Shown piece after piece: positions 1-64,000 of a DNA stretch of 64,000 nt. The translations under genes and the position numbers were made by a program. This DNA is from Clostridia bacterium. Lineage in GTDB: Bacteria; Bacillota; Limnochordia; DTU080; RSA5. Below the pieces are notes generated by a model that saw nothing but the letters and a program-made list of their open reading frames with translations, had not been told where the DNA came from and ran no database searches. Location of the stretch: contig PKEX01000009.1 in assembly GCA_002919235.1 (NCBI GenBank), positions 1 to 64,000 of the forward strand. The letters run 5' to 3'. Every line of letters starts with the position of its first letter. The first letter of the stretch is position 1.

Positions 1-114
1 GCCCGCGCCGGCCGCGCGCTCCCGCGCGTGGGCCCCGCGTCCGGCCAGCTCCTTCCGGGCGGCGGCGCCGGTGGTCTCCTTGTTCACGATGGCAACGCCC
101 CTACTGCCGTTGTC

Positions 115-1395
115 TCAATTCCCGTTCATCCACGCCTCGATGGCGTGGTACTGCTGGAGCACCAGCGGGTTGACGGCGATGCCCACCGCGCTCACGAAGA
201 CGACGGCCGCGACGGCCCAGGCCACTTTCCGGGCCAGCCGGGCACTGCCCGAGCTCCGCCACACGATGGGCAGGATGATCAGCGCGCTGGAAATGCTGCT
301 CAACACCACGCCCGTTCCGGCCACCAGCGGCGAGATCATCCCTTGGGAGACCAGGTGGGCCGCCGTGGCCGCCGTGGACGAGCTGGAGATGATCCCGCCG
401 GCGAAGGCGACGGCGTAAAAGCCCAGGTTGCCGGCGAACTGCTGGGCGATCCGGCCGATGACGGTGATCGCGGCGAACATCAGGCCGAAGCTGAACGCCG
501 ACCGGAGCGAAAAGGGGGACTGGACGTTGATCTCCGGGGGCGCCTCGCCGTCCCGGGCCTGCCGGAAAAGGGCCAGCGCCACCGTGACGGCGATCATCAG
601 GCCCACGGGGACAAAGCCGGCGGGCAGCGCCGAAGGCGCGAAGATAGCCAGGATGAGCCCGTTGCGCAGGAAGGCCGCCGTCTTGGCCAGCATCAGGCCG
701 CGAAACGCGGTGTCCTCCAGGTTGCCCTTGGACTCCTTCACCGTGGCCGCCAGCTCGGCCGCGGTGGCGGTGGAGTTGACCAGTCCGCCCAGGAAACCGG
801 TGTAGTTGATTCCCCGGGTGCCGTAGAGCCTGAGGAGGATGTAGTTGGCAAAGCCGATGGCGCTGATGAGCACCACCATCCACCACATCTCCCGGGGCGA
901 GAACAGGCCCCAGGGGTCGAAGGGGCCCACGGGCAGCACGGGCAGGATGACAAAGCTCAAAAGGCCCAGCGTGATGGCCGCGTGGATCTCACTGCGCTGC
1001 AGGCGCATGGTAAAGACCAGCATCTCCTCCTTCCAGCTCAGGAGGAGCAGCATGAAGATGGCCACGGCCACCGCCACAAACAGGGCCTCCTGCGCCACCA
1101 GCATCCCGACGAAACACGTGAGAAAGAGGGAGACCGCGGTGGTGGCTTCGACGCTGGTCCCCTTCTTGAGGGCGTTCACGTTGATGACGACGACGATCAC
1201 CGCCACGAAGGCCAGGACCGCCAGGGTGTAGAGGGGGCCCATTTTCCACGAGAGGTACCCCAGCAGCGCCGCGAACGAAAACGTGCGAAGGCCCACTTCC
1301 TTGCCGGCCCGCTCCCGCTCAAGGCCCACCAGGAGGCCGAGCCCGAGCGTGATGGCCAGATGCCACAGGGTTTCCCAGGACATCTCGATCTGCAC
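115..1395 (-). CDS. MgtC/SapB-related DUF4010 family membrane protein
   Basis: 426-aa ORF, strongly hydrophobic, GLLVGLERERAGKEVGLRTFSFAALLGYLS N-terminus typical of MgtC/SapB-DUF4010 proteins. Confidence 0.85.
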   Translation of the reverse strand: MQIEMSWETLWHLAITLGLGLLVGLERERAGKEVGLRTFSFAALLGYLSWKMGPLYTLAVLAFVAVIVVVINVNALKKGTSVEATTAVSLFLTCFVGMLVAQEALFVAVAVAIFMLLLLSWKEEMLVFTMRLQRSEIHAAITLGLLSFVILPVLPVGPFDPWGLFSPREMWWMVVLISAIGFANYILLRLYGTRGINYTGFLGGLVNSTATAAELAATVKESKGNLEDTAFRGLMLAKTAAFLRNGLILAIFAPSALPAGFVPVGLMIAVTVALALFRQARDGEAPPEINVQSPFSLRSAFSFGLMFAAITVIGRIAQQFAGNLGFYAVAFAGGIISSSSTAATAAHLVSQGMISPLVAGTGVVLSSISSALIILPIVWRSSGSARLARKVAWAVAAVVFVSAVGIAVNPLVLQQYHAIEAWMNGN

Positions 1396-1430
1396 CGCGC
1401 ACCCTCCCTCCCCGCACCCGGCGTGTTGCT

Positions 1431-1466
1431 AAAAAAGCCGCCCGCGACGGTGCGCATCGCGGGCGG
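1431..1466 (-). terminator. Intrinsic terminator inside the 5' leader of the DUF4010 gene
   Basis: 10-bp perfect stem CCGCCCGCGA/TCGCGGGCGG followed by TTTTTT on the minus strand, about 36 nt upstream of the start codon. Confidence 0.75.
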
Positions 1467-1581
1467 AGTTCACGCCAATCTCCCGCCGCCCCTGCCGGGG
1501 CGCCGTCCCTGCGCCCGGCGAGGGGGCCGCGTTCTCTCGCCTGTCTTGCGGAGGCTGAACGCCCGGCGTCAGCTTGGTATT

Positions 1582-1611
1582 ATTATAGCAGAGTTTCAAC
1601 TCGATTTTCAG
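1582..1611 (-). promoter_or_regulatory. Sigma-70-type promoter for the DUF4010 gene
   Basis: Minus strand CTGAAA-18 nt-TATAAT. Confidence 0.6.
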
Positions 1612-1756
1612 GTTGGAAGCCGCCGTCCGGCCTTGCCGCGGCACGCATTGCGGCGCCCCCGAGCCTGGCCTCCCCGCCACCCTTCCAGCCGCCGCCGCAG
1701 ATGGGATACAATGATGCAAAGCCGGAGCCGCCGTATTCCGTAGGGAGGGACGCTGC

Positions 1757-4195
1757 ATGCTGGCACCGCAGGAATGGGAGTACGAACGCGCCCGCCTCGC
1801 CCGGACGCTGGACGCCGTCCACGCCCGCCTCCAGGAGCTGGAAGCCACCGTCAAACGGCACAAGCAGCGGGTGATCGAAACCCGCAGGACCATGTGGGAA
1901 GAGCTGCCGCACTCGGTGGAGACCCTCGACGAGGCCGTCCACATCGTCCAGCAGCGGCAGTACCTCGGCGAGTTCGAGCGGGATTACCTCCTCTACCGGC
2001 GGCTGATCCCCGTCCTGGAGCGGATGGCCTCTTCGCCCTACTTCGGCCGCATCGACTTCCGCGAGAAGGGCCAGGAAAAGGTGCAGCAGATCTACATCGG
2101 CATCTCGTCGCTGGTGGAGCCGGGCACCGGCGAACGCCTGGTCTACGACTGGCGCGCGCCCATCTCCAGCATGTTTTACGACTACCAGCCCGGGCCGGGA
2201 AGCTACGAGACGGAGGCCCTAGTGGTCGAAGGCGACATCCTGCTCAAGCGCCAGTACAAGATCGCCAAAGGGAAGCTCCTCTACGTGTTCGACACGGAGC
2301 TCACCATCGACGACGAGCTCCTGCAGGAGATCCTGAGCCAAAGCGCCGACCAGCGGATGCGCACCATCGTCCAGAGCATCCAGCGGGAGCAGAACCGGGC
2401 CATTCGCGACGAAACTCATCCCCTGCTGATCGTGGAGGGGCCGGCGGGAAGCGGCAAGACCTCCATCGCCCTGCACCGCGTGGCATACCTGCTCTACCGG
2501 CACCGCCAATCCCTGAGGGCCAAGGACATCGTCGTCGTCTCGCCCAACCAGGTGTTCAACGATTACATCTCCAGCGTCCTGCCCGACCTCGGCGAGGAGA
2601 ACATGCAGCAGACCACCTTTTCAGAGCTGGTCCGCCGGTACCTGGCCCAGGAGACGGCAGGCGAGCCGGATACGGCCGTGCCCGCCGCCGGCGAGGACGG
2701 CTCCGGCTACGGCGACGCCCCTCTTGCCCGGACGGACAACGAGGCCGACGACGAGGACTCCGGATCGGCGCCTCTCCTTTCCGGCGCCTGCAAGCCGGCC
2801 CGGCTGGTCGAAGACAGCAGCGCCCACTTGGAGTTCCTCTTTTCCCAGAGAGGACAGCCCGGCTACGAGCAGCGCATCCGCGAGATCACGTACAAAGGCT
2901 CTCCGGCGTTTCTCGCCGCCGTCCGGCAGTACGTGCAAAAACTCCTGCGGGGAGAGGGCATCGAATTTCCCGACATCGAATTTGAAGGGAAGCGCATCAT
3001 CTCCGGGAGCGAGCTCCGGCGCCTGGTGACCGAGACCTACAGCTACCTCTCCTTCAGCAAGCGCCTGGACAAGGCAGGCCGCCGCGTCCTCTACCTCTTG
3101 GAGCCTCTCCGGGAAGAGCGGCAGCGCGCCTGGCGGGAGCGCATCGAAAACGACCCCAGGCACAGCGACCTCAACGCCCGCGAGATCGCCTCGCTGGCCC
3201 GCACCATGGCCAACGGGGAGTTCCTCCCCATCGACGAGACGCTCCGGAAGTTCGCCGCCGTCGACGTGGTGGAGCACTACGCCAACCTCTTTCGCGACCC
3301 GGACTGGCTCCTGCAGGCTGGACGGGAGGCCCGCGGGCTGCCGGCCCCGGCGGAACTGGCCGCGATCTGCGCCGCCACGCTGGAGCGGCTCGAAAGCGGG
3401 CGGATCGCCTACGAAGACATCGCGCCCATCCTCTACCTCAAGGCGGCCCTGGGCGACATCCCCGGCGACCGGCAGATCCGCCACGTGGTGGTCGACGAAG
3501 CCCAGGACTACTCGCTCTTCCATTACGAGGTGTTCCGCCGGCTCTACCCGGCGGCCACCTTCACGGTGCTGGGCGACCCGGCCCAGGCCATCCACCCCTA
3601 CCTGGGCTCCGTGGACCTGGCCTCCATCGAGCAGGCCCTCGCGCCCGGAAGGGGCAAGATGATCCAGCTTTCCATGAGCTATCGCTCGACGCTGGAAATC
3701 GCCACCTTCGCCCGGGCCATCGACCGGACCCCCAGCGAATCCCGCCCCATCGAGCGGCGCGGGCCGAAGCCCCTCATCGTGCAGGTGGAGCCGGCGGAAC
3801 TCCTGGCGGAAGCGGCGGTCCGGGAGATCCGGCGCTTCCACGCCGGGGGGATCCGCCGGGTGGCGGTCATCTGCAAGACGGCCGCCGAAAGCCAGCAGGC
3901 GTTTGCCGCCTTGCGCCGGCACCTCCCGGTGCAGCTGGTCACCGCCGGCGATTCGGCGCTGCCCGCCGGGGACCTGGTGATCCCCGCCTACCTGGCGAAG
4001 GGCTTGGAGTTTGACGGCGTGATCATCTACGATGCCGGCGCCCATGTATACGGCGACGAGACGGAGCGCCGCCTGTTCTATACGGCGTGCACCCGGGCGC
4101 TGCACCGGCTGGCCCTGCTGTACACGGGCGAGCTCACGCCGTTTCTCGAAGGCGTCGGGCCGTCCCTGGCCGACTACGAGCGCTTTTCGGGTTAG
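1757..4195 (+). CDS. helD: HelD-like UvrD/Rep family helicase (RNA polymerase recycling type)
   Basis: 812 aa; N-terminal coiled coil, IYIGISSLVEPGTGERLVYDWRAPISSMFYDYQPGPGSYE signature, Walker A GPAGSGKTSIALHR, VVDEAQDY. Confidence 0.9.
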   Translation: MLAPQEWEYERARLARTLDAVHARLQELEATVKRHKQRVIETRRTMWEELPHSVETLDEAVHIVQQRQYLGEFERDYLLYRRLIPVLERMASSPYFGRIDFREKGQEKVQQIYIGISSLVEPGTGERLVYDWRAPISSMFYDYQPGPGSYETEALVVEGDILLKRQYKIAKGKLLYVFDTELTIDDELLQEILSQSADQRMRTIVQSIQREQNRAIRDETHPLLIVEGPAGSGKTSIALHRVAYLLYRHRQSLRAKDIVVVSPNQVFNDYISSVLPDLGEENMQQTTFSELVRRYLAQETAGEPDTAVPAAGEDGSGYGDAPLARTDNEADDEDSGSAPLLSGACKPARLVEDSSAHLEFLFSQRGQPGYEQRIREITYKGSPAFLAAVRQYVQKLLRGEGIEFPDIEFEGKRIISGSELRRLVTETYSYLSFSKRLDKAGRRVLYLLEPLREERQRAWRERIENDPRHSDLNAREIASLARTMANGEFLPIDETLRKFAAVDVVEHYANLFRDPDWLLQAGREARGLPAPAELAAICAATLERLESGRIAYEDIAPILYLKAALGDIPGDRQIRHVVVDEAQDYSLFHYEVFRRLYPAATFTVLGDPAQAIHPYLGSVDLASIEQALAPGRGKMIQLSMSYRSTLEIATFARAIDRTPSESRPIERRGPKPLIVQVEPAELLAEAAVREIRRFHAGGIRRVAVICKTAAESQQAFAALRRHLPVQLVTAGDSALPAGDLVIPAYLAKGLEFDGVIIYDAGAHVYGDETERRLFYTACTRALHRLALLYTGELTPFLEGVGPSLADYERFSG

Positions 4196-4207
4196 GGGGT
4201 AGCGCCC

Positions 4208-5290
4208 ATGGGAACCTGGCCCTTGAGCGCCGGCTGGCGTGAGATTGAATTCGGTGTCGAAATCGAATGGGTCGGCGCGCCCCAAGGCGCCGTCCAGCTC
4301 CTGCCGGGATGGGAGATCGTCGCCGAAGACCTCCTCTTCTTCGACGACGGCCGGATGGTGGATCCCGTCACGGGTGACGATGTGATGGGGGGAGAGCTGG
4401 TCTCGCCGCGCCTTACGTGGGAGGAAAGAGAGCAGATCGCCGCCATGTGCGCCCGGCTCAAAGCCCTGGGCGCGGCCGGCAACTGGTCGTGCGGCCTTCA
4501 CGTCCACGCCGACGGGAGCCGGTGGGGCCAGGCGCTGCTCTTGCCCGGTCTCGATGCCGCGCGGGCCACCGAGGCCGCCCTCCGCCGGGTGCTGGATACC
4601 GCCCCCCACCGCCTGGACTACGCACCGCCGACCACCGCTGCGCTCCGGGAGGCCGTCGCCCGGCTCCCGGCGCCGGCCGGCCCCGATGCGGTCCTGCAGC
4701 GCTTGGTCTACGGGCAGCGCCCGCAGGAGCATCGCGGGGGCATCAATTTCCGCTCCCTTTTTGAAAAGGGGTCCGTGGAACTTCGCCTTCCCAACGCCAG
4801 CCTGGAGCCGGAGGCGATCTACCGGACGATCGAGCTCTGGCTGCGCTGGGTCGCGGCGGTGGGCGAAGGGAGGGAGCTCTCGGCATCGCCTGCGGATCTC
4901 ATCCGCTCGCTGGGCGCCCCGGCCGAGGGCTACCCGCCCCGCCAGGACGCCCCCGCCTGGTGGTGGCGCCGCCGGGCCATGGATCGCGCCCTCTACCCCG
5001 TGCTGCTCCCCTTGTGCCGGGAGTGGGTTCAGGAGCTCTACCCGCAGGTCAACGTCCCGTGCGACATCGTGTGGATCGACGGCACCGCGGGCGATCGGGT
5101 GGTCGCGCTGGCCGAAGCAGGCGATGTCAAAGTGTACTTGGTGTTCGGCACGGGCGCCGGCGGGTGGAAAAGGATCGAAGCGACGACGGCGTGGCGGCCG
5201 GACCTGGCATCCGGCCGTCCTTCCCCCGGTGACATCCCGCTCAGTGCGGCGGCTGGCTGGAGCTCCGGCGAGAAACGCCCGTTCCCTTGA
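4208..5290 (+). CDS. Amidoligase family protein (COOH-NH2 ligase fold)
   Basis: 360 aa; EFGVEIEWVG N-terminus, CGLHVHADGSRWG, NFRSLFEKGSVELRLPNASL motifs match the amidoligase family. Confidence 0.75.
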   Translation: MGTWPLSAGWREIEFGVEIEWVGAPQGAVQLLPGWEIVAEDLLFFDDGRMVDPVTGDDVMGGELVSPRLTWEEREQIAAMCARLKALGAAGNWSCGLHVHADGSRWGQALLLPGLDAARATEAALRRVLDTAPHRLDYAPPTTAALREAVARLPAPAGPDAVLQRLVYGQRPQEHRGGINFRSLFEKGSVELRLPNASLEPEAIYRTIELWLRWVAAVGEGRELSASPADLIRSLGAPAEGYPPRQDAPAWWWRRRAMDRALYPVLLPLCREWVQELYPQVNVPCDIVWIDGTAGDRVVALAEAGDVKVYLVFGTGAGGWKRIEATTAWRPDLASGRPSPGDIPLSAAAGWSSGEKRPFP

Positions 5291-5447
5291 CGGCGAGCGG
5301 TTTTTCTACGAAAATCCTGGAGGAGCCGGAATCTGTCGCTGCAAAGCGGTTTGGCGGATTTCAGCGGAGGGTCCCGCCGCCCTCCCCGCGCCCGGGCGCA
5401 GCGGCGGCGGTCCAGCCGGCGATTCCAGGGAGAGCGAGGAGACAGCG

Positions 5448-6605
5448 ATGGCCGTTTGGCACGGAGACAAAGAACTGGTGCACCGGCGGCTGGCCGCCCT
5501 CAGGGAGGGCGCCATCAGTCCCCACCACGACCCCTGGGATCCGTACACCACGGTGGGCCTGTCCTCCAAGCCCCTTCTCACCAGCATCGAAGTGACCGTG
5601 ACCAATACCTGCAACCTGCGGTGCGAGCACTGCGCGGTGGGCGACGTGCTCACCTACGTGGAAGAGCGGCTGATCTCTCTCGACCAGCTCTTGGCCCGGA
5701 TCGACGAGGTGGACACGCTGGTCACGTTCAGCGTGACGGGCGGCGAGCCCACGGCCACTCCGAAGCTGGTGGACGAAGTGACCCGCCCGCTGCTCCAGTA
5801 CGCCAAGGCGCGGGGGCTGCGGACGCAGATCAACACCAACCTCACCATGCCCCTGGAGCGGTACGAGTCCATCGCGGAGTGGGTCGACGTGATCCACATT
5901 TCGTACAACTACCCCGAGCCGTCGGAGTTCGCCCGCATCGCCTATGCGTACGCGGACCACGTGCCCCAGGATCCGGAGCGGCTGCTGCGGCGGATGGACG
6001 CCAATATCCGGGCACTGGCGGAGGCGGGGTGCTTCGTCTCGGCGGAGACGATCCTCACCCATGCGACGCTGCCGCGGATTCACGAGATCCACGCCCGCAT
6101 CGCCGAGCTGGGCTGCCGGCGCCACGAGATCCACCCGCTCTACCCCAGCGACTTCGCGGCCCGCATGCGCCTGGCCAGCCTGGAGGAGCTGGCCGCGGGT
6201 GTCCGCCGGCTCCTCGAGCACCGCGATCCCAACGTGTGGATCCTCTTCGGCACGTTTCCCTTCTTTGCGTGCAGCCCCGATCCGGAGCACCGGGAGCTCT
6301 GGCGGTACGTGATCTCCCAGCCCAACACCACCATCCGCAACGACCCCGACGGCCGCAACCGCCTCAACGTGAGCAGCCTCACCGGCGACGTGCTGGTGGC
6401 CGACTTTGCCAGCCTGGGGCCCATCGGCAACATCACCCGGGAGAGCTTCGGGGCCATCTGGGACCGCTGGCTCTCCTCGGAGCTGGCCCGCCGGTACCAC
6501 TGCCACTGCCCGGCGGCCCGCTGCCTCGGGCCCAACCTCTTGGTGGTGGAGAGCTATTACCAGGACGTAGACTGGCAAGCCCGCGAAGCGCTGGTCTCCG
6601 CCTGA
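5448..6605 (+). CDS. yfkAB: Radical SAM / CxCxxxxC motif protein, YfkAB type
   Basis: 385 aa from ATG at 5448 (SD GAGGAG); CNLRCEHC radical SAM motif; C-terminal YHCHCPAARCLGPNLLV (CxC-x4-C). Confidence 0.85.
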   Translation: MAVWHGDKELVHRRLAALREGAISPHHDPWDPYTTVGLSSKPLLTSIEVTVTNTCNLRCEHCAVGDVLTYVEERLISLDQLLARIDEVDTLVTFSVTGGEPTATPKLVDEVTRPLLQYAKARGLRTQINTNLTMPLERYESIAEWVDVIHISYNYPEPSEFARIAYAYADHVPQDPERLLRRMDANIRALAEAGCFVSAETILTHATLPRIHEIHARIAELGCRRHEIHPLYPSDFAARMRLASLEELAAGVRRLLEHRDPNVWILFGTFPFFACSPDPEHRELWRYVISQPNTTIRNDPDGRNRLNVSSLTGDVLVADFASLGPIGNITRESFGAIWDRWLSSELARRYHCHCPAARCLGPNLLVVESYYQDVDWQAREALVSA

Positions 6606-6632
6606 ACCACTGGGTGCAGGGGTGGAGCGGCG

Positions 6633-8003
6633 ATGGCCCGGGCATTGTGGCTGAGCAGGGAGATCCACGGGGAACTGGTGCGGCTCGCCGTGCCCACCAT
6701 CGTGTCGACCCTGGCCGTCCCCCTGCTGGGCGTCGCGGATACGGCCATCCTGGGGCGGCTCCCGGATGTGACCCACCTCGCGGCGGCCGCCGCCGCCAAC
6801 ACGATTCTCAACGCCGTCTTTTGGATCTTCGGCTTCCTGCGCATGGGCACTACCGCGCTGGTGGCCCAAGCGTCCGGCCAGGGAGACCCGCGGGAGAGCG
6901 CCCGGCTGCTGTTTCAAGCGTCGGCGGTCGGCGGCGCCCTGGGCCTGTTGCTGGTGGCGGGGCGCGGGCCGATGGGCTGGATCGGTTTTCACCTGGTGGG
7001 CGCCGCCCCCGAGGTGACGGCGCTGGCCAAGGAGTACTACGCGATCCGGATCTTCGAGGCGCCCGTCTTTCTCATCGGGCTCGGGATCACGGGGTACCTG
7101 CGCGGGCGGGGCGACGCGATCACGCCCATGCTCTTCACCCTCGGCGTCAACCTGGTCAACATCGCCGGCGATCTCCTCCTGGTGCCGGGATGGTGGGGCC
7201 TGCCGTCGCTGGGCGTGCGAGGGGCCGCCTGGGCCAGCCTCATCGCCCAGTGGACCGGCGGCGTGGGCCTCGTGCTGGCGGTCTGGCCCCGGGTGCGGCG
7301 GCACGTGAGCCGGGAGTGGCTCTCCGGCTGGCGGAGGCTCCCCTGGGGCCGGTTCCTCCGGGTGCAGCAGGACCTCTTTTTCCGCACCTTGTTTCTCGTC
7401 GTCACCATGGCCGCCATCACGGCCCTGGCGGCCCGGCTCCAGGACCCTCACGAGCTGGCCGCCCACGCCGTCCTGCTCCAGCTTTGGTCGCTGGTGAGCT
7501 ACGCCGTGGACGGGTTCGCCTACGCCACGGAGACCACGGTGGGCACCTGGCTTGGGCGGGGCAGGCCGCAGGCGGCCCGGGCCAGCGCCCAGGCCGCGCT
7601 CCTTTGGGGTGTGGGGATCGGCATCCTGTTCGCCTTGGTCTACCGGGCCGGGGTCGACGCCATCGCCCGCTTTTTCACCACCGACCCTCGGGTGCAGCAG
7701 ATCCTGCACGAGCTGGTGGTGGTGATCGCCGTCAGCCAGCCGGTCAACGCCCTGGCGTACATCTTCGACGGCATCCTCATCGGCGCCACCGACACCCGCT
7801 TCCTCCGCCGGGCGATGCTCACGAGCTCGGCGGCGTTTTTCGCCGCCGTGGCCGCAGGGTGGGCCGTGTGGGGCCTGAGCCTTGCCGTCATTTGGTGGAG
7901 CGCCGTCGTCTTTATGGCGGCCCGCTCCCTCACGCTGGCGGTGCGCTTCCGGTCCCCTGCCTGGATCGCGGCGGCCCGGACAAGACGGGCCGGCGAACCG
8001 TGA
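6633..8003 (+). CDS. MATE family efflux transporter
   Basis: 456 aa, 12 TM pattern, LAVPTIVSTLAVPLLGVADTAILGRL typical of MATE/DinF. Confidence 0.9.
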   Translation: MARALWLSREIHGELVRLAVPTIVSTLAVPLLGVADTAILGRLPDVTHLAAAAAANTILNAVFWIFGFLRMGTTALVAQASGQGDPRESARLLFQASAVGGALGLLLVAGRGPMGWIGFHLVGAAPEVTALAKEYYAIRIFEAPVFLIGLGITGYLRGRGDAITPMLFTLGVNLVNIAGDLLLVPGWWGLPSLGVRGAAWASLIAQWTGGVGLVLAVWPRVRRHVSREWLSGWRRLPWGRFLRVQQDLFFRTLFLVVTMAAITALAARLQDPHELAAHAVLLQLWSLVSYAVDGFAYATETTVGTWLGRGRPQAARASAQAALLWGVGIGILFALVYRAGVDAIARFFTTDPRVQQILHELVVVIAVSQPVNALAYIFDGILIGATDTRFLRRAMLTSSAAFFAAVAAGWAVWGLSLAVIWWSAVVFMAARSLTLAVRFRSPAWIAAARTRRAGEP

Positions 8004-8039
8004 ACCCCGGACGCGGGCCGCGGCGCGCGGCGGGCGTCG

Positions 8040-8831
8040 TCAGATGACGGAGACGTAGTCAACGCGCGGTGTGCCGGTTTCCGGGTCCCTGCCGACCCGG
8101 GCGTCGACGCCGAAGACGTCCCGCACTAGCTCCTCCGTGAGCACGCAGGCGGCCGGACCGGCCGCGGCCAGCCTTCCGCGGGTGAGCACCGCGACGTCGT
8201 CGCAGGCCCTGAGGGCCAGCGTCAGGTCGTGGATGGCCAGGACGACGGTAATCCCCCGCTCCCGGTTGAGCCGCCGGATGATCTGGAGAATCTCCAGCTG
8301 GTAGCGGATGTCCAGATTGGCGGTGGGCTCGTCGAGAAAGAGGAGCTTGGGACTTTGCGCCAGCGCCCGGGCAAGAAACACCCGCTGCCGCTCCCCGCCG
8401 GAAAGGGTGGGAAGCAGGCGTTCCCTGAGCTCCCACACGCCCGTGATCTCCATGACCTCCCGGATCACCCCGTGGTCCGCGGCGCCCAGCGGCTGAAAGC
8501 GCCGCCGGTGGGGGTACCGCCCCATGGCCACCACGTCGTAGACGCGAAAGCCGAAGCCCATCTCCGGATTTTGGCTCATCACCGCGATCTCTCGGCCCCG
8601 CTCCCGTTCGTCTAGGGAGTGCAGCGGCCGGCCCTGGTACGTCACCTGGCCTTTGGTCGGCCGCACCAGGCCCGCCGCCACTTTGATCAGGCTGGACTTG
8701 CCGGCGCCGTTGGGCCCGATGAGCCCCAGCATCGCGCCGGCCGGGATGCTGAAGTCGATGTCCCGCAGGACGCTCTCGCCGCGGTACGACAGCGTCACGG
8801 CTTCCAGCCGGAGCAGCGGCGTCACCTCCAT
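8040..8831 (-). CDS. btuD: ABC transporter ATP-binding protein (B12/Fe-siderophore import)
   Basis: 263 aa, GPNGAGKSSL, LSGGERQRV, LLFLDEPTANLD; next to FecCD permease and binding protein downstream of a cobalamin riboswitch. Symbol by context. Confidence 0.85.
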   Translation of the reverse strand: MEVTPLLRLEAVTLSYRGESVLRDIDFSIPAGAMLGLIGPNGAGKSSLIKVAAGLVRPTKGQVTYQGRPLHSLDERERGREIAVMSQNPEMGFGFRVYDVVAMGRYPHRRRFQPLGAADHGVIREVMEITGVWELRERLLPTLSGGERQRVFLARALAQSPKLLFLDEPTANLDIRYQLEILQIIRRLNRERGITVVLAIHDLTLALRACDDVAVLTRGRLAAAGPAACVLTEELVRDVFGVDARVGRDPETGTPRVDYVSVI

Positions 8832-9931
8832 GCCACCATCTCCCTCCGGCGCATCAAGAGATACAGGAAAAACGGCACGCCGAAGATGGCGGTGACGATC
8901 CCCGTGCGCAGCTCGATGGGGCTGAAGACCGTGCGGGCGATGAGGTCGCACAGGATGAGGAAACTCGCACCCAAGAGGCCGCTGGTGGGGATGAGCCACC
9001 GGTGGTCCGGGCCGATGACGAGGCGGAGCATGTGCGGGACGATGAGGCCGACGAAGCCGATCATCCCCGTGACCGAGATGGCCGCGCCGGTGGCCAGCGA
9101 GACGCAGACCAGGACCGCCCGCTTTACCCGCTCCACCGGCACGCCCAGCGAGCGGGCGTCGTCCTCGCCCCCGGCCATGATGTTGAGCTCCGTCGCCAAG
9201 AGCATCAGGCCGGCGGTGCCCGCCAGGACGAACGGCGCCGCCAGCGACAGGTGCTCCCAGCGCCGCCCGGCCAGGTTCCCCATGAGCCAGTAGACGATCT
9301 GCCGCAGGATGCCGTCCTCGACGAAATGGTAGAGCAGCGAGATGACCGCGCTGAACAGCGAGCTCAGCGCCACGCCCGCGAGGAGCAGCGTCGCCGTGTC
9401 CGTCCGGCCGCCCCGGGTGGCCAGGGCATAGGCGAGCGAGGCGGCCAGCAGCGCGCCCGCGAACGCGAAGGCCGGGGTCCACCAGCCGCTCACCGTGTGC
9501 AGCTGGAGGAAGATCGCGACCACGGCGCCCATCGAGCCTCCCGCCGAGACCCCGATGATTCCCGGGTCGGCCAGCGGGTTGCGAAACAGCCCTTGCATCG
9601 CCGCCCCGCTGGCCGCCAGCGCAAAGCCGACCAGCCCCGCGACCAGCACCCGCGGCAGGCGCACGGACCAGATGATCGCCGCCTGGCCCGGGTCGAGCTC
9701 CACCGGCAGGCGCAGGCTTCTGGCCACAATGATCCACAGGGTGTCCCAGAAGGGAAGCTGCACCACGCCGATGGCCGCGCCCAGCGTGACGCTGGCCACC
9801 AGCAAGAGCACGAGCCAGAGGGTAAGAAGCGGCGCTCGCAGGGGAAACGGCCGGGCCGGCCGGAACGCCGCGGGGATTTCCCGGCCGGCGTCGCCGCGTG
9901 CTTCGACGCCCAAGGCGCTGCTCTCTCTCAC
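8822..9931 (-). CDS. btuC: FecCD/BtuC family ABC transporter permease
   Basis: 369 aa, RLPRVLVAGLVGFALAASGAAMQGLFRNPLADPGIIGVSAGGSMGA signature. Confidence 0.92.
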   Translation of the reverse strand: MRESSALGVEARGDAGREIPAAFRPARPFPLRAPLLTLWLVLLLVASVTLGAAIGVVQLPFWDTLWIIVARSLRLPVELDPGQAAIIWSVRLPRVLVAGLVGFALAASGAAMQGLFRNPLADPGIIGVSAGGSMGAVVAIFLQLHTVSGWWTPAFAFAGALLAASLAYALATRGGRTDTATLLLAGVALSSLFSAVISLLYHFVEDGILRQIVYWLMGNLAGRRWEHLSLAAPFVLAGTAGLMLLATELNIMAGGEDDARSLGVPVERVKRAVLVCVSLATGAAISVTGMIGFVGLIVPHMLRLVIGPDHRWLIPTSGLLGASFLILCDLIARTVFSPIELRTGIVTAIFGVPFFLYLLMRRREMVAWR

Positions 9932-9932
9932 C

Positions 9933-10925
9933 TCAGAACGCCTCCGGATGCAGGTACTTTGCCAGCTCCTCGATGGCCAGGATGTAGTAGTGGTTCGCGG
10001 CCTCCGTATGGTCCACCGAATACACCCGGCCGTTCTTTACCGCCGGCACGTTCTGGAGTACGGGGTCGTTCAGGATGCGCGCCACGAACTCAGGCCCTTC
10101 GTAGGTGACGATGACCTCGGGCGCCATGGCGATGATGGTCTCCGCATCGATCACCTGCCAGCCCTGGATGCCGTGGACGGCCGCCAGGTTGGTCCCGCCC
10201 GCCATCTCGATGATGTCGTGCATGGCGGTGCCCAGGCCCGTGGTGGTGGACCAGCCGTCCCAGGAGAGGACCGCCGGGCGCTCGCGGCCTTGGATCCGCT
10301 GGGCCACCTTTTCATAGCGGCGCCAAAACTCCGCAATGAGCGCCTCCGCCTCGGCTTCGAAGCCCGTGATCTCCCCGATCCGGCGGACGGTTTCCAGCCC
10401 GTCCTCCACCGTGCTGAACGACGTAAACGTGTACACCTTGTAGCCCAGCGCTTCGATCTGGCGGACTTCGTCCTGGTTGCTCCAGGACGCGACGAGGACG
10501 ATGTCGGGCTGCGTCGCCACCACCAGCTCCGCGTTGAGGGCGTCGACGATCACCATGTGATCCCGGAGCTTGTCCACGACGTACGAATCCTTGGGATCCG
10601 CGGCGAAGCGGGTGACCGCCACCACCCGCTCAGGCGGGACGAGGGAAAGGAGGATGTTGTCGAACACGAGGCCTGCGGAGAAGATGCGCTGCGGCGGCGC
10701 TTCCAGAAGGATCTCTTTCCCCAGCCCGTCTACGACCACCCGGGGAAAGCCGCCGGCGTCCGCTGCCAGGGCGTGGGGGAACACTGCGGGAGGAAGCAGC
10801 GAGCCGCCGAAGGCGGCGATCAGCACAAGCAGCGCGAGCCAAGCCGGGGCCATGCGCCATTTGGCACGGCCCGCCCCAAAGCCCGTCCAACGACTTGCCA
10901 GAGAATGATTTTCCAGATGCGACAC
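9933..10925 (-). CDS. btuF: ABC transporter substrate-binding protein (BtuF/FhuD type)
   Basis: Periplasmic-binding fold PPQRIFSAGLVFDNILLSLVPPERVVAV; predicted GTG start at 10925 with GAGGGGG SD; ORF track extends further upstream through the riboswitch, so the start is approximate. Confidence 0.8.
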   Translation of the reverse strand: MSHLENHSLASRWTGFGAGRAKWRMAPAWLALLVLIAAFGGSLLPPAVFPHALAADAGGFPRVVVDGLGKEILLEAPPQRIFSAGLVFDNILLSLVPPERVVAVTRFAADPKDSYVVDKLRDHMVIVDALNAELVVATQPDIVLVASWSNQDEVRQIEALGYKVYTFTSFSTVEDGLETVRRIGEITGFEAEAEALIAEFWRRYEKVAQRIQGRERPAVLSWDGWSTTTGLGTAMHDIIEMAGGTNLAAVHGIQGWQVIDAETIIAMAPEVIVTYEGPEFVARILNDPVLQNVPAVKNGRVYSVDHTEAANHYYILAIEELAKYLHPEAF

Positions 10926-11110
10926 GTCACTCTGACCCCCTCGGGACCTCGAGACGTTGACGTGCACGCCGTCTCGAGTCCCAAGGCGCTGGCGACGTCG
11001 ATCGAGCCCCGCCGGGCCGGAAACACCGCCGCCCGCGCGCCTGCGGCCCCGATCCGCCCGGCCTGCAGGAAGCTGCGCCGGGCGGCCGAACGGCCACCCC
11101 CCGCAGCAAA

Positions 11111-11140
11111 CAAAAAAGCCTGCTTCGAGGCAGGCTGTGA
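11111..11140 (-). terminator. Intrinsic terminator, probable expression platform of the cobalamin riboswitch
   Basis: Minus strand AGCCTGC-CTCGAA-GCAGGCT followed by TTTTTT, between aptamer and btuF. Confidence 0.85.
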
Positions 11141-11220
11141 TCGACGAAGACCGGGCCGCGCCGTCAAGGCGCTCCCACCGACGCCGTACCCAACCTTTGA
11201 CCCGAAGGCGAGCACGTCCT

Positions 11221-11392
11221 CTGACACAGGCAGGTCTCCTGGCTTCCGGCGGGTTGTCTCGCCCATGCCTTCCCACGCTGTCGCTGCTCGCGCAGTGGCA
11301 TGAGCCCCTCTGTGCTGCCGGTTACAGTGGCGGGACCGCTCGGGATTTTCACCCGATTCCCTATTAAGCCTTCTTCAGGCACCTGTGCCAGC
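11221..11392 (-). ncRNA. Cobalamin (B12) riboswitch
   Basis: Minus strand GGTGCCTGAAGAAGGCTTAATAGGGAATCGGGTGAAAATCCCGAGCGGTCCCGCCACTGTAACCGG...GCCACTG...GGGAAGGCATGG...GAAGCCAGGAGACCTGCC: canonical conserved blocks including the B12 box. Confidence 0.95.
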
Positions 11393-11406
11393 TCGATTTT
11401 TCTAGC

Positions 11407-11435
11407 ATTATACAACGACCGCGGGCGAATGGCAA
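11407..11435 (-). promoter_or_regulatory. Promoter of the B12 riboswitch/btu operon
   Basis: Minus strand TTGCCA-17 nt-TATAAT directly upstream of the aptamer. Confidence 0.7.
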
Positions 11436-11472
11436 CCGGCCCGGGGCGGCGGGCGCAAGCCCGAGCCCACCA

Positions 11473-11509
11473 GCTCCCGGAGCCTGCCGCTGCGACAGGC
11501 TCCGGGAGC
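11473..11509. repeat. 14-bp perfect inverted repeat (stem-loop) downstream of pyc
   Basis: GCTCCCGGAGCCTG-9 nt-CAGGCTCCGGGAGC; no clear U-tract; intergenic. Confidence 0.7.
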
Positions 11510-11535
11510 GGCGTTCGCCCGGCGTGATCCCTTTA

Positions 11536-14500
11536 TTACTCCTCCTCCGACGGCTCGACGATGAGCAGCAGGTCGCCGGCCTGGATGGAGTCGCCCGCCT
11601 TCACTAGCACTTCCGTGACGGTGCCGGCCCGGGGCGCCTGGATGGTCTGCTCCACCTTCATCGCCTCGGTGACCACCAGCGCTTGACCCTTGGCCACCGG
11701 CTCGCCGGGCGAGACCAACACGGCGACGACGGTGCCCGGCATGGTGGCGCCGATGTGGCTGGGGTTGCGGCGCTCGGCCTTGGGCCGCTCGACCCGCTTC
11801 ACGTTGGCGCTTTCGTCGACGACTCTCACTTCCCGGGGCTGCCCGTTGAGCTCGAAGTAGACGATGCGGGTGCCGTCCTCCAGCAGCTCGCCCACGGCGG
11901 TGAGCTTGACGATGAGAGTCTTGCCGGGCTCGATGTCGATGCGGGTTTCCTCGCCCACCCGCAGCCCGTAGAAGAAGGTAGGCGTGTCGATCACCGACGT
12001 GTCGCCGTAGGTGATCCGGTGCTTCAAGAAGTCCCGGAACACCGACGGGTACAGCACCGCGCTGAACACGTCCCGGCGGGAGACGGTCACGCCGAACTCG
12101 TCTTCCAGCTCCTTCTTGACCGCGTCGAAGTCCACCGGATCCAGCAGCTCGCCCGGGCGGCAGGTGATGGGCTCCCGTCCTTTGAGCACCTTCCGCTGCA
12201 GCTCTTCGGGGAAGCCGCCCATGGGCTGGCCCATCATTCCCTGGAAGAAGGCGACCACCGACTCGGGGAAGGAGAGCTCCTCTGCCCGTTCCAGCAGCGA
12301 CTTCTCGTCCAGGTTGTTCTGCACCATAAAGAGGGCCAGATCGCCCACGGCCTTGGACGACGGCGTCACTTTGACGATGTCGCCCATGAGCTTGTTGGCG
12401 GTCACGTACGCCTGCTTGATCTCGTTCCAGCGGTCCTCGAGGCCCAGCGCCTTGGCCTGCTCGTACAGGTTCGAATACTGCCCGCCGGGCATCTCGTGGA
12501 TGTACACCTCGGCCGTGCCCGACTTGAGCCCCGACTCAAAGGGCGCGTAGTACTTGCGCACGGCCTCCCAGTACTCGTCCAGCTTCTGCAGGGCGGCGCC
12601 GTCGAGCCCCGTGTCCCGCTCGGTCCGCTCCAGGGCCGCCACCAGCGCTCCCATGCTGGGTTGGCTGGTGAGTCCCGAGAGCGACGCGGTCGCCAGGTCG
12701 ACGATGTCCACTCCCGCTTCGACGGCCTTGAGCACCGTGGCGATGCTGTTGCCGCTGGTGTCGTGAGTGTGCAGGTGAATGGGGATCCCGATCTCGTCCT
12801 TGAGCGCCCGGATGAGCTTTTCGGCGGCGTAGGGCTTGAGCAGCCCCGCCATGTCCTTGATCCCCAGGATGTGCGCCCCGTACGACTCCAGCTTCTTGGC
12901 CAGCTCCACGTAGTACTTCAGCGTGTACTTGGTGCGGGTGGGGTCCAGGATGTCGCCCGTGTAGCAGATGGCCGCCTCGACCACCTTCCCCGCCTCGTTG
13001 ACGGCGTCCATCGCCACCCGCATCGCCTCGTCCCAGTTGAGGCTGTCGAAGATGCGGAAGATGTCGATGCCCGCCGCGGCGGCCTCTTTCACAAACTCCC
13101 GCACCACGTTGTCCGGGTAGTTGGCGTAGCCGACGGCGTTGGAGCCCCGGAGCAACATCTGGAAGCAGATGTTGGGAATCAGCTTGCGCAGCCGCTCCAG
13201 ACGCTCCCACGGATCCTCCAGGTTGAACCGCATGGCCGTGTCAAACGTGGCCCCGCCCCACATTTCCAGCGAGAACAGCTGGGGAGCCAGCTTCGCCGTG
13301 GCCTCGGCGATCTGCAGCATGTCGTAGGTGCGCATGCGCGTCGCGAGGAGCGACTGGTGCGCATCGCGGAACGTGGTGTCCGTCACCAGGAGCCGCTTCT
13401 GCTCTTTGATCCACCGGGCGAAGCCTTCCGGGCCCAGCCGGTCCAGCAGGTTCTTGGTCCCCTCGGGATAGGGCACCTTGTACGAGAGGGCCGGGATCAC
13501 GGGCTTGCGGAACTCCCGCTTGTCGACTTTCTTGAACGCCGGCGGCAGGTTCACCGTCCGGTGGGCGATGAAGGAGAGGAGCTTGGTGCCCCGGTCCCGG
13601 CGCTTCCTGAACTCGAAGAGCTCCGGCGTGGTGTCGATGAACGTGGTGGTGCACTCGCCGCTCAGGAACCGGGGGTGCTGGACCACGTTCTCCAGGAACG
13701 GGATGTTGGTCTTAAGGCCCCGGATGCGGAACTCCCGCAGCGAGCGGAGCATCTTCGAGGCGGCGTTCTCAAACGTCAGCGCCCACGTGCTCACCTTCAC
13801 CAGGAGCGAGTCGTAGTACGGCGTGATGACGGCGCCGGTGTACCCGTTGCCCGCGTCCAGCCGGACGCCAAAGCCCGCGGCGCTGCGGTACGCCGTGATC
13901 TTGCCCCGGTCGGGGACGAACTGGTTCATGGGGTCTTCCGTGGTGATCCGGCACTGGATGGCGTACCCCCGGCGGGTCACCGCCTCCTGGCTCGGGATGC
14001 CGATCTCCGGGTCGGAGAGGGCGTACCCTTCCGCGATGCGGATCTGGGCCTGCACGATGTCGATCCCGGTGATGAGCTCCGTGACGGTGTGCTCCACCTG
14101 GATGCGGGGGTTCACTTCCAGGAAATAGTAGTTCCCCTCGGAATCGTAGAGAAACTCCACGGTGGCCGCGTTGACGTAATTGGCCAGGCGCATCAGGCGC
14201 AGCGCGGCCTCGCAGATCTCCTGCCGCTTCTCTTCGGTCAGCGTCAGCGAGGGGGCGAACTCCACCACCTTTTGATGGCGCCGCTGGACCGAGCAGTCCC
14301 GCTCGAAAAGGTGGACCATGTTCCCGTACTGGTCGGCGAGGATCTGCACTTCGATGTGCTTGGGGTTTTCGATGTACCGCTCGATGAAGACCGCCGGGTT
14401 GCCGAAGGCCTTGCCCGCCTCGGAGCGCGCCCGTTCCAGCGCCTCTTTCAGCTCCGAGCTGTTGCGCACCACCCGCATGCCCCGGCCGCCGCCGCCGGCC

Positions 14501-15009
14501 ACGGCCTTGACGATGAGCGGGTAGCCGTGGGCCTTGGCGAAGAGCAGGGCCTCCTCCAGGGTGGTGACGGGCTCCGGCGTGGCCGGCACCAGGGGCAGCC
14601 CCGCTTTCTGCGCGAGTTCCCGGGAGGCCACCTTGTCGCCGAAGAGCCGCAGGTGCTCCCAGGAGGGACCGATGAACACGATCCCCTCCTCCTCGCACCG
14701 GCGGGCAAACTCGGCGTTCTCGGCGAGGAAGCCGTACCCGGGGTGAATCGCGTCCACGTCTTTGCGCTTGGCGATCTCGATGATCCCCTCGATGTCCAGG
14801 TAGGCCTCGACCGGCCCTTTGCCCCGGCCCACCAGGTACGCCTCGTCCGCCTTGTAGCGGTGCAGGGAGAGGCTGTCCTCCTCCGAGTAGATCGCGACCG
14901 TCTGCTTGTGCAGCTCGGTACAGGCCCGAAAGACGCGGATCGCGATCTCACTGCGGTTTGCCGCCAACACCCTCTTGATCTCGCGCAGTCTCCTCATCGC
15001 TCGCCCCAA
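11536..15009 (-). CDS. pyc: Pyruvate carboxylase
   Basis: 1157 aa; biotin carboxylase domain, HMGL-like carboxyltransferase RDAHQSLLATRMRT, C-terminal biotinyl motif VVTEAMKVEQTI. Confidence 0.97.
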   Translation of the reverse strand: MGRAMRRLREIKRVLAANRSEIAIRVFRACTELHKQTVAIYSEEDSLSLHRYKADEAYLVGRGKGPVEAYLDIEGIIEIAKRKDVDAIHPGYGFLAENAEFARRCEEEGIVFIGPSWEHLRLFGDKVASRELAQKAGLPLVPATPEPVTTLEEALLFAKAHGYPLIVKAVAGGGGRGMRVVRNSSELKEALERARSEAGKAFGNPAVFIERYIENPKHIEVQILADQYGNMVHLFERDCSVQRRHQKVVEFAPSLTLTEEKRQEICEAALRLMRLANYVNAATVEFLYDSEGNYYFLEVNPRIQVEHTVTELITGIDIVQAQIRIAEGYALSDPEIGIPSQEAVTRRGYAIQCRITTEDPMNQFVPDRGKITAYRSAAGFGVRLDAGNGYTGAVITPYYDSLLVKVSTWALTFENAASKMLRSLREFRIRGLKTNIPFLENVVQHPRFLSGECTTTFIDTTPELFEFRKRRDRGTKLLSFIAHRTVNLPPAFKKVDKREFRKPVIPALSYKVPYPEGTKNLLDRLGPEGFARWIKEQKRLLVTDTTFRDAHQSLLATRMRTYDMLQIAEATAKLAPQLFSLEMWGGATFDTAMRFNLEDPWERLERLRKLIPNICFQMLLRGSNAVGYANYPDNVVREFVKEAAAAGIDIFRIFDSLNWDEAMRVAMDAVNEAGKVVEAAICYTGDILDPTRTKYTLKYYVELAKKLESYGAHILGIKDMAGLLKPYAAEKLIRALKDEIGIPIHLHTHDTSGNSIATVLKAVEAGVDIVDLATASLSGLTSQPSMGALVAALERTERDTGLDGAALQKLDEYWEAVRKYYAPFESGLKSGTAEVYIHEMPGGQYSNLYEQAKALGLEDRWNEIKQAYVTANKLMGDIVKVTPSSKAVGDLALFMVQNNLDEKSLLERAEELSFPESVVAFFQGMMGQPMGGFPEELQRKVLKGREPITCRPGELLDPVDFDAVKKELEDEFGVTVSRRDVFSAVLYPSVFRDFLKHRITYGDTSVIDTPTFFYGLRVGEETRIDIEPGKTLIVKLTAVGELLEDGTRIVYFELNGQPREVRVVDESANVKRVERPKAERRNPSHIGATMPGTVVAVLVSPGEPVAKGQALVVTEAMKVEQTIQAPRAGTVTEVLVKAGDSIQAGDLLLIVEPSEEE

Positions 15010-15093
15010 CCTCGCCTCGACATCCAGCGCTCTCCAGCGCTGGCAGCTTTAAGGAAACAGCACTGTAACTTCCTTATGCCCCGATTTAATCCT

Positions 15094-16119
15094 CTAGTCA
15101 AGTGGCGGAGCGCCGGCGCGGGCCGTCCGGTACCCTTGCGGGTGCGCCCGGTGCCACTCCCACGCCGTGCGCACGATGGTCTCCAGCTCGGCCCAGCGCG
15201 GCCGCCATCCCAGCTCCCGCCGGGCCTTTTCCGCCCCGGCCACCAGCACCGCCGGATCCCCGGGCCGTCTTGGGCCCTCCTTCACCGGGATCGGCCTTCC
15301 CACCACCCGCTCCGCCGTCTCGATCACTTCGCGCACGCTGAAGCCGCTGCCGTTGCCCAGGTTGTAAGCGCCTGACCCGGCCCCTTGCGAAAGCACCTCC
15401 AGCGCCAGCACGTGGGCGTCCGCCAGGTCCGAGACGTGGATGTAGTCCCGGATGCACGTGCCGTCCGGCGTGTCGTAATCGGTGCCGTAAATGGTGACGG
15501 CCTCCCGCAGGCCCAGGGCCGCCTGAAGCACGATGGGGATCAGGTGCGTCTCCGGGTCGTGATCTTCGCCCAGGGCGCCCCCGGGATCGGCGCCGGCGGC
15601 GTTGAAGTAGCGCAGCGCCGCGTAGCGCAGGCCGTACACCCGGCGGTAGTCCTCCAGCATCTCTTCAAACATCCGCTTGGTGCGGCCGTACACGCTGGAA
15701 GGGCGCAAGGGGTGCTCCTCGGCGATGGGCACCGCCTCGGGCTCGCCGTAGACGGCGGCCGTCGAGGAGAAGATGAGAGTCTTCACCCCGTGGGCGCGCA
15801 TGCACTCGAGGAGGGTGACGCCCCCGAGCACGTTGTTGTGATAGTACGCCGCCGGGTGCTGCATCGACTCGCCTACCAGGCTCTTCGCAGCGAAGTGCAT
15901 CACGGCGTCCACCGGATGCTCCTTAAAGGCCCGCTCCAGATCTTCCGCCCGGGTCACGTCCCCTCTGATGAACGGCACCGGCGCCGGAAGGCGGGCCAGC
16001 GCCTCCTGGTGGCCCGTGCTCAAGTTGTCGAAGACCACGGCGGTATGCCCCGCCTCAAGGAGGGCTTTCACCGTGTGAATGCCGATGTATCCGGCGCCTC
16101 CGATCACCAAGACGTTCAC
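15094..16119 (-). CDS. galE: UDP-glucose 4-epimerase
   Basis: 341 aa; GGAGYIGIHTV Rossmann motif, YGRTK catalytic motif, GTDYDTPDGTCIRDYIHV. Confidence 0.95.
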   Translation of the reverse strand: MNVLVIGGAGYIGIHTVKALLEAGHTAVVFDNLSTGHQEALARLPAPVPFIRGDVTRAEDLERAFKEHPVDAVMHFAAKSLVGESMQHPAAYYHNNVLGGVTLLECMRAHGVKTLIFSSTAAVYGEPEAVPIAEEHPLRPSSVYGRTKRMFEEMLEDYRRVYGLRYAALRYFNAAGADPGGALGEDHDPETHLIPIVLQAALGLREAVTIYGTDYDTPDGTCIRDYIHVSDLADAHVLALEVLSQGAGSGAYNLGNGSGFSVREVIETAERVVGRPIPVKEGPRRPGDPAVLVAGAEKARRELGWRPRWAELETIVRTAWEWHRAHPQGYRTARAGAPPLD

Positions 16120-16231
16120 GATGCCTCACCCGCTCCTCCGCTGTCCCGTCCCCGGCCGCGCGTTTTGCGACCCCCGCCGCTGCGCCCGGAGCCGCGCCCG
16201 CCCGGCGCGGCCGCCCGCCGCGGGCGGCACC

Positions 16232-17434
16232 TTACGCCCCGGCCAGGTCGATGATCCCGGCGCCCTCCGCCGCCGTGAACTCATAGACCTCCGGCGTCAG
16301 CCCCGTCTCGCCCGGGTACCGCCGGCAGACGGCCTGCCTTACCGCCTCGACGCACTCTTTGTGCACCAGCGCCACGGCGCACCCGCCGAAGCCGGCGCCC
16401 GTCATCCGGGCACCGTAGACCCCCTCCACGCCGGAAGCGATCTCCACCACCAGGTCCAGCTCCCGGCAGCTCACTTCGTAGTCGTCCCGCAGGCTCGCGT
16501 GAGACGCGTTCATCAGCCGGCCGAAGGCTTCGAGATCTCCGGCCGCCAGCGCCTTCACACCATCGAGCACCCTCTGGCACTCCGTCACCACGTGCCGGCA
16601 GCGGCGGCGCACAGGCTCCGGAAGCTCCGCCTCATAGGCCGCGAAAGCCTCGGGCGTCACGTCCCGCAGCGCCCGGACTTCCGGGATCCGCCGGGCAAAA
16701 AAGGCTGCGCCCTCTTGGCACTCCTGCCGGCGGGCGTTGTAGGCCGAGTCCGCCAGCTCCCGGCTCTTGCGGGTGTCGATCACCAGCACCCGGGCGTCTT
16801 CCAAATGGAGCGGCACGTGCTGGTAGTCGAGGCTGCGGCAGTCGAGGAAGAGGCCGTGCCCCGCCTTGCCCGCCGCGGAGACGAACTGGTCCATAATGCC
16901 GCAGGCCACACCGACGAACTGGTTTTCCGCCCGCTGCCCGTAGCGCGCTTTCTGCACCAGGTCGAGGCCCAGGTCGAACAAGGCGTCCAGCAGGGTGAGA
17001 ACGCTCACCTCGAGGGCCGCCGACGAGCTGAGGCCCGCGCCCCGGGGCACGTCCCCCGCGATGGCGGCCTCGAACCCGCCCAGGCGAAACCCTGCCTCCT
17101 GCAGCACCTGGACGACGCCCCAGACGTAATCGCTCCAGCGCGCGCCCAGGTCGGGTTCGACCCGGCTCAGCTCAAAGACGCTTTCTTGATCGTAATCCAC
17201 GGAATACAGGCGGACCGTGTCATCCGCCCGCCGCCGTCCCACCATCACGACCTCTCGGTCGATGGCCATGGGAAAGACGAAGCCGTCGTTGTAATCCGTA
17301 TGCTCGCCGATCAAGTTGACCCGGCCGGGAGCCCGGGCCGCGGTGAGGCCGTCGAACGTTGCGCCCGGGTCGAAGCGCCTTTGAAAAGCCTCCACGCAGC
17401 GGGCCGCCAACCGGGCCGTCCTCTCCTGGTCCAT
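16232..17434 (-). CDS. galK: Galactokinase
   Basis: 400 aa; APGRVNLIGEHTDYNDGFVFPMAI, GAGLSSSAALEVS, MTGAGFGGCAVALV. Confidence 0.97.
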   Translation of the reverse strand: MDQERTARLAARCVEAFQRRFDPGATFDGLTAARAPGRVNLIGEHTDYNDGFVFPMAIDREVVMVGRRRADDTVRLYSVDYDQESVFELSRVEPDLGARWSDYVWGVVQVLQEAGFRLGGFEAAIAGDVPRGAGLSSSAALEVSVLTLLDALFDLGLDLVQKARYGQRAENQFVGVACGIMDQFVSAAGKAGHGLFLDCRSLDYQHVPLHLEDARVLVIDTRKSRELADSAYNARRQECQEGAAFFARRIPEVRALRDVTPEAFAAYEAELPEPVRRRCRHVVTECQRVLDGVKALAAGDLEAFGRLMNASHASLRDDYEVSCRELDLVVEIASGVEGVYGARMTGAGFGGCAVALVHKECVEAVRQAVCRRYPGETGLTPEVYEFTAAEGAGIIDLAGA

Positions 17435-17509
17435 CCGATCCTTCCCTCTCTCGCTTGACTTTCGCCGGCACCGTCTCTCGCCCGGGACACCCCTTGCCGC
17501 TTCGACCAG

Positions 17510-18502
17510 CTACTCGAGGAGGTGCCTGCCCCGTTCCAGCGCCTCGCGGAGCCGCTCCGCCTGGGTTTCGGGGGCCATGTCGGTGATGAACGTCCCCGCC
17601 CCGCTTTCGCAGCCCGCGAGGTACTTGAGCTTGTCCGCTGTCCGGTTGAGCGGGTAAAACTCCACGTGAAAGTGGGCGCCGGGATGCTCCCGGCCGTCGG
17701 TGGGCTTTTGGTGCATCACCATCATGTACGGCAGCCGGAACCCGAAAAGGTGGTCGTAGGCGATGCCCACCGTCTTGATGGCCCGGGCCAGGGAGAGCCG
17801 GTGGGCTGCGTCCATCTCGGCCAGCGACGGCACGTGCGCCCTGGCCGCGATGTGCACCTCGTACGGGTAGCGGGCAAAGAAGGGCACGTACGCGGAAAAC
17901 CGCGGGTCCTGCCAGAGCACCCGCGGGCCTCTCTCCTCCTCCGCCACGACGTCGCAGAGGAGGCACCGCCCTCGCTCGCGCCGGTGCGCCTCCGCCGCCT
18001 CCAGCTCCGCCCGGGGTATGGGAGGGATGTAGGGGAAGGCGTAGATCTGCCCGTGCGGGTGATGCAGCGTCACGCCCACGGCCTCGCCCCGGTTTTCAAA
18101 GATCAACACGTATTCCACCTCGTCCCGGGAGCCCAGGTCGACGTAGCGGTCCGTCCACACCTGGACCAGCCGTTCGATGTGGATCAAGGGCATCTCCGGC
18201 AGCGTCGCGGTGTGGTCTTGGGAATAGAGCACCACTTCGCAGACGCCCTTGGCCGGCCGGACGGGGTAGAGCTCCGAACCTTCGACGCCGGGCTCGGGCG
18301 GGTCCGGCCGGAACGAGGGGAATCGGTTTTCAAAGACGACGATCTCGTACTCGGAAGCCGGCACTTCGGTGGGGAAGGCCCCGGGTGCCGTCGGGCACAG
18401 CGGGCAGTACTCACGGGGCGGCTTGTAGGTGCGCTCCTGGCGGTGGGCGGCGGTCACCACCCACTGCCGGAGCAACGGATGCCAGCGCATCTCCGACATC
18501 AT
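17510..18502 (-). CDS. galT: Galactose-1-phosphate uridylyltransferase
   Basis: 330 aa; HHPHGQIYAFPYIPP and HFHVEFYPLNR motifs. Confidence 0.95.
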   Translation of the reverse strand: MMSEMRWHPLLRQWVVTAAHRQERTYKPPREYCPLCPTAPGAFPTEVPASEYEIVVFENRFPSFRPDPPEPGVEGSELYPVRPAKGVCEVVLYSQDHTATLPEMPLIHIERLVQVWTDRYVDLGSRDEVEYVLIFENRGEAVGVTLHHPHGQIYAFPYIPPIPRAELEAAEAHRRERGRCLLCDVVAEEERGPRVLWQDPRFSAYVPFFARYPYEVHIAARAHVPSLAEMDAAHRLSLARAIKTVGIAYDHLFGFRLPYMMVMHQKPTDGREHPGAHFHVEFYPLNRTADKLKYLAGCESGAGTFITDMAPETQAERLREALERGRHLLE

Positions 18503-18666
18503 GCACCGCCGCCTTTCTCGGGGACCGCGCGCCTTTCTGCCGGCTCCTTTCGCTCTTCCTCCGCCACCAGCTCCACCCGCTGGTCCAGCAGGGGCGGCAG
18601 CGGCCGGTCAAAGGCGTAGAAGATGAGACGGCGGCCGTCCTCCTTGCGGATCACCCGCTTTTTCAC
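18499..18666 (-). CDS. Small protein (about 55 aa) translationally coupled to galT
   Basis: Putative GTG start at 18666 with AGGGAG SD; VKKRVIRKEDGRRLIFYAFDRPLPPLLDQRVELVAEEERKEPAERRAVPEKGGGA; 4-bp overlap with the galT start. Confidence 0.5.
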   Translation of the reverse strand: MKKRVIRKEDGRRLIFYAFDRPLPPLLDQRVELVAEEERKEPAERRAVPEKGGGA

Positions 18667-18727
18667 CGTCGCGTCGCTCCCTATGAATGGATCTGGCGCC
18701 GGGCGCCTGCCACCGCCCGGGCATTCG

Positions 18728-19435
18728 TCACGGGCTGGGCGGCCCGGCGGGCTGCCCGGGGATGCTCCCGAGCCAGAAGGCCGAAAGGGCTGAGATGATG
18801 GGCTCATCGTAAAGGTACTCGCTCCGGATCAGCCCGACGCCCGGCGCGTAGTACTCCAGGCTCTCCACGCCTTCGTCGGGGATCACCCGCACCCGGATCA
18901 CGTTGCGGAAAGTCCCGGCGGGCGTCTCCAGCGTCTCGCCCACGCCTTCGATCCGGCGGGTCTCCCAGACGTAACGGTCATCGAGATCCCCCGGCCCATC
19001 ATCAGACCGCCGCACCCACGTGGGCGTCCGCCACTGGGCGCCCACCGCCAGGGGCTCCTGCAGGATCACCCGGCCGAGCTCGTCCGGGGCGTCCAGGTAG
19101 TCGGCCGTCTCCTCCTGCAGCTCCCCCGACATGGCCCGGAGCGTCACCCGGTCCGGCTCGATGTCGTACACCCATGCCACCACCGCGCCGCTGACGTGGA
19201 CGATCTGCGCCCGCTGGCCCCGCCGGTGCGTCGCGGTCCGGCGGTAGGCGGCGAACTCGTTGCCCCAGCCGTCGTACGTCCAGTTCATGCCCGGCTCCGC
19301 CGGAAAGAAGTCCGCGGCCACCAGCCGCGCCGCCGGCGCTTGCGGCTGCTTTGCCGCAGTGCATGCCCCGGCCACCAGCAGGGCGGCTGCCAAGAGGGCG
19401 GTCCACACGGCGCTTGCGCTTCGACGCACCGGCAC
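18728..19435 (-). CDS. Hypothetical lipoprotein
   Basis: 235 aa with signal peptide and lipobox LLVAGAC, then a globular domain (FFPAEPGMNWTYDGWGNEF...). Confidence 0.75.
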   Translation of the reverse strand: MPVRRSASAVWTALLAAALLVAGACTAAKQPQAPAARLVAADFFPAEPGMNWTYDGWGNEFAAYRRTATHRRGQRAQIVHVSGAVVAWVYDIEPDRVTLRAMSGELQEETADYLDAPDELGRVILQEPLAVGAQWRTPTWVRRSDDGPGDLDDRYVWETRRIEGVGETLETPAGTFRNVIRVRVIPDEGVESLEYYAPGVGLIRSEYLYDEPIISALSAFWLGSIPGQPAGPPSP

Positions 19436-19585
19436 TCACCCGCCGATCGGTCTTGGCAATCTTGGTCCGGCCGCGCGGGCGGCGCGAAATCCCAAGCGCC
19501 CGTATGGGCTATACCCCCTTTCTACGCAAACGGCAAGAGAATCCCTGCGTGCCGCGGCCGGCGGCCCGCAGGTTCCACGAGGCGC

Positions 19586-19789
19586 CTCTTTCGGGAGTTT
19601 TGCGAAAACCCCGAGGAATTCGCCTTCCCGGTCGTGAAGGATCACGTGCGCCTGATCGTTTCCGGGAGGTGGCACGAGTCCAGTCCCGGGGCCAGCGGCC
19701 TCGACGGCCTGAAGGCGATGGAAGTGGCGCTGGCGGCGTACGAATCGGCGCGGCGGGGGGCGCCGGTGCCGCTGCCGCTCGAGCCCTAG
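19586..19789 (+). pseudogene. C-terminal remnant of a Gfo/Idh/MocA family oxidoreductase
   Basis: LFREFCENPEEFAFPVVKDHVRLIVSGRWHESSPGASGLDGLKAMEVALAAYESARRGAPVPLPLEP* resembles only the C-terminal tail of Gfo/Idh/MocA proteins; no upstream Rossmann domain. Confidence 0.65.
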
Positions 19790-19804
19790 CCGGCTCCGCG
19801 CTCC

Positions 19805-21979
19805 TTACCGCTCCACGCCGGCCAGCTGGTTCATCTCCCGCTGGGCCATGACCAGCCGGTAGTAGATGCCCTGCTTCGCCAGGAGCTCGTCGTGGGTGCC
19901 CATCTCGGCGATGCGCCCCTGGTCCAGCACCACCAGCCGGTCGGCGTTGCGCAAGGTGGAGAGGCGGTGCGCGATGGCAAAGGTGGTGCGGTTCTTGATG
20001 AGCCGCGCCAGGGCCTGCTGGATCTGGTACTCCGTCTCGGTGTCCATGGACGCGGTGGCTTCGTCGAGGATCAGGATCTTCGGGTCGTGCAGGATGGCCC
20101 TCGCGATGGCGATCCGCTGCCTTTCCCCGCCGGAAAGCCGCTGGCCGCGCTCGCCCACCAGGGTGTCGTAGCCGTCGTTGAAGCGGATGATGAAGTCGTG
20201 GGCGTTGGCGATCTTGGCCGCCCGGATCACTTCTTCAGGGGTCGCGTCCGGCTTGGAGTAGGCGATGTTTTCGTAGATCGTCCCCGAAAAGAGAAACGTC
20301 TCCTGCAGTACCACGCCGATCTGCGAGCGGAAGCTCTCCTGCGCGATGTCCCGCAGGTCGACGCCGTCGATGAGGATCCGCCCTTCCTGCGGGTCGTAGA
20401 AGCGGGCGATCAAGTTGATCAGCGACGACTTGCCCGCACCCGAGTGGCCCACAAGCCCGATGGTCTCGCCCGGCCGCACCGTCAGGTTGATCCCCTTCAA
20501 CACCGGCTCGTGCGGCTTGTAGCCGAAGGTGACGTTCTCGATGACCACTTCGCCCTTGATGGTATGCCGGCGGGCCTTGGGCCGGTCTTTCACCGCGGGC
20601 TCTACGTCCAGCACTTCAAAGATGCGCTCGGCCGCCGTCATGGCCTCGGTGAACCAGCGGGGGAAGAAGCTGATGAACCGGAGCGGCCCATAGAGCATGG
20701 ATGCGTACTGGCTGAACTGGATCAGCTCGCCGAAGCCCATCCGTTCGCCCAGCACCAGGTGGCCGCCGTAGTAGAGCACGAGGAAGTTGCCGAGCCCCAA
20801 GAGGTAGCCCATAAAGGGGAACAGCGTGTTGAAGGTCTTTTCGTTGCGGGAGGTGATCCGGGCGTACTCCCAGGAGATGTCGATGAACCGCCGGGCCTCC
20901 CGCTCCTCCTGCCCGAAGGCCTTCACTACCCGGATCCCGCTCAGCACGTCCTGGAGCAGCGAATAGACCCGGTCTTCCGTGTGCCACTGGGCCGAGTACA
21001 TGCTCCAGATCTTCCTGCGGACGGCGCCCACGAGCACCGTCACGATAGGCGCCGGCACCAGCACCAAGGCCGCGAGCCGCCAGTTGTAGGCGAAGAGGAT
21101 GACAGTGATCCCGAGGAACGTGAGCCCTTCGGTGACGGCCATCGCGACGTGGTGCTGGAAAAAGTGCTGCACCCGGTTGGTGTCGCCGGTCACCCGGTTC
21201 ATCAGGTCGCCGGTCTTTCTCTGGCCGAACTCCAGCAGCGAAAAGGCCTGGAGCTTCTGGTACACCATCCCCCGGAGGTCCTTTGCCAGCCGGCCCGAGA
21301 GCGTCACGCTCACCCGGCCCCGGGCGACGAACAAGAGCTGGAGCAGCAGCTGGGTCCCGCCCAGCAGCGCCACGTACCGGGCGAGCGCCCTCATGTCGCC
21401 CGTGCCGCTTTCAAACACCTCTTCGATCATCAGGCGGGTGATCTGCGGCACGAAGAGGCGCACCCCTGCCAGGGCCAGCAGCAGGGCCACCGAGCCGACT
21501 AAGAGCCAAAGGTGCGGCTTGATAAAACCGAACATCCGGGCCAGCACCCGGAGCTTGTTGAGGCAGTGGGGGCAGACCCGGGACGCCGGGTCGGGGAACG
21601 GCCGGCCGCAGGTGGGACAGACGGCCCGTTCCGGCAGGTCCAGCACCGCCTCTTCGCCTTGGAGCCGCTTGTTGAGATAGCTGGCGGCCGCGGTGTACCG
21701 GGGCAGGTGGCTTGCGGTGAAGCGGGCGAGCAGGCGGTCTTCACCTTCGACCCGCGCTTCCAGGACCCCGCCGCCCACCATCTCGCGCGCTTCAAATTTC
21801 TCCACGGCGGCCAGCGGGATCTCCTCGACCACCCGCCCCTGCTCCAGCACCCGGACGGACGATGCGGTCACCACCACCGCGCCGCCGGCATAGCGGCCGT
21901 CCCGGGAAAGGTCCGTCTCCAGCCGGACCAGCTCGGGTTCGACGATTCGATCTTGCGCCTTTCTTGCCGCGAGGTTCAT
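19805..21979 (-). CDS. ABC exporter (fused permease/ATPase) with N-terminal PH-like region and zinc ribbon; DUF1854-associated
   Basis: 724 aa from ATG at 21979; CPTCGRPFPDPASRVCPHC zinc ribbon, ABC TM domain, GHSGAGKSSLIN, LSGGERQRIAIARAIL. Confidence 0.9.
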   Translation of the reverse strand: MNLAARKAQDRIVEPELVRLETDLSRDGRYAGGAVVVTASSVRVLEQGRVVEEIPLAAVEKFEAREMVGGGVLEARVEGEDRLLARFTASHLPRYTAAASYLNKRLQGEEAVLDLPERAVCPTCGRPFPDPASRVCPHCLNKLRVLARMFGFIKPHLWLLVGSVALLLALAGVRLFVPQITRLMIEEVFESGTGDMRALARYVALLGGTQLLLQLLFVARGRVSVTLSGRLAKDLRGMVYQKLQAFSLLEFGQRKTGDLMNRVTGDTNRVQHFFQHHVAMAVTEGLTFLGITVILFAYNWRLAALVLVPAPIVTVLVGAVRRKIWSMYSAQWHTEDRVYSLLQDVLSGIRVVKAFGQEEREARRFIDISWEYARITSRNEKTFNTLFPFMGYLLGLGNFLVLYYGGHLVLGERMGFGELIQFSQYASMLYGPLRFISFFPRWFTEAMTAAERIFEVLDVEPAVKDRPKARRHTIKGEVVIENVTFGYKPHEPVLKGINLTVRPGETIGLVGHSGAGKSSLINLIARFYDPQEGRILIDGVDLRDIAQESFRSQIGVVLQETFLFSGTIYENIAYSKPDATPEEVIRAAKIANAHDFIIRFNDGYDTLVGERGQRLSGGERQRIAIARAILHDPKILILDEATASMDTETEYQIQQALARLIKNRTTFAIAHRLSTLRNADRLVVLDQGRIAEMGTHDELLAKQGIYYRLVMAQREMNQLAGVER

Positions 21980-21998
21980 GCCCGTCTCCTCGGTTTCG

Positions 21999-22526
21999 TC
22001 AGAACAGATCTTCAAGATACCGGCGGCTCCTCGGGTCGAGCTGCCCGGTGTCGGGGATCTCGTACCGGTTGCCGTCCAGGTCGATGATGAGCACGTGCTC
22101 CGGGGAGAGCCGCACCACGTTGTGCTGGACCTCCCGGACGGTAAACCGGCGGGGGCCCGCGTCGGTCTCCACGGTCCAGTACCAGTAGCCAAACTCTTCT
22201 TTCACGCTCTCGATGCGCCGGATCACCGGCGTGAAGTAGCGCCGCTCCAGCTCCCGCTCGAGCAGCCGGACCGTGGCCTCGTCAAAGGCCCGCAGGTCTT
22301 TGATCATCCCGATCTCGTTGCCGTCCATGTCCCGGACGGAGATGTACTGGTCCGGGTACGAGAAGGGAAACGCCCGGTAGAGCGCCACCCGGGGATACGT
22401 CTCACCCTCTCCGATGGTGAGCCGCACAAACCCGCCCGGCGTCTCGCTGAAGCGGGCCGTGGCCGGATCGAGGTACCGTATGTCGACGTAGTCCGAAAGC
22501 CCGTGGTTCTTGGTTTCGTCCTGCAT
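21999..22526 (-). CDS. DUF1854 domain protein
   Basis: 175 aa; VRLTIGEGETYPRVALYRAFPFSYPDQYISVRDMDGNEIGMIKDL, sits between two ABC exporters as typical for DUF1854. Confidence 0.8.
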   Translation of the reverse strand: MQDETKNHGLSDYVDIRYLDPATARFSETPGGFVRLTIGEGETYPRVALYRAFPFSYPDQYISVRDMDGNEIGMIKDLRAFDEATVRLLERELERRYFTPVIRRIESVKEEFGYWYWTVETDAGPRRFTVREVQHNVVRLSPEHVLIIDLDGNRYEIPDTGQLDPRSRRYLEDLF

Positions 22527-22625
22527 CCTCGCACCGTCCTGGTGTGAATGGTGGCTGGCCGGCCGCGCAAGGGCCCCAAGGCCCGGCGCAGCTGGCCCCG
22601 CTCCGCCCCGCAGACTGCCTCGCGG

Positions 22626-24899
22626 TCACCCCGCGATGCCCCGGATGGCCAGCGCCTCCTTCTGCTTTTCCCGCAGCCGGTAGTAGACGCCCTGCAGCGC
22701 CTCCAGCTCCTCGTGGGTGCCCATCTCCACCACTTCGCCCTTTTCGATCACGATGAGCCGGTCCGCGTCCCGCAGCGTCGAGAGCCGGTGGGCGATGGCG
22801 ATGGTGGTGCGGCCCTGGACGAGCCGCTTCAGAGCCTCCTGGATCTGCCGCTCCGTCTCGGTGTCCAGGGAGGCTGTGGCCTCGTCGAGGATGAGGATCC
22901 GCGGGTTGTGGAGGATCGCCCGGGCGATGGAGATCCGCTGCTTTTCGCCGCCCGAAAGGTCCTGCCCGTGGGCGCCGATCACCGTCTCGTAGCCGTCGGG
23001 CAGCTTGATGATGAAATCGTGCGCGTTGGCCGCCTTGGCGGCCCGGATGATCTCCTCCATCGTCGCGTCGGGCCGGCCGTAGGCGATGTTCTCCGCGATG
23101 GTGCCCCGGAAGAGAAACGTCTCCTGCGGCACGATGCCGATCTGGGCGCGCAGGTCGGCGATGGCCAGGTCCCTCACGTCCACGCCGTCGATCTTCACGG
23201 CGCCTCGCTGCACGTCGTAAAACCGGCAGATGACGTTGGTGATGGTGGACTTGCCGGCGCCCGAATGGCCCACGAGGCCGATCATCTCGCCGGGCTTCAC
23301 GTGAAAGCTCACGTTCTTGAGCACCGGCCGGTTGGGCTCGTACTCAAACGTCACGTCGCTGAGCTCAATCTCGCCCCGCATAGGCCGGAGCCTCACCGGA
23401 TCGGGCCTTTCCGCCACCTGCGGCACCGTGTCCAGGATCTCAAAGATCCGGTGGGCCGAGTTCATGGCCGACGTCCACCAGTCGACGATGTGAGTCATGA
23501 ACTCCAGCGGCCCGTAGAGCATGCCCAGGTAGTAGACGAACGTCATCAGCGTTCCAAAGCTCAGGCTGCCCTCCAGGGCCTGCCAGCCGCCGAAGCTCCA
23601 GACGATGAGGCCGCCCGCCTGCATCAGGAGCCCCACCATGGGAAAGAGCGTCGACGTGTAGTAGCCGGTCTGGAGCGAGACGCCGTAGACGATCTCGTTG
23701 CGCCGGGAGAAGCGCTGGATCTCCTCCCGCTCCTTGCCGAAGGCCTTCACCACCCGGATGCCGGTCAAGGCGTCGTTGATGGTGGCGTTGAGCCCCCGGG
23801 TCGCCCTCCAGCGGCGGGTGAAGAGCCGCCACAGCCGGGGAAACGCCTTCTTGAGCACGAGGACGATGAGCGGCACCGGGATCAGGACCAGGAGCGCCAG
23901 CCGCCAGCTCAAAAGGAGCATCGCGATGATGATCCCGATGATCTGGAGCAGGTTGACGATGAAATACGGCACGCCGTCGTGGAAGAAGTACTGCAGGTGG
24001 CTCGCGTCCGAATGGACCCGGGTCATGAGGCCGCCGGTCTGCTTGTTGGTGAAAAAGCCCATCGAAAGCCGCTGCAGCGCCGCGAAGACCCGCGCCTTCA
24101 CCCCCGCCACCACGTGGGCGGTGACGTGGGCGTTGATCCGGGCGTGCAGGATGCTGACGCCGATGGAGGCCAGCGAAAAGGCGGCCATCACCAGGATCAC
24201 TTCGAGGATCCGGCCCTCGTAGCGGCCTCCCGGTGTGAGCACTTCGTCGAACAGGATGCGGCCGTTGATGTAGGGCGAGATCAGGCTCAGCAAGGAGCCG
24301 ATGATCATCAGCACGATGACCGCGGCCACGTGGGCCTTGTACTCGCCGAAGAAGGAGAGGACGCGCCAGGTGAGGGCCCGCCGGTCCATGCAGTGGGGGC
24401 AGATGGCCCGGTCGGGATTGGGGTAGAGGCGCCCGCAGCGGGGACAGAACGGCTCGGGCCGCCCGTCGGTGTAGTCTTCCTCCCGCACCTCTTCGCCCTT
24501 GCGCACCTTCTCCGCGATCCGGGCGAAAATGCCGAACGCCCGGGCGCGGGAGTTGGTGAACTGGCAGAGCCGCCGGGCCTCGCCCCGGACCGTGGCCACC
24601 AGGAAGCCGTTACCCACCAGGTGCTCGGTGGTCACTTCGTCGACGCCGGCCAGCGGGATGCGCTCGACCTGCTCCTCCCGGGGGCAGGCCTGCGAGCCGC
24701 CCTTCTCGGGCGGCCGGGAACCGGTCCCGGGGCTCCAGACGACAAAGAGGTCGCTCGCGGTCAGCGCGATCCAGACTTCACCGTAGCGGCCGCCCGCATC
24801 AAGATCGCCTGCCACAACAGCGATCAGGTCGCTCTCGTTGGCGCCGGCACGCTGCAGCACGTCGATGATGGATCTAGGAGGTGTATCGAGACCCTTCAT
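22626..24899 (-). CDS. ABC exporter (fused permease/ATPase) with N-terminal zinc ribbon; DUF1854-associated
   Basis: 757 aa; CPRCGRLYPNPDRAICPHC, ABC TM domain, GHSGAGKSTITN, LSGGEKQRISIARAIL. Confidence 0.9.
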   Translation of the reverse strand: MKGLDTPPRSIIDVLQRAGANESDLIAVVAGDLDAGGRYGEVWIALTASDLFVVWSPGTGSRPPEKGGSQACPREEQVERIPLAGVDEVTTEHLVGNGFLVATVRGEARRLCQFTNSRARAFGIFARIAEKVRKGEEVREEDYTDGRPEPFCPRCGRLYPNPDRAICPHCMDRRALTWRVLSFFGEYKAHVAAVIVLMIIGSLLSLISPYINGRILFDEVLTPGGRYEGRILEVILVMAAFSLASIGVSILHARINAHVTAHVVAGVKARVFAALQRLSMGFFTNKQTGGLMTRVHSDASHLQYFFHDGVPYFIVNLLQIIGIIIAMLLLSWRLALLVLIPVPLIVLVLKKAFPRLWRLFTRRWRATRGLNATINDALTGIRVVKAFGKEREEIQRFSRRNEIVYGVSLQTGYYTSTLFPMVGLLMQAGGLIVWSFGGWQALEGSLSFGTLMTFVYYLGMLYGPLEFMTHIVDWWTSAMNSAHRIFEILDTVPQVAERPDPVRLRPMRGEIELSDVTFEYEPNRPVLKNVSFHVKPGEMIGLVGHSGAGKSTITNVICRFYDVQRGAVKIDGVDVRDLAIADLRAQIGIVPQETFLFRGTIAENIAYGRPDATMEEIIRAAKAANAHDFIIKLPDGYETVIGAHGQDLSGGEKQRISIARAILHNPRILILDEATASLDTETERQIQEALKRLVQGRTTIAIAHRLSTLRDADRLIVIEKGEVVEMGTHEELEALQGVYYRLREKQKEALAIRGIAG

Positions 24900-25359
24900 G
24901 GGGGCCAGCAGCCCTTTCCTGATCTGCCGTTGTGCTCAAGCGATCCCTAGGAGATTCCTCGGCCACTCTCCGGCGATCCCTGAGCGACTTTTACACAAAC
25001 CCCTAAGCGATTCCAGCAATGCCTGCCTCTACCTGTGATTTCTTCTCCGGGCTAGCCGGTTTGTCCTGCGCTGGGGCAAGGCGGGTGGGAAAGTGCGCGC
25101 CCAGCCATACCTCCGGCGGCGACGAACATTGCACGTGGGTCCAGCCGCCTCCGGGTGGACGGCCAGTTCCTCACGTGTCAAAGGACACTGACTCGTCCAA
25201 CGCGGATCCGAATGTCTGTTTCATAGCAGAAATCACGTCGCTTCCCTTGTATGCCAAGAAGTGTCAGTTGAGAAGGCTTACAAGTCGAGGTATGGAATAA
25301 ATTCTCAGTGTCGTTCGCTATTTCCGAAACCCGAGGGCCGATCGTCGGAGGGCAGCAAC

Positions 25360-25700
25360 GTGAGACTTAGATATATGGGGCTTTCATTGCACTTCTTGTC
25401 GTCCTCTCAGGGTGTAGCCCCGCCAGCAATTCGGACAGAGCATCTCGAATCGCGACAGTACAGGTTCAGAAGTTCCTCAACGCTTTCAGAACAGGAGATG
25501 TATCGGAAGCCATCCGCGTCGTAGGCCCGGAAGTGGATGTGGAATATGGCGACAAGCATGTCGATCGAATTTTTCCCAGCGAAGGGGCATTATCCCGCGA
25601 GAAGTTCCAGAAGGCTCTTGACTCCGTATTTTACGACAATGACTCCTTTCAAGTGTCCCTATACATTTACACTATCGACAGCACCATTGTCGCGGACTGA
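25360..25700 (+). pseudogene. Frameshifted and probably 3'-truncated lipoprotein gene
   Basis: SD GGAGGG + GTG at 25360 reads VRLRYMG, then a -1 shift at the GGGG run (25377-25380) continues GAFIALLVVLSGCSPASNSDRASRIATVQVQKFLNAFRTGDVSEAIRVVGPEVDVEYGDKHVDRIFPSEGALSREKFQKALDSVFYDNDSFQVSLYIYTIDSTIVAD*; lipobox LSGC. Not in the supplied ORF track. Confidence 0.65.
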
Positions 25701-25770
25701 CGAAGACGGCGGATTCATCGCGGCGGCGCGCGAGGCCACCGGCGGCGAGGGTGTGGACGCCGTGTTGGAC
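25696..25770 (+). pseudogene. Internal fragment of a zinc-type alcohol dehydrogenase/quinone oxidoreductase
   Basis: TDEDGGFIAAAREATGGEGVDAVLDT, typical mid-protein segment (ATGGxGVDxVLD) of this family. Confidence 0.6.
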
Positions 25771-25997
25771 ACTCCCGGGCCCACCGCCTCCACCACGCCG
25801 GAGACGTCGTAGCCGAGCACCACCGGGGCGCTCACCCGCGCGCCCCCGCCGAACTGCCGCAGCTTCGCGTCGACGGGGTTGGTGCCCGCGCAGACCACCC
25901 GTACCAGGAGTTCGCCCGGCCCCGGCTCGGGCCGTTCGATTTCCTTTAGCTCCAGCACATCGGGACCGCCAAAGCGCTCCACCACCACCGCACGCAC
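25770..25997 (-). pseudogene. N-terminal fragment of a zinc-type alcohol dehydrogenase/quinone oxidoreductase
   Basis: VRAVVVERFGGPDVLELKEIERPEPGPGELLVRVVCAGTNPVDAKLRQFGGGARVSAPVVLGYDVSGVVEAVGPGV, then homology stops abruptly; GTG start with GGGAGG SD. Confidence 0.75.
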
Positions 25998-26114
25998 CCG
26001 TGACACCTCCCAACACCAACCGCTCTTAAAACGGATCGCGAGCGCATCTCCAGCCGGCTCGGCTTGCGCAGTCCCTGCCGGTCGCGACACGGTCCCCTGT
26101 GCGCTCTTCTTCCC

Positions 26115-26930
26115 TCACGCCGCGCCGCGCTCCGCCGGCCACCCCAGCGTGCGCACGATGAAGTCGATCGCGTCCTTGACGTGCTCGTCCCAGTACTCCC
26201 ACGTATGGCCGCCGGGGTATTCGGCGTATTCGTGCTCGTAGCCGATGGATTGGAGATGCGCGTGAAAGGCCCGGTTTGAGATGAGGAAGTGATCCTCCGT
26301 CCCGCAGTCGATCCGCAGGGCGGGGCGCTGCTCGGCCGGCAGCCGGCTGGCCTGGACGTACAAGTCGCAGCGGCCACCGCTGGGCTGTTCCAAGAGGGTC
26401 CGGATGAGGCGACGGGCCCGCTCGCCCCGCCGGCCCTCCACCAGCTCTTTGGGCAGATCTTCCGCCGGCTCGCCGGGGTCCACGTGGCCGAAATCCAGCG
26501 CCCCCGACATGCTCACCGCGGCGCCAAACCGTTCGGGATACGAAAACGCCAGGTGCACGGCGCCGTACCCGCCCATGGAAAAGCCGCACACCGCCCGGTA
26601 CCGCCGGTCGGGGATCGTCTGAAAGCGGCTGTCGATGAAATCCACCAGATCTCTTGCGATGGCCGTCGCGGCGGGCGCGCCGTCCGGAGCGTCCACGTAC
26701 ATGCTCTGCCACGGCGTGGTGGGCATCACGACGATGACCGGCAGCGACTGCACGTGCTGCTCGATGCGGGTGCGCCGGATCCAGTCGGTGTGGTCGTCGC
26801 CGATCCCGTGGAGCAGGTAGATCACGGGAAACGGCGGCTTCCACGCCTCGCTGGCCTCGGGCAGGATCATGGTGACCGGTTCCGTTTTTCCCAGGGCAGC
26901 GTTGCGATAATGAAGGGTCACGAGGGCCAA
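26115..26930 (-). CDS. Esterase family protein (esterase D/putative esterase)
   Basis: 271 aa from TTG at 26930 (SD AGGAGG); PFPVIYLLHGIGDDHTDWIRRTRIE, GFSMGGYGAVHLAF, GGHTWEYWDEHV. Confidence 0.85.
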   Translation of the reverse strand: MALVTLHYRNAALGKTEPVTMILPEASEAWKPPFPVIYLLHGIGDDHTDWIRRTRIEQHVQSLPVIVVMPTTPWQSMYVDAPDGAPAATAIARDLVDFIDSRFQTIPDRRYRAVCGFSMGGYGAVHLAFSYPERFGAAVSMSGALDFGHVDPGEPAEDLPKELVEGRRGERARRLIRTLLEQPSGGRCDLYVQASRLPAEQRPALRIDCGTEDHFLISNRAFHAHLQSIGYEHEYAEYPGGHTWEYWDEHVKDAIDFIVRTLGWPAERGAA

Positions 26931-26965
26931 GGCCCGGCCTCCTTTCGCCGCATGAATGTCTTCCG

Positions 26966-27961
26966 TCACTCCCCGCCGGCTCCGGCGGGGCCCAGCGCCT
27001 CCCGGAAAAATGCGATCACCCGGGCATCGTACGCCGCCGGATCGACGCTCCGCGCCCCCACGTGCCGGGTCCCCGGCACCAGCCAAAGCTCCGTGCGGTC
27101 GGGACGCCCGGCCGCGGCCAGGGCCTGGCTTTCGGCGGCCGGAATGACGTCGTCCTGGTCCGTGTGGATCAGGAGGACCGGCTGCTCGAGGCGGGGCATC
27201 CGCGCCACCGGGCTCACGGCGTCCACGTCCAGGCCGATGAGGGGCGGCAGCACCGTCATGATCACCCAGGTAAACGGCACGTCGGGCAGGCCGGTCCAAA
27301 TGGGCATGTTCTGGCGGAGGTACGAACGCAGATCGCTGAACGGGCTGTCCGCGACGACTGCCTCGATGGCCGGCTCGCCCGCCGCCGCCATGATGGCCGT
27401 CACTGCGCCCATGGAAAAGCCGATCACGCCGATTTTCTCCGCCTGCGCGGGCCGCTCCCGCTTCAGCCAGGCCACCGCGCCGTAGATGTCGTTCACTTCG
27501 CGGTAGCCGAGGGTTGTGACCTTCCCTCCCGACTCGCCCGAGTTGCGAAAGTCAAACATCAACACGTTGAACCCGCTCTCTACGAGAGCGCGCGCCAGCT
27601 CCAGCGCGGGCACCGAGGGCTGCAGACGGTTGCTGGTGTAACCGTGCGCCAAGATCACCGTCTGCGACCCGCCCGGGCCTTGGCTTGCCGGCAGCAACCA
27701 GCCGCTCAGCGGCACGCCGTCGCTGCTTTCAAAAGCGACGGTTTCGTAGACCAGTCCCAACTGTCCCGGGTGCCCGTCCACCGGCCGCGGCGCAGGATGC
27801 GAAAGGCTCCATCCCACGTAGACCGAAACGCCCACGACGCCCAGGACCGCAAGCACCAGCAGCGCCGCGACGGTCCACCCCAGCGCTCTGGCCCACCGGC
27901 CTCCGCTTCGCCGCCCGGGCTGCGCCGCGGTGGCGCTCGCGGCCTTCAAGAGCTCCCCCAC
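26966..27961 (-). CDS. Alpha/beta hydrolase with N-terminal membrane anchor
   Basis: 331 aa; TM segment, VILAHGYTSNRLQ, GFSMGAVTAIMAA, LLIHTDQDDVIP. Confidence 0.85.
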   Translation of the reverse strand: MGELLKAASATAAQPGRRSGGRWARALGWTVAALLVLAVLGVVGVSVYVGWSLSHPAPRPVDGHPGQLGLVYETVAFESSDGVPLSGWLLPASQGPGGSQTVILAHGYTSNRLQPSVPALELARALVESGFNVLMFDFRNSGESGGKVTTLGYREVNDIYGAVAWLKRERPAQAEKIGVIGFSMGAVTAIMAAAGEPAIEAVVADSPFSDLRSYLRQNMPIWTGLPDVPFTWVIMTVLPPLIGLDVDAVSPVARMPRLEQPVLLIHTDQDDVIPAAESQALAAAGRPDRTELWLVPGTRHVGARSVDPAAYDARVIAFFREALGPAGAGGE

Positions 27962-28076
27962 GCACGATTCCTCCCGTACCCCTCAAATCTTTATGAATTC
28001 ATGAATTTCATCAACGGCTGCGCCGGCCCTCCAGCCCCTCACTCCCTGCGCGCCGGCGGAGTGCAGCACGCGCGGG

Positions 28077-29333
28077 CTACTTCAATACCAGCCTCACCGC
28101 CCGCTCGTAGAAGAGGTAGTTCCACGCCCAGTTGGCCAGGACAAACAGCCGGTTGCGAAAGCCGATGAGCCGCACCAGGTGCACCACCAGCCAGGCGATC
28201 CAAGCGAGAAATCCCCGCACGCTCCGGCCCCACACCTGGGCGACCCCTTTGTTGCGGCCGATGGTCACCATGGTGCCCAGGTGCTTGTAGCGGAAAGGCT
28301 CCTGCGGCTCCCCGGCGACGGCCCGCAGGATGTTCCGGGCGGCGTGGGCGCCCTGCTGGATCGCAGCCGGCGCCACCTGCGGGATGGGCTGGCCCGCGCC
28401 GTCTTCGAGGTAGGCCATGTCGCCCACCACGTACACCTCGGGGAACTCCTCCAGGTGCAGCTCCGGCGTGACCACCACCCGGCCGCCCCGCCCCTTGGGT
28501 GCGGGAAGCCGCTCGGCCAGCTCGTTGGCCTTCACTCCCGCCGTCCAGATCAAGGTCTCGGCAGCGATGGGCTCGCCTTCCTTGAGCAGCACCTCCCGGT
28601 CGGTGGCCCCGGTCACCATGGTCTCGAGCCGCACGTCGACGCCCTTGGCCTTGAGCACCCGCCGGGTGTATTCGGACAGCGCCGGGTCAAAGCCGGGAAG
28701 GAGCGTGGGCATGGCTTCGATCAAGATGACGCGAGCTTCGTCAAAGGAGATCTCGGGGTAGTCTTTCACCAGCACGGTCCAGATCAACTCGGCCAGAGTG
28801 GCGGCAAACTCGACGCCCGTGGGCCCGCCTCCCACGATGACGAAGGTGAGGAGCGATCGTCTCCGCCCCGGGTCCTCTTCTCTCGCCGCCCGCTCAAACA
28901 GCTCGAGCACCCGGGAGCGAAGGGCCACCGCTTCCGACAGATCCTTCATCGACCACGCCCGCTGGGCTACGGACTCCAGGCCGAAGTAGTTGGTGACGCT
29001 CCCCCCGGCCAGGACGAGGTAATCGTAAGCGATCCGGTCCTCCCGGGTGATGACGCACTTCGCCTCCAGGTCGACGTCGACCACCTCGGCCATGAGAAAG
29101 CGGACGTTGGGCTTGCGGCGCACGATGGACCGCACCGGGTAGGCGATCTGCTCGGCCTCCAGCTCCCCGGCGGCCACCTGGTACAGCAGGGGAACGAAGG
29201 TGTGGTAGTTGTTTCGGTCGAGGAGCAGCACGTCGACGGGCTTGCCTGCGAGCTCCTTCGCCGCCCACAGGCCGCCGAACCCGGCTCCCACGATGACCAC
29301 CCGGGGCCGCCCCTCCCCTGGCGCCTTTCCCAT
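28077..29333 (-). CDS. Type II NADH dehydrogenase / NAD(P)/FAD-dependent oxidoreductase
   Basis: 418 aa from ATG at 29333; VVIVGAGFGGLWAAKEL, FVIVGGGPTGVEFAATLAEL, VYVVGDMA. Confidence 0.92.
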   Translation of the reverse strand: MGKAPGEGRPRVVIVGAGFGGLWAAKELAGKPVDVLLLDRNNYHTFVPLLYQVAAGELEAEQIAYPVRSIVRRKPNVRFLMAEVVDVDLEAKCVITREDRIAYDYLVLAGGSVTNYFGLESVAQRAWSMKDLSEAVALRSRVLELFERAAREEDPGRRRSLLTFVIVGGGPTGVEFAATLAELIWTVLVKDYPEISFDEARVILIEAMPTLLPGFDPALSEYTRRVLKAKGVDVRLETMVTGATDREVLLKEGEPIAAETLIWTAGVKANELAERLPAPKGRGGRVVVTPELHLEEFPEVYVVGDMAYLEDGAGQPIPQVAPAAIQQGAHAARNILRAVAGEPQEPFRYKHLGTMVTIGRNKGVAQVWGRSVRGFLAWIAWLVVHLVRLIGFRNRLFVLANWAWNYLFYERAVRLVLK

Positions 29334-29461
29334 CGGCGATCCCTCCCTGGCATCAGAAAGGCCAAGGGTAACCTTCCTCATGCGCTGTAGGGCTATCCTT
29401 CCCGGCCGGCGGCCGGCTTTCCATCTCCTCGCCCCGGCCGCCCCCGCTAGGCCCGGAACCG

Positions 29462-30193
29462 TCAAGTCCACTTTGGCTCCGGCGGCGCCGTCACCACCAG
29501 GGCCAGGCCTGCTTCGAGCCGGAGCTCGGCCGGGCGGCCCACAAACTCGTTGCTCACGGTGAGGGTGTCGCCGGCCACCAGATCGTACCCATCCAGCTCC
29601 CAGCGGAGCCCCTTGAGCGAGAGCCCCCGGCAGCGGCCCAGGGGCATCACGGAGAGCAGGTAGCCCGCCGGCGCCTCAAGCCTCAGCGAGACCGGCCGCC
29701 CATCCGCCGCGGCGAGCTCCGGGAAATCCCGCCCCGCCAGCAGGTACACGGCCTGCCTCCCGTCGGTGACGACGCCGCAGCCGCCGGCCCGGGCGATGGC
29801 AGCCAGCAGCTGCGCGTTGGCCAGCGAGTGGTCAAAGCGGGTGCCGAGCCCACCGGCGATGACCACGCGCCGGGCTCCCTGCTCCAGCGCCCAGTCCACC
29901 GCGATGGCTGAGTCGGTCTGCTCCTTGGCCGTGGGAAAGGTGAGCGTGGGCACGCCTTTGAGGGCCTCGCGGGTGCCGGGATCGATGGAGTCCATGTCTC
30001 CCACCAGCCGAGCCGGGGTGAGCCCCAGCGCCGCGGCGTGCCGGCCGCCGCCGTCCGCCGCGATGACCAGATCCCACGGCCCTTCCACCAGATGCGCCTG
30101 TTCTCCTTGGGGGTCGAACTCGCCGCCGGCGAGGATCAACGCGCTGCGCGGCGGGCTGCCGGCCGCGCCCTGTGGGCCCCCTTGCCGCAACAC
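29462..30193 (-). CDS. thiN: Thiamine diphosphokinase
   Basis: 243 aa; DLVIAADGGGRHAAALGLTPARLVGDMDSID, KEQTDSAIAVDWAL, GGLGTRFDHSLAN. Confidence 0.88.
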   Translation of the reverse strand: MLRQGGPQGAAGSPPRSALILAGGEFDPQGEQAHLVEGPWDLVIAADGGGRHAAALGLTPARLVGDMDSIDPGTREALKGVPTLTFPTAKEQTDSAIAVDWALEQGARRVVIAGGLGTRFDHSLANAQLLAAIARAGGCGVVTDGRQAVYLLAGRDFPELAAADGRPVSLRLEAPAGYLLSVMPLGRCRGLSLKGLRWELDGYDLVAGDTLTVSNEFVGRPAELRLEAGLALVVTAPPEPKWT

Positions 30194-30393
30194 CGCTGCT
30201 CACCTGCCCGTTCTTGGCCGCTTCATCAAGACACAGTTTCAAGAAGGAACCACGCCGCCCTTCTCCAAGAATTGCCATGCCGGGAGGTTCTCGCCCGAAC
30301 GGCCGGTCTTGCAGCCGGTGGCCCGGCAGCTCCCGCGCCTCGGCGGGGGGACCCGGCAGCGGGACGGGACCAAGAGAGGAAGGAGGGCGCCGC

Positions 30394-31629
30394 GTGACTT
30401 CCGCCGGCGATCAGTCTCGCATTGAAGTTCTCGACGTCATCCGCGGCCTTGCCGTCTTCGGGATCTTGCTGATGAACATGCGCTTTTACAGCACGCCGCT
30501 CCAGGCCATCCAGTGGCAGGTGGAGCTTTGGCCCGGCTTTTGGGATCGCCTGACCACCCTGCTTCTGCGTGTCGCGGTGGAGGGGAAGTTCCTCTCCCTC
30601 TTTGCGCTCCTTTTCGGCTACAGCATGGTGATCTTGTGGGAGCGCACCGTCGAGCGGGGCGGCCGTTTCTGGACCCTCTGGCTGCGGCGCATGGCGTCGC
30701 TGCTGATCCTGGGCCTCATCCACGGCCTATTGATCTGGTACGGCGACATCCTGTTCCACTACGCCCTTCTCGGCGTTTTCCTCCTGCTCTTCCACAGGCG
30801 GCAGCCCCGCACGCTCCTGGTCTGGGCGGTCCTGTTTTTTGTCCTCATCCCGTTCCTTTTGGTCTTTCCGCTGGTCGTGCCGCCCGACGTCTCCGAAGAG
30901 CTGGTCCAGGAGTTCGACGCCGGCCCCGCTCCCGAGGAGCTGGAGCAGGCCATCGCCGCGGAGACCGCGGTGTACCAAAGCCGAGACATCGGGGCCATCC
31001 AGCGCCAGCGGGAAAGGGATTGGATCCTCTCGATCTCCAACGGCTTGGCCTACTACCCGACCCTCTTCGGGCTCTTTCTCGTAGGCGCGAGCTTCGCCAA
31101 GCTGCGGGTGCTGCACCACGCCGCGGAGCACCACGAGCTCTTGGCGCGCCTTGCCGCCGTCACCGGGATCTTGGGCTTCGGCTCCATCCTGGCCGGCTTC
31201 GCCCTGATCCACTGGCATTTCACCCCGGGAAGCTGGCAGGCGCTCGTGGTCGAAAGCCTGCAGGTGCTGGTGGGCGCGCCTTTGGTCGCCCTCTGCTACT
31301 TTGCGCTCCTCGCGCGGGTTTTTCAGACGCCCCGGGGGGAAAGGATCCTGCGGCCCTTGGCCGCCGTGGGGCGCCTTTCGCTCACCAACTACATCGGCCA
31401 GTCCGTCATCTGCACGCTCATCTTTTACGGCTACGGCCTCGGGCTGTTCGGCAAAGTGGGGCCCTTCGCCGCGTCGTGGCTGGCGGTGGCCATCTTCGCC
31501 TTCCAGATCCTGTGGAGCCGGTGGTGGCTGGAGCAGTACCGGATCGGGCCGCTGGAGTGGCTGTGGCGGATCCCGACGTACCTCTCCGTGCCGCCGCTCA
31601 AGCGGGCGGAGCAGGCGGCGGAGAAGTAG
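30394..31629 (+). CDS. DUF418 domain membrane protein
   Basis: 411 aa from GTG at 30394 (SD GGAGGG); RIEVLDVIRGLAVFGILLMNMRFY N-terminus, GRLSLTNYIGQSVICTLIFYGYGLGLFG C-terminal DUF418 signature. Confidence 0.9.
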   Translation: MTSAGDQSRIEVLDVIRGLAVFGILLMNMRFYSTPLQAIQWQVELWPGFWDRLTTLLLRVAVEGKFLSLFALLFGYSMVILWERTVERGGRFWTLWLRRMASLLILGLIHGLLIWYGDILFHYALLGVFLLLFHRRQPRTLLVWAVLFFVLIPFLLVFPLVVPPDVSEELVQEFDAGPAPEELEQAIAAETAVYQSRDIGAIQRQRERDWILSISNGLAYYPTLFGLFLVGASFAKLRVLHHAAEHHELLARLAAVTGILGFGSILAGFALIHWHFTPGSWQALVVESLQVLVGAPLVALCYFALLARVFQTPRGERILRPLAAVGRLSLTNYIGQSVICTLIFYGYGLGLFGKVGPFAASWLAVAIFAFQILWSRWWLEQYRIGPLEWLWRIPTYLSVPPLKRAEQAAEK

Positions 31630-31642
31630 GCGCGCCCCGGCT

Positions 31643-32233
31643 TCACCCGAGCCGCCCCTGCTGCCATCCCTCCAGCTCCAGCAGAAACCGCTTGGCTTCG
31701 AGTCCGCCCGCGGCGGTAAAGCCGTGCAGGCTGCCGTCGGCCGCCACCACCCGGTGGCAGGGGATGACGATGCCCACCGGGTTTTGCGCCAGCGCCCGGC
31801 CGACGGCCCGGGCGGCCCCGGGCTTTCCCACCGCCGCCGCCACCTGCCCGTAGCTCCACGCGCGCCCGTATGGAATGGAGCGGACAGCTTCCAGCACGCG
31901 CCGCTGGAAGGGCGGGAGGCCGCTGAGGTCCACCTCCAGGCGAAACCTCCGGCGCGCTCCCGTGAAGTACTGGTCAAGCTGCCGGAGGATGGGGGCCACC
32001 GCCCCCGGATCGAACGCCGGCGCTGCCGGACCGTTCCGCGCGGACCGGTCCAGCTCCGCCAGGAACTCCTCCTCACGGACGCCGTAGGTGAGGCGCACCA
32101 GGGCGCCCCCGGGGCCGGCGGCGACGTAGAGCCGGCCCAGAGGCGAGTCCATCGCTCCCCAAAGGAGCGGCCGCGGACTCGAACAAGGCGCTTGACGCAC
32201 GGTTTCACCCCCGGCCTGGACAGGCATTGACAC
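31643..32233 (-). CDS. ogt: Methylated-DNA--[protein]-cysteine S-methyltransferase
   Basis: 196 aa; PFQRRVLEAVRSIPYGRAWSYGQVAAAVGKPGAARAVGRALAQNPVGIVIPCHRVVAADG. Confidence 0.95.
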   Translation of the reverse strand: MSMPVQAGGETVRQAPCSSPRPLLWGAMDSPLGRLYVAAGPGGALVRLTYGVREEEFLAELDRSARNGPAAPAFDPGAVAPILRQLDQYFTGARRRFRLEVDLSGLPPFQRRVLEAVRSIPYGRAWSYGQVAAAVGKPGAARAVGRALAQNPVGIVIPCHRVVAADGSLHGFTAAGGLEAKRFLLELEGWQQGRLG

Positions 32234-32321
32234 TGGCCTGGTCGAAAGAGGATAATCGCGGTTGCGCCGGGTTTTTGGCCCGGGGCCCCGCGACGGAAAC
32301 CGCCACGACGAGGTAGGACTG

Positions 32322-33842
32322 ATGCCGATGAACCAACCGCGCGACGGCGAACGGCGCCACCTTCAGCCCTTCACCATGGTGATCTTCGGGGCCAGCGGCG
32401 ACCTGACCGAGCGCAAGCTGATGCCCGCGCTGTACCACTTGTCCGCCTTGGGCCATCTTCCTGTGGACTTCGCGGTGATCGGCGTCGCCCGGCGCGACTG
32501 GACCGACGACTACTTGAGGGAGAAGATGCGGCAGGCCATCGAGCAGGCGGCGGGCCCGGACGGCATCGACGAGAAGGTCTGGGCCGACTTCGCCCGGCGC
32601 CTCTATTACCTCCGGGGCGATGCCACCGACGAGTCCACATTTGCCCGCCTGGAAGAAGCCATCGCGCGGATTTCCGCCGGGTTCCCGGGGGAGATCGGGA
32701 AAAACCGCCTCTACTACCTGGCGACGCTGCCCAGCCTCTACCCCAAGCTGATCCAAGGCCTGGGGCGCCTCGAGCGCGCCCGCAGCAACAAGGGCTGGGG
32801 CCGCATCATCGTGGAAAAGCCGTTCGGCAGCGACCTGGAGTCAGCCATCGAACTCAACCGGCTGCTGGCCCGCTACTTCGACGAGAGCCAGGTGTTTCGC
32901 ATCGACCACTACCTGGGCAAGGAGACGGTGCAAAACATCCTGGTCTTCCGCTTCGCCAACGGCATCTTCGAGCCCATCTGGAACCGCAACTACATCGACA
33001 ACGTCCAGATCACCGTGAGCGAGACCGTGGGCGTCGGCCACCGGGGCGCCTACTACGAAGAGGCCGGAGCTTTGCGGGACATGGTGCAAAACCACCTGCT
33101 CCAGCTCCTGGCGCTGGTCGCCATGGAGCCGCCTCACTCGTTCAACGCCGACGCGGTGCGCAACGAAAAAGTGAAGGTGCTGGCCTCCATCCCCGTCCCC
33201 GACGTGACCACGGTGGCACACACCACCGTCCGCGGCCAGTACACCGCGGGCGTCGTCGACGGAAAGCCCGTGCCGGGCTACCTGGAGGAGCCCAACGTCT
33301 CGCCCGATTCCAAGACCGAGACCTACGTCGCCCTGCGCCTCGGCATCGACAACTGGCGCTGGGCCGGCGTGCCGTTCTACATCCAGACCGGAAAGCGGCT
33401 GGCCTCCCGCAGCTCCCGCATCACCATCTACTTCAAGCGGGCGCCGCACCTGTTGTTCCAGCCCTTCTCCGTGCCCGACCTGCAGCCCAACAGCCTGATC
33501 CTGGACATCCAGCCCGAACAGGGAGTCACTCTCTCCATCGGCGCCAAGGTGCCGGGGCCCCAGGTGCGCATCCGCAACGTGGACATGGAGTTCGTCTACG
33601 AGCGCTCGTTTACCGAGCGCTCGCCGGAAGCCTATGAGTACCTGCTCCTCGAGGCCATCGCCGGCGACACCACCATGTTTACCCGGGACGACGAGATCGA
33701 AGCCGCCTGGCGGCTGGTGACGGCCATCCGCCGCGCCTGGGACGAAGCCGGCGTGCCGCTTCACCCGTACCCGGCGGGCTCGACGGGCCCCGAAGCCAAG
33801 CACGCCCTGCTCAGCGAAGGCCAGGCCTGGTGCGGGGGCTGA
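32322..33842 (+). CDS. zwf: Glucose-6-phosphate 1-dehydrogenase
   Basis: 506 aa from ATG at 32322; IFGASGDLTERKLMPALY, RIDHYLGKETVQNILVFRFANGIFEPIWNRNYIDNVQIT. Confidence 0.97.
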   Translation: MPMNQPRDGERRHLQPFTMVIFGASGDLTERKLMPALYHLSALGHLPVDFAVIGVARRDWTDDYLREKMRQAIEQAAGPDGIDEKVWADFARRLYYLRGDATDESTFARLEEAIARISAGFPGEIGKNRLYYLATLPSLYPKLIQGLGRLERARSNKGWGRIIVEKPFGSDLESAIELNRLLARYFDESQVFRIDHYLGKETVQNILVFRFANGIFEPIWNRNYIDNVQITVSETVGVGHRGAYYEEAGALRDMVQNHLLQLLALVAMEPPHSFNADAVRNEKVKVLASIPVPDVTTVAHTTVRGQYTAGVVDGKPVPGYLEEPNVSPDSKTETYVALRLGIDNWRWAGVPFYIQTGKRLASRSSRITIYFKRAPHLLFQPFSVPDLQPNSLILDIQPEQGVTLSIGAKVPGPQVRIRNVDMEFVYERSFTERSPEAYEYLLLEAIAGDTTMFTRDDEIEAAWRLVTAIRRAWDEAGVPLHPYPAGSTGPEAKHALLSEGQAWCGG

Positions 33843-33860
33843 CGGGCCGCCCGGCCTGCC

Positions 33861-34184
33861 TCAGCCGGAAAGCCGGACGGCGGTGCCGCTGGCCGAGACC
33901 ATGAGCATGCTCCCGGACGCGCCCACCACCTCGTAGTCGATGTCGACGCCCACCACGGCGTTGGCCCCGAGCGCCCGCGCCTTTTGCACCATCTCGTCGA
34001 GGGCGATGGTGCGCGCCCGGTCCAGTTCCCTCTCGTAGGCGGCGGAGCGCCCGCCGACGATGTCCCGCAGCCCTGCGAACACATCGCGAATGATGTTGGC
34101 GCCCAGGATCGCTTCCCCGGCCACCACGCCGAGGTACTGCTCGATTCTCCTGCCTTCCACGTTCGGGGTGGTGGTGATCAGCAT
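33861..34184 (-). CDS. YbjQ/DUF74 family protein
   Basis: 107 aa; [58 protein letters not shown]. Confidence 0.92.
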
Positions 34185-34450
34185 CGCCTTCTCCCTCTCC
34201 TTCGCCTCGGAATCCACGCCAGCGAGATTCCGCCGGCGCGGCCTTGCGGGCTCACCACCCCTTCCGCGGTGGCGAGCGCAAATCCTTTCCCCAGGCCGGC
34301 CGCCCCTGCGGGATCCGCTCCCCGAAAAGGGTGCACGGCCCGGCGTCGTTGATGCCGCCGCTCCCGGGTGTTAAGCTGTAAGCGGAAGCAGGGGCTTCCT
34401 CAAGCGCCAAAGGCTGGAACGATACGCACTCAGACGGGAGGGACTGCGCC

Positions 34451-35905
34451 ATGCTGCCGGTGGGACGGTTTAGCAAGACGGACGCCTGGATCGCGGGGAC
34501 GTGGACCGACCCGGGCGCGCGCTTTCGGGTGATCAATCCCGCGACCGGAGAGACCATCGCCGAGGTGGCGGACTGCGGGCCCGAAGAGGCGCGCCGGGCA
34601 GTGGAAGCGGCCGAGACGGCCTTCCGGGCGTGGAGCGGGACCAGCGTCTACGAGCGCAGCGCCGTGCTTTGGCGGCTGCGGGACCTCATGCTGGAGCACC
34701 GGGAGGATCTGGCCCGGCTGATGTCCCTCGAGATGGGCAAGCCCATCAAAGAATCCCGGGGCGAAGTGGTGTACGCCGCCGGGTTCGTCGAGTGGTACGC
34801 CGAGGAGGCCAAGCGGATCTTCGGCGAGATCATCCCCGCCTCCACCTTGGAGAAGCGCATCCTGATCCAGGCCGCGCCGGTGGGACCGGTCTACGGCATC
34901 ACCCCGTGGAACTTCCCCGCGGCCATGGTGACCCGCAAGCTCGCGCCGGCGCTGGCGGCCGGCTGCAGCTTCATCCTAAAGCCCGCCGAGCAGTCGCCGC
35001 TGACGGCGCTGGCCCTGGCCGAGCTGCTCCACGAAGCAGGCCTGCCGCCCGGCGTGTTCCAGGTGATCACCACCCACGACCCGGCCGGCGTGAGCCAGGT
35101 GATCCTGGACGATCCCCGCATCCGCAAGCTCACCTTCACCGGCTCCACCGAAGTGGGCTCCAAGCTGTACGCCCAGGCGGCGGCCACCGTGAAGCGGGTC
35201 TCGCTGGAGCTGGGCGGCCACGCCCCCTTCCTGGTCTTTGAAGACGCGGACCTGGACAAGGCGGTCAAAGAAGCCGTGACGTGCGCGTTCCGCAACACCG
35301 GGCAGACCTGCGTCTGCGCCAACCGCATCTACGTGCACGAAGCCGTGGCCGGCCGCTTCCTGGAGGCGTTCGTCGAGGCGGTGCGCGGCCTAAAAGTGGG
35401 CGATCCCCTGGACGAGAGCACCGACATCGGTCCCCTCGTCGACCAGCAGGGTTTCGACAAGGTGAAAGCCCACGTGGACGACGCCCTCCGGCGCGGGGCC
35501 AAGGCGCTCCTGGGAGGAACGCCCCTTGCGCCGGGCGGGCGCGCCGGCGGGTACTACTTCGCGCCGACGGTGCTGGCAGGCGTGGACGCCGCCATGCGGG
35601 TCGCGCGCGAGGAGACCTTCGGGCCGGTGGCCCCGGTCCTCACCTTCGCCAGCGAAGAGGAGGCGGTGCGCCTGGCCAACGACACCCCCTACGGCCTTGC
35701 GGCCTACGTCTTCACCAAGGACGTGAGCCGGGTGTTCCGGGTCACGGAGGCGCTGGAGTACGGCATCGTGGGCGTGAACGACGGCGTGCCGGCCACGCCC
35801 CAGGCGCCCTTCGGCGGCGTAAAGCTGTCGGGCGTGGGCCGCGAGGGAGGGACCTATGGGATCGAAGAGTATATTGAGCGCAAGTTCGTCTCCATCAAAC
35901 TCTGA
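34451..35905 (+). CDS. gabD: NAD(P)-dependent succinate-semialdehyde dehydrogenase (aldehyde dehydrogenase family)
   Basis: 484 aa; ITPWNFPAAMVTRKLAPALAAGC, VSLELGGHAPFLVFEDADLD, NTGQTCVCANRIYV. Confidence 0.9.
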   Translation: MLPVGRFSKTDAWIAGTWTDPGARFRVINPATGETIAEVADCGPEEARRAVEAAETAFRAWSGTSVYERSAVLWRLRDLMLEHREDLARLMSLEMGKPIKESRGEVVYAAGFVEWYAEEAKRIFGEIIPASTLEKRILIQAAPVGPVYGITPWNFPAAMVTRKLAPALAAGCSFILKPAEQSPLTALALAELLHEAGLPPGVFQVITTHDPAGVSQVILDDPRIRKLTFTGSTEVGSKLYAQAAATVKRVSLELGGHAPFLVFEDADLDKAVKEAVTCAFRNTGQTCVCANRIYVHEAVAGRFLEAFVEAVRGLKVGDPLDESTDIGPLVDQQGFDKVKAHVDDALRRGAKALLGGTPLAPGGRAGGYYFAPTVLAGVDAAMRVAREETFGPVAPVLTFASEEEAVRLANDTPYGLAAYVFTKDVSRVFRVTEALEYGIVGVNDGVPATPQAPFGGVKLSGVGREGGTYGIEEYIERKFVSIKL

Positions 35906-35938
35906 ACCGGGAATCAGGACAAAGGAGCGCTTCGTGCC

Positions 35939-36379
35939 ATGACCTCTCCGGGATCGCCGCCGGCGGCCGGTTCCCGGCAGGAAGCGGAAGGCCCCTTCCG
36001 CCCGGGCTCCCGCCGGGGCGGCACGCTGGCCCTGCTGGCCGCCATGTGGGACGGCTTTTGCCTTCGCTGCCCGTCGTGCCGCCGGGGCCCGATCTACAAG
36101 TCGCTCCTCGAGATGCACCCGGCGTGCCCCGCCTGCGGCGCGCCTTTCGAGCGGGACAACGAGGGCGACTTCCTCGGGGCGATGGTGACCGCCTACTCGC
36201 TGACGGTGGTCTTCGGCGCCGTCTTGACCGTCCTGCTCTACGTCTTCACGCGGCTTCCCATCGCCACCCAGATGCTGATCGTGGGCGGCGCCAGCCTCAC
36301 GTTTCTCCTGGTCTTTTACCGCAATCTCAAAGGCGTCTGGGTCGCGGTGCTGCTCGCGCTGCTCCGCTGGATGAAATGA
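35939..36379 (+). CDS. DUF983 domain protein
   Basis: 146 aa; zinc-ribbon-like RCPSCRRGPIYKSLLEMHPACPACGAPFERDNEGDFLGAMVTAY plus TM segments. Confidence 0.85.
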   Translation: MTSPGSPPAAGSRQEAEGPFRPGSRRGGTLALLAAMWDGFCLRCPSCRRGPIYKSLLEMHPACPACGAPFERDNEGDFLGAMVTAYSLTVVFGAVLTVLLYVFTRLPIATQMLIVGGASLTFLLVFYRNLKGVWVAVLLALLRWMK

Positions 36380-36410
36380 CGCGCGGCCCGGGACAGGCTA
36401 CCGGAGCCGG

Positions 36411-37124
36411 TCAAACCTCGGGATCCTGGACCAGCGCCGCCAGGCGGCCCGGGTCCCTGATGACGATGCGCTCTCGGCCCGATTCGATGAGCCCCTGGCT
36501 TTCCCACCGGCTCAGCACCCGGCTGACCGTATAGAGCGTGGTACCGGTCAGTTCCCCCAGGTCCTGGCGGGTGAGGCGCAAGATCCGGGGCTCTCCCGGC
36601 CCGGCGGCGCCGTGGGACTGCGCCGCAAGCCGCAGCAAGGCGCGGGCGAGGCGCTGCTCCACCCGCTCGGTCGAGAGCGCCCTCACCCGGTCCTGAAGGC
36701 TTTTCACCATCGCGGCCAGGTGCTGGATGACGTTGAGCGCCACCTTGGGCTCGGCCTGGACCAGCTCCTGCATGGTGGGCCCGTCCCACGAAAGCAGCTC
36801 CGACTCGGATACCGCCTCGGCCGCCGCCGGATAGCGCTCCCGCACGAAGAGCGCGATCCCGCCGAACATCCCTCCCGGCTCGACGAACCTCAGCAGCACC
36901 TGCCGGCCGTCGGGCGTCACCTGCGTCAGCTTCATCCGCCCGGAGACCAGGAGATAGAGGCGGTCCGCGGGATCGTCCTGGTGAAAGCAGATCTCGCCCG
37001 GCGCGAGGCGATGGGCCCTGGCGGCGCGGTATACCCGCTCAAGGCCCTCCGGGTCCAGCCCGCCGAAAAACTCCGACCGGGACAGGAATGCAAGCCTCTC
37101 CTCTTCGCCGGCGCGATCCGCCAT
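36411..37124 (-). CDS. Crp/Fnr family transcriptional regulator
   Basis: 237 aa; cNMP-binding fold and C-terminal HTH RLTRQDLGELTGTTLYTVSRVLSRWESQGLIES. Confidence 0.92.
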   Translation of the reverse strand: MADRAGEEERLAFLSRSEFFGGLDPEGLERVYRAARAHRLAPGEICFHQDDPADRLYLLVSGRMKLTQVTPDGRQVLLRFVEPGGMFGGIALFVRERYPAAAEAVSESELLSWDGPTMQELVQAEPKVALNVIQHLAAMVKSLQDRVRALSTERVEQRLARALLRLAAQSHGAAGPGEPRILRLTRQDLGELTGTTLYTVSRVLSRWESQGLIESGRERIVIRDPGRLAALVQDPEV

Positions 37125-37155
37125 CCCGCAGCCCTCCTCGACCTCTCTCCATTTT

Positions 37156-38424
37156 TCACCCTCTCGCGACCGGGACCTCCCGGGGCCGCAGCAGGTTGCG
37201 CACGAGGTGCGAAAGGACGGGAAGGAGCGGCGCCAGGGACGTATAGGCCGCGAAGGCGCGGGGCCAGGCGCCGGCGGGATCCGCCCACAGCGGGGAGAGC
37301 GAGGCCACCCCGGCCAGCAGCGCCAGCACCGCGGCGCTGAACGCCCGCGGGGAAGGCGCCGCCTCCCGCCCCCAGCGCTGGCAGGCGGCGGTGACTAGGC
37401 CGGCGCTGGCCACTCCTAAAGCCAGGACGTGGAGGTAGAAAACGCGGAGCCCGGCCCGGATCCCCCAGGCGGCCGCGGCGGGAAACGCCGCGGCGGCCAG
37501 CATCACCAGGGTCAAGGCCAAACAAGCGAGGAACGGCGCCCACTCCCAGCGCTTCTCCGCTGCCACCCGCGCGGCGAGAAGCCGCCCGTGCCACGCGGCC
37601 CCGGCCACAAAGCTGAGCGCGCTGGCCCCCAGCAGCGCCGTGACGGGCGGGGAGAACGCGCCGGCATCGGCGCCCACGGCGCCGGCCAGGGAGGCGCCGG
37701 GAAGGCCGGCGAGGAGCAGCCAGAAGGCGGCCCGCCGGCCCCGGCCCGCTGCGGCGGCGTCTCCCATGTCCTCTCGTGTGTCCTCACGCCCGCCCGCCGG
37801 TTCAAACGCCGCCAGCGCCAGCCCCAGCGGGGCGAGAATGAGCCAGCCGTGAGAAAACGCCCCCAGGAACAACTGGACGAAGAGGTCGCCCAGCCGCCCG
37901 TCCCCGGCGCCGCTGAACTGCATGACGGCCCTGCCCCATGCGCCCACCGTCGAAAGCCAAAGGCCCAGGACAGCCGCGTCCAAGAGCCCCAGAGCCGGCG
38001 TGCGGCGGCGGCCCCGGTGCGCCGCGAAGTGAGCGGTTCCCAAAGCGTACCAGGCGAACGTGTTGAGCCCGCTGGTGATGGACGCGAGCGGCAGGCTCCG
38101 CCCCCCGACGGGGACCGGCCCGTACCCGGCCACCAGGAAAAACGGGTACGCGGCGGCGCCCAAGATCAGGGCGGCCCAGCCCGCCGCTCTCAGGGCGCGC
38201 CTTGCCCGGTCCAAGGCCGCGATCATCAAGGCTGCGATGGCCGGCGTCGCCCAGGAGAAGTACATGAGGTGCGAATGCGCGTGGCGCAGGTGGCTCGCGT
38301 CGATGCCCCGGGGCAGGCCGTAAAGAAACCCGAACCGGAGCAGCGCACCGCTCGCGCCCGCGATCACGAAGCAGGCCAAAGCGGCCCGCCAGAGGGCCTG
38401 AGCTCTGTCTTCGCTTCGTTTCAT
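37156..38424 (-). CDS. Polytopic membrane protein with HxxHAHSHLMYFSW motif (heme-copper-oxidase-like, unassigned)
   Basis: 422 aa from ATG at 38424; multiple TM segments, DASHLRHAHSHLMYFSWATPAIAALM. Confidence 0.65.
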   Translation of the reverse strand: MKRSEDRAQALWRAALACFVIAGASGALLRFGFLYGLPRGIDASHLRHAHSHLMYFSWATPAIAALMIAALDRARRALRAAGWAALILGAAAYPFFLVAGYGPVPVGGRSLPLASITSGLNTFAWYALGTAHFAAHRGRRRTPALGLLDAAVLGLWLSTVGAWGRAVMQFSGAGDGRLGDLFVQLFLGAFSHGWLILAPLGLALAAFEPAGGREDTREDMGDAAAAGRGRRAAFWLLLAGLPGASLAGAVGADAGAFSPPVTALLGASALSFVAGAAWHGRLLAARVAAEKRWEWAPFLACLALTLVMLAAAAFPAAAAWGIRAGLRVFYLHVLALGVASAGLVTAACQRWGREAAPSPRAFSAAVLALLAGVASLSPLWADPAGAWPRAFAAYTSLAPLLPVLSHLVRNLLRPREVPVARG

Positions 38425-38792
38425 TAGGCACCGCCTCGCTGGAGAAAACCTGCCCCCGGGCCGCCCTGGCCGCCCGGGTCCCCGCTTTCCAAACCCGCCG
38501 CGGGTCCTGAGCGGGTGCTTCGCGAGGATCTGTTTCTCCATGGTTTGCCCCGGGGGAGCAGCCTCCCTCCTGACCACCATGCCGGCGGCTCCCGCGGCTG
38601 TCTTTGCGCGCGCGCAAACGTCCCTCCTTTCCCCGCAAAGTTGTGACACTTGCCAGGGCCTTTTGAGGCCTTTTGCACCTTCCCAATGGTGTCGTTGCAC
38701 CCTGGGTGGCTAGCTGCGCTTCGCGATACGCTCAAGCTGCGAAGCGCCGCAGCCGCGCGAGCTCCCGGCGCCGCAGGAGGAGGGATGCTTGG

Positions 38793-39896
38793 ATGAAACG
38801 GATGAAACGGCTTCACGGTGTGACGCTGCTGGTCATCGCGGCAGCGGCCATCGCCGCCGGAGTTTGGTTCTTGAACGGCGGTCCCGGGGAGCCTGCGGCC
38901 CAGACCGCGGCCGGAGGCAGCGGCCAGGCCGCCGGCGGAGCGCAGGCCGCAGCTCTGGCCGAGCCCCCGCGGGAAGGCGCGGTCCGTGTCGCCCGGGACG
39001 CCGCCGGCCTGCCGCCGCCGGTGGGAGACCGCCCGCCCCGCACCGTCGTGGTGGAACTCACCGCGGTCGAGCTGGACGGGCAGCTCATGGACGGCATCAC
39101 GTACACCTACTGGACCTTCGACGGCACCGTGCCGGGCCCGATGATCCGGGTGCGGGAAGGGGACACGGTGGAGCTGCGGCTCACCAACGCGCCCGGCAAC
39201 ATCCACCCGCACTCCATCGACCTGCACGCCGTCAACGGCCCACACGGCGGGGGCTCGGCCACGCAGGTGCTGCCGGGCGAGACCAAGGCCTTCCGGTTTA
39301 AGGCGCTCAACCCCGGCCTGTACATCTACCACTGCGCCACGCCCTACGTGCCCGCGCACATCGCCAACGGCATGTACGGCCTGATCCTGGTGGAGCCTGC
39401 GGGCGGCCTGGAACCGGTGGACCGGGAGTACTACATCGTGCAGGGCGAGTTCTACACCGACCTGCGCCCGTACCAGAAGGGGCACGCCCAGTTCCACGCG
39501 GAGGCCATGTGGCAGGAGATCCCCAACTTCGTCGTCTTCAACGGGCAGTTCAACGCCCTCACCGGCGATCACCGGCTGACGGCCCGGGTGGGCGAGCGGG
39601 TGCGCCTTTTCATCGGCAACGCCGGGCCCAACCTGGCCTCGTCGGTCCACGTGATCGGCGAGATCTTCGACGTGGTCCACAAGGAAGCCGCGTCCGAAGC
39701 GGCGACCAACATCCAGACCACCTTGATCCCCGCGGGCGGGGCGGCCTGGGTCGAGTTTACGGTGGACGTGCCCGGCGAGTACACCCTGGTGGACCACGCC
39801 ATCAACCGGGCGCTGGGAAAAGGGGCCGTGGCCACCCTGTACGTCGAGGGTCCCGAGAACCCGGAGATCTTTGAGCCGCTCGACCCCGAACGCTGA
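38793..39896 (+). CDS. nirK: Copper-containing nitrite reductase
   Basis: 367 aa; two cupredoxin domains, IHPHSIDLHAVNGPHGGG, GLYIYHCATPYVPAHIANGMYGLILVEP, HVIGEIFDVVH; SD AGGAGGAGG. Confidence 0.95.
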   Translation: MKRMKRLHGVTLLVIAAAAIAAGVWFLNGGPGEPAAQTAAGGSGQAAGGAQAAALAEPPREGAVRVARDAAGLPPPVGDRPPRTVVVELTAVELDGQLMDGITYTYWTFDGTVPGPMIRVREGDTVELRLTNAPGNIHPHSIDLHAVNGPHGGGSATQVLPGETKAFRFKALNPGLYIYHCATPYVPAHIANGMYGLILVEPAGGLEPVDREYYIVQGEFYTDLRPYQKGHAQFHAEAMWQEIPNFVVFNGQFNALTGDHRLTARVGERVRLFIGNAGPNLASSVHVIGEIFDVVHKEAASEAATNIQTTLIPAGGAAWVEFTVDVPGEYTLVDHAINRALGKGAVATLYVEGPENPEIFEPLDPER

Positions 39897-39966
39897 GCCC
39901 CGGGACCCTGGCCTCCATCCTGAAGCAGCCCGGTGGGGCCTCAGGCGCGGCAGGGGCGGTCCCGTC

Positions 39967-41175
39967 TCATGACGGCGGAAACCGCCCCTGCGCCGTCTCC
40001 TGCTCTTCCTGGCCGGTTCCCGGCCTCATGGCCAGCACCGGGATGAGGCTCAAGAGGGCGAGCACCGCGGCGGCCCGGTACACCCAGGCGACGCCGAGCG
40101 CCTCCAGCAGCACGCCGCCCAAGAGGCCGCCGCAGATGGTGGCGAGGCTCACGTGGACGGCCGACAGCACCCCCTGGCCCGTGGCCTTGAACCCCGCCGG
40201 CGTCTCGCGATACACCAGGGCCACGGCGGAGACGTAGTAGAGCCCGTATCCCAGCCCGTTCAAGAGCTGGATCGCAAAGACCGCCGGCATCGGCGGGGTG
40301 ATGGAGAGCAGTCCCCAGCGCAGGGCGTACGCCGCCGAGCTGGCCACTAGGAGGCGGCGGGGGCCGAACCGCCGCAAGAGCCGCTCTCCCAGGAGAAAGA
40401 AGGGAAACGCCGACACCACCGCGATCCAAAGGCCCGCTCCCGCCTCCACCGATCCTGCCCCGGCGCTCCGGGCGTAGACGGCGAAGTAGGACCACCCCAT
40501 CACCTGCGACGTCTGGGAGAGCAGGGCCGCGGCCAGGAAGATCCAAAGCGGCCGGCGGGTCCAAAGCTGCCGCAGGCGGTTCCAGGAAAGGCGTCCCCCG
40601 CTGCCGGGACCGGCCCCGGCCGTCTCCCGCCGGGGGCCCGCCCGGGCGATGAGAGCCAGCGAGAGAAAGAGCCACGCGCCTTGCCAGCCGAACATCGCCG
40701 CCGCGGGCGCCGCGTGAACCAGGGCGCCCACCGCCAGCTGCGAGACGGCGTTGCCGTACGAGCCGTAGAGGCGGATCCGGCCGAAGGCCTCGGCCCGGGA
40801 GCCCAGCGTGTGCAGCGCCAGGGAGTTGAGGAGCGGGTCGATGCCGTTGAAAAAGACGGCCCAACCCACCACCAGGGCGAAGAGCGCGGGGAACGACTGG
40901 CCCAGCGGCAGGAGCCAGCTGGCGGCTCCCGCGCCGGCCAGCGCCGCCACCAGGGCCCCGCGCACCCCCGTTCGCCCGTCGGCCAGCAGGCTCCAGAGCG
41001 GCTGTACCAGAAGCCCGATGACCGGGCCCACCGCCAGCAGCACCCCGATCTGCCGGCCCGAAAGCCCCAGCCCCGAGAAGTACCAGCTCAAGAAGGCCGC
41101 GACGCCCGCGTGCCCCAGGTAGTAGTTGAAGTAGGCCGCCTTGAGCCGGCGGCCTGCGGCAGGAAGATCCTCCAC
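39967..41175 (-). CDS. MFS transporter
   Basis: 402 aa, 12 TM, FNYYLGHAGVAAFLSWYFSGLGLSGRQIGVLLAVGPVIGLLVQPLWSLLAD. Confidence 0.88.
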   Translation of the reverse strand: MEDLPAAGRRLKAAYFNYYLGHAGVAAFLSWYFSGLGLSGRQIGVLLAVGPVIGLLVQPLWSLLADGRTGVRGALVAALAGAGAASWLLPLGQSFPALFALVVGWAVFFNGIDPLLNSLALHTLGSRAEAFGRIRLYGSYGNAVSQLAVGALVHAAPAAAMFGWQGAWLFLSLALIARAGPRRETAGAGPGSGGRLSWNRLRQLWTRRPLWIFLAAALLSQTSQVMGWSYFAVYARSAGAGSVEAGAGLWIAVVSAFPFFLLGERLLRRFGPRRLLVASSAAYALRWGLLSITPPMPAVFAIQLLNGLGYGLYYVSAVALVYRETPAGFKATGQGVLSAVHVSLATICGGLLGGVLLEALGVAWVYRAAAVLALLSLIPVLAMRPGTGQEEQETAQGRFPPS

Positions 41176-41300
41176 TGAGCCTCACCCCGGGCGGCAGCCG
41201 GATCCCCCGGCGCCCTGCCCCTCCATGACTATGCAGGGCGGCCCATCCGTGCCGCGCCGGAGCGCGCTCCATGCGAGAAGCGCGAGAAGCAGCGGGGAGA

Positions 41301-42587
41301 TTAGCGGAAATAGGCGCGGCCCAGGTTGAACACGAGGATCCCCGTGCCGGCGGCGAGCGCGATCACGCCGGGCACCAGCAGGGCGTCCAGCTGCCGCCAG
41401 AGCCCGGCGCCGGTGAGGAGCACGCCGGCGTTGTACACCCAGATCCCCACCCTGCCCAAGCGCTGCGACACCATCTGAAGAAAGCGGGTCTTCACTTCCT
41501 CCTTAGGCTTTCCCCAGTAGCGGTGGTGCCAGAGGAGAAACGGCAGGATCCGGTGGAGGTACCCGGCGACGCTGTTGGAGAGCCACCCGGCGGCGGCGAA
41601 CCAGCCGAAGAGGACCCACTCCCGCACTCCCTGCCCTCCGGCCAGGGCGGCCCCGGCCAGCCAGACGGCCAGCCCGGCCAGGTAGCCGTGGGCGGCCCGC
41701 ACCCCGGCCAGCGTGGCCGAGCGACGCTCCGGCGCCCGCCGCCCGTAGATCCCCCGGAGGTCGAAGACGAAGATCAGGTAGCCGGCGCCGATCAGGGCCA
41801 GCGAAGCGGGATGGTAGTACCCGGCCAGCGAGGCGATGAGGCCGCCGAAGATGCCGAGGCCCAGGAGCAGGGCGACTACGGCGGCGAGCCGCCCGCGTCC
41901 CGGATCGCTTCCCGTGCGGGTGAGGCCGAAAAAGGGCGCGAGCTCGTAGGCGACGCCCGGGATCAAGAGGCCGAACCAGCCCGCGGGGCCGAGGTACAGG
42001 TGAGACCCCATGACGGCCAGCCACGAACCGCTCAGCCAGCCGGTGATCCGGTTGATGGCCAGCAGCACGCCTACCACCGTCACCAGGAGCAGCGAAATCA
42101 GCGCCGGAGCGACGAAGCCCGTCATCACCGAGCGCCGCTGGGCTTTTCGCATCGCTCCCAGCACCGCAAGAGCAGCCAGCGCCACCCCGGCCGCGATGAG
42201 GCCGCCCCCGATGGCCACCGGCGTGAACGAAGCCCGGGCCATTCCCGCCGCCAGCAGGGCGAGGCCTGCGCCGTACGCCGCGAAGCTGGCGCGCGAAAAC
42301 CCGAGCCGCACCGGGAAGGCCACCTGCAAGGCCACCGGCGCGAGCTGCTGCCACGCTCCCAGGGCCACGGCCGTCCCCCATCCCAGGGCGTAGAGGTGAG
42401 CCAGCAGGACGACCCCGTGCTGCGCAAAGATGCCCTGCGCCAGAGGCCCCCGGGCAATCCACACCACCGCGGGGATCGCGGCGAAAGAGGCAAGACCCAC
42501 GGCGAACAGCCCACCGGTGAGCCACAAGGGGAGCAGCCGCTCGGGGCTCACCCGGATCCCGACGCCTGCTTCCGCTGCCTGCTTCAT
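41301..42587 (-). CDS. Polytopic membrane protein, heme-copper oxidase subunit I-like
   Basis: 428 aa; paired His in TM contexts: AQHGVVLLAHLYALGWGTAVALGAWQQLAPV, AVMGSHLYLGPAGWFGLLIPGVAYELAPFF, GYLHRILPFLLWHHRYWGK. Confidence 0.65.
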   Translation of the reverse strand: MKQAAEAGVGIRVSPERLLPLWLTGGLFAVGLASFAAIPAVVWIARGPLAQGIFAQHGVVLLAHLYALGWGTAVALGAWQQLAPVALQVAFPVRLGFSRASFAAYGAGLALLAAGMARASFTPVAIGGGLIAAGVALAALAVLGAMRKAQRRSVMTGFVAPALISLLLVTVVGVLLAINRITGWLSGSWLAVMGSHLYLGPAGWFGLLIPGVAYELAPFFGLTRTGSDPGRGRLAAVVALLLGLGIFGGLIASLAGYYHPASLALIGAGYLIFVFDLRGIYGRRAPERRSATLAGVRAAHGYLAGLAVWLAGAALAGGQGVREWVLFGWFAAAGWLSNSVAGYLHRILPFLLWHHRYWGKPKEEVKTRFLQMVSQRLGRVGIWVYNAGVLLTGAGLWRQLDALLVPGVIALAAGTGILVFNLGRAYFR

Positions 42588-42790
42588 GCTGCCACCGCCT
42601 TTCCGTTGGAGCCGCTGGAGGATCGTTGAGGCCCGGCGCCGCGCCCCGGTGCCCCCGGAACTTGCGCCGGCGGCGCCCTACGGAGGCGCCTTCCTGCATA
42701 GGGTTTGCCATGACGGGCCCGGGCTCCCGGCAGGGAAGCGCCGGCTTGGGCGGGACTTCAGCGCCCGCCGCCCGCCACGGAGGGAAGACG

Positions 42791-43888
42791 GTGACACGGC
42801 GCAAGCGCATGCAGCGACGCAGGGCGGGGCCGACGGCGCTGGCCGGCGCCTACGTCGGGAGCGTCATCGGCGCGGGTTTTGCTTCGGGCCGGGAGCACGC
42901 TGCCTTCTTTCTCCGCTTCGGAGCCGACGGCCTCTTAGGGCTGGCCGCGGCCGGGCTCATGTTCACCCTCTTCGGCGCGGGGCTGCTTCGCCTCGCCTGC
43001 CGCCGCCGGACCCAGTCCCACCTGGAGCTGCTCCGGGCGCTGGCGGCTCCCCGGGTCGCGGCGCTGTTCGACGCCCTGCTCACCGCCGCGCTCTTCGTGT
43101 CCCTGGCGGTGATGATCGCCGGCGCCGGAGCGCTGGTCCACGCCCGCTGGGGCGCGCCGGAACTGGCAGGCCGGCTGGGGATGGCCTTGCTGACGCTCGC
43201 TGTCGCCCTGCTCAGGGTGGACGCCATGCTCCGGGCCCACGCGGCGCTGGCGGCCGTCTTGGCTGCGCTCATCGCCGCGATGGGGATCTCCGCCCTTCCC
43301 CGGGCCCTTGAGAGCGGCTGGCCCCCGGCGCCGGTGGAACACGACTGGGTTCCCGGCCACTGGGCGGCCAGCGCTGTCCTCTACGGCGCCTACAACCTCG
43401 CGCTGACGCTCACCCTCTTCGGCGCTTTGGGCAGCGAAATCCAGGATGAAAGGGAGGCGGCCGCCGGCGGGGCCGCGGGCGGGGCGGTCCTCTTTCTCCT
43501 GGGGCTCTGCGTCTGCCTGGCCGTGGCCGCGTCGCTTCCGGGCGCCGGAGAACCGGCCGTTCGGGAGATCGGGGAGATCCCGGCGCTGCCCGCCGCGCGG
43601 CGGCTGGGGCCCTGGGCTGAAGGCGCCTATTCCGCGGCGGTGGGCCTCGCCATGCTCACGACCGCCGTATCCAGCGCCTACGCCTTGGCCAAGCGGCTGG
43701 CGGGCGCGAGCGGGCAGTACCGGGCCTGGGCGCTGGCGGCGGTGGGCGCGGCGCTTCCCCTGGCGGGCCTGGGCTTCGGCCGGCTCGTCGGCACGCTCTA
43801 TCCGGTCATCGGGTACGTGGGAATGGGCTGTCTCGGGCTTGCGGCGCTGCAGTGGGCGGGCGCCTCCAGGCGGAAAGGCCGGCGGTGA
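42791..43888 (+). CDS. YkvI family membrane protein
   Basis: 365 aa from GTG at 42791; LAGAYVGSVIGAGFASGREHAAFFLRFG N-terminus typical of YkvI-like proteins. Confidence 0.8.
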   Translation: MTRRKRMQRRRAGPTALAGAYVGSVIGAGFASGREHAAFFLRFGADGLLGLAAAGLMFTLFGAGLLRLACRRRTQSHLELLRALAAPRVAALFDALLTAALFVSLAVMIAGAGALVHARWGAPELAGRLGMALLTLAVALLRVDAMLRAHAALAAVLAALIAAMGISALPRALESGWPPAPVEHDWVPGHWAASAVLYGAYNLALTLTLFGALGSEIQDEREAAAGGAAGGAVLFLLGLCVCLAVAASLPGAGEPAVREIGEIPALPAARRLGPWAEGAYSAAVGLAMLTTAVSSAYALAKRLAGASGQYRAWALAAVGAALPLAGLGFGRLVGTLYPVIGYVGMGCLGLAALQWAGASRRKGRR

Positions 43889-43916
43889 ACAGGGCGGGCC
43901 AAAGGCGCGGGAGCCG

Positions 43917-44153
43917 TCACCGGTCGTCGCCCGCCGCCGGACCGCTTTTCCTCGTGGCCAGGTACACGAAGGCGCCGATCAGGGCGAAGCTGAGGGCGAT
44001 GAGAAACGGATTGAGGGGATCCTCGTCGCCGCCGTCAAAGCCGTGCGCCAGCGCCCGGGCGCCGGCGGAGCCGAGGATCGCAGCCGCCGCCGCCCACCCG
44101 CGGAAAGGCCGGATCCCGCACCGCTTCATCCACCGCCTTGCCTGTGCTGCCAC
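43917..44153 (-). CDS. Small membrane protein downstream of the CopD-cytochrome fusion
   Basis: 78 aa; MAAQARRWMKRCGIRPFRGWAAAAAILGSAGARALAHGFDGGDEDPLNPFLIALSFALIGAFVYLATRKSGPAAGDDR. Confidence 0.55.
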   Translation of the reverse strand: MAAQARRWMKRCGIRPFRGWAAAAAILGSAGARALAHGFDGGDEDPLNPFLIALSFALIGAFVYLATRKSGPAAGDDR

Positions 44154-44174
44154 GGGCGCTCCCCCCTGCCGTCG

Positions 44175-46028
44175 TCACCAAGAAGTTTCGCCGCCGCCCC
44201 CCGGATCCTCTTGCAGCGCGGGGGCGAAGTGCCGCAGGCTCCGGACGAAATGGATCACCGTCCAGCGCTCCTCCTCGCTGAGCACGTTCCCCAGAGCCGG
44301 CATGGCCGTCTGCTCGATGCCGTAGGTGATCCACCAAAAGATGTCGCCGTCGGTATGGTCGTCCACGTGATCGGCGGTGAGGTCCGCCGGGGGCGGGTCG
44401 AGGGATGCGGCGAGAACGCCGTCGCCCCTCCCTTCGGGGCCGTGGCACATGGCGCAGTGCTGCGCGTAGATGGCGGCGCCCTGCCGGACGGCTTCCAGCG
44501 TGTACGGGACCGGGTTGGGCACGTAGCGCGTGGGGATGGAGTCGGTGAGGGTGGTGCTGAGCAGGTGGTAGCCGCCCAGGGCCATCATGGCCAGGCCCAA
44601 GGGGATGGCGCTCAGGGCGAAGCGGCGGCGGTGCCCGCCTGCCACCGCCCAGATTCCCAGCGCCAGCAGGACCAGGCCCAGGGCCGTCACGAACCGCCGC
44701 CCCGGGGTGCGCACCGCGCCGGAGAGTTCCAGGCGGCGCACTCGCCCGGACATCATCGACCCGGCGGCGGCATCGAAAAGGAACTGCGTCGCCGCGGGCT
44801 CCTGCCCCGGTTCCTCTACCCGCACGGTCATCCGCCATTCGCCGTCCATGGGAAGGCGCGTCTCGGCCTCGTACCGCCCCGGGGCTACCCGCTGCGGCAC
44901 CAGGGGCCCGACGGCCATGCGGTGGCTAGTCATTTCCAAGAGCAGCTCCATCCGGGCGCCGTCGCCCGCAGGCTCCCCGTCGTCTCTCTGCACCAGAACG
45001 GATATGAACAGGCCGCCCGGCTCGTCGCGCGGGGCGAGCTCCACTGTGGTGGTGATCCCTTGGGCCGAGCGCACCCAGGTCCCGGCCAGGACAGTCCCCG
45101 GCGTGTCCGCCGGGGGCAGCGTGGTGAGGACGCCGGCGGCGATCAAGACGCCCGCCACCGCCGCGGCTTCCAGCTTCACGGCGGCGGCGAACCTGGCGGC
45201 GGCCCCGGCCAGGGCGGCGCGGTCCCGCCGCACCAGCCCGCGCCGAAGGGCCGGCGCGGCCACCATCAGGTTGTACCCCGCCGCCCCCACCCCGGCCAGG
45301 AAGAGCCCGATCTTCACGGCCAGCGACCGCCCGTAGGGGGTGCTGACCACGGCGTTCGCGTCGTACACGTGCAGGTAGGTAGCAAACGCGCCGGTGGCCA
45401 CCACCGCGCCCACGGCGATCAAGGCGGCGGTGGAAAACCGCTCGATCAGCACGTAGAGGAACCGGAATCCCTCAAGCCCGTCCCGGCCCGCTTCCCGGGG
45501 GGCGAACGCGGCGAGGTAGAACAGGCCCCCGCTCCAGATCCCCGACGCGAGGACGTGCACCATGTCGCTGACCAGGGGGACGAGGCCGGGCTTTGCCGCC
45601 GCGTGGCTCGCCCCGCTCACGGTGTAGACCAGGACCAGGGAAGCCAGCCCGCAGAGGGGCACGAAGACCCGGCGCCGCCCGCCGCCGGCGAGGAAAAAGA
45701 AGAGGCACCAGGCCAGCACGGCGGCGATCTTGGCTGCGGTCAAGCGGCCGTACTGGGTGCCGGTGAAAAAGAGGCGGACGAGCTCGAAATCGGTGAGCGG
45801 GAAGATCTGGGAGGCGGCCCGCAGGGCGTCGCCGATGCCCGAAGCGGCAAAGAGCAGGGCGCCCAGGGCCGCGGCGGGCCGCATGCGGCGCGCGAGGCCG
45901 TACGGGTGCCCGCCGCCCGGCGATCCCTCCCGGGCGGCAGGCCCCCAGATCCACCAAAGAAAGGCTGGCGCTGCCAGCAGCAGCGCCAGGGAGATGAAAT
46001 GGACTGCCTTAAGAAACGGGTACCACAC
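44175..46028 (-). CDS. copD: CopD-type copper transport membrane protein fused to a YtkA-like domain and a C-terminal cytochrome c
   Basis: 617 aa; CopD TM region, central beta domain (TSHRMAVGPLVPQRVAPGRYEAETRLPMDGEWRMTVRV), heme motif CAMCHGPEGRGDG with AMPALG axial Met region. Confidence 0.85.
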   Translation of the reverse strand: MWYPFLKAVHFISLALLLAAPAFLWWIWGPAAREGSPGGGHPYGLARRMRPAAALGALLFAASGIGDALRAASQIFPLTDFELVRLFFTGTQYGRLTAAKIAAVLAWCLFFFLAGGGRRRVFVPLCGLASLVLVYTVSGASHAAAKPGLVPLVSDMVHVLASGIWSGGLFYLAAFAPREAGRDGLEGFRFLYVLIERFSTAALIAVGAVVATGAFATYLHVYDANAVVSTPYGRSLAVKIGLFLAGVGAAGYNLMVAAPALRRGLVRRDRAALAGAAARFAAAVKLEAAAVAGVLIAAGVLTTLPPADTPGTVLAGTWVRSAQGITTTVELAPRDEPGGLFISVLVQRDDGEPAGDGARMELLLEMTSHRMAVGPLVPQRVAPGRYEAETRLPMDGEWRMTVRVEEPGQEPAATQFLFDAAAGSMMSGRVRRLELSGAVRTPGRRFVTALGLVLLALGIWAVAGGHRRRFALSAIPLGLAMMALGGYHLLSTTLTDSIPTRYVPNPVPYTLEAVRQGAAIYAQHCAMCHGPEGRGDGVLAASLDPPPADLTADHVDDHTDGDIFWWITYGIEQTAMPALGNVLSEEERWTVIHFVRSLRHFAPALQEDPGGGGETSW

Positions 46029-46482
46029 AGCCGTTCTGGCCTGCGTCTTCCCCTTGAGCCGCCCCGGCTCCCGGCAGCACCGTGAACCGGAACTCCCCGC
46101 GGGTCCGGTGCGTATCCACCGACAGCACTTCCCAGGTCACGGTGTACTCCCCGGGCCCTATGGGCAGGAGCGGCACGACCACGTGATCCGAAGCGCCTTT
46201 CGAAAGCTCAGAATTTCTCCACGCCTCTTGGTCGTCGACCCGCTGGCCAGCCGCGTCCCTCACCTCGAACCGGCTGAAGGCCCTCTCCACCGGCTCGGAG
46301 AACCAGAGGCACACGGCCTGGGGGACCGTCGAAAGCTCCGCCTGATCCGCGGGGAACGTCCGGGTCAAGCGGGCGTGCCCCAAAGCCTGCATCCCAAGGA
46401 CTGCCACCAGCGCGGCGGCCAGCACCATCGCCGCCAGCGTGCGCACCCTCCCCCTCCGGTGCGCGCTCCCTGCCTCGGACAT
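46009..46482 (-). CDS. copC: Copper resistance CopC domain protein
   Basis: 157 aa; signal peptide, GHARLTRTFPADQAELSTVPQAVCLWFSEPVERAFSRFEVRDAAG, GEYTVTWEVLSVDTHRTRGEFRFTV. Confidence 0.92.
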   Translation of the reverse strand: MSEAGSAHRRGRVRTLAAMVLAAALVAVLGMQALGHARLTRTFPADQAELSTVPQAVCLWFSEPVERAFSRFEVRDAAGQRVDDQEAWRNSELSKGASDHVVVPLLPIGPGEYTVTWEVLSVDTHRTRGEFRFTVLPGAGAAQGEDAGQNGCVVPVS

Positions 46483-46534
46483 CCATACCCCTCCTGTCGG
46501 AAGTTTTCGGCCGGTGCATTGATCATAGACCGCC

Positions 46535-46562
46535 CGACCGGGCTACTTCAATAGCCCGGTCG
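46535..46562. repeat. Perfect 11-bp stem-loop between copC and the NarL-type response regulator
   Basis: CGACCGGGCTA-CTTCAA-TAGCCCGGTCG. Confidence 0.7.
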
Positions 46563-46604
46563 ATCCAACCTCCCGGGGGCTGGATGGCCCTCTCGGGCTA
46601 TTCC

Positions 46605-47270
46605 TCATTCGGGTCCGAGGCCCTGCCGGATGGCATAGGTGGCCAGCTGCACCCGGTTCTTCAAATGCAGCTTGGCCAGGATGTTCTTCAGGTGGTTCTT
46701 CACCGTGTTCTCGGAGATGAACAGCTCTTCGGCGATCTCTTTGTTGCTCAGTCCCCTGGCCACGCAGCGCAGGATCTCGCACTCCCGCGGGCTCAGCTCG
46801 TCGGGATACGCCGTCTCCTCGCTGGCCGCCACCTTGAACTCCCGCAGGATGCGCCGGGCGATCTTCTTGGAGATGGGAGCCTCGCCGCGCACCACGGCGT
46901 GGAGGTATTCCGTCCACTCTTGCGAGGAGAGGTTCTTGAGAAGATACCCTTGGGCGCCCGCCCGGATGGCTTCAAAAAGGTCCTGCGCATCGTCGGAAAC
47001 CGTGACGATCACCACGCGGACGTGGGGCATCTCTTCTTTGATGATCCGCGTGGCGGCGAGCCCGTCCTGGCCGGGGAGGTTGATGTCCATCAACACCACG
47101 TCGGGGACCAGCTCCCGGGCCTTTTCCACCGCTTCGAACCCGTCGGACGCGCTGCCGACGACGGTGAAGACGGGATCCTCGCTGAGAATCGACTCGATCC
47201 CCCGCCGCGCCAGCGGATGATCGTCCACGATGAGGACGCGCACCTGATCCATTGTCTTCCCCTCCTTCAT
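46605..47270 (-). CDS. NarL/LuxR family response regulator
   Basis: 221 aa; receiver VRVLIVDDHPLARRGIESIL, VLMDINLPGQDG; LSPRECEILRCVARGLSNKEIAEELFISENTVKNHLKNILAKL. Confidence 0.95.
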   Translation of the reverse strand: MKEGKTMDQVRVLIVDDHPLARRGIESILSEDPVFTVVGSASDGFEAVEKARELVPDVVLMDINLPGQDGLAATRIIKEEMPHVRVVIVTVSDDAQDLFEAIRAGAQGYLLKNLSSQEWTEYLHAVVRGEAPISKKIARRILREFKVAASEETAYPDELSPRECEILRCVARGLSNKEIAEELFISENTVKNHLKNILAKLHLKNRVQLATYAIRQGLGPE

Positions 47271-48142
47271 TTGGATGCTGGGGCGCCGCCGCGACGGTGT
47301 ACCCGTATCCTCGCCCCCCTTCCCGGCGAGCTCTCCACGGAAAACTCGGCTCCGATCAACCTGGCCCGCTCCTGCATCATCCGGATGCCGAAGTGGCCTG
47401 CCGAAGCGGCCATCACCTCCTCCACCCGGAAACCGCGCCCGTCATCCGCCACCTCCAGCTCGCAGCCGCCCTCCGGCGTGAGGCGGAGGAGCACCCGCAC
47501 CTGAGAGGCGCCGGCATGGCGGCGGACGTTAAAGAGCGCCTCCTGGACGATGCGAAAGAGGTGAAACGCCTCCTCCACGCTGCTGGCATCCTGGCAGCCG
47601 CCCGGGGCGATGTCCAGCTTCAGGTGCACGGGGATCCCCGTCTCTTCCTCGAAATCCTCGACGTACTCCGCCAGTGCGGTCTCCAGGCGCCAGTCGTCGC
47701 CGGCGGCCGTTTTCAGGTCGTAAATGGTCTGCCGCACCCGGGTGTACACCTGGCTGGTCGCGTCCTTCGCGTCCTGGATCTCCCGGCGGGCGCCTTCGAG
47801 ATCCTGCTGCTCCAGGCACCGCTCCACCGTGTGGAGCTTGGTGTTGAGAAAAAAGAGCGATTGGCTCAGGCCGTCGTGCATCTCCCTGGCGATGCGGTCC
47901 CGCTCCTCCAGGAGCGCCGAGCGGCGCTGCTGCCGGGCCAGCTCCCGGCCGACGTCCTCCATGGCGTCGAAGAGGCGGTCGAGAATGAGGTACGTGACTG
48001 CCGCCACCAGGACGAAGGTGACGATATTTCCCAACGTCCCGCCCAGAACTTTTTCGAAGTAGGTGTGCCGCAGGGTTTCAAAGATCCCGGCGATCGTCCC
48101 CGGGACGATCGCCCCGAGCCAGCGCATCCTTGAGTATTCCAT
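47267..48142 (-). CDS. Sensor histidine kinase (NarX/DegS-type HisKA_3)
   Basis: 291 aa; LLEERDRIAREMHDGLSQSLFFLNTKL, VADDGRGF; 4-bp overlap with the response regulator. Confidence 0.93.
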   Translation of the reverse strand: MEYSRMRWLGAIVPGTIAGIFETLRHTYFEKVLGGTLGNIVTFVLVAAVTYLILDRLFDAMEDVGRELARQQRRSALLEERDRIAREMHDGLSQSLFFLNTKLHTVERCLEQQDLEGARREIQDAKDATSQVYTRVRQTIYDLKTAAGDDWRLETALAEYVEDFEEETGIPVHLKLDIAPGGCQDASSVEEAFHLFRIVQEALFNVRRHAGASQVRVLLRLTPEGGCELEVADDGRGFRVEEVMAASAGHFGIRMMQERARLIGAEFSVESSPGRGARIRVHRRGGAPASK

Positions 48143-48311
48143 GGCCGAGCCCCTGCCTTAGGTGGTACCCCGTCGTGTGCACCGCCGCCGGCAGTGCCGG
48201 GACCGGGCCGGCGCCAAAGGGGGTAGAGACGGGGCGCGGCCTCTCCTCCCGAGGCCGCGCCACGCTCCTTCCACACCTCCGTACGCCGCTGCCGTCCGCT
48301 GGTCCGCCGGA

Positions 48312-51077
48312 CTACTTCTTCACCATGATCCGGGCGTCGAGCACCTGGGCGCCCTGGCCTTCGTCGTACACCCGGACCGGGTTGAAGTCCATCTCGCTGA
48401 TGGCGGGGACCGCCTCCACCAGGCGGCTCACCCTGAGCAGCATCTCGGCCAGGGCCTCCTGGTCCCGCTTGGGAGTGTTGCGGTACCCGTCGAGGAGCTT
48501 GTAACCCCGGATTCCCTTGATCATGTTCCAGACGTCCAGATCGGTGAGGGGCGTGATGCGGAAGACCACGTCGCCCAGGAGCTCCACCGTGACGCCGCCC
48601 AGGCCGAAGGCGACCAGCGGGCCGAAGCTGGGATCCTCCGTCATGCCGATCATCACTTCGGTGCCGCCGCCTGCCATCGGCTGCACGGTGACGCCCAGCA
48701 TCTCGCCGGCGCGGCCGGCAGCCTCCAGCGTCTCCCTCATGGCCCGGAACGCCCGGCGCACCGCATCGGCGTCTTTCAGGTTGAGATGGACGCCTTTCCA
48801 CTCCGACTTGTGCACCAGGGTGGCGGAGGCCAGCTTCACCACCACGGGGTAGCCCAATTCTTCCGCCGCCTTCACCGCCTCGTCTTCCGTCAGGCAGAGG
48901 CGGGTCGGGACCGTGGGGATGCCCGCCGCCTTGAGCACGCGGTCCACCTCGTCCGGCAGGAGCCAGCCGTCGCCCCGCCGGCTGAGGGCCTCCTCGCACA
49001 CGGCCTTGGCGGCCTCGAGATCCATGTCGTCGAAGACGGTGATCTTCCCGGCCGGCTGCGAGCGCCACTCGGAGTACTGCACCGCCTTGGCCAACGCCCG
49101 GGCCACCGACTCGGGGAACCGGTAGGAGGGGATGGCCTCCTCCTCGTCCACCAGCAGGGAGCTCACGCCCACTTCGCTCATGAACGAGGCCACCAGCGGC
49201 TTCTCCCGGCCGGTCTGCGCTTCTTTCCGCCCTTGCTTGATGGCCTTGGCCACCGACTCGGCGTCCGCGGAGCCGGTGTCGATGAAGAGCACCACCACCG
49301 AGTCCACGTTGGGATCGTCGAGCAGGCACGCCAGGGCCCTGCGGTAGTCGTCCGCGCTGGCGGAGGCGATCATGTCCACGGGGTTGGAGACGGCGGCCGC
49401 CGGCGGCAGGAACTCCCGCAGCTTGGCCTGGGTCTCAGGCGCGAGGACGGGCAGCTCGAGGCCCTCCGCCTCCAGGGCGTCGGCGCAGAGGATGCCCGGC
49501 CCGCCGCCGTTGGTGAGGATCGCCACCCGCTTCCCCTTGGGCAGGGGCTGGTGCACGAGGAGGGAAGCGATGTCGAACATCTCCTCAAGGGTGTCGGCCC
49601 GGATCACGCCGGCCTGGCGGAAGAGGGCGTCGACGCCCACGTCGCTCGCGGCCAGCGCTGCCGTGTGCGAGCCGGCCGCCCGCTTGCCGGCGCTGGTCCG
49701 CCCGCTCTTGACGGCCAGGATGGGCTTCTTGCGCCCGACCCGCCGGGCGAGCCGCGCGAACCGCCGCGGGTTGCCGAACGACTCAAGGTACAGCAGGATC
49801 ACGTCCGTCTGGGGGTCGTCCTCCCAGAACTGGAGCAAGTCGTTGCCGGACACGTCGGCCTTGTTCCCCACGCTGACGAAGGACGAAAGGCCGAGGCCCA
49901 GATTCTTCGCGTATTCGATGATGGCCAGGCCCAGCGCGCCGCTCTGGGAGAGCATGGCCACCCGGCCGGGAAGCGGCGCCACGGGACCGAAGGTCGCGTT
50001 GAGCCGCACGTTGGGGTCCATGTTGAGGATGCCCAAGCAGTTGGGCCCCACCATCCGCATGCCGGCGCCCCGGACCTTGCGGACCAGCTCCTCTTGGAGC
50101 TTCTTCCCTTCAGGCCCGGTCTCGGCGAAGCCGGCGGTCAGCACCACCAGGGCGCGCACGCCTTTTTCGGCGCAGTCGTCCACCACCGAAAGCACCGCAG
50201 GCTGCGGCACCGCGATGATCGCGAGGTCCACCGGCCCCGGGATGTCTTTCACCGACGGGTACGCCGGGATCGACGAAACCACGTGCGCCTTGGGGTTCAC
50301 CGGGTAGACCGGCCCGTTGAAGCCGGTGGTGATCAGGTTCTGCAGCACCCGGTAGCCGATGCTTCCCGGCGTCCGGGAAGCGCCGATGACGGCCACGGAG
50401 CGCGGCCGGAAGAACGGCTCGAGGGACGCCTGGGTCGCGACGCGGTCCCGCTCCTCGGCCAGGCTCACGCTGCGCTCGGTGGGCTCGATGTCCAGCGCGA
50501 TCTGGATGAGCCCTTCCTCAAGCTCCCGGTCGATGTCGTAGCCGCTGTCTTGGAACACCTTCAGCATCTGCTGGTTCTCGGGGTGGACGTAGGCGATCAG
50601 CCGCTGGATACCCCGGTCGTCCGCCGCCAGGGCGAGGCGCTCCAGCAGGATCGTGCCGATCCCTTTCCCCTGGAACGCATCCTCGACGAAAAACGCCACC
50701 TCGGCTTCGCCGGGCTTGGAAGGCCAGTAGCTGCCGACGCCGATGATCCGGTCCTCGTCTCTTCCCGTGGTCACCACCAGGGTGAGGCCGCGGGAGCCTT
50801 GGGTGCCCGGGAACGAGACCTCGCTCGCGCCGTCGGGCAGCTCCCCGTCACCCATGAGGAGCCTGGCCGCCCCGTCTTTCCCGGCGGCGACCCCTCCCAT
50901 GAAACGGAAGTAGCGCGACGCGACCGACGAGCGCTCCAGCATCGCTTGGAGCGCGGGCAAGTCCGCGTCGGTGGCGACGCGGAGGTATGCAGGCCGGCCG
51001 TCTTTGAGCAGGATCGGCCCTTTGAACGGGTCGCTCTGCGTCACAGGTGGCAGAAACGCCTGCGTGCGTTCAGACAT
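48312..51077 (-). CDS. GNAT acetyltransferase / ADP-forming acyl-CoA synthetase (Pat-like) fusion
   Basis: 921 aa; N-terminal GNAT (VEDAFQGKGIGTILLERLA), CoA-binding PRSVAVIGASRTPGSIGYRVLQNL, ligase-CoA and ATP-grasp EEALSRRGDGWLLPDEVDRVLKAAGIPTVPT. Confidence 0.93.
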   Translation of the reverse strand: MSERTQAFLPPVTQSDPFKGPILLKDGRPAYLRVATDADLPALQAMLERSSVASRYFRFMGGVAAGKDGAARLLMGDGELPDGASEVSFPGTQGSRGLTLVVTTGRDEDRIIGVGSYWPSKPGEAEVAFFVEDAFQGKGIGTILLERLALAADDRGIQRLIAYVHPENQQMLKVFQDSGYDIDRELEEGLIQIALDIEPTERSVSLAEERDRVATQASLEPFFRPRSVAVIGASRTPGSIGYRVLQNLITTGFNGPVYPVNPKAHVVSSIPAYPSVKDIPGPVDLAIIAVPQPAVLSVVDDCAEKGVRALVVLTAGFAETGPEGKKLQEELVRKVRGAGMRMVGPNCLGILNMDPNVRLNATFGPVAPLPGRVAMLSQSGALGLAIIEYAKNLGLGLSSFVSVGNKADVSGNDLLQFWEDDPQTDVILLYLESFGNPRRFARLARRVGRKKPILAVKSGRTSAGKRAAGSHTAALAASDVGVDALFRQAGVIRADTLEEMFDIASLLVHQPLPKGKRVAILTNGGGPGILCADALEAEGLELPVLAPETQAKLREFLPPAAAVSNPVDMIASASADDYRRALACLLDDPNVDSVVVLFIDTGSADAESVAKAIKQGRKEAQTGREKPLVASFMSEVGVSSLLVDEEEAIPSYRFPESVARALAKAVQYSEWRSQPAGKITVFDDMDLEAAKAVCEEALSRRGDGWLLPDEVDRVLKAAGIPTVPTRLCLTEDEAVKAAEELGYPVVVKLASATLVHKSEWKGVHLNLKDADAVRRAFRAMRETLEAAGRAGEMLGVTVQPMAGGGTEVMIGMTEDPSFGPLVAFGLGGVTVELLGDVVFRITPLTDLDVWNMIKGIRGYKLLDGYRNTPKRDQEALAEMLLRVSRLVEAVPAISEMDFNPVRVYDEGQGAQVLDARIMVKK

Positions 51078-51220
51078 TCACTCTTCCTCCTCGCTGATAT
51101 GGGAACCCGCCGGGGCGTTCGGGCGGCGGATCCTCCTTCGCTGGTTGGCAACACTTGCTTCCCCATTCAGCATCTCTCAAACGGGCTATCGGGAGTAGTG
51201 ACGTTCGCGCTGGCCTGGCT

Positions 51221-51234
51221 AGGACATATGTCCT
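51221..51234. promoter_or_regulatory. Perfect palindrome AGGACATATGTCCT, candidate operator
   Basis: 14-bp perfect palindrome in the divergent intergenic region; a near match lies upstream of the SCO gene. Confidence 0.5.
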
Positions 51235-51294
51235 GGATGGGCTATCACCGCTCGAAGGAGGTGTCAAACCTCCAGCGTATAATCTGCTTCTGCC

Positions 51295-52650
51295 ATGATC
51301 CGAGCGCTGGCTGTCTTCGCTCCCACCCTCCTTTTCATTTTCGTGCGTCCCGGGCGAATCAAGGAAGTCTGGTTCGCCGCGGCCGGGGCCCTGCTGGCGT
51401 GGCTCTTGGGCCTGGTGAGCCCGGACGACGCGATCTCGCTCCTCCGGGAGACGGGGGACGTGCTGCTCTTCCTGGCAGGCATGCTGGTGGTCGCCTACGT
51501 CACCGACCGCGCCGGCGTCTTCGAGCGGCTGGCCCTGTGGACCGCCCGGGCGGCCCGGGGCCGCGGCCGGCTGCTCTTTGCCGGGGTGTACCTGATCGGG
51601 GTCTTGGTCACCGTGTGGCTCTCCCTGGACACCACCGCGGTGATCCTCGCGCCCATCGTCTTCAGCTTGGCCCGGGCGCTGGACATCCCGCCGCTTCCCT
51701 TTGTCTTCGCCACCACCTACGTGGCCAATACCGCGTCGCTATTCCTGCCGGTGAGCAACCTGACCAACCTGATCGTCCTCGGCAGGCTCTCGATCCCGTT
51801 TTGGGAGTACGCCCGGGTGATGTTCCTGCCGGGGCTCCTGGCGGTGGTGGTCAACCTCCTGCTGCTCTTTTGGCTCTTTCGCGCCTTGATTCCCAAGGCG
51901 TACGACGTGAGGCGAGCGGAACGCTTTGAGTACGGCGTGGTGGCGGCCGGTGGAGAAGGCGTGGGGCACGGCGTGTACGGCGGCGCCGCTGCGGATGTGT
52001 CCCTGCCTGCGGAGGAGCCGGCCACAAAGAGCAGGGAGTGCGTCGCCGTGACGGTGGCCGGGCTGCTCGCGGTACTGGCAGGCCTGGCCGGCGCTCCGTT
52101 TTGGGGAATCGGCCTTTGGGTGCCGGCGTGCGCGGGAGCCGCGGCCCTCGCCGCGTACCACATGATCCGGGCGGGCCTCAAGCCCCGCGCCCTGGCGAAA
52201 GACGTCTCCTGGGACCTGCTTCCCTTTGTGTTCTCCCTCTTCCTGCTCCTCAGAGGCGTCGCCCGCGCGGGCTTGTCCCAGTGGGCGGCGGGGCTCGTCG
52301 CCGCCTGGGCCTCAGGCCAGAGCTACGGGGAGCTCCTGGCCGTCGCCGCGGCCACCGCCCTGGGCTCCAACCTCATCAACAACCTGCCGATGGTGCTGGT
52401 CGCGGTGGAAAGCCTCGCGGCGCCCATCGAGGCGGGAGCGCTGCACCGGGCCAGCCTCTACGCCGCCTTGATCGGCACCAACCTAGGCCCTAACCTCACC
52501 GTCATCGGCTCGCTGGCGACGATGCTCTCCCTTTCGCTCATCAGCAAGAAGGGGCTGGAGGTGCCGGGCCTCACCTACCTCAAGATCGGCTTGATCACGG
52601 TCCCCGCGCTCCTGGCCGCCGCCGTCTTGGGCCTGTGGCTCAGCCTCTGA
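51295..52650 (+). CDS. ArsB/NhaD-type anion permease (SLC13/arsenite transporter-like)
   Basis: 451 aa; LFLAGMLVVAYVTDRAGVFERLALWTAR, LDTTAVILAPIV, GSNLINNLPMVLVAVESL, GTNLGPNLTVIGSLATML. Confidence 0.88.
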   Translation: MIRALAVFAPTLLFIFVRPGRIKEVWFAAAGALLAWLLGLVSPDDAISLLRETGDVLLFLAGMLVVAYVTDRAGVFERLALWTARAARGRGRLLFAGVYLIGVLVTVWLSLDTTAVILAPIVFSLARALDIPPLPFVFATTYVANTASLFLPVSNLTNLIVLGRLSIPFWEYARVMFLPGLLAVVVNLLLLFWLFRALIPKAYDVRRAERFEYGVVAAGGEGVGHGVYGGAAADVSLPAEEPATKSRECVAVTVAGLLAVLAGLAGAPFWGIGLWVPACAGAAALAAYHMIRAGLKPRALAKDVSWDLLPFVFSLFLLLRGVARAGLSQWAAGLVAAWASGQSYGELLAVAAATALGSNLINNLPMVLVAVESLAAPIEAGALHRASLYAALIGTNLGPNLTVIGSLATMLSLSLISKKGLEVPGLTYLKIGLITVPALLAAAVLGLWLSL

Positions 52651-53413
52651 TCGCAGCCAGGAACGACGGGACGCCCGCCAGCGGTCCCCGGCCGTCGGGA
52701 ACCGCCGGCTTTCCGGGCGCGCCCGAGGGCGCGCGCGCCGCGAAGTCCTGTTCCAGCCGTCCCGCCGGTGTGCCGTCCTCCACCAGATAGGTGCGGAGCC
52801 CCGCCGCCTGGGCAGCCCGGATGTCCAGCTCGGGATCGTTTCCCACCATCACCGCATCGGCGGGCGCGATCCCCAGCTTGTCACAGATTTCCAGGTAGTA
52901 GGCGGGATTGGGCTTGCTGGCATGCATGATCTCGTAAGAGGTGATCAGGTCGAAGAGGCCGGGATCCACCTTGGCCCAGCGGAGGCGCTCCAGGATGGCC
53001 TGCCGGGGAAAGATCGCGTTGGTGGCGACCACCAGCAGGGCGCCGGACCTTTTCACCTCCTCCACCACGCGGGCGGCCTCCTCCACCGGCCTCGAGAGGT
53101 GGGATAGGCCCGGAAACACCTCCCGGTAGAAGCGGTCCGTGGCCTCCGCCACATGGCTCCGGGAGACGCCCGCCTTCTCCTCGAACGTGCGCCAAAAGGC
53201 TTCTTCGTTGGTGGTCCGGCCGTCGTTGCCGATCATCGCCCTGGTGCCGGCCATCACGGCCCCCTGAAAACGTCCGGGATCCAGCGAGCCCGCGACTTCT
53301 CGGGTCAGGGCGTCCATGTAGTGCGGCATGAACCCGTCGACGTCCAGGTCGAGGAGGGTGCCGTCCAGGTCAAACAACACGGCGCGTCGCGTCACAGGCA
53401 GTTCACCTTTCAC
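52640..53413 (-). CDS. HAD family hydrolase
   Basis: 257 aa; RRAVLFDLDGTLLDLDVDGF, VVATNAIFP, VMVGNDPELDIRAAQAAG. Confidence 0.93.
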   Translation of the reverse strand: MKGELPVTRRAVLFDLDGTLLDLDVDGFMPHYMDALTREVAGSLDPGRFQGAVMAGTRAMIGNDGRTTNEEAFWRTFEEKAGVSRSHVAEATDRFYREVFPGLSHLSRPVEEAARVVEEVKRSGALLVVATNAIFPRQAILERLRWAKVDPGLFDLITSYEIMHASKPNPAYYLEICDKLGIAPADAVMVGNDPELDIRAAQAAGLRTYLVEDGTPAGRLEQDFAARAPSGAPGKPAVPDGRGPLAGVPSFLAAIRG

Positions 53414-53599
53414 GATCCATGCTGCCTCACACTTCCCCTCGCCGGGCCTGCATCCCTTCGCCGCCCGGCTCCGGCCCCGAACGGGCTAAGAAAAAGGTCC
53501 TTCATCCTTATCTTAGGCAAGTCTTGCGCCGGTTGCCAGGAGAAAGCAAAAACGTTTCGAATCACTGGGCGGGAAGGCCCATAAGAGGGAGGATGCGCG

Positions 53600-54703
53600 T
53601 TGAAGCGATACAAGGTCGCGATCATCGGAACCGGCGGCATCGCCAAGATCCACGCGGACGCACTCAAGACCCTGTCGGACCGGGCCGAACTGGTGGCCTG
53701 CGTCGATATCGACAAGGAGCGGGTCGAGCAGTTCGCGTCCGCCTACGGGATTTCCCAGAGCTTCACCGACGCCGCGGAGATGCTGGAAACCGTCAAACCC
53801 GATCTGGTGCACATCTGCACCCCGCCCAACCTCCACGCCGAGCTTTCGATCATGGCGGTGAAGGCCGGCGCCTGGGCGCTCACGGAAAAACCCTTGTGCG
53901 CGTCCCTGGCCGAACTCGACGCGATTCAAAAGGCGGAAGAAGAGACCGGCAACTACGTGAGCAGCGTCTTCCAGCACCGGTTCGGCCCCGGCGCGGCCCA
54001 TCTCTACCGGCTCATCCAGGAGCAGGCCATGGGCCGGCCGCTGGTGGGCCTGTGCAACACGACGTGGTACCGCAACGAGGCCTACTACGCCGTTCCCTGG
54101 CGCGGCAAGTGGAGCACCGAACTGGGCGGGCCCACCATGGGCCACGGCATCCATCAGATCGACTTGTTCCTCTGGCTCATGGGCGACTGGGAGGAGGTGC
54201 GGGCCATGGCGGCCACCATCGCCCGGAACATCGAAGTGGAGGACGTCTCCATGGCCCTGGTCCGCTTCGCGAACGGCGCGATGGGCAGCATCGTCAACAG
54301 CGTCCTGAGCCCCAGGGAGGAATCGTACCTCCGCTTCGACTTTGAAAAGGCCACGGTGGAGCTGTCCCACCTCTACGGCTATGGCCCGGACAACTGGAAA
54401 TACACCGCCGGCGAGCTCGCGGATCCCGAGGAGTTTCGCCGCTGGTCCGCGGTGCCCTCGCAGAAGTACGGCGGCCACACGGCCCAGATCGCCGCGCTCT
54501 TGGACAGCATGGACAAGGGCGAGCGGCCCCTGGTGAGCGGGCACGAGGCCCGGCGGACCCTGGAGTTCCTCACCGCACTCTACAAGGCGGCGTTTACCGG
54601 CCGGCCGGTCCGGCGCGGCGAGATCCAGCCCGGCGATCCCTTCTACGAGGTGATCCACGGAGGATACGGCAAGCCCGGGCAGAAAGTGGGAGCCCTCTCG
54701 TAG
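53600..54703 (+). CDS. Gfo/Idh/MocA family oxidoreductase
   Basis: 367 aa; VAIIGTGGIAKIHADAL, ALTEKPLCASLAELD, GGPTMGHGIHQIDLFLWLMG. Confidence 0.93.
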   Translation: MKRYKVAIIGTGGIAKIHADALKTLSDRAELVACVDIDKERVEQFASAYGISQSFTDAAEMLETVKPDLVHICTPPNLHAELSIMAVKAGAWALTEKPLCASLAELDAIQKAEEETGNYVSSVFQHRFGPGAAHLYRLIQEQAMGRPLVGLCNTTWYRNEAYYAVPWRGKWSTELGGPTMGHGIHQIDLFLWLMGDWEEVRAMAATIARNIEVEDVSMALVRFANGAMGSIVNSVLSPREESYLRFDFEKATVELSHLYGYGPDNWKYTAGELADPEEFRRWSAVPSQKYGGHTAQIAALLDSMDKGERPLVSGHEARRTLEFLTALYKAAFTGRPVRRGEIQPGDPFYEVIHGGYGKPGQKVGALS

Positions 54704-54738
54704 CCGCAGCACCACGTACCACGTGAGGAGGATGCGCG

Positions 54739-55650
54739 ATGGCGCAAGCGTTCAAGGTCGTCCATACGCTGGGAGACTCCGTCCGGGTCGAACGGCGCGG
54801 CATCACCCTGCTCGACTACCACTACAACCCCGACGTGGCGCAGGAGGAATCGCCCAAGCCGTACATCGACCCGCTGGCCACGCCCCGGGGCGACGTCGTC
54901 ACCCTGGACCGGCCCCACGACCACGTGTGGCACCGGGGCCTCTACTTCGGCTGGGCGCACGTCAACGACCAGAACTTCTGGGGCGGGGCGTCCTATCTGA
55001 GGGACGTGGGCTACCGCCAGCTGGACAACAACGGCTCCCAGGTGCACGAGGCGTGGGAACGCCTGGAGCAGGATGACGGCGGCGTCTGGATGGTGGAAAA
55101 GCTCGCCTGGATCACCTACGGAGGCGAGCGCTGGATCGAGGAGCGGCGGACGCTCCGGGTCCACCCGGTGGTCGACGAAGACGAGCTGCTCCTTACCATC
55201 GAGACCGAGATGACCCCCAGCGAAGGGAAAGGTCCCTTCGTCTTCGGCTCGCCCACTACCAACGGCCGGCCCATGGCAGGCTACAGCGGCCTCACCATCC
55301 GCATGCCCCGCTCGATGAACCACGGCGAGATCGCCATCGACACCGGCAAGCGCGGGCCCGAAGTCATGGGCGAGCGGGCCTCCTGGCTCCACTACGTGGG
55401 GAAACTGGACACCACGGCCCAGAGCGTCTGCGTCGCCTTCTTCGATCACCCCTCCAACCCGCGGTATCCGACGCACTTTTTCGTCCGCAACGACCCGTAC
55501 GGGGTGATCAACCCGGCGTTCTGCTGGGATGAGGAGTACACGCTGGAGCCCGGCCACACCCTCAAGCTCCGCTACGGCGTGTGGGTGAGGAGGGGCGAGG
55601 AGAACCTCGACCGGGTCCGGGCGGTCTATCAAGAGTGGGTGAACGGGTAA
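54739..55650 (+). CDS. PmoA-like (DUF6807) protein
   Basis: 303 aa; KPYIDPLATPRGDVVTLDRPHDHVWHRGLYFGWAHVNDQNFWGG motif. Confidence 0.85.
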   Translation: MAQAFKVVHTLGDSVRVERRGITLLDYHYNPDVAQEESPKPYIDPLATPRGDVVTLDRPHDHVWHRGLYFGWAHVNDQNFWGGASYLRDVGYRQLDNNGSQVHEAWERLEQDDGGVWMVEKLAWITYGGERWIEERRTLRVHPVVDEDELLLTIETEMTPSEGKGPFVFGSPTTNGRPMAGYSGLTIRMPRSMNHGEIAIDTGKRGPEVMGERASWLHYVGKLDTTAQSVCVAFFDHPSNPRYPTHFFVRNDPYGVINPAFCWDEEYTLEPGHTLKLRYGVWVRRGEENLDRVRAVYQEWVNG

Positions 55651-56814
55651 ATGGCGGGCCGGATCGTCAAGGTCGAAGTCGGCCGGTTCGACTACCTTTT
55701 CAGGGGAAGCTTCAAGTTCTTCCCACCGGGGCCCGACGGCAAGTCCCGCCGGGCTTCCGTCCTGGTGCGCCTGACGGACGAAGACGGTGTCCAGGGCATC
55801 GGCCAGGCCGTCCCCATCCCCACGTGGACCTACGAGACGCCGGAGACCGTCATCTCGACGCTCCGGGATTACCTGGGTCCCGCGCTGATCGGGATGGATC
55901 CCGCTGACCTAAGAGCGATTCACCAGCGGATGAACCAGGTGATCCGGCCGGCGTTTTCGGTGGGCCAGCCGCTGGCCAAAGCCGCCGTGGATCTCGCCTG
56001 CATCGACCTGGCCGGCAAGCAGCAGGGCCGGTCTGCCAGTGAACTGCTGGCGGAGATGGCGCCCGCCTCCTCCGGGACTCAGGACCCGGCGCTCAGCCGG
56101 ATCACCTTCAGCTGGACCATCAACTCGCCCGACATGGCCGTGGTCGAGCAGCAGCTAGAAGAAGGCAGAAGGCTCGGCTTTCGCCACTTCAACATCAAAG
56201 TGGGGGCGCCGCAGACGCCCGAGTACGACCTGGAACTGGCCCGCCGGGTGCGGCAGTTCGCCCCCGACGGCTTCCTCTGGGCCGACGCCAACACCGGCTA
56301 CACGGTGGAGCAGGCCCTCGCGATCGCGCCGAAGCTGGCCGACGCCGGCGTCGACGTACTGGAATCGCCCTTGCCGCCCAACCAGATCCGGGGCTACCAG
56401 GCGCTGAAGAAGCAGGGCGCCCTCCCCATCCTGATGGATGAGGGGATTCTCTCGCCGGTGGAGGCGGAGGAGTTCGCCGAGCTGGGCATGATGGACGGCA
56501 TCGCCATGAAACCGGCCCGCAACGCCGGGCTGTACCCGTCCGTCCAGATCATCTCGATGCTTCAGGAACGGGGGCTCATGGTGCTGGGTTCGGGGCTCAC
56601 CGATCCCGACCTGTCGCTGGCCGCCTCGCTCCACCTCTACGGTTGGGCCGGGATCCAGTGGCCGTGCGCGCTCAACGGCCCGCAGTTCCTGGCGGAGAGC
56701 CTGGCCCGCCAGCCGCTCATGCCGCAGGACGGGGTCCTCGACGTGCCCACGGGTCCCGGCCTTGGGCTAGAACTCGAGCTGGAGCGGTTGGAAAACATCT
56801 TCTACGCCGGCTGA
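55651..56814 (+). CDS. Mandelate racemase/muconate lactonizing enzyme family protein
   Basis: 387 aa; FNIKVGAPQTPEYDLELARRVRQFAPDGFLWADANTGYTVEQAL, ILMDEGILSPVEAEEFAE. Confidence 0.9.
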   Translation: MAGRIVKVEVGRFDYLFRGSFKFFPPGPDGKSRRASVLVRLTDEDGVQGIGQAVPIPTWTYETPETVISTLRDYLGPALIGMDPADLRAIHQRMNQVIRPAFSVGQPLAKAAVDLACIDLAGKQQGRSASELLAEMAPASSGTQDPALSRITFSWTINSPDMAVVEQQLEEGRRLGFRHFNIKVGAPQTPEYDLELARRVRQFAPDGFLWADANTGYTVEQALAIAPKLADAGVDVLESPLPPNQIRGYQALKKQGALPILMDEGILSPVEAEEFAELGMMDGIAMKPARNAGLYPSVQIISMLQERGLMVLGSGLTDPDLSLAASLHLYGWAGIQWPCALNGPQFLAESLARQPLMPQDGVLDVPTGPGLGLELELERLENIFYAG

Positions 56815-56837
56815 ATCAGGTCCGTCTCCACTGCTCA

Positions 56838-56892
56838 GAAAAAAATAAGGCCCTGCCCGGCGGTGGGACACCGCCCGGGCAGGGCTTTTTCT
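56838..56892. terminator. Bidirectional intrinsic terminator between convergent genes
   Basis: GAAAAAAATAAGGCCCTGCCCGGCGGTG...CACCGCCCGGGCAGGGCTTTTTCTC; A-tract and T-tract on the two sides. Confidence 0.85.
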
Positions 56893-56908
56893 CCGCTGCG
56901 AAGCTGGA

Positions 56909-57769
56909 TCAGCCGGGGAGGATCGCCCGCAGGGCGTCCTGAATGGGCGTGAGGGGCCGGCCCAGGACTTTTTCGAAGTCCTGGCTCTCCACGTCCAGCG
57001 CGCCTTGCCGGATCGCCTGCTGCACGCCGGTGAACATCGCGGCCAGCGGCTCCGGCACTCCGGCGTCTTTCAGCGCCCGGGCGTACGTCTCGTCGTCCAC
57101 GTGCTCCACCCGGATCTCCCGGCCCAGCACGGCTGCGACCTCCGCCGCCAGCTGGTCGTAGCTCAGCGGCTTCCCCGAGAGCTCGTACACCGTGTTCTCG
57201 TGCCCTTCGCCCATGAGGACCGCCGCCGCGGCGTCGGCGTAATCCTTCCTCGGCGCCCAGCCTACCCTGCCCGCACCGGCGGAGGTGATCCACGGGGCGC
57301 CTCCCATCACCGCCTGGATGGTGCCCAGCTCATTCTCCAGGTACCAGTTGTTCCGGAGGAACGAGTAGGCGATGCCGCTCTCGCGGATGGCCTCCTCTGT
57401 CGCCCGGTGCACCTCGGCGAGGGAGAGAGGCGAACTGTCGGCCTTGGCCAGGCTGGTATAGGCGATGAACCGGACGCCTGCCGCTTTGGCCGCGGCGACG
57501 GCGGCCCGATGCTGGCGGATGCGGGTCTCGTTGTCGCCCGTAGTGGAGATCAAGAGCATCCGCTCGGCGCCGGCGAACGCCTCCGCCAGCGTCTCGGGAT
57601 GGTCGAAATCCCCCCGCCGGACGTCGACGCCCCGCCGGCGCAGGGCTTCCGCCTTGCCAGGATCCCGGACGCTGACCGCAAGGCGCTCGGGAGCAATTGA
57701 TTGCAGCAGGCGCTCCACCACCAGCGAGCCCAGCTGGCCGGTGGCGCCCGTGACGAGGAATTTCATCAT
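56909..57769 (-). CDS. NmrA-like SDR family NAD(P)-dependent oxidoreductase
   Basis: 286 aa; MKFLVTGATGQLGSLVVERLL, AYSFLRNNWYLEN. Confidence 0.92.
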   Translation of the reverse strand: MMKFLVTGATGQLGSLVVERLLQSIAPERLAVSVRDPGKAEALRRRGVDVRRGDFDHPETLAEAFAGAERMLLISTTGDNETRIRQHRAAVAAAKAAGVRFIAYTSLAKADSSPLSLAEVHRATEEAIRESGIAYSFLRNNWYLENELGTIQAVMGGAPWITSAGAGRVGWAPRKDYADAAAAVLMGEGHENTVYELSGKPLSYDQLAAEVAAVLGREIRVEHVDDETYARALKDAGVPEPLAAMFTGVQQAIRQGALDVESQDFEKVLGRPLTPIQDALRAILPG

Positions 57770-57853
57770 CCGTCTACCTCCGCAGTACGGCGAGTGCTTC
57801 TGGACCTAGTTTAGCACACGGATGCGACGGTTTGCCGCGGCCAAAGCTCCCGC

Positions 57854-58222
57854 TCAGTGCGGCACGACGAACCAGCGCCCGTACGCGACAAACGCCGCGA
57901 GTACCAGGAGCACCACGTTGGTGATGATGGCCTGGTTCTCCTTGCGCTTCACGTGAAAGCCCGCAGCGAGGAGCATGATGATGGCAAGCCCCAGCGCGGC
58001 CAGCGGGACCAGCGCCTGCCAGAAGCCGAAAAGGCCCGGCAGCAGAAGTGCGAGACCGCCCAGGAGCTCGGCGACGCCGATGAAGATGACCAGCCCCTTG
58101 GAGACGTCCTTGACCCAAGCCATCTTCTCTTTTGCCTTCTCGTACTGGAACGCCTTGGTAATCCCTGCGTACAGAAACATCGCCGCCAACACCACTTGCA
58201 CGATCCACAACACGACGTTCAT
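57854..58222 (-). CDS. DoxX family membrane protein
   Basis: 122 aa; four TM, FLYAGITKAFQYEKAKEKMAWVKDVSKGLVIFIGVAELLGGLALLLP. Confidence 0.9.
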   Translation of the reverse strand: MNVVLWIVQVVLAAMFLYAGITKAFQYEKAKEKMAWVKDVSKGLVIFIGVAELLGGLALLLPGLFGFWQALVPLAALGLAIIMLLAAGFHVKRKENQAIITNVVLLVLAAFVAYGRWFVVPH

Positions 58223-58302
58223 CGGTTTCCTCAGCGCTCCTTTCTCGTACGATCTACGTACGGGCTGCAGCCGGCGCCGCAAACTGCAACCCGTCGGAGC
58301 AC

Positions 58303-58331
58303 ATTATAAGGAAAAAACGGCCATTTCGCAA
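58303..58331 (-). promoter_or_regulatory. Promoter of the DoxX gene
   Basis: Minus strand TTGCGA-17 nt-TATAAT; leader contains CGTACG-5-CGTACG at 58246-58262. Confidence 0.65.
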
Positions 58332-58367
58332 GCGGGACGGCTTTTAGCAGGGATTTTGTGCCGTATC

Positions 58368-58838
58368 TTAAGATGGCGACACGCTGAACTGCCGGCCTGG
58401 AAGGTCCAGCTTTCGAGCGAGGTCGGCGATGGTGATGCGGCTCAAGAGGTCGACGGCCTGCTCCTCGGCCTGGCCGAGGATTTCGCTGAGGACCCGGTCG
58501 AGGCGCTTTCCGCGGCCAGTGCCTTCGTCGCCGCCCACGGCCCCCTTTTCACCGGGAGCGGCCGCGCCCCGCAGCACCGTGTACACTTCGCCCAGGGAGA
58601 TCCGCTCCGCCGGCTTGGCCAGGGTGTACCCGCCCACCCGGCCCTCGCGGGCTTCGACGATGCCGGCCTGCACCAGCGGCGCCAGCACCCGGCGAAGGAA
58701 GGTGGCGTGGCCTCGCACCTCCGAAGCGATCTCGTTGCTGGGGCAGACGTCGCCGGTCTTGGCGAGCCAAACCAGGATATGAACCGCCACGTGAAATCGA
58801 GGCGGGGCGATCCCGAAAGTCCGCGCGCGCGAAGTCAT
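58368..58838 (-). CDS. Rrf2 family transcriptional regulator
   Basis: 156 aa; FHVAVHILVWLAKTGDVCPSNEIASEVRGHATFLRRVLAPLVQAGIVEAREGRVGGYTLAKPAERISLGEVY. Confidence 0.92.
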   Translation of the reverse strand: MTSRARTFGIAPPRFHVAVHILVWLAKTGDVCPSNEIASEVRGHATFLRRVLAPLVQAGIVEAREGRVGGYTLAKPAERISLGEVYTVLRGAAAPGEKGAVGGDEGTGRGKRLDRVLSEILGQAEEQAVDLLSRITIADLARKLDLPGRQFSVSPS

Positions 58839-58953
58839 CCTTGGCGTCCTCCTGCAAGGTGGTTCCACCCGGAGGCCTCTTCGAGAGGTTCCGGTCCACG
58901 GCGGCCCATGCCGGCCTCAACTTGCCGGCGGCCGTGTTTCATGAAGGAGCCTC

Positions 58954-59481
58954 TTAGAACTCCAGCGTGCTGGCGGGCGACGGGGCGGGCTCTTCGAGAA
59001 TAGCCCGCACTTTGTGGGGAGATTTCTCGACGATGAAGATGTCAGGGTCGTAGCCCTGCTCGCGGAAGGCCTCAATCTCTTTGACGATGGCTTCAAAGGA
59101 CTTGCGGCCGTCAATCCTTCCGCCGCCCGAGCCCAAGAGCGGCCAGGCCAACGACGCGATCCCGTGATCCCGGGCCAAGCGCAGGATGGCCCGGGACGTC
59201 TTGCTGACGTTTTCCACGGGGATGGGCGTGCCCGGCAGGATCATCGTGCAGGCGAGCAGCACCTTCTCCTGGCGGGCGCTGGGACTGGCGTCGATGAGGT
59301 GGACGTCGCCCACCTCCATGGGGCACAGCTTGCGGTACTCCAGGTAGAGCCGCCTTCCCATGAACCGGCGCACGTCTCCCGCCAGGGACATGAATCCCAT
59401 GATCCCCGAGCCGTTGCAGGGAAGCACCAGCGCTTCAGCGGGCTGTTCGAGGATGTTGCCGCAAAGGACCGTGACGGGCAC
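58954..59481 (-). CDS. Macro domain-containing protein
   Basis: 175 aa; MPVTVLCGNILEQPAEALVLPCNGSGIMGFMSLAGDVRRFMG, IASLAWPLLGSGGGRIDGRKSFEAIVKEI. Confidence 0.8.
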   Translation of the reverse strand: MPVTVLCGNILEQPAEALVLPCNGSGIMGFMSLAGDVRRFMGRRLYLEYRKLCPMEVGDVHLIDASPSARQEKVLLACTMILPGTPIPVENVSKTSRAILRLARDHGIASLAWPLLGSGGGRIDGRKSFEAIVKEIEAFREQGYDPDIFIVEKSPHKVRAILEEPAPSPASTLEF

Positions 59482-59562
59482 GCCGGTTCACCGCCTCACC
59501 ACGGAGAGCGACCCGCCCGGAAGGCGCCGGTCGCTCCTGCCCGATGGGTGGAATCAACCTTT

Positions 59563-59591
59563 ATTATAGACCACCCGGAAGGATGGTCCAA
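59563..59591 (-). promoter_or_regulatory. Promoter of the macro-domain gene
   Basis: Minus strand TTGGAC-17 nt-TATAAT. Confidence 0.6.
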
Positions 59592-59813
59592 CCGCCGCCG
59601 TCACTGACGGGTCCTCTTTTCCTTTCGCTTTCCGAAAACCCCAGCTGGAAGCCGGGCTGGTCCGGCCGGGCCATTGCGCCCCGTGACACCTGTCCCACGG
59701 CCGCCACGACCTTTGTCACCGCACAGACGGGAGGGATTCCTCTCCCTTTGGCTAGCCCTTTCTAGGATGATAGACGTGCAAGTTATGCGGAGGCCAAAGT
59801 TGGAGGGATCAAC

Positions 59814-60338
59814 GTGATGACCACATTCAAGCGGCTGCTCTTTGGCGTGGTGAGGGTCTGGTTGGGTTGGCAGTGGCTGCAGGCCGGCATCCACAAGGTC
59901 GGCGCACCGGCATGGACCGGTGAAAACGCAGGCGCAGCCGTCGCAGGATTCGTCAACGGGGCGATCGCGAAGGCAGCGGGAGAGAACCCCGTAGTGCAGG
60001 GCTGGTACGCGAGCTTCCTCGAGAACTTCGTCCTGCCCAACACCAAGCTCTTCGGCTACCTGGTGGCCTACGGGGAAGTGCTGGTGGGGATCGGCTTGAT
60101 CCTGGGAGCGTTCACCGGCTTTGCGGCACTGGCCGGCGCTTTGATGAACCTCAACTTCATGCTGGCCGGGACGCTCAGCACCAACCCGATCCTGTACACG
60201 GCAGCCTTTATCGTAATCGCTGGCATCCAGTACGCGGAATACTACGGTCTCGACAATTACCTGCGGCCTAAGGTCGAACATGCAGCAATCGAAGGAGTCA
60301 AGAGGCTGAAGACGCGGTTCGCAAGAGAGTCGGCCTAA
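59814..60338 (+). CDS. DoxX/DoxD-like (TQO small subunit) membrane protein
   Basis: 174 aa; VVRVWLGWQWLQAGIHKVGAPAWTGENAGAAVAGFVNGAI, LFGYLVAYGEVLVGIGLILGAFTGFAALAGALMNLNFMLAGTLSTNP. Confidence 0.88.
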   Translation: MMTTFKRLLFGVVRVWLGWQWLQAGIHKVGAPAWTGENAGAAVAGFVNGAIAKAAGENPVVQGWYASFLENFVLPNTKLFGYLVAYGEVLVGIGLILGAFTGFAALAGALMNLNFMLAGTLSTNPILYTAAFIVIAGIQYAEYYGLDNYLRPKVEHAAIEGVKRLKTRFARESA

Positions 60339-60348
60339 CCCGCAGGGA

Positions 60349-60390
60349 AGCCGGGCCTCGAATACCTCGGGGCCCGGCTCTTTCTCTCGC
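60349..60390 (+). terminator. Intrinsic terminator downstream of the DoxD-like gene
   Basis: AGCCGGGCC...GGCCCGGCT followed by CTTTCTCTC. Confidence 0.7.
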
Positions 60391-60477
60391 TGCCCGCCGG
60401 CGGGCAGCAGGGGGTCGCCAAACTACCCAGACACTCTTCCAAAGGGCGGCTTCCCTCCACCCTTTGGCTGCCGCAGA

Positions 60478-60510
60478 GCGGCCCGTCCACCTGGTGGACG
60501 GGCCGCTTTC
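60478..60510. terminator. Hairpin at the 3' end of the OsmC gene (possible second/bidirectional terminator)
   Basis: GCGGCCCGTCCA-CCTGG-TGGACGGGCCGC followed by TTTCTT on the plus strand. Confidence 0.55.
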
Positions 60511-60511
60511 T

Positions 60512-61054
60512 TCACGCCCCCGGTCTCGCCTCCGCCGGGGCCGCCACCCGCACCAGAGACGTTTCGATCTCCGGCGGCTGCCTCAGCGTGGCCAGGACCA
60601 CGCAGTACTGCTCCACTTTCCGCTGGAACGCCTCCAGCTCCTCGGCGCTCGCGTCGGAGTCGATCTCGATCCGCAGGCGGATGCCGGTAAAGCCCACCGG
60701 CACGTCCTGGGAGACGCCCAGGGTCCCCCGCAGGTCCAGGTCGCCTTCGACGTGCACCTCCAGCCAGCGCCAGCGAAGCCCCACGGCTTCCGCCACCAGC
60801 TGCGCCGTGATCTGGGCGCACCCCGCCAGCCCGGCCAGGAGCAGGTCGCCGGAGCACGCGCCGGTGCCCGGGCCGCCGACGCCGGGATGGGCCTGGGCGG
60901 CCACCAGCGCCCGGCCAATGTCGACGCTGCACGCCATGAGGTTGCCGTCCAGCTGGGACCCCCGGGCCCTCAGGGTGACCTTGGCCCGTTCCGGTTCCTC
61001 CCGGTAGGCCTTGCGCAGCGGCCGCTGAATCTCCCGCAGGTTCACGGGATCCAC
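60512..61054 (-). CDS. OsmC family protein
   Basis: 180 aa; PGTGACSGDLLLAGLAGCAQITAQLVAEAVGLRWRWLEVHVEGDLDLRGTLG. Confidence 0.9.
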   Translation of the reverse strand: MDPVNLREIQRPLRKAYREEPERAKVTLRARGSQLDGNLMACSVDIGRALVAAQAHPGVGGPGTGACSGDLLLAGLAGCAQITAQLVAEAVGLRWRWLEVHVEGDLDLRGTLGVSQDVPVGFTGIRLRIEIDSDASAEELEAFQRKVEQYCVVLATLRQPPEIETSLVRVAAPAEARPGA

Positions 61055-61348
61055 TCCTTCCCTTCCGGTCGGCGCGCCTCCCGCCGGAGCCGGTGCCTTC
61101 TTGGGGCGTCCTGAAGGCGCCGCGGGTCGCCGGGCCTTTCAAGGGACCGTTCCGGCTTCTGGGGACCGGGGAACGCGCGGCGACACGCGCAAGAAGTTTG
61201 AATTGAGTATTATGATAGATTCAGTCGGATTTCGTGTCAAGGTGGAGCGGCCCATTTTCCGCGACGCGGAGGAGTTTGATCGCCGGCGCCCAACGATAGA
61301 GGCGGGATAGAGGAACAGCGAACATGAACCGGAAGGCAGGCGGGACCC

Positions 61349-62118
61349 ATGAGCCGCGGGCGCAGCAGCAGAGAGGCGGCCCCGTTCCAGAGCGACGAAC
61401 GGCGCGAACTGCTCTACTCCCTTTTGGGGGACCTTCCGCCTCGCGCGAGGCCGGTCTCGGCCCAGCGGACCGGCGTCGAAGAACGGGAAAGCTATATCCT
61501 GGAAAAGCTGCTGCTAGACCTGAACGGGATCGATCCGGTTCCGGCGTACTTCGTCAAGCCTAAGGGCACAGCCCGCCCGCCGGTGGTCCTCTTCAACCAC
61601 TCTCACGGGAACCGTTACGAGCTAGGCAAAGACGAGCTGCTGGTCGGCAACACCTACCTCGCCGACCCGCCCTACGCCGAGGAGCTGGCCCGGGCAGGCT
61701 TTGCGGCCCTGGCTATCGACGCCTGGGGGTTCGGTGAACGGCGGGGCCTGTCGGAGACAGAACTCTTCGCATCCAGGTGTGCGTCGACATCTGCAGCCTC
61801 ACCGACTTCGACGCGCTCATCGAGAGCCGGGCTCTCGACGGTCACGGCGTATACTTCTACGTGCCTTCCCTGCTCAAGCACTTCACCGCAGCCGAAATCA
61901 ACGCTCTGATCGCCCCCCGGCCGCACCTGAGCCTGGCGGGCAAGTACGACCGCCTGGTACCCGCTTCGGGGCTCGACCGGATCGAGGCCTTCTTGCGCGA
62001 CGTCTACGCCGCCTGCGAACGGCCTCACGCCTGGCGGCTGGTCCGTTTCGGGGTGGGCCACGTGGAGACCCATGCGATGCGCCGGCTGGCGGTGGATTTC
62101 TTGCGGGAGTGGCTCTAG
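61349..62118 (+). pseudogene. Alpha/beta hydrolase (acetylxylan esterase-like) with internal deletion and frameshift
   Basis: Frame 1 MSRGRSSREAAPFQ...[18 protein letters not shown] up to 61768, then homology resumes in another frame [71 protein letters not shown]...; the expected GxSxG nucleophile segment is missing. Confidence 0.8.
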
Positions 62119-62124
62119 AGGGCG

Positions 62125-62685
62125 TCAGCCGTCGACCTTTTGGATCTTGCTTTCCAGCTCCGCGAGCTGCAGGTTCAGGGCGCGCATCTCCGACTTGGCT
62201 TTTTCCACCACGAACTTGAGATAGGCACGCTGCGCCTCGTCCGTGGTGGCCAGGCCCTCCGTCGCGGTGCGGTAGGCGTCGAGAGCCAGGTCGATTTTCT
62301 CCCGAATCTGCTCGATGGAGTGTTCCAGCGCGTTCTTTTGGCCGGGGAGCGAGCTCTCGAGGGCCTCGGTGTACCACTGGGGCGGCTCCGCCGTCCCCAG
62401 GTCGACGCGCACGTAGATGTCCACATCCCGGAGCGCGACGATGTCGATGAACATGATGGGGTTGGTGATCGCAGCGCCGTCCACCTGCGCCCGGAAGGGA
62501 AGCCTCGGCCAAAGGCGCATGTTGAGGGAGAAGTGGACGGACACCTGCGCCCCTGCCGGGTCTTCCACGAAGTGGACCTGGTCGAGCCGGCCGGCCAAGA
62601 AGGCGAGGACCGGGATGAGGCTGGCGTCCCCCGCGGCCATGCCGATGTGACGAAGTGCGTTCAGTTTTGTAGAGCGGCTTACCAA
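62125..62685 (-). CDS. Conserved hypothetical protein
   Basis: 186 aa, TTG start; coherent sequence with coiled-coil C-terminus (EKAKSEMRALNLQLAELESKIQKVDG). Confidence 0.6.
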   Translation of the reverse strand: MVSRSTKLNALRHIGMAAGDASLIPVLAFLAGRLDQVHFVEDPAGAQVSVHFSLNMRLWPRLPFRAQVDGAAITNPIMFIDIVALRDVDIYVRVDLGTAEPPQWYTEALESSLPGQKNALEHSIEQIREKIDLALDAYRTATEGLATTDEAQRAYLKFVVEKAKSEMRALNLQLAELESKIQKVDG

Positions 62686-62839
62686 TCTAGATCCCTCGCA
62701 CCCTCAAGGTCGAGCTCTGCGTCGCTGCCTTCTTCTCCAACCTTTGAGATCGACATCTTTCGACCCTGCTCGAGACTTCCCCTCAAGGATGTTCGTTCGC
62801 GGCGTAGCCCGATCCTACTGCTTTTGTCCCTACCATACC

Positions 62840-62854
62840 AGGACAAATGTCCCT
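62840..62854. promoter_or_regulatory. AGGACAAATGTCCCT near-palindrome upstream of the SCO gene
   Basis: Resembles the perfect palindrome at 51221; precedes TATAGT (62900-62905). Confidence 0.4.
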
Positions 62855-62927
62855 GCCCGGCGATGACAACCCTACCTACCTGCTTTCATCCTCTTGGGCT
62901 ATAGTCTCGATGAGGTGAAAAAGGCGG

Positions 62928-63614
62928 ATGAAACGCCTCACGTACGCCACGCTTTTTCTCGTCGCGGTGCTCCTCCTCGCGGGCACCCTGTATTGGGGCG
63001 GGCGCACGCCGTCACCGGTTCCGGCCTCCCCGGGCGGTGCCGCAGGCACAGCCGCCGGGGACGGAACGCCAACGGCCGGTGAGACTTCATTTTATGGAGC
63101 CACGCTGGATCCGCCGCGCGCCGCTCCCGACTTCGCCCTCATCGACCAGCACGGAAACGAGTTCCGGCTGAGCGATTACCAGGGCGACGTCGTCGTGCTG
63201 TTTTTCGGCTACACGTCGTGTCCCGACGTCTGTCCGGGCACGCTGGCACAGTACCGGCACGTCAAGCGCACCCTCGGCCAGGAGGCCGAAAGGGTGCAGT
63301 TTGTCTTTGTGACCGTCGATCCCGAACGCGACACCCGGCAGCGGCTTTACGAGTACATCAACCTCTTTGATCCCGAGTTCAAAGGGCTCACGGGCGACCT
63401 GGACGCGCTCGAAGCCGTGTGGCGGGCCTACGGCGTCTACATCGAGAAGGTGGAGGCTCCGCCCGGCTCGTCCGTGGGCTACCTGGTGAACCACACTGCG
63501 GTCAGCTACGTCGTCGACGCCTCGGGCCAGCTGCGGTTGATCCACTTCTACGGCATGCCTGACGACCAGGTGATCCACGATCTCCGGCTGCTGCTGGAAG
63601 AGGGGCAGGCGTGA
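62928..63614 (+). CDS. SCO1/SenC family protein (copper chaperone for oxidase assembly)
   Basis: 228 aa; VVVLFFGYTSCPDVCPGTLAQYRHVK, FVFVTVDPERDTRQRL, NHTAVSYVVDASGQLRLIHFYGMPDDQVIHDLRLLL. Confidence 0.95.
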   Translation: MKRLTYATLFLVAVLLLAGTLYWGGRTPSPVPASPGGAAGTAAGDGTPTAGETSFYGATLDPPRAAPDFALIDQHGNEFRLSDYQGDVVVLFFGYTSCPDVCPGTLAQYRHVKRTLGQEAERVQFVFVTVDPERDTRQRLYEYINLFDPEFKGLTGDLDALEAVWRAYGVYIEKVEAPPGSSVGYLVNHTAVSYVVDASGQLRLIHFYGMPDDQVIHDLRLLLEEGQA

Positions 63615-63618
63615 GCCG

Positions 63619-64000
63619 ATGAAAGGGGCTTTGCGCATCGGCGCCGGCCTTCTGATCGCGGTGGCCGCGCTGATCTTCGCCTTCGCCGTTGGACGCCCTG
63701 TTCAGGTGCTGCCCCGGGTCGCGCCGGCGCCCCCCTTCGAGCTGGTGGACGCCTCCGGCGCTCCGGTGATGGCGCCGAGAGAAGGAAGCCCCATCACCCT
63801 GTACCTCTTCGGCGCCGTCCGGGACGAGGCCGGGATGGAGCAGGTGAAGCGGTTCTACCATGAGGCCAGCCGGGCGCTGGCCGCCGCAGGCTACAGCGAC
63901 GGCGTGGCTTTTTCGTTTATTACGGTGGATCCGGACCACGACACGCCGGAGGTCTTGAGGCAGGCGGCGGAAAGGCTGGCCGTGCCCCAGGGCTTGCCGC
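63619..64000 (+). CDS. SCO/thioredoxin-fold paralogue lacking the CxxxC motif (truncated by window edge)
   Basis: ATG at 63619: MKGALRIGAGLLIAVAALIFAFAVGRP...PFELVDASGAPVMAPREGSPITLYLFGAVRDEAGMEQVKRFYHEASRALAAAGYSDGVAFSFITVDPDHDTPEVLRQAA... Confidence 0.75.
   Translation, partial: MKGALRIGAGLLIAVAALIFAFAVGRPVQVLPRVAPAPPFELVDASGAPVMAPREGSPITLYLFGAVRDEAGMEQVKRFYHEASRALAAAGYSDGVAFSFITVDPDHDTPEVLRQAAERLAVPQGLP

Follow-up and report, generated by a model that had tools for sequence, protein, structure and literature searches.

Opposed remnants of a quinone oxidoreductase gene next to a low-GC block: a probable product of a small inversion plus deletion where gene content varies

Within the window, by which we mean the whole stretch of 64,000 nucleotides that was analysed, two remnants of a medium-chain quinone oxidoreductase gene lie on opposite strands and meet 3′ end to 3′ end. 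Read along the plus strand, the order is a lipoprotein-like frame, a mid-protein piece of the oxidoreductase in plus orientation, and residues 77 to 1 in minus orientation. The rest of the gene is absent, a low-GC block lies beside the remnants, and gene content varies between conserved flanks (Table 1). We consider it probable that a small intragenic inversion and a deletion, beside an acquired low-GC segment, left pseudogene debris at this variable-content site. Such gene decay is of an ordinary, already known kind.

Table 1. Coordinates of the features discussed, in positions of the window
Feature	Coordinates	Strand	Basis or remark
Intact ABC transporter, left conserved flank	22626..24899	-	PF00664/PF00005; syntenic with L135
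Low-GC block, 50% versus 67.5% around	25167..25689		Two-boundary fit by maximum likelihood (gain of 31 in log-likelihood)
Orphan lipoprotein-like frame (hydrophobic segment, LSGC lipobox, mature part of about 95 residues)	25371..25700	+	No in-frame start
Mid-protein remnant, same oxidoreductase family (FIAAAREATGGEGVDAVLDT), 20-25 residues	25714..25773	+	ADH_zinc_N, family profile
Junction of the two remnants	25770..25779		Read directly from the sequence
N-terminal remnant, medium-chain quinone oxidoreductase, about 77 codons	25770..25997	-	ADH_N, TIGR02824, relatives
Intact putative esterase, upstream of the minus remnant	26115..26930	-	PF00756, E=8.8e-26

The minus-strand N-terminal fragment, proposed by the first-pass annotation, is real. 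It matches ADH_N with E=4.9e-11 at profile positions 1-54 of 104, TIGR02824 (quinone_pig3) at positions 2-78 of 325, and a profile of full-length relatives with 112 bits at positions 8-88 of 325. Its identity is 69% to the protein of Azospirillum (L020) and 57% to an intact relative from the class (L002). From 25997 down to 25770 the translation reads VRAVVVERFGGPDVLEL...GVVEAVGPGV, beginning at a GTG start codon with a plausible ribosome-binding site upstream, at about 26002-26009. The GroES-like N-terminal catalytic domain is incomplete, as positions 1-54 of the 104 in ADH_N are what is left, and no nucleotide-binding domain follows on this strand; of that domain, only some 25 residues remain, and they lie on the other strand. 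The remnant carries no internal stop or frameshift, which implies that the event was recent or else was not biological.

In the case of the mid-protein remnant, placed earlier at 25696-25770, the coordinates have been corrected to those in Table 1, and its left limit may reach about 25699. The ADH_zinc_N match (positions 44-71 of 129) is weak when taken alone, with E=0.0053, E=0.046 in the six frames of the window and E=0.075 in a whole-genome scan. In the profile built from full-length relatives, the remnant falls at positions 207-231 of 325. With 10.9 bits it scores above every member of a random set of about 1,970 pieces, each of 160 bp and drawn from the window; the best of these reached 7.6. 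Because it outscores these pieces and touches a fragment of the same family, a chance match is unlikely, with an estimate of about 1 in 1,000 or less.

Both remnants therefore resemble one family at consistent profile positions, and not two unrelated families. These positions and the strands confirm the tail-to-tail meeting at 25770, and they support the earlier proposal of an inversion with at least two breakpoints within 80 bp, since they fit one intragenic inversion. If approximately residues 78-236 of a minus-strand gene were inverted once, residue 236 would come to lie on the plus strand and abut residue 77, still on the minus strand, which is the arrangement observed. The inverted piece has lost its left part, which calls for a further deletion or replacement. 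At the junction, either remnant can claim the bases CACT at 25770-25773, or at most CACTCCCGGG at 25770-25779. These 4-10 common bp make inverted microhomology a possible joining route; a literature search on microhomology inversions in bacteria found nothing specific.

In quinone oxidoreductase/zeta-crystallin-like medium-chain dehydrogenases (PF08240 with PF00107 or PF13602; TIGR02824 PIG3), both fragments align where they would be expected, but here about 77 and 20-25 of approximately 325 residues are left, on opposite strands. Pseudogenes can form by small inversions with flanking deletion. The locus resembles these in that parts of one gene lie tail to tail in opposite orientation and have a few bases in common at the joint; it has nothing distinctive in comparison, and its ancestor is not observed.

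Context comes from the nearest relative, a genome of the same family (G001). On one side, it keeps two ABC transporter genes with a small gene between them, and on the other side an NDH-2-like gene and its neighbours in order. Between these conserved flanks it carries oligopeptide transporter genes, whereas in the window this place is taken by two hydrolases, the low-GC block and what remains of the oxidoreductase. This unrelated content marks the interval as a site of gene turnover. No oxidoreductase copy near the ABC transporter or the esterase was found in the neighbourhoods of six relatives. Besides the undisturbed frame of the N-terminal remnant, two points speak against gene decay: the plus remnant has only about 20-25 residues and is weak alone, and an intact ancestral gene at this locus was seen in no second strain. 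As a separate observation, G001 seems to have a deletion scar too in this interval (L135:6815-8551, contig C55), where one half of a solute-binding protein (PF00496, positions 1-184 of 368) continues in the same reading frame into a transporter permease.

The first-pass annotation had also proposed looking elsewhere in the genome for the missing C-terminal half. In the assembly, a draft of 2.24 Mb in 47 contigs that is 99% complete, a search with PF13602 and PF00107 did not find it; the only hit to pass the cut-off was the only other paralogue, intact with 324 residues, on contig 8. After a simple misjoin the half would be expected on another contig, so its absence argues against one. As the oxidoreductase occurs only sporadically within the class and has its closest match in Azospirillum, it looks like an accessory, dispensable gene.

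Taken together, gene decay could have proceeded as follows. The ancestor would have been an accessory quinone oxidoreductase gene, the last in a minus-strand run of NDH-2-like gene, hydrolase, esterase and oxidoreductase. A short intragenic inversion would then have flipped the part past residue 77 to about residue 236, bringing residue 236 against residue 77, with the joint possibly formed by microhomology-mediated joining or template switching over the 4-10 common bp. A deletion, together with the arrival of the low-GC segment and its orphan lipoprotein-like gene, may have taken away the C-terminal end along with the left portion of the inverted segment, presumably with loss of function. Read in this way, the locus illustrates the loss of an accessory gene by small inversion and deletion where gene content turns over.

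Alternatively, the inverted junction could have arisen during library preparation, whole-genome amplification or assembly, so that the real chromosome differs here. Whole-genome amplification most often produces chimeras in which nearby sequences are joined in inverted orientation (PMC3842359), and the locus shares this geometry; the two breakpoints within 80 bp and the draft state of the genome fit as well. However, no other contig of this almost complete assembly contains the missing half, and gene order to the left and right matches that of the relative. We therefore regard a chimera as unlikely, although it deserves serious attention. Should the junction prove artificial, the assembly would need checking at this place.

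The low-GC block bears on the possible role of mobile DNA. The earlier report of low GC at 24.95-25.7 kb was correct as to the lower GC but too generous in extent, the best-supported block being narrower (25167-25689). Its right edge, at 25689-25704, coincides with the boundary of the oxidoreductase fragment. Such a block fits foreign DNA, and a foreign origin may thus be supposed. The segment matched no RNA family.

The reported lipoprotein ORF was partly upheld. It does stop within a few nucleotides of the plus fragment (TGA at 25698-25700, at most 16 bp away), but it has no usable start codon in frame. A TAG stands just upstream of its hydrophobic segment, and the nearby GTG and ATG starts are in another frame. 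Thus, of what would define a bacterial lipoprotein, the hydrophobic segment and LSGC are present and the start codon is absent. Homologues were sought in Pfam, NCBIfam and PDB, with nothing significant, and none were detected in 73 genomes of the class, 399 of the phylum, plasmids, phages and viral contigs. Structure prediction (pLDDT 41) was useless. A C-terminally truncated NTF2-like lipoprotein was considered and rejected, as this was a guess from its look and an insignificant match to a designed NTF2 protein (E=1.1).

An insertion sequence or integrative element that brought the low-GC segment, caused the rearrangement and then decayed would explain the sharp right edge at a gene fragment, and mobile-element decay had been proposed earlier. 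Against this, the terminal repeats amount to one 12-nt pair at chance level, the segment has no second copy in the assembled genome, the lipoprotein-like frame is unmatched in phages, plasmids and viral contigs, and no transposase-like frame was recognised by eye among the listed ORFs. Such a scar is thus very improbable.

The minus-strand reading frame crosses the junction and stays open for about 112 codons; it could also encode a functional short protein instead of debris, given its good start, plausible ribosome-binding site and lack of a stop until about 25660. This is more doubtful still, because the product would have half of a catalytic N-terminal domain, no nucleotide-binding domain and a tail read antisense to the other fragment. 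The most far-fetched idea is that the orphan lipoprotein represents a protein family not yet described, carried by a mobile unit that integrates at this variable site and brought about the inversion.

For gene annotation, the oxidoreductase remnant is a warning against calling a gene there; beyond this, the locus has little importance. Finally, positions 24935-25020, just upstream of the start of the ABC transporter, contain short direct repeats of degenerate sequence (CTCAAGCGATCCCT / CTCCGGCGATCCCT, with AAGCGATTCC resembling them).
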